Below, piece after piece: positions 1 to 36,295 of a stretch of DNA of 36,295 bases (position 1 is the stretch's first letter; each line of letters starts with the position of its first letter). The stretch spans positions 1-36,295 of the forward strand of contig JAOULO010000033.1 in the NCBI GenBank assembly GCA_029881995.1. The letters are read 5' to 3'. Origin of the DNA: Gammaproteobacteria bacterium (GTDB lineage: Bacteria > Pseudomonadota > Gammaproteobacteria > UBA6429 > Thiohalophilaceae). The translations under genes were made by a program, and so were the position numbers. The notes beneath the pieces are model-generated. The model ran no database searches and was not told where the DNA came from. It saw nothing but the letters and a program-made list of their open reading frames with translations.

Positions 1-92
1 CAGAGAGCAAGCTCTCCGCGCTGCCGTTCGACTTGCATGTGTTAGGCATGCCGCCAGCGTTCAATCTGAGCCAGGATCAAACTCTTCAGTTT
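1..92 (-). rRNA. rrs: 16S ribosomal RNA, 5' end only
   Basis: The reverse complement reads AAACTGAAGAGTTTGATCCT followed by the universal 27F priming site and a gammaproteobacterial V1 helix with the loop AGAGCTTGCTCT. The mature 5' end is placed at position 92 by alignment from memory to the E. coli 16S start (AAATTGAAGAG). The gene continues off the left edge, so only about 92 nt are present. It reads leftward, in the same direction as the sensor kinase genes at 573-7447. Confidence 0.97.
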
Positions 93-272
93 AATCACTT
101 GCGATTGCTTTTTATCAATAAAGATAAAAGCGCAATCAAACTTTTCGCAATGAAAAGCGCCCAATCAAAAAACTACTGTATATATAATAGGTTTTGACAT
201 AGGTTGCTTACATCGACTATTTCTTGGTTCGCCAAGTACCGACGCAAGCACCCACACAAATTATCTGATCAA

Positions 273-286
273 ATTGTTAAAGAGCG
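273..286 (-). promoter_or_regulatory. rrn antitermination boxA
   Basis: On the minus strand this reads CGCTCTTTAACAA, matching the rrn boxA core (TGCTCTTTAACA) that recruits NusB/NusE for rRNA antitermination. The downstream sequence TTTGATCAGATAATTTGTGTGGG also parallels the E. coli leader. A hairpin that could serve as boxB comes just before it in transcription. Confidence 0.85.
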
Positions 287-290
287 ATTC

Positions 291-309
291 CGACATGGAT
301 TCCATGTCG
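291..309 (-). promoter_or_regulatory. boxB-like hairpin in the rrn leader
   Basis: A perfect inverted repeat CGACATGG-aat-CCATGTCG (8-bp arms, 3-nt loop) lies 4 nt upstream of boxA in the transcript. The boxB-then-boxA order is that of enterobacterial rrn leaders. The boxB role is inferred from position and structure. Confidence 0.6.
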
Positions 310-427
310 AAGGGCGCAGAATTATAGGTCTGCCCCTCATATCCGTCAAGCTAATTTTCAATTAAATTTCGCATAACGGCGGGCTTTTCAGCCCTTCCCT
401 CCGGGCTATGCCTCGAAGGAAGCGCGC

Positions 428-455
428 ATTATACGGGCGAAAATGGGGAGGTCAA
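428..455 (-). promoter_or_regulatory. rrn promoter (sigma70), with upstream AT-rich UP element
   Basis: On the minus strand the -35 box is TTGACC (450-455), the spacer is 16 bp and the -10 box is a perfect TATAAT (428-433). A GCGCGC discriminator follows, typical of stringently controlled, growth-rate-regulated rRNA promoters (ppGpp/DksA, by family knowledge). Upstream, 461-520 is AT-rich and could act as an UP element. The predicted start is near 421. Confidence 0.88.
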
Positions 456-572
456 GCAGCTTTTGTAAATAAATTAAGTCTATTTTGAATTCTGCGCAAA
501 TAGGAGTGAATAAAACCTAAATAAACAATCACTTATATTCTAAAATTAAATGAAAATAATCTATAAATCTGC

Positions 573-3500
573 TTATGCCTTCTTCTGAATAGCGTTCCAG
601 TCATGATCCAGTTCTGACTCCAGGACTTCTATCAGGGTATTAATTTGCAAAGGTTTTGTCAGGTAGTGTTTAAACCCGGCCTTTTGACCTCTTTCAATGT
701 CACCAGCCATGGCAGCAGCAGATACGGCCACAACAGGTATTCGGCTGGTTTCAGGATAATTTCTCAGGCGCGACAGCGCCTCATAGCCGTCCATGCCAGG
801 TAGATTGATGTCCAACAGGATTAAAGCTGGCCTTTTGGCTCTTGCAAGCTCAATACCCATCTCGGCATTGGTTGCAGAATAGAGATCCAAATTAGGAAAA
901 CGCTCCAGCATTTTTTGTACCAGTCGCAGATTTGCCGGATTGTCTTCGATATAAAGTACCTTCTTTGTTGTTCGGTGTAATGTCGCTAAACTGCTCAGCT
1001 TATCCTCAACTTCCGGTTTGCTGTTAAGCTGTCGACGGCTTTGATCCAGCGGGCATTCAACCCAGAATGTTGATCCTTCTCCGACCTTGCTGTGTACTCC
1101 AAGATTCCCCCCCATCATTTCCACGAGCTGTTTGGTAATCGTTAAACCAATGCCGGTACCTTCAATATCAGAATATTCTGCACCCATGCGATTGAATGGT
1201 TCAAAAATAGATTCCAGTTTATCTTCTGGAACCCCACCGCCTGTATCAGTGACACTCACCCGGATTTTTTCATCATCAATTAACTCACTCTCTATCGTCA
1301 CTGTTCCATTTTCATGATTGTATTTTATGGCATTGCTAAACAGGTTCACTAAAACTTCCTTGAAGCGGGTATGATCAACACTTATTGCAATTTCATTGGT
1401 GAAATCCAGTCTTTTTTCTATATTGATATTTTTTGCTTTGGCAATACCACTGACCAGCGATAAACTATCATCGACCAGCTTGTTCAGGTTTTCTGGAGTT
1501 ATAATAATTTCAATACTTCCAGCTTCAATCTTTGAAAGATCTAACACTTCATTAATTAATTCCAGTAAGTGCTCTCCGGCACGGATAATCTCATTGACAT
1601 AATCCTTGCTATTTTCATTCAGCTTTTCCATATCAAGTAACTGACTGAAACCCAGGATAGCATTCATGGGGGTTCTTAACTCATGACTCATTCTGCCAAG
1701 GAACTCTGACTTTAAGTGATTAGCTTTTTCTGCATCTTCCTTGGCCTGCAATAAAGAATATTCAACCCGTTTACGCTCTTCGTTTTCAAGATTAACGAGC
1801 TGCAGTGTTTTCTGAAGTGCTGAAGTTCTATCAGAAACCAGTTTTTCAAGGTTTTTCTTATGCCGTGTTAATTCATCAAGTAATTGCTTACGTTCAGTTA
1901 CATCGACAAAAGAACCCATCATACAGATAGGCTTGCCCTGTTGATCTTTTACCAGGTTTGCTGATATCTGGGTGGTGAACAGGCTACCATCCTTGCGTTT
2001 GGAGGTAATCTCCCCCTGCCAGGAACCATGCTCCATTAATGCTCCCATTGCCTCTTGAACTTCCTCCTCAGAGGCACTCATATCTACCGGGGAACGCCCA
2101 AGAACTTCCTCAGCACTATCATATCCCCATAAATCCACATAGGCCTGATTAACATAAGAAATACGCCCCTCCATATCAGTCATGGAAATTGGGTTGATGG
2201 AGGTCGACATTGCCATGTCTTTAACCCTGAGTTCATTTTCAACTTTTTTACGCTCTGAAATATCACTCATCATGAGGAGTAAATGATCTCTATCACCACT
2301 CTTAAATGAACTCAGATAGGACTCAACCAGAATATCTTTACCAAAGGTGGTTGTAATCTCATATTCTGCCCGATGTGTTCTCTCTTCAGCCAGCACCTTT
2401 AAAGCAGCCATATACAAACCAGACTGCTTCCAGGACTCAATACTTCGGAAGTTCTGTTGCAACACCTGTTCTTTTGTTGCACCTATTATGTCTGCCATTG
2501 CCCTGTTTGCCGCAATACATTGGCCAGCATCATCATAAATCGACATACCGACCGGGGACTGACTAATGATAGTTCGATTTAGTTCGATACTGGCCTGCAA
2601 GGCCATTTCTGCCTGCCTTTTATCAGTAATATCGTGCACAACACCAAGCATACGGACTGCTCGTTCATTCTCATCGCGGTAAACTTCTCCCTGTTCTCTG
2701 ACATAGCGAATTTCACCATCAGCTCTAAGCAAACGATGTTCAACATCGTATGGTACATCGACATTGTCTACACAGGCAGTCACAGCGTGCGAAACTATCT
2801 CACGATCATCCGGGTGAATGGTTTCGACAAAGGCTTCATAGGTGGCGGGAAAGGCCTGAGGTTGCAGGCCAAATATTCGATAGATTTCATCTGACCATTG
2901 CAATTCACCTGTAAGAATATTCCAGTCCCAACTGCCAAAATGAGCTATGCCCTGGGCACTGTTCATGGCTTCCTCACCACGCAATAAGGCTTCCTGTGCT
3001 TCGATCTGTTGTGTTACATCAACCAATACAAGCAATAAGGCTACGATAACACCTTCATCTCTTACGGGCTGTAAACTCCAGTCCCAGTGTGTAACGCCTT
3101 TATCCGGTGAATGTCCATATTCAAAAGGTTTGGCATTGGCATAATAAGTTTCCCCACTTTCGACTACCTTTTCAAAGATCTTTTCATTCTCTTCATTTGG
3201 ATAAAAATGAAAATGGTTTTTACCTACGATTTCTTCCAGCGTTTTATTATCCGCATCAAGATATGCCTGATTGGCATGCATAAAGTTAAACGATGTATCC
3301 AGGTAAGCAATCATGGTGTGAGTATTATCAAAAATCCTTTCGAGTAGATCATTATTGTCTCTAAGTGCCTGTTCTGCCTTATCCTGTCGAGTGATATCTT
3401 TACCGACACATACGACATTCAGTGTTTGACCATTTTCATCCTTTAATACACTAGCTGACCAATGGATTCGTTTACGCTCACCATCTTTAACAAGCCATTC

Positions 3501-4802
3501 TTCAATATGTTCACAGGGCTTAGACTGCTGCTTAAATCCTTCAAACCATTTGATTGATGCCTGACGTGCTTCCTGCTCAACGAAAACCTCCCATACTGGA
3601 TTATCTTTGACCTTTTCAATCTCGTAGCCACTAAGCTCTGAACAGGCCATATTAAACTGTTCAATTCTTCCTTTCGCATCGAGTACCAGAATCAGTGCAC
3701 CCGCTGAATGCATTATGGTATTGGAAAAATCGCGTTCACGCTGGAGCCTGTTTCTTTCAGCCAGTTTTTCTGTATTATCAGAAAAACTGATCACAGCACC
3801 CGTAACAAAACCTTCCTGTATAACGGGTTGAGATGAATACTCAGCATCAAAAGAAGTTCCATCCGCTCGCCAGAAAGTATCTTCTATTGAGCTTAAACTA
3901 AGCTTACTATCTTGTATTTTATATAAATCACAATCCTTCTCTGGCTTATCACTACAATAGGCATATTTATGATGTATAAGCTCATGCATGTTTCTGCCCA
4001 ACAATTCATCTGGATGGGAGACTCCCAGCAATCGAGCACATGATTTATTTGCGAAAGTACAGCAGCCCTCCTGATCAATGCCGTATATTGCTTCCGATGC
4101 AGATTCTACTAATAACTGACTGGCATTCTGGCCCTGGGCAATTTGCTGCACCTGGTGGCGAATTAATTCGCGAAGTTTTCTGAGTGAAAAGATATATAAG
4201 CTAACACCTAAAAAAAAGAGTACAGCAAAATCAGACAGCAAGCCTGTCAGAACTTCTTTGTGATCAACTTTTGCAACCAATCCCAATTGTAATGAAGGAA
4301 CCCACGTATAAGCAGCGATAACTTTTGCCGGGCGGTAGTCCATCGCCACCACTGTCCCGGTTTTCATTTGCAAGGCAAGACGCATTGGCTCGGCATACCC
4401 TGCCTGTTCTTCCAGGTCAATTCTTATCTGCCTGGAAAACTCTCTCAGTCCCGTGTGATATAGATTGAGCTGTTCATTTGTCAATTGTCCGACAACCAAC
4501 TCACCTGTTTTACCAAAACCTTTGTATTTGTCTAATGCAGGAAAAAGTTGGCTCAGTGTTGCCGCAGCCGCACCCTGTGGATGATCTGCTTCACTAAATT
4601 GGGCATCAAACTTCGCTACTGATTCGATTAAGCTTGCATTCAAACGTATCATTTCCAGAAGTTGACTTGAGGTATTATCAACTTCTGACTGATAACGCAA
4701 ATATGATGGGATAGCCATCAAGACAATAACCAGTATGGCCAGCAGCAAGCCATTTTTATACATTTGGTTACGAAGCAACATATAACGCGTTATACTTTTC
4801 AT
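573..4802 (-). CDS. Hybrid sensor histidine kinase with six PAS domains and a C-terminal receiver
   Basis: A 1409-residue membrane sensor kinase. One TM segment (about 18-36) leads to a periplasmic sensing region (about 37-187) and a second TM (about 188-206). Six PAS-like domains follow, at about 228-348, 356-475, 484-600, 617-730, 737-852 and 864-972, the fourth being a PAS_3 type with GSWDWN. A coiled coil comes next, then HisKA with the phospho-acceptor H1040 in SHELRTP. The ATPase domain has N-box N1157, G1 DTGGG (1186-1190) and G2 GTGIG (1215-1219). The receiver domain has the acidic pair E1286/D1287, phospho-Asp D1331 and K1383. All catalytic residues are present, so it should autophosphorylate and pass phosphate to its own receiver. 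No Hpt domain or partner regulator adjoins it. The ligand is unknown. An AGG sequence sits 6 nt before the ATG. It follows another PAS kinase in the same direction but probably has its own promoter. Confidence 0.95.
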   Translation of the reverse strand: MKSITRYMLLRNQMYKNGLLLAILVIVLMAIPSYLRYQSEVDNTSSQLLEMIRLNASLIESVAKFDAQFSEADHPQGAAAATLSQLFPALDKYKGFGKTGELVVGQLTNEQLNLYHTGLREFSRQIRIDLEEQAGYAEPMRLALQMKTGTVVAMDYRPAKVIAAYTWVPSLQLGLVAKVDHKEVLTGLLSDFAVLFFLGVSLYIFSLRKLRELIRHQVQQIAQGQNASQLLVESASEAIYGIDQEGCCTFANKSCARLLGVSHPDELLGRNMHELIHHKYAYCSDKPEKDCDLYKIQDSKLSLSSIEDTFWRADGTSFDAEYSSQPVIQEGFVTGAVISFSDNTEKLAERNRLQRERDFSNTIMHSAGALILVLDAKGRIEQFNMACSELSGYEIEKVKDNPVWEVFVEQEARQASIKWFEGFKQQSKPCEHIEEWLVKDGERKRIHWSASVLKDENGQTLNVVCVGKDITRQDKAEQALRDNNDLLERIFDNTHTMIAYLDTSFNFMHANQAYLDADNKTLEEIVGKNHFHFYPNEENEKIFEKVVESGETYYANAKPFEYGHSPDKGVTHWDWSLQPVRDEGVIVALLLVLVDVTQQIEAQEALLRGEEAMNSAQGIAHFGSWDWNILTGELQWSDEIYRIFGLQPQAFPATYEAFVETIHPDDREIVSHAVTACVDNVDVPYDVEHRLLRADGEIRYVREQGEVYRDENERAVRMLGVVHDITDKRQAEMALQASIELNRTIISQSPVGMSIYDDAGQCIAANRAMADIIGATKEQVLQQNFRSIESWKQSGLYMAALKVLAEERTHRAEYEITTTFGKDILVESYLSSFKSGDRDHLLLMMSDISERKKVENELRVKDMAMSTSINPISMTDMEGRISYVNQAYVDLWGYDSAEEVLGRSPVDMSASEEEVQEAMGALMEHGSWQGEITSKRKDGSLFTTQISANLVKDQQGKPICMMGSFVDVTERKQLLDELTRHKKNLEKLVSDRTSALQKTLQLVNLENEERKRVEYSLLQAKEDAEKANHLKSEFLGRMSHELRTPMNAILGFSQLLDMEKLNENSKDYVNEIIRAGEHLLELINEVLDLSKIEAGSIEIIITPENLNKLVDDSLSLVSGIAKAKNINIEKRLDFTNEIAISVDHTRFKEVLVNLFSNAIKYNHENGTVTIESELIDDEKIRVSVTDTGGGVPEDKLESIFEPFNRMGAEYSDIEGTGIGLTITKQLVEMMGGNLGVHSKVGEGSTFWVECPLDQSRRQLNSKPEVEDKLSSLATLHRTTKKVLYIEDNPANLRLVQKMLERFPNLDLYSATNAEMGIELARAKRPALILLDINLPGMDGYEALSRLRNYPETSRIPVVAVSAAAMAGDIERGQKAGFKHYLTKPLQINTLIEVLESELDHDWNAIQKKA

Positions 4803-4937
4803 ATTAAACCTGCAGAATTACCTGAACATAAATATCGTCATGTCCTCCTTTTTCTGCATACCTATTTTGTCATCTATTTATTTCCCTTACTAAAGCTAGC
4901 ATAAATTAAAAACTTAGGACTGCTGATCTGTAAATTT

Positions 4938-4966
4938 GTGTTATCGACTATGTAAAAATGTGTCAA
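4938..4966 (-). promoter_or_regulatory. Candidate promoter for the hybrid kinase
   Basis: On the minus strand a consensus TTGACA (4961-4966) lies 17 bp from TAACAC (4938-4943), a weak -10. It sits in the 206-bp gap between the two kinase genes, about 135 bp upstream of the hybrid kinase start. That gap argues for separate transcription. Confidence 0.45.
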
Positions 4967-5008
4967 TAAAGATACTTTCTGTATCACACGCAAATAACAG
5001 CTTAAGAC

Positions 5009-7447
5009 TTAGTTGCGCATTACCGACAGGGGCAACTCGAAATAAAACACTGTTCCATCATTACCTGTTTTAAAATCGATAGTTCCATGGTGTGCCTCAA
5101 TTATTTGTTTTGAAATATTCAAGCCAAGGCCAGTCCCTCCTGTCTTGCGCGTAGTCGATGCATCCGATTGGGTGAATCTTTTAAAAACATGGGGAATAAA
5201 GTCTTGTTCTATACCCTCACCATGATCCTTGACTGCCACACGAACCAGTTGCTGATGCCTTGACAATATGACTTCGATATCTGTATCTGGCCTATTAAAT
5301 TTCATGGCATTGGATAGAAAATTATTCATCACCTGTATAATACGTTCCTTATCCGCATTGACTTCGAGATCAGGTGATATTTGATTATCCAGCTTAATGT
5401 GAGTGAGATATTTATTGGCATAACCTTCGTTCAGCTGAACAGATTCTTCAACCAACTCCAGTAAGTTAACCGGTTCTGGGTGAAGCTGAAACTCGCCCGC
5501 CTCAATCTTGGCGACATCCAGAATATCATTAATCAAATGTAACAAACGTTGCGCATTTTCATTGGCAATCTTGATAAGTTTATTGATTTCAGCTGGTAAC
5601 TTGCCAAGGGTGCCACTATCGATAATCGACAATGAACCCATAATGGAAGTCAGCGGTGTGCGCAGTTCATGACTGACAGAGGAGATAAACTCATTCTTAT
5701 GAATCTCTGCCTGTTTACGTTCGGTAATATCCTGCATGGTACCAACCATTCGAATCGGTTGCCTTTGCTCATTAAAGATGCGATTGCCACGTAAATTGAT
5801 GTACTTCAGTTGCCCTTGAGGAGTTATGATGCGCCATTCCTCATCAAATTTAATTTCACCCTGATAGGCCCGTTGTTCAGATTCACTCATAAGCTGCATA
5901 TCATCAGGGTGTAATACCTTGATGAAGTTTTCCTGATTAGCCTCATCCTTGCCTTTCATATAACCCAGAATACGAAACACCTCATCTGACCAGATTATTT
6001 TTCCTGTCATCAGATCCCAATCCCAGTTACCCAGGTGAGCAATATGTTGCGCCTCCTCAAGCTGGACCTGTTTTTCATGTAGTTCATTTTCGGAATTAAT
6101 ACGTTCTGTAATGTCTTCTGTATGAACCATCACAATATCATCTGGGACAAATGCATATTTCACATCAAGATGACGAGTCTGTTGAAATGATTGGTAATAA
6201 TATGGCATTTGTTTTTGAATAGGTTTTTTTTGTTTATAGCACTGCCAGATATCGCTCTCAATTTCAGGCATGCTTTTGTACATAACCGAAAGCTTGTTTC
6301 CAACTGCTTTAACCACATCACCACGGGTATAATTTTCAGCCGCATCATTAAAATTAACCAGCTCAAAGTCATCCCCCTTAAGCTGCCATGTATAAGTTGG
6401 CACAGGGATTCCCTTATATTGCGCTCTGGCCTGTTCTTCGCTTAAATGAAGCGCATCTTCTACCTTTTTACGTTCTGATGTATCTCTAGCAAGGACTGAA
6501 AATAGTTTTTCTCCACCTTCATACAAAACACCGATTCGCGCTTCAATCGGAAAGCTTTCCCCATCTTTACGACAATGAATACCTGTCACAGTAATTGTTT
6601 TATTCTGTTTCAACTCACCCCAATATGATTGGACATCTGCTTTAATTGTAGTTAACTCAATATCAGAAAAATTTAGATGCAATAACTCCTCTTTGCTGTA
6701 GCCGAGGCTCTCACAGGCTTTTTGATTGACATCAATTAGTTTGCCTTTTATATCATGCAAAAAGAAGGCATCGGCCTCGGTATCAAGTATAGAACGAAGA
6801 CGCTGCTCACTCTTTTTTCGTGCCTCAGACTGCTTACGGCTCGCCAAGCGAAGTTCGATATTCTGTTTCGTATATCGATAGATGTGTAAACTACTTACAA
6901 CAAGACCAATAAAATATAGAATACTCGCCAGAGCAAGACCAACTCCCCAGGTTTCTCCTTGAGAGGCAAAGCGCCAGCCTAAAACAAGTAATATTGGAAC
7001 AATAAAAAGCAGGGTTGATTCCCTGCGGAAAGATAGAGTCGTTACCCCTCCAGAGCACATACCGACCAGCGCAATAATAATAAAGGCCTGATGCTTAACA
7101 TTTTCTTCAGGAAACAGCGCAATGAGTACCGCACACCATGCCAGGCTTGCAAGAAAAACGCCCGCATTGAAAATAAGATACCAGTTTTGAGCAGATAATT
7201 GAGCGTGTTTAGTACTTTTAAAAAGATAGTATGTCGCAATACGAGTCATCGTTAAGGCCGTAATAACAACAAACCAGATTAACAATGGTGTATGTTCAAC
7301 AACAGGCCAAAGAACGATTGCTATTGCAATAGCAACTAATAGGGTAATACCCAGTGCGACTTTCAGACCACTATATAACAAGGCGACTTGTTCAATAAAA
7401 ATCGCTTGTCGATCGTTAGCCGTATTGATTTCAGTAACAGGTTCCAT
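5009..7447 (-). CDS. Membrane PAS sensor histidine kinase
   Basis: An 812-residue kinase. The N-terminal 200 residues hold about six TM helices in a compact, loop-poor integral-membrane sensor module resembling MASE-type domains, though I cannot name the family. PAS domains lie at about 212-325, 335-447 (divergent) and 466-575 (PAS_3 type, GNWDWD). HisKA follows with H593 in SHELRTP. The ATPase domain has N-box N713, G1 DHGEG (741-745) and G2 GGTGLG (770-775). There is no receiver domain, so a separate regulator is needed and none is adjacent. The gene begins 51 bp after the tyrS stop and may be co-transcribed with tyrS. The Shine-Dalgarno is weak (CGGA). The multi-TM module suggests sensing of a membrane or small-molecule cue. 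The signal is unknown. Confidence 0.94.
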   Translation of the reverse strand: MEPVTEINTANDRQAIFIEQVALLYSGLKVALGITLLVAIAIAIVLWPVVEHTPLLIWFVVITALTMTRIATYYLFKSTKHAQLSAQNWYLIFNAGVFLASLAWCAVLIALFPEENVKHQAFIIIALVGMCSGGVTTLSFRRESTLLFIVPILLVLGWRFASQGETWGVGLALASILYFIGLVVSSLHIYRYTKQNIELRLASRKQSEARKKSEQRLRSILDTEADAFFLHDIKGKLIDVNQKACESLGYSKEELLHLNFSDIELTTIKADVQSYWGELKQNKTITVTGIHCRKDGESFPIEARIGVLYEGGEKLFSVLARDTSERKKVEDALHLSEEQARAQYKGIPVPTYTWQLKGDDFELVNFNDAAENYTRGDVVKAVGNKLSVMYKSMPEIESDIWQCYKQKKPIQKQMPYYYQSFQQTRHLDVKYAFVPDDIVMVHTEDITERINSENELHEKQVQLEEAQHIAHLGNWDWDLMTGKIIWSDEVFRILGYMKGKDEANQENFIKVLHPDDMQLMSESEQRAYQGEIKFDEEWRIITPQGQLKYINLRGNRIFNEQRQPIRMVGTMQDITERKQAEIHKNEFISSVSHELRTPLTSIMGSLSIIDSGTLGKLPAEINKLIKIANENAQRLLHLINDILDVAKIEAGEFQLHPEPVNLLELVEESVQLNEGYANKYLTHIKLDNQISPDLEVNADKERIIQVMNNFLSNAMKFNRPDTDIEVILSRHQQLVRVAVKDHGEGIEQDFIPHVFKRFTQSDASTTRKTGGTGLGLNISKQIIEAHHGTIDFKTGNDGTVFYFELPLSVMRN

Positions 7448-7498
7448 GTATCCGGTATAGTTTTTTAATTGCCATACTAGATAAATGTATTGTACTTT

Positions 7499-8698
7499 TT
7501 AGTTTATTACTACCTTGGCAAAGCGTCTTTTACCCACCTGGAAAACATGGCTACTGCCCGCGTTAATTTTCAAACCTTTGTCAGTAACCTTTTCACCATC
7601 GATGCGCACTCCGCCCTGTTGAATGCTCCGCATGGCCTCTGAAGTACTTTTCACAAGCCCGGCATCTTTCAACAGATTGGCGATAGGAAGCGCTCCATCA
7701 TTAGCGCTTAACTCTACCTCGGGCATTTCTTCCGGCATGGCCCCTTTCTGAAAACGGGCAATGAAATTTTCCCTGGCCTGAGTGGCTTCGGACGAGGTGT
7801 GGAAACGAGCTACAATCTCTTCACCCAGAAGGAACTTGATGTCCCGAGGATTTTTGCCCTCGGCCATCTCTTTTTTAAACTGCTCAATCTCGCTCATGGG
7901 CCTGAAACTGAGTAATTCAAAATAGCGCCACATCAGCTCATCGGATATCGACATAATCTTGCCGAACATCTCATCCGCTGGATCGGCGATACCTATATAG
8001 TTATTGAGGGACTTGGACATCTTCTGCACCCCGTCCAGACCTTCCAGAATCGGCATGGTCAGTACCACCTGTGGTTCCTGGCCAAAGTGTTTCTGCAGCT
8101 CCCGACCGACTAACAGGTTAAATTTCTGATCCGTACCACCCAGTTCCACATCCGCCTTCATAGCCACGGAGTCATAGCCCTGTATTAAAGGATAGAGGAA
8201 CTCATGAATCGCGATGGGTTGACCACCGGAATAACGTTTATTGAAATCATCCCTTTCCAGCATACGGGCCACGGTGTGCTTTGCGGCAAGTTGAATAAGA
8301 TCGGCCGCATTCATTTCTCCCATCCAACTGGAGTTGAACATGACCAAGGTCTTTTCCGGGTCGAGGATTTTGAATATCTGCTGTTCGTAGGTTTTGGCGT
8401 TTTCAATGACATCATCCCGGGTCAGGGGCGGACGGGTAGCGCTTTTACCGGTGGGGTCACCGATCATGCCTGTGAAATCACCTATCAGAAACATCACTTC
8501 ATGGCCAAGATCCTGAAACTGGCGTAACTTATTAATAAGGACGGTATGGCCCAGGTGTAGATCAGGGGCAGTTGGATCAAAACCGGCTTTAACTCGAAGC
8601 GGTTTGCCTCGCTCAAGCTTGGTTTTAAGCTCACTTTCAATCAGGATTTCATCTGCCCCTCGGCGGATTAAATCCAGTGCCTCATCTATCCCGGACAT
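7499..8698 (-). CDS. tyrS: Tyrosyl-tRNA synthetase
   Basis: A 399-residue class I aminoacyl-tRNA synthetase that charges tRNA-Tyr with tyrosine in the cytoplasm. The HIGH motif is HLGH (48-51) and the KMSKS motif is intact (226-230). A C-terminal S4-like RNA-binding domain covers about 335-399. Length and sequence fit the Pseudomonas/Haemophilus TyrS type rather than the 424-residue E. coli form. A GAGGT sequence lies about 10 nt before the ATG. It diverges from an M23 peptidase gene, and tyrS/M23/anmK/erpA is an arrangement known from Pseudomonas. The two sensor kinases lie downstream on the same strand. Confidence 0.98.
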
Positions 8699-8797
8699 GT
8701 TTTGACCAACCTCATTATTAGAAAGCGCGCTAGATTACCATATCTTCCGTGATGTCTCCCAAAAAAGACGTCCAATAGTTCTCAACAAGTCTAATAT

Positions 8798-8826
8798 TTG
8801 ACCGATATGCTAAGAAGGGCTATCTT
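8798..8826 (+). promoter_or_regulatory. Promoter of the M23 peptidase gene
   Basis: TTGACC (8798-8803), a 17-bp spacer and TATCTT (8821-8826) form a good sigma70 promoter. Transcription would begin near 8832, about 26 nt before the GTG start at 8858. The TTG inside this -35 box and the ATG at 8807 therefore cannot be translated from this transcript, which decides the start of the downstream gene. Confidence 0.7.
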
Positions 8827-8857
8827 AGTTGGACAAAAAAAATTTATAGGGATTTCC

Positions 8858-10249
8858 GTGGATTACAATTCTTTTTTAAGTAGGGATTACAAATCACTAC
8901 CAGACAAACGGGCCAAGGGTAAAGTCAAATACACCCGCCTGCATGTCACAGTTCTGGCTTCCATTATTATGGTCATTGTCACCATGTTGATCTTCCTGAC
9001 CCACGATGCCGAGGCCATGCGTAGCCCACTACTCGGTCCCCCCGATGCGGCAAAAGATATTGCTCTTGAGGTTACAGCCCCTGCAGACAACATCTCAGAA
9101 CCTGTTGAAATTAAAGAAGAATTATCCGAAAAAATTCAGTCGGATGAACCGACCTGGGAAGAAGTCAAAGTTAAATCCGGTGATTCACTGGCCCTGATAT
9201 TCCATCGCCTTGACCTGGATAGCAACGAGCTACATCAAATCATGCAACTGGGTGAAGTTACCAAAGCCCTGCGTCAACTGCGTCCTGGCCAGGTATTCAA
9301 ATTTGATATCAATGAAGAAAATGTCCTGCAGAAGATGGTCTTTGAACGTACCAAACGTGAATCCCTTCACATTGTTAAGGACAAAGAAGGTTTTCGTGCC
9401 ATACCTGTTGAGCTATTTCTGGAAAAAGAAGTCCGTTTTATTTCAGCCCCGATTAGATCATCTCTGTTCGAAACCGGAATGGAAATCGGCCTGAGCGATA
9501 ACATGATCATGGAAATGGTGGGTATCTTTGGCTGGGACATCGATTTCGCACAGGATATTCGCAAGGGCGATAGTTTCAACCTGTTATATGAAGAACATTA
9601 CCTGGATGGTGAAAAGATTGGCGAAGGTCCGATCATTGCCGCAGAATTTACCAATCAGGGCCGTACCTATCAGGCGATCCGTTATACCGATGGACGTGGT
9701 CGAAGCCAGTATTACACCCCCCAGGGTCTGAGCATGCGCAAGGCATTCCTGCGGACCCCGGTAGACTTTCGTCGTATTTCATCCCGTTTTGGACGTCGTC
9801 ACCACCCAATTCTGAATCGTATGCGTCTGCACAAGGGTGTCGACTACGCGGCACAGCGAGGCACCCCGATCAAGGCAGCTGGAGATGGCAAAGTGATCTT
9901 CCGCGGCCAAAAAGGCGGTTATGGCAGGACGGTCATTATTCAGCACGGTGGTCGTTATAGCACGCTGTATGCCCATATGTCCCGTTATCGCCGGGGTGTT
10001 TATACAGGTAAGCGTGTTCGTCAGGGGCAGATAATCGGCTATGTGGGTCGTTCAGGTAGTGCTACAGGCAGCCACCTGCATTACGAATTCCGTGTAAATG
10101 GCCAGCATCGTAACCCCCTCACTGTGCGCTTGCCCAATGCAGCGCCGATAAATAAAAAGTACAAGGAAGACTTCCTCTACCATTCACAAAAGATCCTGGC
10201 CCAGTTAATGACCCAGAAGCAGACCAGCGTGGCTAGACTGGCCAATTGA
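8858..10249 (+). CDS. M23 family murein DD-endopeptidase, MepM-like
   Basis: A 463-residue membrane-anchored peptidoglycan hydrolase. A TM segment (about 28-48) anchors it with the bulk periplasmic. Residues about 98-180 are a LysM/OapA-like region (VKSGDSLALIF), followed by a central domain. The LytM (M23) domain at about 305-425 has the zinc ligands H325/D329 in HKGVD and H408 in SHLHYEF, plus H373 in YAHMS, so it should be active. The family cleaves D-Ala-mDAP cross-links during wall growth. The GTG start at 8858 is chosen because AGGGA sits 5 nt before it and because the upstream TTG/ATG codons fall inside a promoter. An ATG at 8807 would add 17 residues. It lies 33 bp upstream of anmK, so wall cleavage and muropeptide recycling may share a transcript. 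Confidence 0.93.
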   Translation: MDYNSFLSRDYKSLPDKRAKGKVKYTRLHVTVLASIIMVIVTMLIFLTHDAEAMRSPLLGPPDAAKDIALEVTAPADNISEPVEIKEELSEKIQSDEPTWEEVKVKSGDSLALIFHRLDLDSNELHQIMQLGEVTKALRQLRPGQVFKFDINEENVLQKMVFERTKRESLHIVKDKEGFRAIPVELFLEKEVRFISAPIRSSLFETGMEIGLSDNMIMEMVGIFGWDIDFAQDIRKGDSFNLLYEEHYLDGEKIGEGPIIAAEFTNQGRTYQAIRYTDGRGRSQYYTPQGLSMRKAFLRTPVDFRRISSRFGRRHHPILNRMRLHKGVDYAAQRGTPIKAAGDGKVIFRGQKGGYGRTVIIQHGGRYSTLYAHMSRYRRGVYTGKRVRQGQIIGYVGRSGSATGSHLHYEFRVNGQHRNPLTVRLPNAAPINKKYKEDFLYHSQKILAQLMTQKQTSVARLAN

Positions 10250-10282
10250 TCCATCCTTATCTTAAGGCGTAACACACACCAA

Positions 10283-11395
10283 ATGATGGACAAATATATA
10301 GGCCTGATGTCCGGTACCAGCATGGATGCGGTTGATACCGTATTGGTAAGTTTCGAGTCCTCCACACCCCGTATCCTGGCCCAACACAGTCTCCCCCTGA
10401 CAGACGATTTGCGCCAACAACTCATCAGTTTGCACCAGCCTGGAAAAGATGAACTAAATCGACTGGCGAAGCTGGATATTACGCTGGCCCAGTTATTGGC
10501 CGATACGGTAAATGGCCTGCTCATAGAGGCGGGCTGTAAGGCCGAAGAAATTATTGCCATTGGCAGTCACGGCCAGACAGTAAGACATATCCCGGATGGT
10601 GATTATCGAACCACTTACCAGATCGGTGATCCCAACCTGATTGCAGAACTTACCGGTATCACCACCGTGGCCGATTTTCGGCGTCGGGATATGGCTGCTG
10701 GAGGACAGGGCGCTCCCCTGGCACCGGCCTTCCATAACCAGGTTTTTCGAAAAGCTGGCCTAAATCGCGTCATCGTCAATATCGGTGGCATCGCCAATAT
10801 CACCATATTACCTGCCGATGAAGAGGAAGCCGTAATTGGTTTTGATACCGGGCCAGGCAATGGCCTGATGGACGCCTGGATATTCAAGCATCAAGCCAAG
10901 CCATACGACAGCAACGGCGAATGGGCGGCGTCCGGAGAACTTATCCCGGATTTGCTGAATGAGTACCTGTCGGATCCTTACTTCAAGCTATCCATACCCA
11001 AGAGTACTGGCAAAGAATATTTCCATCTGGATTGGCTGAAAAAACCGATTGGTAAAAAGACCAGGGCCGAAGATGTCCAGACCACACTCTGTGAACTCAC
11101 AGCGGTCTCTATCGCCAATGCAATCAAACAAACCGCCCCGGCAAGTGATGAGATTTATGTCTGTGGCGGGGGGGTTGAAAATCCTGTTTTAATGGGGCGA
11201 CTTGCTGAACTTGTCAGTCCTGCAAAGCTTGCTACTACCAGTGAACTGGGTATTTCGCCACAGTGGGTTGAAGCTAGTTGTTTTGCCTGGCTGGCCAAAC
11301 AGACCCTGCAACAGCAACCGGGTAACCTGCCTTCTGTTACTGGGGCCAGCCACCCCGTCATCCTTGGGGGCATTTTCTGGGGACGTGCTGACTAA
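10283..11395 (+). CDS. anmK: Anhydro-N-acetylmuramic acid kinase
   Basis: A 370-residue cytoplasmic kinase of the ASKHA fold. It opens the 1,6-anhydro ring of anhMurNAc and phosphorylates it to MurNAc-6-P in cell-wall recycling. The N-terminal signature GLMSGTSMDAVD (7-18) is typical of AnmK, and the later GFDTGPGN block and a Gly-rich CGGGVEN segment complete the ATP/sugar site. ATG codons at 10283 and 10286 are both possible starts. It follows the M23 peptidase by 33 bp. Its stop overlaps the 3' end of the convergent citrate synthase gene by 4 bp. Confidence 0.97.
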   Translation: MMDKYIGLMSGTSMDAVDTVLVSFESSTPRILAQHSLPLTDDLRQQLISLHQPGKDELNRLAKLDITLAQLLADTVNGLLIEAGCKAEEIIAIGSHGQTVRHIPDGDYRTTYQIGDPNLIAELTGITTVADFRRRDMAAGGQGAPLAPAFHNQVFRKAGLNRVIVNIGGIANITILPADEEEAVIGFDTGPGNGLMDAWIFKHQAKPYDSNGEWAASGELIPDLLNEYLSDPYFKLSIPKSTGKEYFHLDWLKKPIGKKTRAEDVQTTLCELTAVSIANAIKQTAPASDEIYVCGGGVENPVLMGRLAELVSPAKLATTSELGISPQWVEASCFAWLAKQTLQQQPGNLPSVTGASHPVILGGIFWGRAD

Positions 11396-12549
11396 CGTTT
11401 GTCGATAGGAACGTAGCTCCGTTGAGGTTCGCCCGCATAGACCTGAGTAGGTCGGAAAATTCGATTGTCAGCCAACTGTTCACGCCAGTGGGCCAACCAA
11501 CCAGCCGAACGAGCAATAGCAAAAATAGTGGTAAACTGATCTGCCGGAATGCCCATTTCCGTGTACAGAATCCCGGAATAAAAATCCACATTGGCATAGA
11601 CCCCCTTCTTTGACAGGCGGTCTTCACACACCCTTTCCACTTCCTTGGCAACTTCAAACAATGGGTTAATATTGCCACCCCGTTCGGCCATGAATTTATC
11701 CATCAGGCCCTGCAGAATCTTAGCTCGTGGGTCCTTGGTCTTGTATTCACGATGTCCCATCCCCCAGATCACTTCCTTATTGGCCAGCCGTTTATCGACA
11801 TATTCTTCGGCCTTATTCGGAGTACCAATCTTTTCGAGCATTTCCAGCACCTTCTGATTAGCACCGCCATGTAGAGGACCAGACAGGGCACAGATGGCCG
11901 CCGCGATCACACTCATGGGGCTTGCCAGGGTCGAACCATTCACCAGTACTGAGAAGGTCGAGGCATTGATGGTATGTTCAGCATGCAGGATCAGACACAC
12001 ATCCATGATACGAGCCAGCAAGGGGTCAGGCTCCTCACCGTTCAACATATAGAGAAAGTTTTCTGCATAAGGCAGATCATCCCGCGGAGGGATTGGATCA
12101 TAACCATTTCGAATATGCTCCCACATGGCAACAAAGGTCCCCATACGAGCAATGATCTTGACGGTCATGTTATGGATATAATCCAGATCCTGACAGCTAT
12201 CCGCCCCTGTCAGGCATTCATTACCAGGATAGAACATCCCCAGACTAGCTACGGCGGTCTGCAACATCTCCATGGGGTGTCCTGTTTCAGGCAAGGTCTT
12301 CATAAGGTTACGAATATGGTATTTGACCCGACGGTTATCGCGCAGTTGCTGATCAAAATCTTCTAGCACTGCGGCGGTTGGAAGACGTCCGTCCAGGAGC
12401 AACAGGGTCGTTTCTTCAAAGGTGCTATGTTTGGCCAGCTCCTCAATGGGGTAGCCACGATATGAGAGAATACCCTTCTCACCATCGATATCGGATATGT
12501 TGGACTGAGTAGCAGGTACGCCCGCCAGTCCTGGTAAGTATTCACTCAT
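11392..12549 (-). CDS. gltA: Citrate synthase, short form (about 385 residues)
   Basis: Condenses oxaloacetate and acetyl-CoA to citrate. The catalytic triad of the family is visible as H227 (GPLHGG), H266 (GMGHRE) and D322 (NVDFYSG). At 385 residues it lacks the N-terminal extension of the ~430-residue NADH-regulated gammaproteobacterial GltA. It resembles the shorter form of Gram-positives and archaea, shared with 2-methylcitrate synthases. PrpC is the main alternative, but no prp genes are nearby. AGGAG lies 7 nt upstream of the ATG. The gene is single, between erpA's terminator and convergent anmK. Confidence 0.92.
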   Translation of the reverse strand: MSEYLPGLAGVPATQSNISDIDGEKGILSYRGYPIEELAKHSTFEETTLLLLDGRLPTAAVLEDFDQQLRDNRRVKYHIRNLMKTLPETGHPMEMLQTAVASLGMFYPGNECLTGADSCQDLDYIHNMTVKIIARMGTFVAMWEHIRNGYDPIPPRDDLPYAENFLYMLNGEEPDPLLARIMDVCLILHAEHTINASTFSVLVNGSTLASPMSVIAAAICALSGPLHGGANQKVLEMLEKIGTPNKAEEYVDKRLANKEVIWGMGHREYKTKDPRAKILQGLMDKFMAERGGNINPLFEVAKEVERVCEDRLSKKGVYANVDFYSGILYTEMGIPADQFTTIFAIARSAGWLAHWREQLADNRIFRPTQVYAGEPQRSYVPIDKR

Positions 12550-12641
12550 CGCCGTCTCCTAGCGTGTTTGTAGTTCTTTTAAAAGCGTCTATGTTTGACC
12601 TAGTTACCCAGAGTTAGACTCGCGGGCACATGAGCAAGAAT

Positions 12642-12681
12642 AGTAAAAAAAGCGGTCTGTGGTATTCACCAAGACCGCTTT
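12642..12681 (-). terminator. Rho-independent terminator after erpA
   Basis: The minus strand reads AAAGCGGTCT, a loop with inner TGG/CCA pairing, then AGACCGCTTT running into seven T residues (12644-12650). The 10-bp stem plus U-tract ends erpA transcription before the citrate synthase gene. Confidence 0.88.
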
Positions 12682-12699
12682 ATTAAAATGCTTAAATGC

Positions 12700-13053
12700 T
12701 TAAATCGAGAAGGATGATCCACAACCGCAGGTTGTGGTGGCATTGGGGTTATTGATTACAAACATGGAGCCTTCCAGGCCTTCTTTATAATCCACCTCAG
12801 CCCCTGTCAGGTATTGGAAACTCATGGGATCAACCAGCAATTTAACGCCCTGATTTTCCACTTCTGTATCTCCTTCCTGGACCTTTTCGTCAAAGGTAAA
12901 ACCATACTGAAAACCAGAACACCCACCACCCGTGACAAACACACGTAGCATCAGGTCCTGGTTGCCTTCTTCTTCGATAAGCTGTTTGACCTTATTGGCC
13001 GCATTATCGGTAAATGTCAGTAAATCGCTCATAACTGCTGCCGTACTACTCAT
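12700..13053 (-). CDS. erpA: Iron-sulfur cluster insertion protein ErpA
   Basis: A 117-residue A-type carrier that delivers Fe-S clusters to apoproteins, including the IspG/IspH steps of isoprenoid synthesis in E. coli. The three cluster-binding cysteines are C45 ([11 protein letters not shown]) and C109/C111 ([10 protein letters not shown]). The sequence is close to E. coli ErpA throughout. TTGGAG lies 6 nt before the ATG, supporting this start over the internal Met8. It has its own promoter and terminator, so it is a single-gene unit. Confidence 0.98.
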
Positions 13054-13107
13054 TCGTTACTCCAACTAATTCATACAATTGTAGTGGATTACACACAGGA
13101 TTTGAAT

Positions 13108-13136
13108 ATTATGGGAATCCTGAGTAGTTTTATCAA
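13108..13136 (-). promoter_or_regulatory. erpA promoter with an overlapping dyad
   Basis: On the minus strand TTGATA (13131-13136), a 17-bp spacer and CATAAT (13108-13113) each match sigma70 consensus at five of six positions. A perfect inverted repeat CAGGATT-N13-AATCCTG (13096-13122) spans the -10 box and looks like an operator. Its regulator is not identifiable here. Confidence 0.7.
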
Positions 13137-13139
13137 GTA

Positions 13140-13550
13140 TTATGCACCCTTATTTTCTTCACGTGTTTTGAGCTCAACCACGGATTTGTCCGATTTATGC
13201 ACCAGGGTTCCATTAACCTCGGCCCCCATGGCCATTTCGATCAGGCTGTAATAGATATTGCCATGCACGCGTGCCTTGGTAGCCACTTCGATATGGGTCA
13301 TGGCGTGTACATCACCAATGATGGTGCCATTGACCACCACGTTAGGTACTTTCACTTCCCCCTCGATCATGCCGCGGTCACTGAGGGTCAGGATGGATTC
13401 ACCACCACCTTCTTCGGCAATCACATTCCCTTTCACCTTACCATCAATATGTAAGCCGCCCTTGAAGACAACATCACCACGAATTTCAGAGTTCTGACCA
13501 ATAAGTGAGTCAATCTGGGCGGTGGGTTTGGGTTTCTTGCTGGACATCAT
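13140..13550 (-). CDS. Bactofilin (polymer-forming cytoskeletal protein)
   Basis: A 136-residue bactofilin (DUF583). A short N-terminal tail is followed by repeated beta-strand rungs from about residue 18 to 115 (IDGKVKGNV, MIEGEVKVPN, HGNIYYS, GAEVNGTLV), which form a right-handed beta-helix. These proteins polymerise without nucleotide at the inner membrane and help place wall-modifying enzymes. AGGAGG lies 7 nt before the first ATG, and the gene starts 3 nt after the DUF6776-type gene, so the two are clearly co-transcribed. An M23 peptidase, a frequent bactofilin partner elsewhere, lies about 4 kb away. Confidence 0.94.
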   Translation of the reverse strand: MMSSKKPKPTAQIDSLIGQNSEIRGDVVFKGGLHIDGKVKGNVIAEEGGGESILTLSDRGMIEGEVKVPNVVVNGTIIGDVHAMTHIEVATKARVHGNIYYSLIEMAMGAEVNGTLVHKSDKSVVELKTREENKGA

Positions 13551-13553
13551 TTT

Positions 13554-14267
13554 TTAGCCTCCTAGTTTGGCCAACTCAATGGTTTTCTCAATTGTTTTAT
13601 GAGCCTTGCCACTGGTTGGTATCACTTTAATCATTGCACGTAAGGGCTGGAAACCTTCTGGTAGTACCAGATCCTCTTCCAGGTTCTGAAAATATTTGAA
13701 ACGATATTGTATTTCCTTGATTCGTTTCTCGGTTATGTCCTTCAGGTTTAGTGTCATTAACTGGCCATTCAGCAGACCCTCCATGGACAACCTGACATAG
13801 CCTCGAGCCAGCCTGTGGTTCTTCAGTACCTGGGTCAACACTACCTTGGAGCGATAATTTCTTGGCTGTCCGGTAGATTCAATCTTGAACCTTTGTAATC
13901 GTAATCCCGCCGATGCATTGGCTGGTGAAACAATCCCACGATAAAATGCCAGTTCTTCCTTAAGTTCCTGTGACTCAAGCTGAAGTGCCTTCAGATTAAT
14001 ATCCAGTTCAGTGTAGGCCTTTTTTTCAATTTGTGCCTCTCGTTCTAATACGGCTTTCTGCTCTCGTAAACTCTCAATTTGATCTTCCAGTTCATCCTGA
14101 ATACCCATCATTTCGGCTCGTTCTTTATAGGCTGAGACACTGTCAAAGCCCGAAGAGAATCGCCCATACTCATAGAGTATCCAGCCTGCCATGACATTAA
14201 TGGTGATGCCAAATACAATCATGATTCGCATGCGCCAGGGATTATGAGGTTTAACAACCAGGGACAT
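13554..14267 (-). CDS. DUF6776-type membrane-anchored coiled-coil protein
   Basis: A 237-residue protein with a short cytoplasmic N-terminus, one TM segment at about 14-33, and a strongly heptad-like, Glu/Lys-rich coiled coil at about 50-110. A C-terminal globular domain (about 118-237) is probably periplasmic. It resembles the conserved unknown protein next to argC in Pseudomonas. The ATG overlaps the argC stop by one base (TGATG), implying translational coupling, and bactofilin follows after 3 nt. A structural link between membrane and bactofilin is plausible but only inferred. Confidence 0.82.
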   Translation of the reverse strand: MSLVVKPHNPWRMRIMIVFGITINVMAGWILYEYGRFSSGFDSVSAYKERAEMMGIQDELEDQIESLREQKAVLEREAQIEKKAYTELDINLKALQLESQELKEELAFYRGIVSPANASAGLRLQRFKIESTGQPRNYRSKVVLTQVLKNHRLARGYVRLSMEGLLNGQLMTLNLKDITEKRIKEIQYRFKYFQNLEEDLVLPEGFQPLRAMIKVIPTSGKAHKTIEKTIELAKLGG

Positions 14268-15298
14268 CAGGGAATCACCGCTATATCATTCAATCCGTCT
14301 AACTCATCAAAACCAAACATTACATTCATATTCTGTACGGCCTGACCGGCCGCCCCTTTAACGAGGTTATCGATCACCGCCAATATCACTACTACATCAC
14401 CATCCTGTGGTTGATGTACCGCCAGCCGTACCATATTCGAACCCCGCACACTGCGCGTTTCAGGATGAGCTCCCGCAGGCATGACATCGACAAAATGCTC
14501 ACCCGAATATTTATTAGTATAAATCATTTGTAAATCTCTGCCGGATTCGGTCAAACGACCATACAGGGTGGCATGTATCCCTCTAATCATAGGGGTTAAA
14601 TGAGGAACAAAGGTCAGGCCAATTTGCTCACCGGTAGCATACTGCAGACCCTGCATGATTTCTGGCAAATGGCGATGCCCTGGCACCCCATAGGCCTTAA
14701 AACTCTCACTGGCCTCGCATAGCAGCGTCCCAACCGATGCCTTACGACCGGCCCCACTTACCCCGGATTTGGCATCAGCAATCAGGCTGGTAGGGTCTAT
14801 TAACCCTTCTTCTATCAGAGGTAAAAAACCCAATTGTACGGCCGTGGGGTAGCAACCCGGATTGGCCACCAGGCGTGCCTCCTGAATCTGCCCTCGGTTG
14901 ATCTCTACCAGCCCATAAACGGCCTCTTCGAGCAGATTTGGGCAGGCGTGTTCCATGCCGTACCATTTCTGCCAGAGGGAGGCATCTTTAAGCCGAAAAT
15001 CAGCCGCCAGATCAATCACCCTAACACCGGCTTTGATTAGCTCAGGCACCATGGTCATGGCAATACCATTGGGGGTCGCGAAAAACACCACGTCACACTC
15101 ACTCAGTCGACCCAGGTCTGGTTCAGAAAAGACCAGATCCACACGGCCCCTCAGATTGGGAAACATGTCGGCAACGGCCTGACCTGCCTCTGAACGAGAA
15201 GTTATGGCCTGTAATTCAACTTCTGGATGTCTGGCGAGAATCCGTAGGAGCTCCACCCCGGTATAACCTGTCCCACCCACTATGCCTGCTTTAATCAT
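14267..15298 (-). CDS. argC: N-acetyl-gamma-glutamyl-phosphate reductase
   Basis: A 343-residue enzyme of arginine synthesis that reduces N-acetylglutamyl-5-phosphate to the semialdehyde with NADPH. The N-terminal Rossmann motif [10 protein letters not shown] (5-14) and the catalytic cysteine C149 in NPGCYPT are present, with the conserved GHRHLPEI block. The ATG at 15298 is preferred; a TTG two codons upstream (15304) is a poor alternative. It heads a tight operon with the DUF6776-type and bactofilin genes. A possible promoter is TTGCGA-N17-TATGAA (15339-15367, minus strand). Confidence 0.97.
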
Positions 15299-15456
15299 AA
15301 TCAATCACTTCGTTCTAACATTGCTAAAAGTTGTCGTATTCATAAAGCATATTCGTAGAATTCGCAAATTTATCTCCCAAAGTTCCCCTCAAATACTAAT
15401 TATTGTTATCGGCATTTGTGGCTGTTAATTTAATCAGGCCTGTTAAACTACATCAC

Positions 15457-16761
15457 ATGTTAAGACATCCACATCTTCACCGTGCCCGTCGTCAGTTACT
15501 GTCCCGTAACAAGTGGAAACTGCGCATCATATTCTGGAGTTTTACTATTGGGATTGGAGCAATTGCGGCACTTTTCTCTCTGGGAGGCGCCTATGCCGAC
15601 AAGTTTTACTTTCAGCTATATCAGTCATCGCCCCTGCTTGCATACAGTCTGACACCGCTGGGACTGGCATTTCTGGCCTGGCTCACTCGCAAGCACTTTA
15701 GCGGAACCGAAGGCAGCGGTATTCCGCAGATGATTGCCGCCATGACCAGCCGGGAAGGAAAAATCAGCAGTATGGTGCTGTCCCTTCGTATCGCCTTTAG
15801 CAAAATTATTCTGACCTGTGGTGGCCTGTTGTGTGGTGCCTCGATTGGTACGATTGGCCCGACCATCCAGGTCGGTGCCTCGATCATGTACAGCATTCGA
15901 CAATACTTCCCGCTGCGTGATGTGGATATGCGACAGTTGCTCATTACAGCTGGGGGCGCAGCGGGTATTTCTGCCGCATTTAATAATCCATTGGCTGGTA
16001 TTTTGTTTGCCATTGAAGAATTGCGCCGGAATTTTCGTGGTCAAACCTCAAGTACGCTCATTATTGCCATTGTCCTGGCCGGTCTGACAACGCTCGCTAT
16101 TCTAGGCCGATATTCCTTCTTTGGAATCAGTTCCGCTTCTATGCCGGCCAGTCTCTCCGTCTGGCCAGCGATTGTACTGTGTGCCATTGCCGGAGGCCTG
16201 CTGGGAGGCCTATTCAGTCAGAGTCTGATTTTTGGTGCCCGCAAAATTGGCCCGATTGCCCAGCAACACCCGATCTATGTTGCCCTGATCTGTGGTTTAT
16301 TATTAAGCCTGATTGGTTATCTGTCTGGTGGGCATGTTTATGGGACAGGCTATGCCGAATCACAACGGCTGATGGATGGAGGTGAACTCAGCACGGCCTA
16401 CCCCCTGTTAAAGTTACTTGCGACGGTGGTGTCCTATTTGAGTGGAATTCCAGGTGGTATATTTACCCCTTCACTATCCATTGGTGCCGGACTGGGTGCA
16501 GAGCTGGGCCAGATATTTACAAACATCCCTCAACAGACTCTGCTCCTGCTTGGCATGGTGAGTTATTTTACCGGCGTGGTACAAACCCCACTAACCGCCT
16601 TCGTCATTGTCATGGAAATGACTAACAGTTCCAGCATGGTCCTGCCCTTAATGGCGGCCGCCCTGATCGCCAAGGGGGCTTCACACCTGGTCTGTCCACG
16701 CCCTATTTACCAGATCCTGGCCGAGGCCTATCTTGCCAGGTTGGCCCCAGCCAAAAGTTAA
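15457..16761 (+). CDS. ClC-family chloride channel-like protein lacking the gating glutamate
   Basis: A 434-residue polytopic protein with the ClC fold. Motifs include GSGIPQ (86-91), the helix F region GTIGPTIQ (131-138), FNNPLAGILFAIEE (E187/E188) and GGIFTP. In ClC transporters the helix F motif is GREGP, and its Glu is the external gate; here it is Ile133, encoded by ATT, so the gate is missing. The IEE pair near the internal proton site is kept. Loss of the gate would favour passive anion flux over Cl-/H+ exchange. No CBS domains are present. The ATG at 15457 is chosen; an in-frame TTG at 15403 would add 18 residues and neither has a strong Shine-Dalgarno. The stop directly abuts the TlpA-like gene. 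Confidence 0.9.
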   Translation: MLRHPHLHRARRQLLSRNKWKLRIIFWSFTIGIGAIAALFSLGGAYADKFYFQLYQSSPLLAYSLTPLGLAFLAWLTRKHFSGTEGSGIPQMIAAMTSREGKISSMVLSLRIAFSKIILTCGGLLCGASIGTIGPTIQVGASIMYSIRQYFPLRDVDMRQLLITAGGAAGISAAFNNPLAGILFAIEELRRNFRGQTSSTLIIAIVLAGLTTLAILGRYSFFGISSASMPASLSVWPAIVLCAIAGGLLGGLFSQSLIFGARKIGPIAQQHPIYVALICGLLLSLIGYLSGGHVYGTGYAESQRLMDGGELSTAYPLLKLLATVVSYLSGIPGGIFTPSLSIGAGLGAELGQIFTNIPQQTLLLLGMVSYFTGVVQTPLTAFVIVMEMTNSSSMVLPLMAAALIAKGASHLVCPRPIYQILAEAYLARLAPAKS

Positions 16762-17262
16762 ATGAAAAAGATTTTATTATTTATTGTTCTAATAACAGGT
16801 TTTGCTGGCCTCTACGCCTGTAAATCAGAAACCAAACACCCGGACATCAGCCAGGTCAGTTTTCAACTGATTACAGGTGAACATCTTAAGCTCTCACAGC
16901 TTAAAGGTCGGCCTGTGATTGTAACCTTCTGGGCCACTACCTGCGTCGCCTGTATCCGTGAAATACCCGATCTGCTAGAACTCTATCACCAGTATTCTGC
17001 ACAGGGATTGGAAATCATTGCGGTAGCCATGCCCTATGACAGGCCTGATCATGTGCTGGAGTTTAGCCAGGCAAGAAAACTTCCTTACCCGGTTGCCCTG
17101 GACATTGATGCTAAAGTGGTACGTAGTTTTGGTAATGTCAAACTGACACCGAATAACTTTCTAATCAACCCTGATAATCAAATACAACATCACCAAATCG
17201 GTATACTCGATAAAGACAAAACCATAAAATGGCTACAGGCCACATTAAGCTCAAGGAAGTAA
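16762..17262 (+). CDS. TlpA-like thioredoxin-fold lipoprotein
   Basis: A 166-residue redoxin. The N-terminus has a Lys start, a hydrophobic core and a lipobox-like LYAC with Cys20, pointing to a lipoprotein facing the periplasm. The thioredoxin domain (about 30-162) carries the active site C61-V-A-C64 after the conserved FWATTC context, and a cis-Pro in KLTPNNF. It should reduce or oxidise disulfides in the envelope, perhaps in cytochrome or metalloprotein maturation, but the partner is unknown. Its ATG follows the ClC stop with no gap, and hemJ starts 4 nt later, so the three genes form one transcript. Confidence 0.9.
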   Translation: MKKILLFIVLITGFAGLYACKSETKHPDISQVSFQLITGEHLKLSQLKGRPVIVTFWATTCVACIREIPDLLELYHQYSAQGLEIIAVAMPYDRPDHVLEFSQARKLPYPVALDIDAKVVRSFGNVKLTPNNFLINPDNQIQHHQIGILDKDKTIKWLQATLSSRK

Positions 17263-17266
17263 CACC

Positions 17267-17692
17267 ATGTTATATATCAAAGCGCTGCATATCGTATTTA
17301 TGGTGACCTGGTTTGCCGGTCTTTTCTATTTACCAAGATTGTTTGTGTACCATGCCATGGCTGAAGATGAAGTCAGTAAGGAACGTTTCAAGATCATGGA
17401 ACGTAAACTCTACTTTGGCATCATGGCACCGGGTGCAATTTTAACGATCATTTTTGGTGTCTGGCTATTAATCGACTACGCCTGGGTGGTGTATAGCAGC
17501 AGTGCGTGGCTGATTAGCAAATTTGTTTTACTGGCTATCCTGATTCTCTATCACCTGCACTGTGGCAAGCTGCTGATGGACTTCAAACATGATAGAAACC
17601 GGCATAATCACGTGTTCTACCGTTGGTACAACGAATTTCCGGTTATTTTACTTATTACAATTGTTATCCTCGCCGTCGCTAAACCTTTCTGA
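17267..17692 (+). CDS. hemJ: Protoporphyrinogen IX oxidase HemJ
   Basis: A 141-residue integral membrane protein (UPF0093) with about four TM helices. It oxidises protoporphyrinogen IX to protoporphyrin IX, the penultimate step of heme synthesis. The family signatures are clear: LHIVFMVTWFAGLFYLPRLF (8-27), MERKLY (44-49), and a conserved Lys in WLISKF (K85). His8 is the likely heme ligand by analogy with characterised HemJ. AAGGAAG precedes the start. It is the last gene of the ClC-TlpA-HemJ run. Another heme gene, hemL, lies at 25488. Confidence 0.95.
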   Translation: MLYIKALHIVFMVTWFAGLFYLPRLFVYHAMAEDEVSKERFKIMERKLYFGIMAPGAILTIIFGVWLLIDYAWVVYSSSAWLISKFVLLAILILYHLHCGKLLMDFKHDRNRHNHVFYRWYNEFPVILLITIVILAVAKPF

Positions 17693-17755
17693 GATCTGAC
17701 CGACAACCATTATCAACGACAATGGTTCAATGCATGTTAACTCAGGAAGATTTAT

Positions 17756-17971
17756 ATGGAATTAAAGCGGCAATCTGTCATTTCCTGCCCAAACTGTGGG
17801 TTCGAAAAACTGGAGACCATGCCAGTAGATGCGTGTACCTGGGCCTGGGAATGCCCTCAATGTCAAAACACCCTTAACCCCAAGCAGGGCGACTGCTGTG
17901 TCTTCTGTAGCTATGGCTCGGTACCCTGCCCTTCCATGCAACACGTGGGACCTAACAGAGCCTGTAATTAG
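17756..17971 (+). CDS. GDCCVxC-domain small Cys-rich protein
   Basis: A 71-residue protein with ten cysteines: C11, C14, C27, C33, C36, C47, C48, C51, C58 and C70. The CPNC and CPQC pairs suggest a zinc or Fe-S site, and GDCCVFCSYG (45-54) is the hallmark of a family that includes selenoprotein members. Here all positions are Cys, with no in-frame TGA. AGGAAGA lies about 7 nt upstream of the ATG. The function is unknown; a metal-bound redox or mercury/metal-handling role is only a guess. A 7-bp inverted repeat (17705-17727) sits between hemJ and this gene. It ends 4 bp inside the convergent rhombosortase gene. Confidence 0.88.
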   Translation: MELKRQSVISCPNCGFEKLETMPVDACTWAWECPQCQNTLNPKQGDCCVFCSYGSVPCPSMQHVGPNRACN

Positions 17972-18573
17972 AAATTTTCCCGAAACATTCGCTTTGAACG
18001 TGTCAGGTGCAAAACAAGATAACTCATCAAGCCACCAACAATGCCATACAAATGCGCATTAACGATAACCGGCGCACCAATTAGCTCATCACTTTGCCAA
18101 AATCCAATTTGAAGTTGTTCAAGAATTATTTTTACGAGAAGCCCCGCCAGAATAATCAGGCGTAAGAAACCGGCCAGTTGTCTGGCCTTAAGAATCAGCA
18201 GTACCATAATACCGTGCAATACACCAGACAGGCCTCGATACCACTGGACCTGTGGATCAAACAGAAGCAATCCTGCACTCACCGCAACAAAAGAAATGAA
18301 AAGACCAAACCACCAGTCTCGAGCCGTCATGTGATATCGAGACAAAACGCCGATCAAAACCAGTCCTGCCAGATTTACAAAGCTATGATAGAGATTGGTA
18401 TGTACCAGATGCCCGGTCAACAAACGGTAGAACTCACCATCAGTGATAGCCAAACGTTGATACTGAAGAACAGAGGCTCCCTCCTCGCCGGTAAATAACA
18501 TGATAAGAACAAGCAAAGAGAGCAGTAACCAGGGATGACTTTGGAAAATAAATTCTTTCACCCCTGATTCCAT
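17968..18573 (-). CDS. rrtA: Rhombosortase (rhomboid-family intramembrane serine protease)
   Basis: A 201-residue protein with about six TM helices. The catalytic Ser lies in YRGLSGVLHG (residue 116 from this start) and the catalytic His in NAHLYG (about 174), the pattern of the rhombosortase branch of rhomboids. Rhombosortases cleave proteins carrying a C-terminal GlyGly-CTERM tail, releasing them from the membrane. The ATG at 18573 is preferred, with a TTG just upstream. It overlaps the preceding gene's stop by one base (TGATG), suggesting coupling. None of the proteins in this window ends in a visible GlyGly-CTERM tail. Confidence 0.85.
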   Translation of the reverse strand: MESGVKEFIFQSHPWLLLSLLVLIMLFTGEEGASVLQYQRLAITDGEFYRLLTGHLVHTNLYHSFVNLAGLVLIGVLSRYHMTARDWWFGLFISFVAVSAGLLLFDPQVQWYRGLSGVLHGIMVLLILKARQLAGFLRLIILAGLLVKIILEQLQIGFWQSDELIGAPVIVNAHLYGIVGGLMSYLVLHLTRSKRMFRENF

Positions 18574-19202
18574 CAAGCATACTCTGCAAAGTAGATGGCC
18601 ACTCCAAGTGCAATAAGGGCGATTTCAAATATGGTGATCCAAATCAACATATAGGAAATGCGACGGCTCATTGGCTTCATGGGTTGCCAGACTCGACGCA
18701 TATACCAGCGCCAGGGAGATATCCATGACCATTTCTTCCAGGTCATCATATAGCGCAGCAGATACTCTCCCCAAATGGTGAGACTTCTATCCACTTCATT
18801 TTCACGCGCCTTTATCTCCTCTTCACCCACATCAACATACTCATCAATGATCGACATTTTGGAAACATTCTCGAGGGGCTCTAACTTGAACAGAGTGCTC
18901 TTCTTCAAACTATCCTGGTAACTCACCAGTACCCCGTCATCCACCTCTTTGACCGTTAATACATCTTCAAACTCAAAATGATTGTCAGTACCATGACTAA
19001 TGTTCTTGCCAATAACATGGTATTGGTTCTCACCGGTTTTTTCCCATTTCTTGAATTCCAGATAGGGATTAATTCGAAACAGACGTTCCACATCTTCATC
19101 ACAAAAGCGTTTGAGCTCCTGCATGGTAAAGGGAGTACGAAATTCGGCCCAGGCCGAATTGCTTGCCGAGGTCGGCGCTGCTACTACATCTTGCTCACTC
19201 AT
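18573..19202 (-). CDS. Unknown membrane-anchored protein, possibly SRPBCC-like
   Basis: I do not recognise this 209-residue protein. Residues about 20-130 look like a soluble alpha/beta domain that starts with a helix (MQELKRFCDEDVERLFRINP) and continues with antiparallel strands, which would fit a SRPBCC-type ligand-binding fold. A Trp/Arg-rich basic segment (about 153-183) precedes one C-terminal TM helix (about 183-205), making it tail-anchored with the domain in the cytoplasm. It starts within the last codons of the universal stress gene (8-bp overlap) and overlaps rhombosortase by one base, so it belongs to the same transcript. Confidence 0.75.
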   Translation of the reverse strand: MSEQDVVAAPTSASNSAWAEFRTPFTMQELKRFCDEDVERLFRINPYLEFKKWEKTGENQYHVIGKNISHGTDNHFEFEDVLTVKEVDDGVLVSYQDSLKKSTLFKLEPLENVSKMSIIDEYVDVGEEEIKARENEVDRSLTIWGEYLLRYMMTWKKWSWISPWRWYMRRVWQPMKPMSRRISYMLIWITIFEIALIALGVAIYFAEYA

Positions 19203-19659
19203 TGGGGAAAGGCACCATCAGTAAAGGAATTGACAAAGATTTGGTCAGTTTTTTGGTTTGCATCTTGGAACGCAGACCTGACACTCCCTTGGGTCTAGGC
19301 GATCCCATAATTATCATGTCGTAGTCACCATCACGACTGGCCTCGATGAGACATTCATCCGGTTCGCCGACTCGAATTTCTTTTGAGTATTCAAGCTCAT
19401 GGGCATTGGCCTCAACATTCACTTTATCGCAATGGGCATCAATTTCCTGACCCAGCTCATTTTCCAGATAGCGGCGAAACTTGTCTCTAATCCCACCGTT
19501 ATTTAACCAGTCATCACCTGTCATACCCTGCCATAGGGTATCAACAACTATGAGGTGATGTAATTTTGCTCCTTTTTCACACATTTCAAAGGCCATTTTC
19601 TCTGCAGCTTGCGCACCTTCGGTGCCATGGCTGGCCAGTAATACATTTTTCAATTTCAT
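19195..19659 (-). CDS. Universal stress protein (UspA family)
   Basis: A 154-residue single-domain Usp. The N-terminal strand KNVLLASHGTEGAQ and the C-terminal block DMIIMGSPRPKGVSGLRSK fit the family's ATP-binding pattern (G-x2-G-x9-S/T), though the spacing is slightly off, so nucleotide binding is uncertain. GGTGGAG precedes the ATG closely. A strong terminator lies just upstream (19671-19708), so this gene is probably expressed by read-through from the transporter operon. Two further genes overlap downstream. Usp proteins next to transporters often modulate them; that link is inferred here. Confidence 0.85.
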   Translation of the reverse strand: MKLKNVLLASHGTEGAQAAEKMAFEMCEKGAKLHHLIVVDTLWQGMTGDDWLNNGGIRDKFRRYLENELGQEIDAHCDKVNVEANAHELEYSKEIRVGEPDECLIEASRDGDYDMIIMGSPRPKGVSGLRSKMQTKKLTKSLSIPLLMVPFPNE

Positions 19660-19670
19660 TTCTCCACCTG

Positions 19671-19708
19671 AAAAAAAGAACGGTGCCCGCGCGAGGCAGA
19701 CACCGTTC
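19671..19708 (-). terminator. Intra-operon terminator or attenuator before the Usp gene
   Basis: The minus strand reads GAACGGTG, a 15-nt GC-rich loop with inner pairing, CACCGTTC, then seven T residues. It lies between the 40-residue membrane-peptide gene and the Shine-Dalgarno of the Usp gene. It should keep transporter and peptide mRNA abundant while lowering downstream expression. Confidence 0.85.
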
Positions 19709-19731
19709 CGGTTCTTACTTTTAAGACTTGC

Positions 19732-19854
19732 TTAGTACGCGAAGTAAACGGCGAAGGCGATAACCAACGCAATTGCCAGAGCCATGAAGTCTTCTTTACG
19801 GTCGCTGCCAAAGATAGATAAGGCAGAACCACGATCAAAGTTATTCTCACTCAT
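19732..19854 (-). CDS. 40-residue single-TM membrane peptide next to the YeiH transporter
   Basis: A small gene with a strong ribosome binding site: AGAGGAG lies 8 nt upstream of the ATG and overlaps the transporter stop region. The product begins MSENNFDRGSALSIFG, continues with a charged SDRKEDF segment, and ends in one hydrophobic helix (about 24-39, ALAIALVIAFAVYF) closing at FAY. It starts 14 nt after the end of the YeiH-family gene and is followed by a strong terminator, so the two are a tight pair. It could be a stabilising or regulatory subunit of the transporter. I know of no named family for it. Confidence 0.78.
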   Translation of the reverse strand: MSENNFDRGSALSIFGSDRKEDFMALAIALVIAFAVYFAY

Positions 19855-19868
19855 AATTTAATCTCCTC

Positions 19869-21440
19869 TTAAATCGTATCTTTAACAACGAGCATGACCA
19901 CAATCAAGGACAGAACGGCCTTGGTAAAGCCGACGATACCGCCGATTACCGCAGGTTGTCCACCCGCCTGCTTCATAGAAGCTACGGTGATTTGCATACC
20001 CAAGCCTACCAGACCGAAGGCAAATAACCAGGTAATCCAGTTACGGAAAGCCTTGATCTTCGCCGAAGCATGTCGGACAGCCTTATGCGCCTTCTTCAGG
20101 ATCTTGTTGTTGTCTTTGGACATGATCTTGGCATTAACGAGACCACGAATCTGGTCATCGTCTTCAATACTCATGATCTTACCATTAGCAATCAGACGCT
20201 CAACAGCCGCCTTACGGTCAGCACGTTGAATCTTGCCCATTTCAGCCTGTAGAGCAGCCTTCTTGCTATCAGACAGCAGGTTTTTGGACTTGAAGTCAGT
20301 CGTGTTATTGAAGTATTTGCCCTTGTAGTGGTTGGCTGGAGCAAACATACCTGTTGTAGATAATGCGAATAACAGCAGGAAACCAATAACGAACATTGGG
20401 AACTTCTCAACAATAACCTGACCAACAGACACCTTGGTACCAGTCTGTTCACGTTTCACGTACCAGACAGCCAGCCACATTACGATGATAGGCAGAACCA
20501 GTACACGTGTGATGTTGAAGATTTCCGCAACTTTCAGGGTTTCGATACCGTCAGGCTGATAAGCCAGCGCAGCACCCGCTACCTGAGCAGAGTTCAGGAT
20601 ACCGGTACCCGCCCAGGCACCAAACTTCAGGTAACTCATGTCGAGCATCTGGCCGACCATTGGGAAGACGAACATACAACCAACACCCCAGAGCAGGATC
20701 GTACCGATGGTGTATGCGATTTCCACTGATTTGGCCTGTACAACAGGGGCAGAAGCAACTGTGGCAGATACACCACAAACACCCATACCGGCTGACAGTA
20801 CGCCACCCATTGAGTTAGGAATACCTCTACGTGCGCCCAACCAAAGAGTCATACCTACTGAACCCAGTACGAAGAAGCCAATCATAAAGATGGACAGACC
20901 ACCCAGATTTTTCAGCTCAGCCGCAGAGTAAAGAGTACCCAGCAGAATAACACCGGTTTTCAGACCCAGACGTGAAACACGTACACCGTTCTTCGCCCAC
21001 TCAGGAACCTTGAAGAAGTTAACGATAATAATACCCGTCAGAATACCCATGACTACGTAGTTCAGACCGAGGATCTTGTGGAGGTATTTACCGGTATCAC
21101 CGACTTTACCCATCATCTTACTGACAACTGCAACCTCAGGTGCGATGAACCAGCGAACCAGCATCGCAATCAACAGAATGAACATTGCACCAGCTAGTGT
21201 TGATGTGTAGTAATCGAAATTACCTTCTTTGTGGGAACCAAACCATTGCCACAAGCCCATCACGGCTGCAACAACACCGAAATACAATGGAATACTGAGT
21301 AACTCCTTGGTGTATTTGTATTTCTTACCCCCTAAATGCTCAATGTAACCACTAAGCATTCCTGCGTCAGCCATAAACCATATGGCTAACATTATGACGC
21401 CGATAATAAAGAGCGCCGGATTTTTCTTGGTATAGACCAT
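19869..21440 (-). CDS. YeiH-family putative sulfate exporter with a large soluble insert
   Basis: A 523-residue polytopic inner-membrane protein. The core (about 120-360 and 468-520) matches the YeiH/UPF0324 family: SRLGLKTGVILLG, GVCGVSATVASAPV and the GILNSAQVAGA segment. Family members are about 340 residues. This one has extra N-terminal TM helices (about 1-110). It also has a charged, Lys-rich insert of about 100 residues (366-467) between two late TM helices, rich in helix formers and probably a cytoplasmic or periplasmic domain. The substrate is unproven; export of sulfate or other sulfur oxyanions is the usual annotation. AGGAGGT sits 8 nt before the ATG, suggesting high translation. 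It is followed by a 40-residue peptide gene. Confidence 0.9.
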   Translation of the reverse strand: MVYTKKNPALFIIGVIMLAIWFMADAGMLSGYIEHLGGKKYKYTKELLSIPLYFGVVAAVMGLWQWFGSHKEGNFDYYTSTLAGAMFILLIAMLVRWFIAPEVAVVSKMMGKVGDTGKYLHKILGLNYVVMGILTGIIIVNFFKVPEWAKNGVRVSRLGLKTGVILLGTLYSAAELKNLGGLSIFMIGFFVLGSVGMTLWLGARRGIPNSMGGVLSAGMGVCGVSATVASAPVVQAKSVEIAYTIGTILLWGVGCMFVFPMVGQMLDMSYLKFGAWAGTGILNSAQVAGAALAYQPDGIETLKVAEIFNITRVLVLPIIVMWLAVWYVKREQTGTKVSVGQVIVEKFPMFVIGFLLLFALSTTGMFAPANHYKGKYFNNTTDFKSKNLLSDSKKAALQAEMGKIQRADRKAAVERLIANGKIMSIEDDDQIRGLVNAKIMSKDNNKILKKAHKAVRHASAKIKAFRNWITWLFAFGLVGLGMQITVASMKQAGGQPAVIGGIVGFTKAVLSLIVVMLVVKDTI

Positions 21441-21992
21441 CTTTGACTACCTCCTCTTCCACATATTATTGTGGTTGTAAATGTGAGTTGACCTAATACG
21501 TATTAAGGCAAATTTTTTATACTTAATGAGAGTATTTGCACCCTGCTAATTCAGGCATAAAACCCTCGGTTTTACAACAAGCTATTAACAATATAATTAT
21601 TTATTAAATTTCTTAATATTCAAGTTAAATTAGCATTGATTTTTTATCCATGATAGTCTTTGCGATCCTACATCAATACCCCACCATCCCCTGTATATAT
21701 ACACAAACATCTGTTCCAGGCTAAATCTACATAAAACAAGTCAGGTAAATAACTTTTACCTTTTAAACAGCAGCCGACAAACTATAAATCACATGTATTT
21801 CAACAAGATAGACAACACTCCTCGACATAGCGATAAACCCCTAACCAAGTTATTGTTTAATGAAATCTCGTTTAGTAGAGACAACCCCACCAAATCAACT
21901 TAATTAAAAAAATAAAAATATTTTTTTTAAATTTAAATATTTTTTTTCACAACTACAGTTAAGGAAAGTTATCTCAATGAAAAGCCAGTCAC
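21441..21992. promoter_or_regulatory. AT-rich divergent regulatory region between the YeiH and DsrE genes
   Basis: A 552-bp gene-free region. From left to right it holds a CCACA-N6-TGTGG dyad (21459-21474), a perfect 12-bp palindrome TAATACGTATTA (21494-21505), and a perfect hairpin TAAAACC-ctc-GGTTTTA (21558-21574). Further right lie a second 12-bp palindrome TGTATATATACA (21692-21703) and two copies of AAATATTTTTTTT (21916-21928, 21935-21947). No convincing -35/-10 pair was found on either strand, so the promoters may be activator-dependent. The regulator is unknown. Confidence 0.7.
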
Positions 21993-22328
21993 ATGAAAAT
22001 TGCTATCGTAATCTATTCATCGGATCCTGAAACTGTCTGGAATGGTATCCGTTTAGGTTGCGCGTCGCTAGCCTATGATGATGAGGTCGATATATTTCTA
22101 CTTGGTAAGGGCGTAGAAGCGATGAGCACAAAGTCAATTAAATATAATGTGAAGGAACAGGTCAGTATTTTTCTTGAGCACGGTGGCCAAATACTGGGAT
22201 GTGAGCTGTGCTGTGATACCCGGGAGGATGAAATGCCTTTTTTGAAACAGGATATTGGTTGTGACTTGGGTTCCATGCAAGATCTGTATGCGCTGATCAA
22301 GGATGCAGATAAGGTAATAACTTTTTAA
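21993..22328 (+). CDS. DsrE/DsrF-like family protein
   Basis: A 111-residue protein of the DsrE fold, starting with the typical strand MKIAIVIYSSDPETVWNGIRLG and followed by a KGVEA block. Cysteines C70, C73 and C74 (GCELCCDTRED) lie where DsrE/TusD proteins carry their sulfur-binding Cys; C23 and C90 are others. Members bind persulfides or relay sulfur, but many paralogues are uncharacterised. An in-frame stop at 21978-21980 rules out a longer N-terminus. The good Shine-Dalgarno (AAGGA, 21961) is set for an overlapping short ORF at 21977 rather than for this ATG. The gene faces the YeiH operon and converges with a histidine kinase 13 bp away. Confidence 0.87.
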   Translation: MKIAIVIYSSDPETVWNGIRLGCASLAYDDEVDIFLLGKGVEAMSTKSIKYNVKEQVSIFLEHGGQILGCELCCDTREDEMPFLKQDIGCDLGSMQDLYALIKDADKVITF

Positions 22329-22341
22329 TTAATCAAAATTA

Positions 22342-23529
22342 TCACCTCACCGGTAACAGCAGGCAGGCCTCTGTCCCAATCTCAGGTTTGCTCCTCAATG
22401 TCAGCTCTCCCCCCATTAATTCTGAAACTCGGCTACACAAAGTAAGTCCCAACCCCGCACCACCATGACGGCGAGTGTGGCCAACATGGACCTGTTCGAA
22501 CTCATCAAAGATCCGGGTTAATTGTTCATCTGACATTCCTTCACCTGTATCTTTAATGAGGAACTTTATCCAGTCTTTATCATTAACGACTGCATAATCT
22601 ATGTTAATGGCTATTTCTCCATTTCGAGTAAATTTACAGGCATTATCCAGTAAATGGTCAAGGACCTGATGCAATCGTTTGGGGTCAGTGAGCAGAGGAC
22701 TTATTTCATCAGGGCAAATTATCTGCAGGGTATTATTCTGTTCATCACATCTGTCTTCAAATTCTCGTGATAGCTGTTTGAGCAAGCCCGGAATATCAAC
22801 TGGATATTCATCGAGAACCAGTTTATTTGCTGTAATCCGAGTGATATCGAGAATCTCATCGACCATTCTCAGCAGTGTCTTACCTGATCGATGGATATTT
22901 TTCACATACTGAGACTCTTCTCCATCATCCTGTGGCTTAAACAAATCCTCAAGCAATTCTGTAAAACCAATGATGGAATTCAACGGTGTACGAAGTTCAT
23001 GGCTGACTTTGGCAAGAAAATTGTCCTTGGTTTTGTTGGCATTCTCAATTTCAATCTGTGCCTGCTTTATCGGACTAATATCGACAAAGGCCTCGACCAG
23101 GACCGTCTCCTGAGCATTATCAATCTTGACCACACTGCGCAATAGATACTGTTCGCAATGACAAAGCTTCGTATCACAGTCGGTTTCAACCCTGTCAACG
23201 GTTTTGTTTTCATCAAGTACAGGACAGGCATTATTGAAGGCATAGCAGTTAAATATGGCCTCACAGGATTTTCCAATGATTCCTACTCTTTGCACACCGA
23301 GCAGATTTTCTGCCGCCTTATTGATCTGGATAACCCGATGCTTGTTGTCAAACATGAGAATACCGAATGGGGTATTTTCAAGTAGCACCCTTACCAAGGA
23401 TTCACTTTGACGATTCTCTTCGCTTAACTGGCGAATACGTTTTTTGAGATCACTAAGCTTCTCTTCCAGTAAGGCATTATGCTGGAGGAGTTCATCATAG
23501 CTGGGAGCTGTCTTTTCTGAATTCTGCAT
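22342..23529 (-). CDS. Soluble PAS histidine kinase with a Cys-rich sensor domain
   Basis: A 395-residue cytoplasmic kinase without TM segments. A coiled coil (about 10-45) leads to a single PAS domain (about 46-155) containing six cysteines: C89, C95, C102, C118, C123 and C125, the last two as CHC. HisKA has H177 in SHELRTP. The ATPase domain has N296, DTGEG (327-331) and GGAGLG (356-361), so it should be active. There is no receiver and no adjacent regulator. The Cys cluster could bind a metal or Fe-S cluster or sense redox or sulfur species; this is inference. No Shine-Dalgarno is visible before the ATG. Instead a 23-bp dyad lies 8 nt upstream, hinting at translational control. Confidence 0.93.
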   Translation of the reverse strand: MQNSEKTAPSYDELLQHNALLEEKLSDLKKRIRQLSEENRQSESLVRVLLENTPFGILMFDNKHRVIQINKAAENLLGVQRVGIIGKSCEAIFNCYAFNNACPVLDENKTVDRVETDCDTKLCHCEQYLLRSVVKIDNAQETVLVEAFVDISPIKQAQIEIENANKTKDNFLAKVSHELRTPLNSIIGFTELLEDLFKPQDDGEESQYVKNIHRSGKTLLRMVDEILDITRITANKLVLDEYPVDIPGLLKQLSREFEDRCDEQNNTLQIICPDEISPLLTDPKRLHQVLDHLLDNACKFTRNGEIAINIDYAVVNDKDWIKFLIKDTGEGMSDEQLTRIFDEFEQVHVGHTRRHGGAGLGLTLCSRVSELMGGELTLRSKPEIGTEACLLLPVR

Positions 23530-23537
23530 GAACCAAG

Positions 23538-23574
23538 GATCTCGATACGATATAGAGATCGTCGGTTACACCGA
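23538..23574 (-). promoter_or_regulatory. Two stem-loops in the 5' leader of the Cys-rich kinase gene
   Basis: A 23-bp dyad GATCTC-g-ATA-CGA-TAT-a-GAGATC (23538-23560) has 10-bp arms with one mismatch. It is followed by a perfect TCGGT-tac-ACCGA hairpin (23562-23574). They occupy the place where a ribosome binding site would be expected. They could be an operator or an RNA control element; I cannot tell which. Confidence 0.55.
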
Positions 23575-23674
23575 TAAAAACTTGAAAATTAGGTGATATA
23601 AAGCCGAATAAGCCTGTTAAACATTTAATGTACTAAGGAATTACACTCCGGTATCAAGCGATGCTGGTGTTTGT

Positions 23675-23845
23675 TTAAATTTCTTCCATTTCAAAATCAG
23701 ACTTACCAACCCCACATTCCGGACATAACCAGTCGGCCGGTACATCATCCCAGGCAGTTCCGGGAGCGATGCCTTCTTCAGGCAGGCCTGCCGCTTCATC
23801 ATAAATAAACCCACAAATAATACATCTGAACTTTTTCGTTGCCAT
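23675..23845 (-). CDS. Rubredoxin
   Basis: A 56-residue electron carrier with one Fe bound by four cysteines: C8-x2-C11 (CIICGFIYD) and C41-x2-C44 (CPECGVGK). The Trp and acidic residues of the rubredoxin core are conserved. The start MATKKF at 23845 fits the family length; reading further upstream adds 32 residues that look non-coding. Likely partners are rubredoxin reductases or oxygen/peroxide-detoxifying enzymes, none of which is in the window. It diverges from thiD, with 124 bp between them. Confidence 0.96.
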
Positions 23846-23929
23846 GTGTTTTATTACCCTGTTATTAATAAATGACGCCCTGTTTATCGGCCGCCGACTC
23901 TTGCAGTTAAAATTTATGTGGTCAATTAA

Positions 23930-23938
23930 TGGTATAAT
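23930..23938 (+). promoter_or_regulatory. Extended -10 promoter for thiD
   Basis: TGGTATAAT is a perfect TATAAT with the TGn extension, 31 bp before the thiD ATG. No good -35 box is present, which extended -10 promoters can do without. No TPP riboswitch is evident between it and thiD: only about 25 nt of leader. Confidence 0.65.
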
Positions 23939-23969
23939 CAAGCCCCATTTACAGTAAGCATCCCCGAAA

Positions 23970-24776
23970 ATGTCTCATCAAATTAAAAGTCCCCCAGCAG
24001 TACTGGCCTTTTCCGGTCTGGATCCCACCGGAGGGGCAGGCATTCAGGCCGACATTGAGGCCATCGCTAGTATGGGCTGTCATTGCCTGCCGGTGATAAC
24101 GGCCCTAACGGTTCAGAACAGTCAGAATGTAATCCGTTATGAAACGGTGGATAGCAACTTGTTTGAGGAACAGGCTAGAACCGTTCTGCAGGATATACCT
24201 GTCAAAGCCATCAAGATCGGTATGTTAGGGAGTGTTGATTTGATTCAGGCCCTGCATGGGATTTTAAAGGACCACCCGAACATACCCGTGGTACTTGACC
24301 CCATCATTTCAGCAGGGGGTGGGAAGACATTATCAGCATCTGAAACCCTCAAGGCGATGCAGGAACTGCTTATCCCCATGACGACCATCATTACTCCCAA
24401 TAGTGAAGAGGCCCGACTACTCGCCCGTGAAGCCGATACACTGGATGCCTGTGCAGAACAATTACAGGACATGGGCTGCGAATATGTGCTGATCACCGGT
24501 ACCCATGAAGATACGCCTGCAGTCACTAACTCCTTATATGGAAACCATCGATTGCTGGAATCCTTTAACTGGGATCGCCTAGCACAGACTTACCATGGCT
24601 CAGGCTGTACCCTGGCAGCCTGTATCAGCGCCATGCTGGCCCATGGGCTGGATCCCTTCAATGCAGTCCATGAGGCCCAGGAATACACCTGGCAATCCCT
24701 TAGTGAAGGCTATCAGCTTGGTAAGGGACAATATTTTCCCAACCGCTTTTACTGGTCTCGTGGAGATGAACATTGA
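23970..24776 (+). CDS. thiD: Hydroxymethylpyrimidine/phosphomethylpyrimidine kinase
   Basis: A 268-residue ribokinase-fold enzyme that phosphorylates HMP and then HMP-P to give HMP-PP for thiamine synthesis. The signature [16 protein letters not shown] (14-29), the ALTVQNS block and a C-terminal GSGCTLAA anion-hole motif are all present. It overlaps thiE by 4 bp (thiE starts at a TTG inside the thiD end), so translation is coupled. The thiD-thiE-hemL order matches Pseudomonas. Confidence 0.97.
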
Positions 24777-25408
24777 ATAGCGCCAATCTGACGGGCCTGT
24801 ACTGTATTACCGACCCGGATCTGGCCAGGCAAAGTCCCATCTCGATCGAGCAAATGGTGGAACAGGCCCTGCTTGGAGGCGCCCGTATCATCCAGTACCG
24901 TGATAAACAGGCATCCCCAGCCGAACAGCACAGTACGGCTCATCACTTATGCCAGTTATGTAAACAATATGGGGCACTTTTTCTGATCAATGATGACCCG
25001 GAGCTGGCCAGCCAGGTTGATGCCCATGGTGTCCACCTTGGTCAGACTGATGAAAATCTGGCCAATGCCCGAAAAATTCTTGGCAAGGATAAAATCATCG
25101 GCATTACCTGCCATGACAATCTCGATCTGGCCCTGACCGCACAGCAACAGGGAGCGGATTATGTGGCCTTTGGCCGTTTCTTTCCCTCCAACACCAAACC
25201 CAAGGCCAGCCCGGCACCCGCTGCGCTATTACCCACGGCCCGCAAAACCCTGCACATCCCCATTGTGGCCATCGGTGGTATTACCGCCAGTAACAGTGCA
25301 GAACTATTAAGTGCGGGTGCGGATATGCTGGCGGTCATTCACGCCGTATTCGGGCAGGAAGATATCCGGCAGGCAGCAGGTGAATTCAAAAATCTTTTCA
25401 AGGAATAA
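24773..25408 (+). CDS. thiE: Thiamine phosphate synthase
   Basis: A 211-residue TIM-barrel enzyme joining HMP-PP and thiazole phosphate to thiamine phosphate. Family motifs seen are YCITDPDL, QYRDK (40-44), LINDDPELA, GVHLGQTD and the phosphate-binding GGITASN. The start is a TTG at 24773 with GGAG 8 nt upstream; the first in-frame ATG would remove the first barrel strand (LYCITD), so the TTG is required. It overlaps thiD, and hemL follows with its own promoter. Confidence 0.96.
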   Translation: MNSANLTGLYCITDPDLARQSPISIEQMVEQALLGGARIIQYRDKQASPAEQHSTAHHLCQLCKQYGALFLINDDPELASQVDAHGVHLGQTDENLANARKILGKDKIIGITCHDNLDLALTAQQQGADYVAFGRFFPSNTKPKASPAPAALLPTARKTLHIPIVAIGGITASNSAELLSAGADMLAVIHAVFGQEDIRQAAGEFKNLFKE

Positions 25409-25415
25409 TTTGCCC

Positions 25416-25443
25416 TTAACCTGGCGACATTAGCCGGTATAAT
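25416..25443 (+). promoter_or_regulatory. Promoter for hemL
   Basis: TTAACC (25416-25421), a 16-bp spacer and a perfect TATAAT (25438-25443) lie 45 bp before the hemL ATG. This gives hemL expression independent of the thiamine genes. Confidence 0.7.
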
Positions 25444-25487
25444 CCACCCCATTCATTACACAGCTATTACGACCACAAGGAATCAAT

Positions 25488-26768
25488 ATGAGCCGTTCTC
25501 ACGATCTCTTTAGCAAAGCCCAGATTCACATCCCGGGGGGTGTCAATTCCCCTGTACGTGCCTTCAAAGGTGTGGGTGGTGAACCGGTCTTTTTCAAAAA
25601 GGCCAAAGGTCCCTATGTCTATGATGAGGATGGAAAACAATATATCGATTATGTGGCCTCCTGGGGCCCTATGATCGTCGGTCATAGCCATCCGGAAGTC
25701 CTAAAAGCAGTCCAGGATGTGATGCAGAACGGCTTGAGCTTTGGTGCCCCGACCGAGCTGGAAATCGAAATGGCCAACCGGGTCTGTCAGGCTGTGCCTT
25801 CCATGGACATGGTGCGCATGGTCAGCTCCGGTACCGAGGCCACCATGAGCGCGATACGCCTGGCCCGTGGTTTTACCGGTCGGGACAAAATCGTCAAATT
25901 CGAGGGCTGTTATCATGGCCATGCCGACTCACTACTGGTCAAGGCCGGCTCTGGTGCCCTGACCCTGGGTGTCCCCACCTCGCCGGGTGTACCGGCCGCC
26001 CTTGCCGAATACACCCTGACCCTGAATTTTAATGATATCGAGCAGGTCAAAGAGGTGTTTGCTCAAATCGGTGGTGAGATCGCCTGTGTCATCGTGGAAC
26101 CGGTAGCGGGAAACATGAACTGTATCCCCCCTGTTCCAGGCTTCCTGGAAACTCTGCGTGAGGTCTGTGACCAGTCCGGTACGGTTTTGATCTTCGATGA
26201 AGTCATGACCGGCTTTCGTGTTTCATTAGGTGGTGCCCAACAACACTTTGGTGTTAAACCCGATATGACCACCCTTGGCAAGGTCATCGGTGGCGGTATG
26301 CCTGTAGGTGCCTTTGGGGGTAAAAGGGAAATCATGGAATACATTGCACCACTGGGACCGGTCTATCAGGCCGGTACCCTGTCGGGTAATCCGGTGGCCA
26401 TGGCCGCCGGTCTTAAGAATCTGGATATCATCAGCCAGCCCGGATTTTATGAAGATCTCACGGAAAAAACGGGCATGTTACTCAAAGGTCTTCAGGAAAA
26501 GGCGAATGAAGCGGGCATTCCCCTCACCACCAATCAGGCCGGGGCCATGTTTGGCTTTTTCTTTACAGAGGAAAAACAGGTCAGTAATTTTGCCCAGGTC
26601 AGCGCCTGTGATGTGGAACGCTTCAAGCGCTTCTTCCATGGCATGCTGGATGAAGGTGTCTATCTGGCCCCTTCTGCCTTTGAAGCAGGCTTTGTGTCCA
26701 GCACCCATACCGATGCCGATCTGGATGCCACAATCGAGGCCGCCGCTAAGGTCTTCAGGGCATTGTGA
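25488..26768 (+). CDS. hemL: Glutamate-1-semialdehyde 2,1-aminomutase
   Basis: A 426-residue PLP enzyme that converts glutamate-1-semialdehyde to 5-aminolevulinate, the first committed tetrapyrrole precursor in the C5 pathway. The N-terminal [27 protein letters not shown] (113-127), FDEVMTGFR and the PLP lysine K265 in [10 protein letters not shown] are all intact. AAGGA lies 6-8 nt before the ATG. The 3' end overlaps the convergent TIGR02444-type gene by 14 bp. Confidence 0.98.
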
Positions 26769-27351
26769 GGTCTTGCCGGGATTCATCCGGATCCCGGCTT
26801 AGTTCCATTAGCTGGTAACAGGTGTGATGAATGAACTTATCGTCCAGCAGGCCACTGATTAATTTGACGAGACGTTCACACCGATAGGCCAGCTTATGAT
26901 CAAAGCTGAGACCCTCGGCCCTGAAATAGGCCACGATATTTTCAATCATGTCGCGGGTACGACGTTCAGAACCTGACACCACAGGACGGCGACCGCTGCC
27001 CCACTCTTTATCGAGGATAAGTTGCTCGATGTGTTCAGCCTCCAGTTCGGCCTCGAATACCTTCTGCTTCATTGCTTCCGGGGCCAGGTGTTCCTCTTTG
27101 AGGATATGGCGAACGCTGCGAAGGGGCTTTATCACCTTCTCACGCAAGCGCGTCAGCCGTAGTGTCATGGCCCGCCAGGCACTCACGGTGACCGTACCGC
27201 GTCCGGTCTGGGCCAGCCAGCAGGCAAACAACAACATGTTGATATCGGCGCTATAGTTGTCCTGTAAATCAAGACAAAGTTTACTGACTTCGGGTCGTTC
27301 ATAGACCTCGAGAGAAAAATCCCAGAACTCACTGTGGGGTAACGTCTGCAT
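26755..27351 (-). CDS. TIGR02444 (DUF2390) family protein
   Basis: A 198-residue, mostly helical cytoplasmic protein. The N-terminal [22 protein letters not shown] and the [13 protein letters not shown] block mark the TIGR02444/DUF2390 family of proteobacterial proteins of unknown function. The C-terminal ~45 residues extend beyond the usual domain. It stands alone, convergent with hemL (14-bp overlap) and divergent from the DedA fusion gene, with 64 bp between. Confidence 0.85.
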
Positions 27352-27415
27352 CGTTTAAGCTCCTTACAAAAAAGTTCTGTATCTCTAATCCACTGACAGG
27401 ATATATGATACTAGT

Positions 27416-29392
27416 ATGAGTTTGTCGTTTTTACAGGCCTTCCTGGACTGGATTAATCAAAATACGATCTGGTCCGGCATTATCATTTTTTTAATCGCCT
27501 GCTCCGAGTCCCTCGCCCTGGTGGGGCTTATAGTACCGGGCGCGGTGTTGATGTTTGCCATCGGCACTTTGATCACCACAGGTCACCTGGAGTTCTGGAC
27601 CGTGTTTGGCTGGGCCGTTGCGGGTGCCATCGCAGGCGACGGGATCAGTTACTGGTTGGGATATTATTACCAGGATCGACTGGCAAGACTCTGGCCCCTG
27701 TCACACCATCCCGATCTACTGGATAAAGGCCAGCGCTTTTTTGATAAACACGGTGGCAAAAGCGTCCTGTTCGGGCGATTCTTCGGTCCCCTGCGCCCCA
27801 TAGTCCCTGCCATAGCAGGTATGACCGCCATGCCGCTGAGGCGCTTTATCCTGATCAATGTGTTTTCCGGGTTTGCCTGGGCCCCACTTTATCTCTTGCC
27901 CGGTATGGCCTTTGGCTTATCACTCGCCCTGGCGGGTGAAGTCGCGGGTCGACTGGTCGCCGCAATCTTATTGCTTCTGGTGTCTATCTTCATCGCACTG
28001 TGGCTGGGCAAGCTGGTTTATAAGGCCATGCTACCCCGCATCGACAACATCTTGTTCTCCATAACCAACTGGAGTCGGCACCATCCTGTGGCCGGGCATA
28101 TCCCGGATGCCCTGATTAAACCTGAACACCCTGAGGTACGAATCCTGAGCCTGCTGGCACTGATGTTATTTCTAGCCAGCAGCCTGTTTATCGCCACCAT
28201 ACAGTTCACGGGTGAGGCCAGCCTGATGCAACAGCTCAATAAGTTAATACAAACCAGCCTGGCCGCCCTGCACAACCCCTGGTTTGACCGGCTAATGCTT
28301 GGTATCAATGCATGGGCCACAACGCCTGGTATTATCCTGATTTCACTTTTCAGTATGGCCTGGCTATTCGTCCAACATAACAGACTGGCCATCTGGCACC
28401 TGCTTGCCGCGCTACTCCTCACCGGCTTACTGGCTTATGGCCTGCCTGAAATTTTCACCGCCCCAGAGATCCGATTGCCCTCTGGTCCTATCATGATGTT
28501 TACAGCCGTAACCGGTTTCATCGTTATCACGTTGGCCAGGGAAATACCCCAGGGTTATCACCTGCTTGTCTATCTAGCAGGTGCTGGTCTTGTCTTTCTT
28601 ACCAGCTTTGCCCGCATCTATTTGCAACTCGATGCCTTCACAGAAGTGCTTGGGGGAGTGATGCTGGGAAGTATCTGGCTGGCCATTGTGGGCATCGCCT
28701 ACCGTCGGCATGTCCATCAGCCCTATGTCAAAACCTGGCCTTTACTATTTTTTGTTATTGTACAAGTTTTCATTCTTGGTGTAGTCACGCCAAGTTTTCC
28801 AGTCCCAGCACAAAAACAAGCAATGACTACTCCGATAGAAATGTCACTGTCAGACTGGCAAGAGAAGTCCTGGAACCAGCTAGCATTAATCAGAAACGAT
28901 ATCCGTTTTCAACGTAACCACCCCCTAAACCTGCAGTGGGCAGGCAACTTAAAAACCATCCAGACACAATTACGCAGCATGGGTTGGGAAGCCCCTGTCT
29001 CAGCCCAGAGTCTGAGCCTGCTGCAATGGTTCAACCCTTCCCCGGATGACAGGGCGCTACCACTTTTGCCACAGGTACATGATGGTCACTACGATGAAAT
29101 AAGGATGGTTCGCTTTGGTAAGCAGGTGCCAGAATATCTGAGGCTATGGAAAACGACGATCATGATTAAAAATACAGGGGACGGTATTCCACTCTGGCTA
29201 GGCAGTGTCGGCAAACTATATCGTCAACGGGTAATGGGCCTGACCCTGTTTCGAACCTCAACGGATTATGCGCAGACACCGCAGAATTTTATTCAACTGT
29301 TTAAAACTCACTACCCAAAGATAAAGTCACAATCTAGAACTACTCATATGAATGGCGTGAGTTCACCCGTGTTTCTCATCCTCAGCCAATAA
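27416..29392 (+). CDS. DedA / degenerate PAP2-like / LssY C-terminal fusion membrane protein
   Basis: A 658-residue protein. Residues 1-200 form a DedA (SNARE-associated) domain with GRFFGPLRPIVPAIAGM (120-136), as in DedA undecaprenyl-phosphate or lipid flippases. Residues about 240-430 are TM helices resembling a PAP2 phosphatase. The catalytic motifs are lost: PSGH is PSGP (355-358), and SRxxxxxHxxxD appears as FARIYLQLDAFTEV, with Asp in place of His. Residues about 475-658 match the LssY C-terminal region. Such three-part proteins occur in proteobacteria. It probably moves or binds a lipid carrier but should not dephosphorylate it. There is no clear operon partner. Confidence 0.87.
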   Translation: MSLSFLQAFLDWINQNTIWSGIIIFLIACSESLALVGLIVPGAVLMFAIGTLITTGHLEFWTVFGWAVAGAIAGDGISYWLGYYYQDRLARLWPLSHHPDLLDKGQRFFDKHGGKSVLFGRFFGPLRPIVPAIAGMTAMPLRRFILINVFSGFAWAPLYLLPGMAFGLSLALAGEVAGRLVAAILLLLVSIFIALWLGKLVYKAMLPRIDNILFSITNWSRHHPVAGHIPDALIKPEHPEVRILSLLALMLFLASSLFIATIQFTGEASLMQQLNKLIQTSLAALHNPWFDRLMLGINAWATTPGIILISLFSMAWLFVQHNRLAIWHLLAALLLTGLLAYGLPEIFTAPEIRLPSGPIMMFTAVTGFIVITLAREIPQGYHLLVYLAGAGLVFLTSFARIYLQLDAFTEVLGGVMLGSIWLAIVGIAYRRHVHQPYVKTWPLLFFVIVQVFILGVVTPSFPVPAQKQAMTTPIEMSLSDWQEKSWNQLALIRNDIRFQRNHPLNLQWAGNLKTIQTQLRSMGWEAPVSAQSLSLLQWFNPSPDDRALPLLPQVHDGHYDEIRMVRFGKQVPEYLRLWKTTIMIKNTGDGIPLWLGSVGKLYRQRVMGLTLFRTSTDYAQTPQNFIQLFKTHYPKIKSQSRTTHMNGVSSPVFLILSQ

Positions 29393-29400
29393 GCGAGTAC

Positions 29401-29991
29401 TTACTTCTGATTATATTTCTTTTGATTCAGGTTGGCGCTAATTTCGAGCATGCGTTCAATTGGATTTTCTGTCTGCAACAAATGTTGCTTGAGGCTCAAC
29501 TCAAGGGGGAGAAGCTCAACTAAACGAGCACTAACCCAGTTGGCATTTTCGAACTGGGTTGGCATAGTGGAATACGGGGGGTCAAGTTGACCAATAATAT
29601 CCTGTAATAGATTCACCAGGTGTTGGTATTCTGCTTCTACCGGGTTCTCAGCTTCATCGGGCAGGATTTCCACTTCTGCCATAATCAACTGATTGGGCTC
29701 GACGGTCTGGGAAAGAATTCTGAAGCGCTTCTCTCCTCTTAAGGTCACACCCAGTAAGCCATCCTTACGTTTATTCCAGTAACAGATGGAGGTCATGGTG
29801 CCCACTTCATATGGTCTGGCGGCATTACCTACCTCGGAGCCCTCCTTAATCAGGATCACGCCGATAGCCGTCTCGGTGCGTAAGCAATTACTCACCATAT
29901 CGAGATAACGGGGCTCAAAAATGCGCAGGGGCAAAACGCCGCCCGGGAACAACACGGTGTTGAGTGGAAATAGTGGTATGGTTGCATTCAT
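29401..29991 (-). CDS. Lon N-terminal (substrate-binding) domain protein
   Basis: A 196-residue stand-alone version of the Lon protease N-terminal PUA-like domain, without ATPase or protease parts. The start PLFPLNTVLFPGGVLPLRIFEPRYLDM is diagnostic, followed by GVTLRGEKRFRI and a helical C-terminal half. Its role is unknown and it may bind unfolded protein. It is probably a separate unit, convergent with the DedA fusion (8 bp between) and 73 bp downstream of ubiX on the same strand. No Shine-Dalgarno is visible. Confidence 0.92.
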   Translation of the reverse strand: MNATIPLFPLNTVLFPGGVLPLRIFEPRYLDMVSNCLRTETAIGVILIKEGSEVGNAARPYEVGTMTSICYWNKRKDGLLGVTLRGEKRFRILSQTVEPNQLIMAEVEILPDEAENPVEAEYQHLVNLLQDIIGQLDPPYSTMPTQFENANWVSARLVELLPLELSLKQHLLQTENPIERMLEISANLNQKKYNQK

Positions 29992-30064
29992 TTATTTAAT
30001 TAGGGCCATCCTGTTCATCCCCCATCAATAATATTTAGCGTTCCAGGCGGGGGATTGCAAATCA

Positions 30065-30688
30065 TTAATTAGGAGAATCCCCCCAACGTGGTACCAGGCT
30101 ATGTTCAATCTGCAGCTGATCCAGGATTCGGGCGACGATAAAATCCACCAGTTCGTCGATAGTTTCCGGTTTGTGATAGAAACCGGGATTGGCGGGAAGC
30201 ATGGTCACCCCAAGGCGGGCCAGCTTGAGCATGTTTTCTAGATGAATGGCCGACAGGGGCGTTTCCCTTGGCACCATGATCAACTGTCGATTCTCCTTGA
30301 TCATCACATCGGCGGCCCGTTCGATAAGATTGTCGCTGTTACCCTGAGCGATGGCGGCCAGGCTGCCCGTGGTGCAGGGACAGACCACCATGGCCCTGGC
30401 CTGGTGTGAACCACTGGCCACCGGACTCATCCAGTCTTCCCTTGAGAAAACGCTCAGACGTTCAGAGGACACATTAAACTGTTCACAAAACCAGTTTGCC
30501 ATTTCAACGGGTCTTGATGGGATATCAAGGTCCGTCTCTGTTGCCAGAACCAGTTGCGCAGCCTTTGATAACAGCAAATACACCTTAGTATCCGCTTTGA
30601 GGAGACACTCCAATAGGCGTAAGCCATAGATGGAGCCTGAGGCACCGGTCATGGCCAGAATGATTGTGTCCTGTTTTGATTTAATCAT
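30065..30688 (-). CDS. ubiX: Flavin prenyltransferase UbiX
   Basis: A 207-residue enzyme that makes prenylated FMN for the UbiD decarboxylase of ubiquinone synthesis. The N-terminal [15 protein letters not shown], the middle [16 protein letters not shown], and [18 protein letters not shown] are family signatures. It starts 6 nt after the mpl stop on the same strand, so the two are co-transcribed; mpl-ubiX adjacency also occurs in Pseudomonas. A GGGGGATT-N19-AATCCCCC inverted repeat spans its stop (30049-30083) but lacks a T-tract. Confidence 0.97.
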
Positions 30689-30694
30689 AGAAAA

Positions 30695-32056
30695 TCAATG
30701 CTTGTTGGCCAGTGCCTCGAGCAGGCGCGCATGAATATTTTCAAATCCACCATTACTCATTATCAGCACATGATCACCACTCTGGCTCCGACTGACAAGC
30801 TGTTTGATCAGGTCTTCGGTGGTTTCATAGACCTTGCCCGTATCGGGACGATGCGCCACGGCCTGTTCCACCGACCAGTCTACACCTTTAGGTTTATACA
30901 GCAGGACCTCATCGGCTTCATCCAGTGATGATCCCAGGCTATCCCCATGCACACCCATACGCATGGTATTGGAACGGGGTTCCAGAACGGCAAGAATACG
31001 TGCCTTGCCAACTTGTTTTCTTAGACCACCCAAGGTGAGCTTGATGGCCGTGGGGTGATGGGCAAAATCGTCGTAGACTGTAATGCCGTTGACCTGACCC
31101 CGCTGTTCCATGCGACGCTTAATACTCTCAAACCGACTCAGGCTGTCGATGGCATTGGCCGGGCTGATACCCACATGACGGGCCGCGGCAATGGCCGCCA
31201 GAGCATTGAGTTTGTTGTGCTGTCCGATGAGTGACCACTTAACCACACCCTGCTCTTCACCATTGAGCAACACCGAGAATTCACTGGCATCAGGCTGTAT
31301 ATCGTGGGTGGACCAACCCTCCTGGCCTGTACCCAGGTATTCCAGTTCACTCCAGCAACCACGCTCAATCACATCCATGATTGCGGCATCGTCCCGTGGG
31401 GCAATAATCCGGCCACTGGCGGGAATCGTGCGCACCAGGTGATGGAACTGGGTTTTGATGGCCTCCAGATCTGGAAAAATATCGGCATGATCGTATTCCA
31501 GGTTATTAAGGATCACCGTGCGAGGACGGTAATGGACAAACTTGGAGCGTTTGTCGAAAAAGGCGGTGTCATATTCATCGGCTTCAACAACAAAAAAAGG
31601 CGTCTCACCGAGTCTGGCTGACAGGCCAAAATTCTTTGGAATACCGCCGATCAAAAAACCTGGTTTAAGATCGTTATCTTCCAGTAACCAGGCAAGGATG
31701 CTGGAGGTCGTGGTCTTACCATGGGTTCCCGCTACGGCCAGCACCCAACGGTCCTGTAATACATGTTCGGACAGCCATTGTGGGCCGGAGGTATAGGGCA
31801 GCCCCTTATCCAGTACATATTCCACCGTAGGATTACCCCGCGACATGGCATTACCAATCACCACACAGTCCGCTGCCGGTTCAAGCTGAGCGGGATCATA
31901 GCCTTCCGTCAGTGTTATCCCCTGTTCTTCCAGCTGGGTACTCATGGGAGGATAAACATTCGTGTCGGAACCACTGACGGTATGTCCCATAGCTCGCGCT
32001 AACAGGGCTATACCGCCCATGAACGTACCGCAAATACCGAGGATGTGAATATGCAT
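30695..32056 (-). CDS. mpl: UDP-N-acetylmuramate:L-alanyl-gamma-D-glutamyl-meso-diaminopimelate ligase
   Basis: A 453-residue Mur-ligase-family enzyme that attaches recycled tripeptide to UDP-MurNAc. The start MHIHILGICGTFMGGIALLA, the P-loop GTHGKTT (110-116), the FFDKRSKFVHY segment and the YDDFAHHPTAIK block are characteristic of Mpl and separate it from MurC. It completes the recycling theme with anmK elsewhere in the window. Its ATG follows the upstream gene's stop directly (TAAATG). Confidence 0.97.
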   Translation of the reverse strand: MHIHILGICGTFMGGIALLARAMGHTVSGSDTNVYPPMSTQLEEQGITLTEGYDPAQLEPAADCVVIGNAMSRGNPTVEYVLDKGLPYTSGPQWLSEHVLQDRWVLAVAGTHGKTTTSSILAWLLEDNDLKPGFLIGGIPKNFGLSARLGETPFFVVEADEYDTAFFDKRSKFVHYRPRTVILNNLEYDHADIFPDLEAIKTQFHHLVRTIPASGRIIAPRDDAAIMDVIERGCWSELEYLGTGQEGWSTHDIQPDASEFSVLLNGEEQGVVKWSLIGQHNKLNALAAIAAARHVGISPANAIDSLSRFESIKRRMEQRGQVNGITVYDDFAHHPTAIKLTLGGLRKQVGKARILAVLEPRSNTMRMGVHGDSLGSSLDEADEVLLYKPKGVDWSVEQAVAHRPDTGKVYETTEDLIKQLVSRSQSGDHVLIMSNGGFENIHARLLEALANKH

Positions 32057-32563
32057 TTAAGCTGCCTGAGGAATAAAGTAATTTGCCAACTGATAACTCA
32101 CCATAAAATAGCCGAAGGACAGCATCCCGGCCACAAAGAATTCCGTCGACAGGGCGTGTCGCAGGATATGGGCAATGACGACCAGGCTCCAGATGAGTAA
32201 AAATATTTCTGCCATACCAAACATGCTTCCGTGATCTGGCAGTGTTTTAAAAACAAACATCAGTGGAATTCGGAAAAAACTGAAAATAATGCCTGTACCG
32301 ATCAGGCAGGACAAGGTCTGTACGATACGGTGGGAATACTTAAACATGGCCAGTAAAGCACTGACGGTACCAAATAATACTAGAGTGTTTGTCAGAACCA
32401 GTAACAGAGCGGAAGAGAAGGCCACAAAATTGGCCGCCATGAAAATATCAATGGCGAAACCCACCAGGAATAATACACAGAACAGCACCCAGGCCCCCGG
32501 GACATCCTGTGGCCCCTTACGTAACAGACAGATTTCCCAGAAAAGCTTTAATATTTGTTGCAC
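32057..32563 (-). CDS. Unknown multi-TM membrane protein upstream of mpl
   Basis: A 168-residue hydrophobic protein with four to five TM helices (about 25-45, 50-72, 83-102, 115-133, 143-160) and a short basic N-terminus. I do not recognise a family; it is loosely like small Yip1-type membrane proteins. Its stop directly abuts the mpl ATG, so it is translationally tied to the mpl-ubiX operon. It heads that operon, divergent from rnd across 127 bp. Confidence 0.8.
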   Translation of the reverse strand: MQQILKLFWEICLLRKGPQDVPGAWVLFCVLFLVGFAIDIFMAANFVAFSSALLLVLTNTLVLFGTVSALLAMFKYSHRIVQTLSCLIGTGIIFSFFRIPLMFVFKTLPDHGSMFGMAEIFLLIWSLVVIAHILRHALSTEFFVAGMLSFGYFMVSYQLANYFIPQAA

Positions 32564-32690
32564 ACAATCTCCACAGACCTGCTTGAGTTTATATTCATTG
32601 AATTCCGCCTCTTAATAGTGGATCATCATACCGACATTCAGACCGAAACTAAAACGCACGACTTACCCGGTAATACTCCCCGATATCTCC

Positions 32691-33857
32691 ATGCAAAACA
32701 CAACAGATTATAGCCACGACCTCTATATCGATAATGAACAGACTCTGCAGGCGTTCTGTCAAAAGATACAGGATGCTGATGTTCTTGCCGTTGATACGGA
32801 ATTCGTCAGGGAAAAATCCTATTTCTCAAATCTATGCCTGATCCAGATTGCCACCGACTCCCTTGTGGCCTGTATTGATCCCATCTCCATCAAAAATATC
32901 GACCCCTTACTCGATATTCTTTACGACACCAGCAAACTGAAGCTGATGCATGCGGCACGACAGGATCTGGAAATTTTTTATGTCTTACGAGGCAGCCTGC
33001 CCAGTCCGATATTTGATAGCCAAATTGCCGCAACTGTCCTCGGACATGGCGATCAAATCGGTTACAGCACCCTGATAGAAAACTTCAGCGGCATCAAACT
33101 GGACAAGGCCCATGCCCGTACTGACTGGCAACAACGGCCACTACAGACCGCTCAGCTCCGTTATGCCGCCGATGATGTACGCTTTCTGATACAGATCTAC
33201 CCCAAAATTCATGAGCAACTGCTTAAGCTGGGACGGCTTGACTGGCTGACGGAAGATTTTGATAACCTTTGTCAGCCCAAATTATATGAAGTGGATGAAG
33301 CCAAACTCTGGCAACGGGTTAGTGGTCACCAACGCATGAAAGGTAAACAGCTGGCCATTCTGCAGCAACTTGCCATCTGGCGAGAACAACAGGCCATACA
33401 ATTCAACAGACCACGGAAGTGGATCCTAAGTGATGATCTACTGATTGCCATGGCCAAACAGGCCCCCTCTTCCCCAGCTGAATTGAACAATATTCGGGGC
33501 ATTCCTCCCAAGGTCATCGAACACCATTCCGAGACACTACTCGGACTCATCCAAAAGGGTGCAAACACTCCCCGTGAAGACTGGCCGACAATCAAAATTG
33601 TTCGCACCACGGCCGATCAGGATGCACAGTCTGATGCCCTGATGGGACTGTTACGCCTCAAGGCCAGTGAAAATAAGATCAGTCCAATGGCCCTTGGCAC
33701 ACGCAAGGAAATTGAGAAGATTATCCTTGGAGAACGTGACACCCCTCTACTGCATGGCTGGCGTAAGGAACTGGCAGGCCAGACCATGCTGGATATGTTA
33801 GATGGCCGCTTATGTCTGCAAATAGAACAGGGTGAGCTAAAAACCCGAAAAGTATAA
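32691..33857 (+). CDS. rnd: Ribonuclease D
   Basis: A 388-residue 3'-5' exoribonuclease that trims tRNA and other stable RNA precursors. The DEDDy catalytic residues are seen: D35 and E37 in VDTEFVR, D92 in AARQDLEIF, and Y158/D162 in RYAADDVRF. An HRDC domain follows at about 210-290, with a second helical domain to the end, as in E. coli RNase D (375 residues). No Shine-Dalgarno is evident at the ATG. The PLD-family gene follows after 45 bp. Confidence 0.96.
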   Translation: MQNTTDYSHDLYIDNEQTLQAFCQKIQDADVLAVDTEFVREKSYFSNLCLIQIATDSLVACIDPISIKNIDPLLDILYDTSKLKLMHAARQDLEIFYVLRGSLPSPIFDSQIAATVLGHGDQIGYSTLIENFSGIKLDKAHARTDWQQRPLQTAQLRYAADDVRFLIQIYPKIHEQLLKLGRLDWLTEDFDNLCQPKLYEVDEAKLWQRVSGHQRMKGKQLAILQQLAIWREQQAIQFNRPRKWILSDDLLIAMAKQAPSSPAELNNIRGIPPKVIEHHSETLLGLIQKGANTPREDWPTIKIVRTTADQDAQSDALMGLLRLKASENKISPMALGTRKEIEKIILGERDTPLLHGWRKELAGQTMLDMLDGRLCLQIEQGELKTRKV

Positions 33858-33902
33858 GCCAGCTCAATGCACCCGATGTCCAAATAGGGCTATGGTTATC
33901 AC

Positions 33903-35057
33903 ATGGTCATGCCAGGATTTCGTCAATATCGATACCCTCTACACGAGTCAAACCAGTTTGATTTGCTCGTTGATGGTCAACAGTATTTTCCAGCCATGCT
34001 TGCAGCTATCGAAGCGGCAAAATCATTTATCCTGCTGGAACAATATCTGGTTAGCTCTGGTGAAATAACCCATCAGTTTATTCAAAAGCTAATAGAAGCC
34101 GCCCAACGTGGTATATCAATCTATGTCATGTTGGATGATTTTGGTTCAAGCGGGTTTAATGAAACCGACCGGCAACGACTTCATGACAACAATATTCAGC
34201 TACATCTTTTTAACCCCTTTCGATTCAAACAAATTTTTAACAGCCTGTTTCGAAATCACCGCAAGATACTGGTGGTTGATGGCCAGGTGGCTTTTGTTGG
34301 GGGTGCCGGCCTCGCTGATGAATTCAGTGAACAGCAATATGGCCAGCAGGCCTGGCATGACGTGATGTTAAAAATCCGTGGTGACGTTGTAAAAGACTGG
34401 TGCAACCTGTTTTGTACAACCTGGGAGAAGCATGCAAAACCACAGATTGAAATTACTATCCCAGAATCCAGTCTAAATGTAGGGAACCAGTCTGGCAGGG
34501 TCCTGACGGCCACCCCTCTGAGACGACAGGAAATCAATCGAGCCCTGATAAAACATATCAGACGCAGCGAAACCTGTGCCTGGATTACCTCACCCTATTT
34601 TGTCACGACCCGCAAGATTCGCCGAGTACTTCGGCAGGCAGCATGGCGGGGGGTTGATGTGAGATTGTTATTACCCGGTCAGTATAGCGACCACCCCTGG
34701 ATCAGTTTTGCGACACGACGTCACTACTCCCGACTACTGAAAAGCGGTGTGCGTATCTTCGAATACCAGCCACGCTTTATTCATGCCAAGATTGAACTTT
34801 GTGATGACTGGGTCTCTTTGGGCTCCAGTAACCTGGATCGCTGGAACCAACGCTGGAACCTGGATGCCAACCAGGCCGTCTATGATGCCGAATTGGCAGA
34901 ACAGTCGCGCAAGCTTTTTGAGCAGGATTTTAGTGATTGCATTGAGATCACCCTGGCTATGTGGCGGCAACGACCCTGGTTAAGTCGCTTTAGAGAATTG
35001 ATTTCAGGTCAGATTGTCGTCTGGCTGGAAACAATCATTCGTTCCCGTAATAAATAA
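33903..35057 (+). CDS. clsB: Cardiolipin synthase-like phospholipase D enzyme
   Basis: A 384-residue member of the PLD superfamily with both HKD motifs: H119-R-K121...D126 (NHRKILVVD) and H294-A-K296...D301 (FIHAKIELCD), each followed by a Gly/Ser-rich segment (GGAG, GSSN). The lack of N-terminal TM helices and the overall layout fit ClsB rather than ClsA. It would make cardiolipin from two phosphatidylglycerols, or use PE/PG. Starts at 33903 or the ATG at 33909 are both possible. It converges with the HD-GYP gene with 3 bp between stops. Confidence 0.9.
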   Translation: MVMPGFRQYRYPLHESNQFDLLVDGQQYFPAMLAAIEAAKSFILLEQYLVSSGEITHQFIQKLIEAAQRGISIYVMLDDFGSSGFNETDRQRLHDNNIQLHLFNPFRFKQIFNSLFRNHRKILVVDGQVAFVGGAGLADEFSEQQYGQQAWHDVMLKIRGDVVKDWCNLFCTTWEKHAKPQIEITIPESSLNVGNQSGRVLTATPLRRQEINRALIKHIRRSETCAWITSPYFVTTRKIRRVLRQAAWRGVDVRLLLPGQYSDHPWISFATRRHYSRLLKSGVRIFEYQPRFIHAKIELCDDWVSLGSSNLDRWNQRWNLDANQAVYDAELAEQSRKLFEQDFSDCIEITLAMWRQRPWLSRFRELISGQIVVWLETIIRSRNK

Positions 35058-35060
35058 TCG

Positions 35061-36149
35061 CTAGAGCTCAACATCCGGCTCGGGATAGATGGATCTGATA
35101 GAGAGTAAATCGGGCAAGTTCTCCATAAACAGGTCAACCAACTTAGGGTCAAAATGGCTGCCTCGATTCGCTGCAATAAATTCCACTGCCTCTTCAACCG
35201 GCCAGGCCTTTTTATACGGTCGGGTTGTGGTTAACGCATCGAATACATCGGCCACTGCCACAATACGCCCAACCAGTGGAATTTCATCGCCACTTTTGCC
35301 ATGGGGATAACCTGAACCATCCCATTTTTCATGGTGGGCCAGGGCAATTTCCCGTGCCACCGTCATGAGCTCAGACTCATGCCCGGAGAGAATTTCTGCT
35401 CCAATGGTGGCATGGGTCTTCATGATTTCCCACTCTTCTGGGGTCAGTTTGCCAGGTTTAAGTAATATTTGATCCGGAATACCAATCTTACCAATGTCAT
35501 GCATCGGGCTGGCATTAAGCAGCATATCCGCTTCGGATTCTGTCATCCCGTTTGCGAGCCCTAGAATCTGTGAATACTGACTCATTCGAATGATATGCAG
35601 GCCAGTTTCATTGTCTCGATATTCTGCAGCCCGTCCCAGACGACGGATTATTTCAAGCCGGGTCTCGTCTAACTCCCTTGTCCTCTCATAGACCTTTTGC
35701 TCGAGAATCTGATTTTGCTGTTTCATGGCCTTATTGAGCAGGCGTACTTCTAACATGTTTCGGATACGGGATAAGAGTTCAACGCGGTCGAAGGGTTTGC
35801 TGACAAAATCTCGGGCACCATTCTCAAGGGCTCGTACTCTGGAATCCCTGTCTTTCAAGGCCGTAAGAACTAATACGGTGGGAAAATCATCCGTAATACT
35901 GACGAGCTGCTCCAAAACCCCAAAACCATCAATATGGGGCATGTTCAAGTCTAATAATACAATGTCGCAGTCATTGGCTTGATAAAGAGAAACAGCTTCA
36001 CGGGAGTCGGTGGTGGAAAATATATTGGGATAACCTTCGGCCTGCAGCACCTTTTCCAGCAATTTTACATTGACTGGCTGATCATCGACGATAAGAATTT
36101 TTGCGTCTTTTATTCCACGCTCAGTTTGTGGTTTTTCCATGGTCTGCAT
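35061..36149 (-). CDS. Response regulator with HD-GYP c-di-GMP phosphodiesterase output
   Basis: A 362-residue regulator. The receiver domain (about 16-135) has the acidic pair D22/D23, phospho-Asp D67 and K118. A coiled coil (about 136-165) links to an HD-GYP domain (about 170-340) with H217/D218 (MHDIGKIGIP), HH at 272-273 and the GYP triad at 280-282. All metal-binding motifs look intact, so it should hydrolyse c-di-GMP when phosphorylated. No kinase is adjacent. The hybrid and PAS kinases at 573-7447, or the kinase at 22342, are candidates but nothing ties them. An in-frame TAA four codons upstream limits the start to the ATG at 36149 or 36140. Confidence 0.96.
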   Translation of the reverse strand: MQTMEKPQTERGIKDAKILIVDDQPVNVKLLEKVLQAEGYPNIFSTTDSREAVSLYQANDCDIVLLDLNMPHIDGFGVLEQLVSITDDFPTVLVLTALKDRDSRVRALENGARDFVSKPFDRVELLSRIRNMLEVRLLNKAMKQQNQILEQKVYERTRELDETRLEIIRRLGRAAEYRDNETGLHIIRMSQYSQILGLANGMTESEADMLLNASPMHDIGKIGIPDQILLKPGKLTPEEWEIMKTHATIGAEILSGHESELMTVAREIALAHHEKWDGSGYPHGKSGDEIPLVGRIVAVADVFDALTTTRPYKKAWPVEEAVEFIAANRGSHFDPKLVDLFMENLPDLLSIRSIYPEPDVEL

Positions 36150-36256
36150 ATAGTCAGCTTAGTCGTTTTGGTTTTATCTTTCCTGCATGGTAAAACCTAA
36201 AACTGGAGCTGAATACCTGTTTTGATCAAATGTTTCAAAAAGTTACATTTGGAAAT

Positions 36257-36286
36257 AAAAAAACGGGTCAAATGACCCGTTTTTGT
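36257..36286. terminator. Bidirectional rho-independent terminator
   Basis: A 10-bp stem AAACGGGTCA-aa-TGACCCGTTT (36261-36282) is flanked by an A-run on the left and T-run on the right. On the minus strand it ends in seven T residues, which suits a leftward gene beyond the right edge. On the plus strand it has about five. Confidence 0.8.
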
Positions 36287-36295
36287 TAGTTTAGC

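Follow-up and report, generated by a model that had tools for sequence, protein, structure and literature searches.

A conserved 40-residue membrane peptide gene behind a long YeiH transporter gene, a candidate for a small transporter subunit

The peptide gene and its surroundings

The window, by which we mean the whole 36,295-nt stretch of DNA analyzed here, carries on its minus strand a gene for a long transporter of the YeiH or putative sulfate exporter (PSE) family, followed by a 40-codon open reading frame (ORF), a universal stress protein (Usp) gene, and a gene for a 209-aa protein (Table 1). The short ORF is translated as MSENNFDRGSALSIFGSDRKEDFMALAIALVIAFAVYFAY, in which residues 1-23 form a charged head and residues 23-39 the single hydrophobic stretch, with a best 17-residue mean hydropathy of 2.64. 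With fewer than 60 aa and one predicted transmembrane helix, the peptide has the size and topology of small single-helix transporter subunits. Its Shine-Dalgarno sequence shares one base with YeiH, the first A of AGAGGAG closing the YeiH stop codon; the GAGGAG part (19863-19868) stops 8 nt short of the ATG, and 14 nt separate that stop codon from the ATG. A reading of this DNA made from its sequence only had pointed to a well-spaced AGAGGAG, a start 14 nt past the transporter gene, and a charged head with a single transmembrane helix, all of which are borne out. By a loose test, a Shine-Dalgarno-like sequence is also found at 67 of 72 related peptide loci.

Table 1. Positions of the features discussed, in coordinates of the window
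Feature	Position	Strand	Basis
40-aa single-helix membrane peptide gene	19732..19854	-	40 codons + TAA; homologues, conserved frame
Shine-Dalgarno AGAGGAG	19863..19869	-	sequence; 8 nt upstream of peptide ATG
Intrinsic-terminator-like hairpin + T run	19677..19709	-	after peptide, before usp; 14 pairs
Long YeiH / PSE family transporter, 523 aa	19869..21440	-	PF03601
Usp, 154 aa	19195..19659	-	PF00582
209-aa protein, helix-grip (SRPBCC/START-like) domain + C-terminal helix	18573..19202	-	AlphaFold2 pLDDT 93, Foldseek

Starting 22 nt past the peptide stop codon, a 14-pair hairpin is followed by T6. Terminator-like sites number four in the region versus 2.2 expected by shuffling, the other three having only 5 or 6 pairs. 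A comparable terminator follows the peptide gene in 27 of 72 relatives versus 12 of 1,440 shuffles, and 4 of 72 have one in a control stretch before the peptide; conservation of the terminator is thus partial. The sequence-only reading took this terminator to set off transporter and peptide as a distinct high-level transcript. The hairpin itself stands, but a counterpart was found in only those 27 relatives, and the high level is unproven.

The transporter scores 150.8 bits against PF03601 (cut-off, 24.5) and is the sole match to this family in the source genome. Against NCBIfam TIGR00698 it reaches 64.4 bits, below the cut-off of 232.6; this score and the tree described below make it a distinct branch of YeiH/PSE. 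A sequence search of the PDB gave no match to it. In an AlphaFold model of YeiH and peptide joined into one chain, pLDDT is 78 overall and 61-75 (10-residue means) over the last three blocks of the peptide, only moderate confidence for the peptide helix; the join is artificial and may sit on the wrong membrane side, as the available text of PMC12880088 puts the C-terminus of YeiH in the periplasm. Foldseek found no PDB match to the joined model at E<=0.001, the best being CitS (5xas_A; E 0.032). VIA-align of the YeiH model placed 8zor_A, SbtA with SbtB, at the top (Z 15.1, 249 aligned, rmsd 3.6), and many elevator-type antiporters at Z 11 to 14. Since mostly helical models can reach such Z values by common arrangement, the model supports the general CPA/AT-BART elevator fold and nothing narrower. 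Published analyses, in the portions available, agree with the CPA/AT assignment (PMC8396727, PMC8562792).

The Usp scores 48.8 bits against PF00582 (cut-off, 24). The 209-aa protein has no Pfam match above cut-off; its predicted structure gave 47 Foldseek matches in the PDB at E<=0.001 (best E, 2.6e-5), including START, Bet v 1/PR-10, aromatase/cyclase, and AHSA1-like proteins, and its C-terminal helix is probably membrane-spanning. Directly after these genes lies a rhombosortase gene (window 17968-18576; TIGR03902, 139.3 bits; cut-off, 84), a homologue of which occurs in 1 of 80 related loci.

Conservation of the peptide gene and its neighbors

Of 96 genomes searched, 16, including the source genome, have homologues of the peptide at E<1e-6 (17 places in all), and a profile of 11 peptide sequences, run against 369 genomes of the class, detects it in 18 at E<=3.2e-16. 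Upstream of every one of the 32 peptide frames listed, three of which repeat the same places, a long open frame finishes in YeiH-like sequence, 8-32 nt away or once 90 nt. Named genomes scanned with a long-YeiH alignment contain 288 relatives, and the 80 loci considered here are the best, and hence the closest, of these; in 74 of the 80 the peptide gene lies downstream of YeiH (72 found by script; L171 and L232 recognized by eye in the sequence). It is close to YeiH in most of them and about 300 nt off in L216, L217, and L224. Four of the other six are cut by contig ends: YeiH itself is truncated in L176, L198, and L211, and the contig of L185 stops 145 nt past YeiH. The last two, L214 and L215 of Ca. 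Marithrix, have no peptide gene beside YeiH, and a whole-genome search located it elsewhere in both genomes. The peptide is thus a near-constant companion of this YeiH branch. At the separate Ca. Marithrix loci, the peptide precedes frames that by eye resemble Usp and the 209-aa protein (L253, L254), or has a 209-aa-like frame close by and no Usp frame of at least 90 codons (L255).

In pairwise comparisons of 74 sequences over 31 core codons, the mean number of differences is 8.7 at first, 3.6 at second, and 19.9 at third codon positions, and the median dN/dS of the core is 0.15 (535 pairs with 0<dS<2). R8, G9, L12, F15, D18, R19, E21, D22, and L26 are invariant in 73 sequences (72 named loci plus the window), a pattern to be read knowing that the head-motif screen for peptide genes selects for part of the conserved head; outside this set, R8 is replaced by H in L014. 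Conservation extends into the helix, with L26 in 73, A33 in 71, and Y37 in 70 of the 73. Records with the peptide gene include Nitrosomonas, Parabeggiatoa, Thiomargarita, Sedimenticola, clam symbionts, and Rhodospirillales, and the pairing with YeiH spans records labeled Gamma-, Beta- (Nitrosomonas), and Alphaproteobacteria; both Nitrosomonas marina (L204) and N. aestuarii (L195) have the gene.

These results establish the ORF as a protein-coding gene under purifying selection. A gene below the usual size cut-offs had been proposed, with conservation of the frame beside other long YeiH genes as the check; the frame is conserved at 74 of the 80 loci, which bears the proposal out. That the ORF is a chance product or artifact of the intergenic region, for which its short length is the only argument, has virtually nil probability given the homologues in both genome sets and the selection on its codons, and we rejected it because the reading frame is conserved.

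The peptide matched no family in Pfam-A or NCBIfam at E<=1 and nothing meaningful among PDB sequences. The strings RGSALSIF, GSALSIFG, and LSIFGSDR occurred in no paper in a literature text search, and the peptide is undescribed in the titles and displayed abstracts of literature on YeiH with small protein, YeiH with Usp, and PF03601. Small transporter-associated membrane proteins are a known kind; the family itself is new to Pfam and NCBIfam, a small-protein family without a model in either that sits beside a widely annotated, poorly understood transporter family.

The neighboring genes, which the sequence-only reading did not mention, travel with the YeiH-peptide pair. Among 65 named loci with at least 700 nt downstream, Usp lies beside the peptide in 61 (53 by script; in eight more a same-strand Usp frame, whose opening precedes the distance limit, was recognized by inspection), and a homologue of the 209-aa protein lies within 1,800 nt in 60. 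The Nitrosomonas records carry these neighbors too. Four loci (L216, L217, L218, and L220) keep YeiH and the peptide with no Usp or 209-aa gene detected nearby, which makes YeiH the tightest partner of the peptide.

Two side observations concern the head sequence. SQDIDLQEE or close variants stand in a longer peptide N-terminus, before the head, in L203, L213, L219, L221, L223, L225-L232, L234, L235, L237, and L238, in records labeled both Alpha- and Gammaproteobacteria. In the source genome, a small secreted-looking ORF (G000:C23, L025:1294-1545) has the C-terminal end AGSENNFDRGSALSIQ, of which 13 residues (SENNFDRGSALSI) recur exactly in the window peptide's head; the DNA shows synonymous differences, 30 of 45 nt being shared. 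Near it, by eye, are small ORFs with what we take to be GG-type motif ends and a frame that is presumably C39-peptidase-like. The other 95 genomes searched gave no match to this ORF below E 0.2; its head-like sequence is either a partial copy or a mimic, and is unexplained.

Apparent cis and trans forms of the helix among YeiH proteins

To place the peptide within the transporter family, we drew 100 PF03601 regions from searches across the class and the phylum, chosen regardless of the peptide except that known peptide loci were omitted. They comprise 42 of the 52 above-cut-off matches of one search and 58 regions from the other. Omitted from the first were the peptide loci already known (G000, G121, G133, G164, G232, G083, G084, G096, G140:C52, and G126), and from the second repeats, the known G360, and further matches, nearly all of them high-scoring. 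One region (L099) was dropped for having no YeiH frame. Of the resulting 99 loci, 7 are trans, with a separate peptide gene, an undercount because ten known peptide loci were left out; 18 are cis, with an ED-W-W-A helix within the YeiH chain; 74 have neither; and none has both. The trans loci carry a peptide with the motif upstream of YeiH in L082 and downstream in L103-L108. The 18 cis proteins have ED-W/Y-W-A-I/V/L in their own N-terminal part, e.g., LWLKEDWWAIWLGLGIVLVAY. The 74 with neither form include a long-type YeiH cut by a contig end (L090), two more that end there (L081, L093), four without an N-terminus (L086, L089, L096, L097), and one that scores only 22 bits as YeiH (L100).

All 7 trans loci have a Usp-like ORF in the region examined, and none of the 18 cis or 74 other loci has one, counts from which a divergent or distant Usp could be missing, as the profile was built partly from peptide-adjacent Usp genes and the screen reached about 2 kb on each side of YeiH. 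Three further loci (G008, G022, G355), all reached via peptide searches, represent a short type: their open YeiH frames span 395-404 codons and are accompanied by a peptide (for example, MTLFKDDRAEDWGAIVVSILIVAV) and likewise by a Usp-like ORF.

Profile comparison links short-type and long-type peptides (P 4.5e-7, with three rows on one side). Against full-length cis YeiH, the best match of the combined peptide profile is the EDWWA site, at P 8.5e-5 for subgroup 1, 7e-4 for all 17 sequences, 6.5e-3 for subgroup 3, and 0.044 for subgroup 2. Long-type peptides alone gave 0.0016 for subgroup 1, 0.011 for all 17, 0.12 for subgroup 3, and 0.19 for subgroup 2, where the site tied with another place. 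Short-type peptides alone gave 0.0049, 0.0066, and 0.019, and in subgroup 2 ranked another place first (0.047) and EDWWA second (0.21). The profiles of classical and long YeiH showed P>=0.09 against every peptide profile. The match between cis helix and peptide is short, about 20 columns, and the RG..L..F.SDR head is missing from the cis helices; a common origin of the two is suggested rather than conclusively indicated by these comparisons. No natural fusion of a long-type YeiH with the peptide was seen among the loci examined.

In an unrooted 71-row IQ-TREE tree, the trans YeiH proteins (17 long, 3 short, and 1 with the peptide upstream) form one side of a branch with support of 100/98, and the cis and neither types each form one side too (100/99). 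Most long-type rows came from peptide searches, the neither type was thinned from 66 to 33, and L090, L098, L100, and L105 are examples of rows left out; L082 and L083 have long branches. With all trans types on one side, the peptide most simply arose once in its clade and was then retained. What looks like one helix occurs in cis in one YeiH clade and in trans in another.

Several loci of this survey show further arrangements. In L082 (G238), which looks like a distant variant, the order is reversed: a 62-aa peptide with STFSAERKEDYFMLAVAAIVVVL precedes a 477-aa YeiH, and Usp-like frames stand before the peptide and after YeiH. One contig (G022:C3:18139-21026; L015, L026) carries a long-type and a short-type YeiH-peptide pair within about 3 kb. 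Immediately after YeiH in the cis loci L110-L115 comes a small ORF with cysteine (such as ..CGNCCFFLSEPEQLEQSLPGY..SVRADTGVC..); its like lies within longer frames in L109 and L116, and something similar further on in L085 and L087.

Proposed role of the peptide and known systems compared

Considering pairing, conservation, and the in-chain helix together, we think it likely that the peptide is a small membrane subunit of one YeiH/PSE branch, supplying in trans a scaffold helix of the N-terminal type. Its hydrophobic helix would most likely dock on the scaffold domain of the transporter, in place of the N-terminal EDWWA helix of sister YeiH subfamilies, and the conserved head (RG..L..F.SDR.ED) would probably face the cytoplasm and connect the transporter with the Usp encoded alongside, a possible reporter of nucleotide or energy state. 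The module would then consist of YeiH, the peptide, Usp, and the membrane-anchored helix-grip protein. A precedent lies in PSE proteins, modeled as 9- and 11-helix forms that differ by two N-terminal helices with the N-terminus inside, and in the statement of the same study, as far as its text is available, that topology variation within a fold type is always in helices of the N-terminal scaffold subdomain (PMC8396727). From these forms we infer a trans-acting scaffold helix whose head lies in the cytoplasm; binding to YeiH, orientation, docking site, and regulatory role are all parts of this proposal. If the subunit reading is true, a YeiH of this branch without the peptide would be an incomplete transporter, and Usp and the helix-grip protein are named as its candidate partners.

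Alternatively, the peptide could mainly be a membrane anchor or adaptor for Usp, and perhaps for the helix-grip protein, its head binding Usp and bringing it to the transporter and its helix being structurally dispensable for YeiH. We consider this somewhat unlikely. In the sample, Usp is a neighbor at all 7 trans loci and at none of the 92 cis or other ones, the head motif is peculiar to the peptide when set against the cis helices, and in Ca. Marithrix the peptide sits with Usp-like and 209-aa-like genes, apart from YeiH; however, the four named loci that keep YeiH and the peptide with neither Usp nor a 209-aa homologue detected nearby, and a helix conserved beyond the needs of an anchor, speak for a tie to the transporter itself. 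It is improbable that the peptide, instead of being a constitutive subunit, tunes or represses YeiH in the way that AcrZ tunes AcrB: in size and topology it resembles the small regulatory proteins covered by the review PMC10710835, in its available part, but a conditional regulator is a poorer fit than a stoichiometric subunit for a gene that follows the transporter immediately and is rarely missing. A small hydrophobic toxin, of type I or holin-like, is very improbable and was rejected, since size and hydrophobicity are all that favors it, against transporter pairing across three proteobacterial classes of records, strong purifying selection, a conserved charged head, no PADLOC match, and no occurrence in phage or plasmid collections.

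A leader peptide for YeiH was rejected because the gene lies downstream of YeiH, and phage or plasmid cargo because the peptide is unmatched in either collection. As for the transporter, 214 plasmid records have a YeiH-like match, none covering 80% of the window YeiH; viral contigs scanned with the cis and long YeiH alignments yielded no relatives, and a scan with classical YeiH gave 12 loci, 9 of which were taken into the alignment.

Returning to the subunit reading, its physiological setting can be outlined. The source genome has dsrA above cut-off (609 bits), and two of its contigs carry matches to the RuBisCO large subunit at their ends, which fits a sulfur-oxidizing autotroph. Together with the need for YeiH in sulfite resistance of Salmonella, as given in the available text of PMC12880088, this makes export of sulfite or sulfate by the window YeiH plausible by analogy. 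Since Nitrosomonas records also carry the peptide and its neighbors, the substrate may be sulfite, sulfate, or another anion. A broader picture, which we put forward as speculative and rather doubtful, is that an elevator scaffold helix became a detached, exchangeable subunit. A nucleotide-sensing Usp would dock on its conserved cytoplasmic head, and peptide, Usp, and membrane-anchored helix-grip sensor would together control anion flux in chemolithotrophs as a Usp-based counterpart to SbtA-SbtB.

The Pfam and NCBIfam libraries include KdpF and AcrZ models, neither of which the peptide matched at E<=1. AcrZ is encoded apart from acrB, and KdpABC is a P-type ATPase system; to our knowledge, KdpF lacks a long charged head, and we know of no small helix peptide in SbtA-SbtB. 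The likeness to small subunits such as KdpF and AcrZ that the sequence-only reading drew is supported for the role, through gene association, retention in two genomes with separated genes, and the apparent in-chain counterpart, and is not supported for sequence kinship. The following comparisons draw on the available portions of the sources cited. Salmonella YeiH shares the transporter type and is needed for sulfite resistance (PMC12880088), whereas it is a classical short YeiH, and the 74 PF03601 loci with neither helix form had no Usp-like ORF. PSE_1 and PSE_2 (PF03601) belong to the same transporter family and differ by N-terminal helices, but there the extra helices are in cis, and that text, in the part available, does not mention a separate helix gene (PMC8396727). 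SbtA-SbtB is the top structural match of the YeiH model, and its co-encoded nucleotide-binding regulator would parallel Usp (PMC10710835); SbtB, however, is PII-like and not a Usp, and fold likeness shows no shared substrate. KdpF of KdpFABC is likewise a very short membrane peptide encoded with its transporter and a proposed stabilizer (PMC3618439), although sequence kinship with the window peptide was not found. AcrZ (49 aa, with AcrB) is a single-helix small protein tied to a transporter (PMC10710835, PMC7267776); the window peptide, without sequence kinship to it, differs in having an elevator-type YeiH as its presumed partner and in being encoded right beside it.
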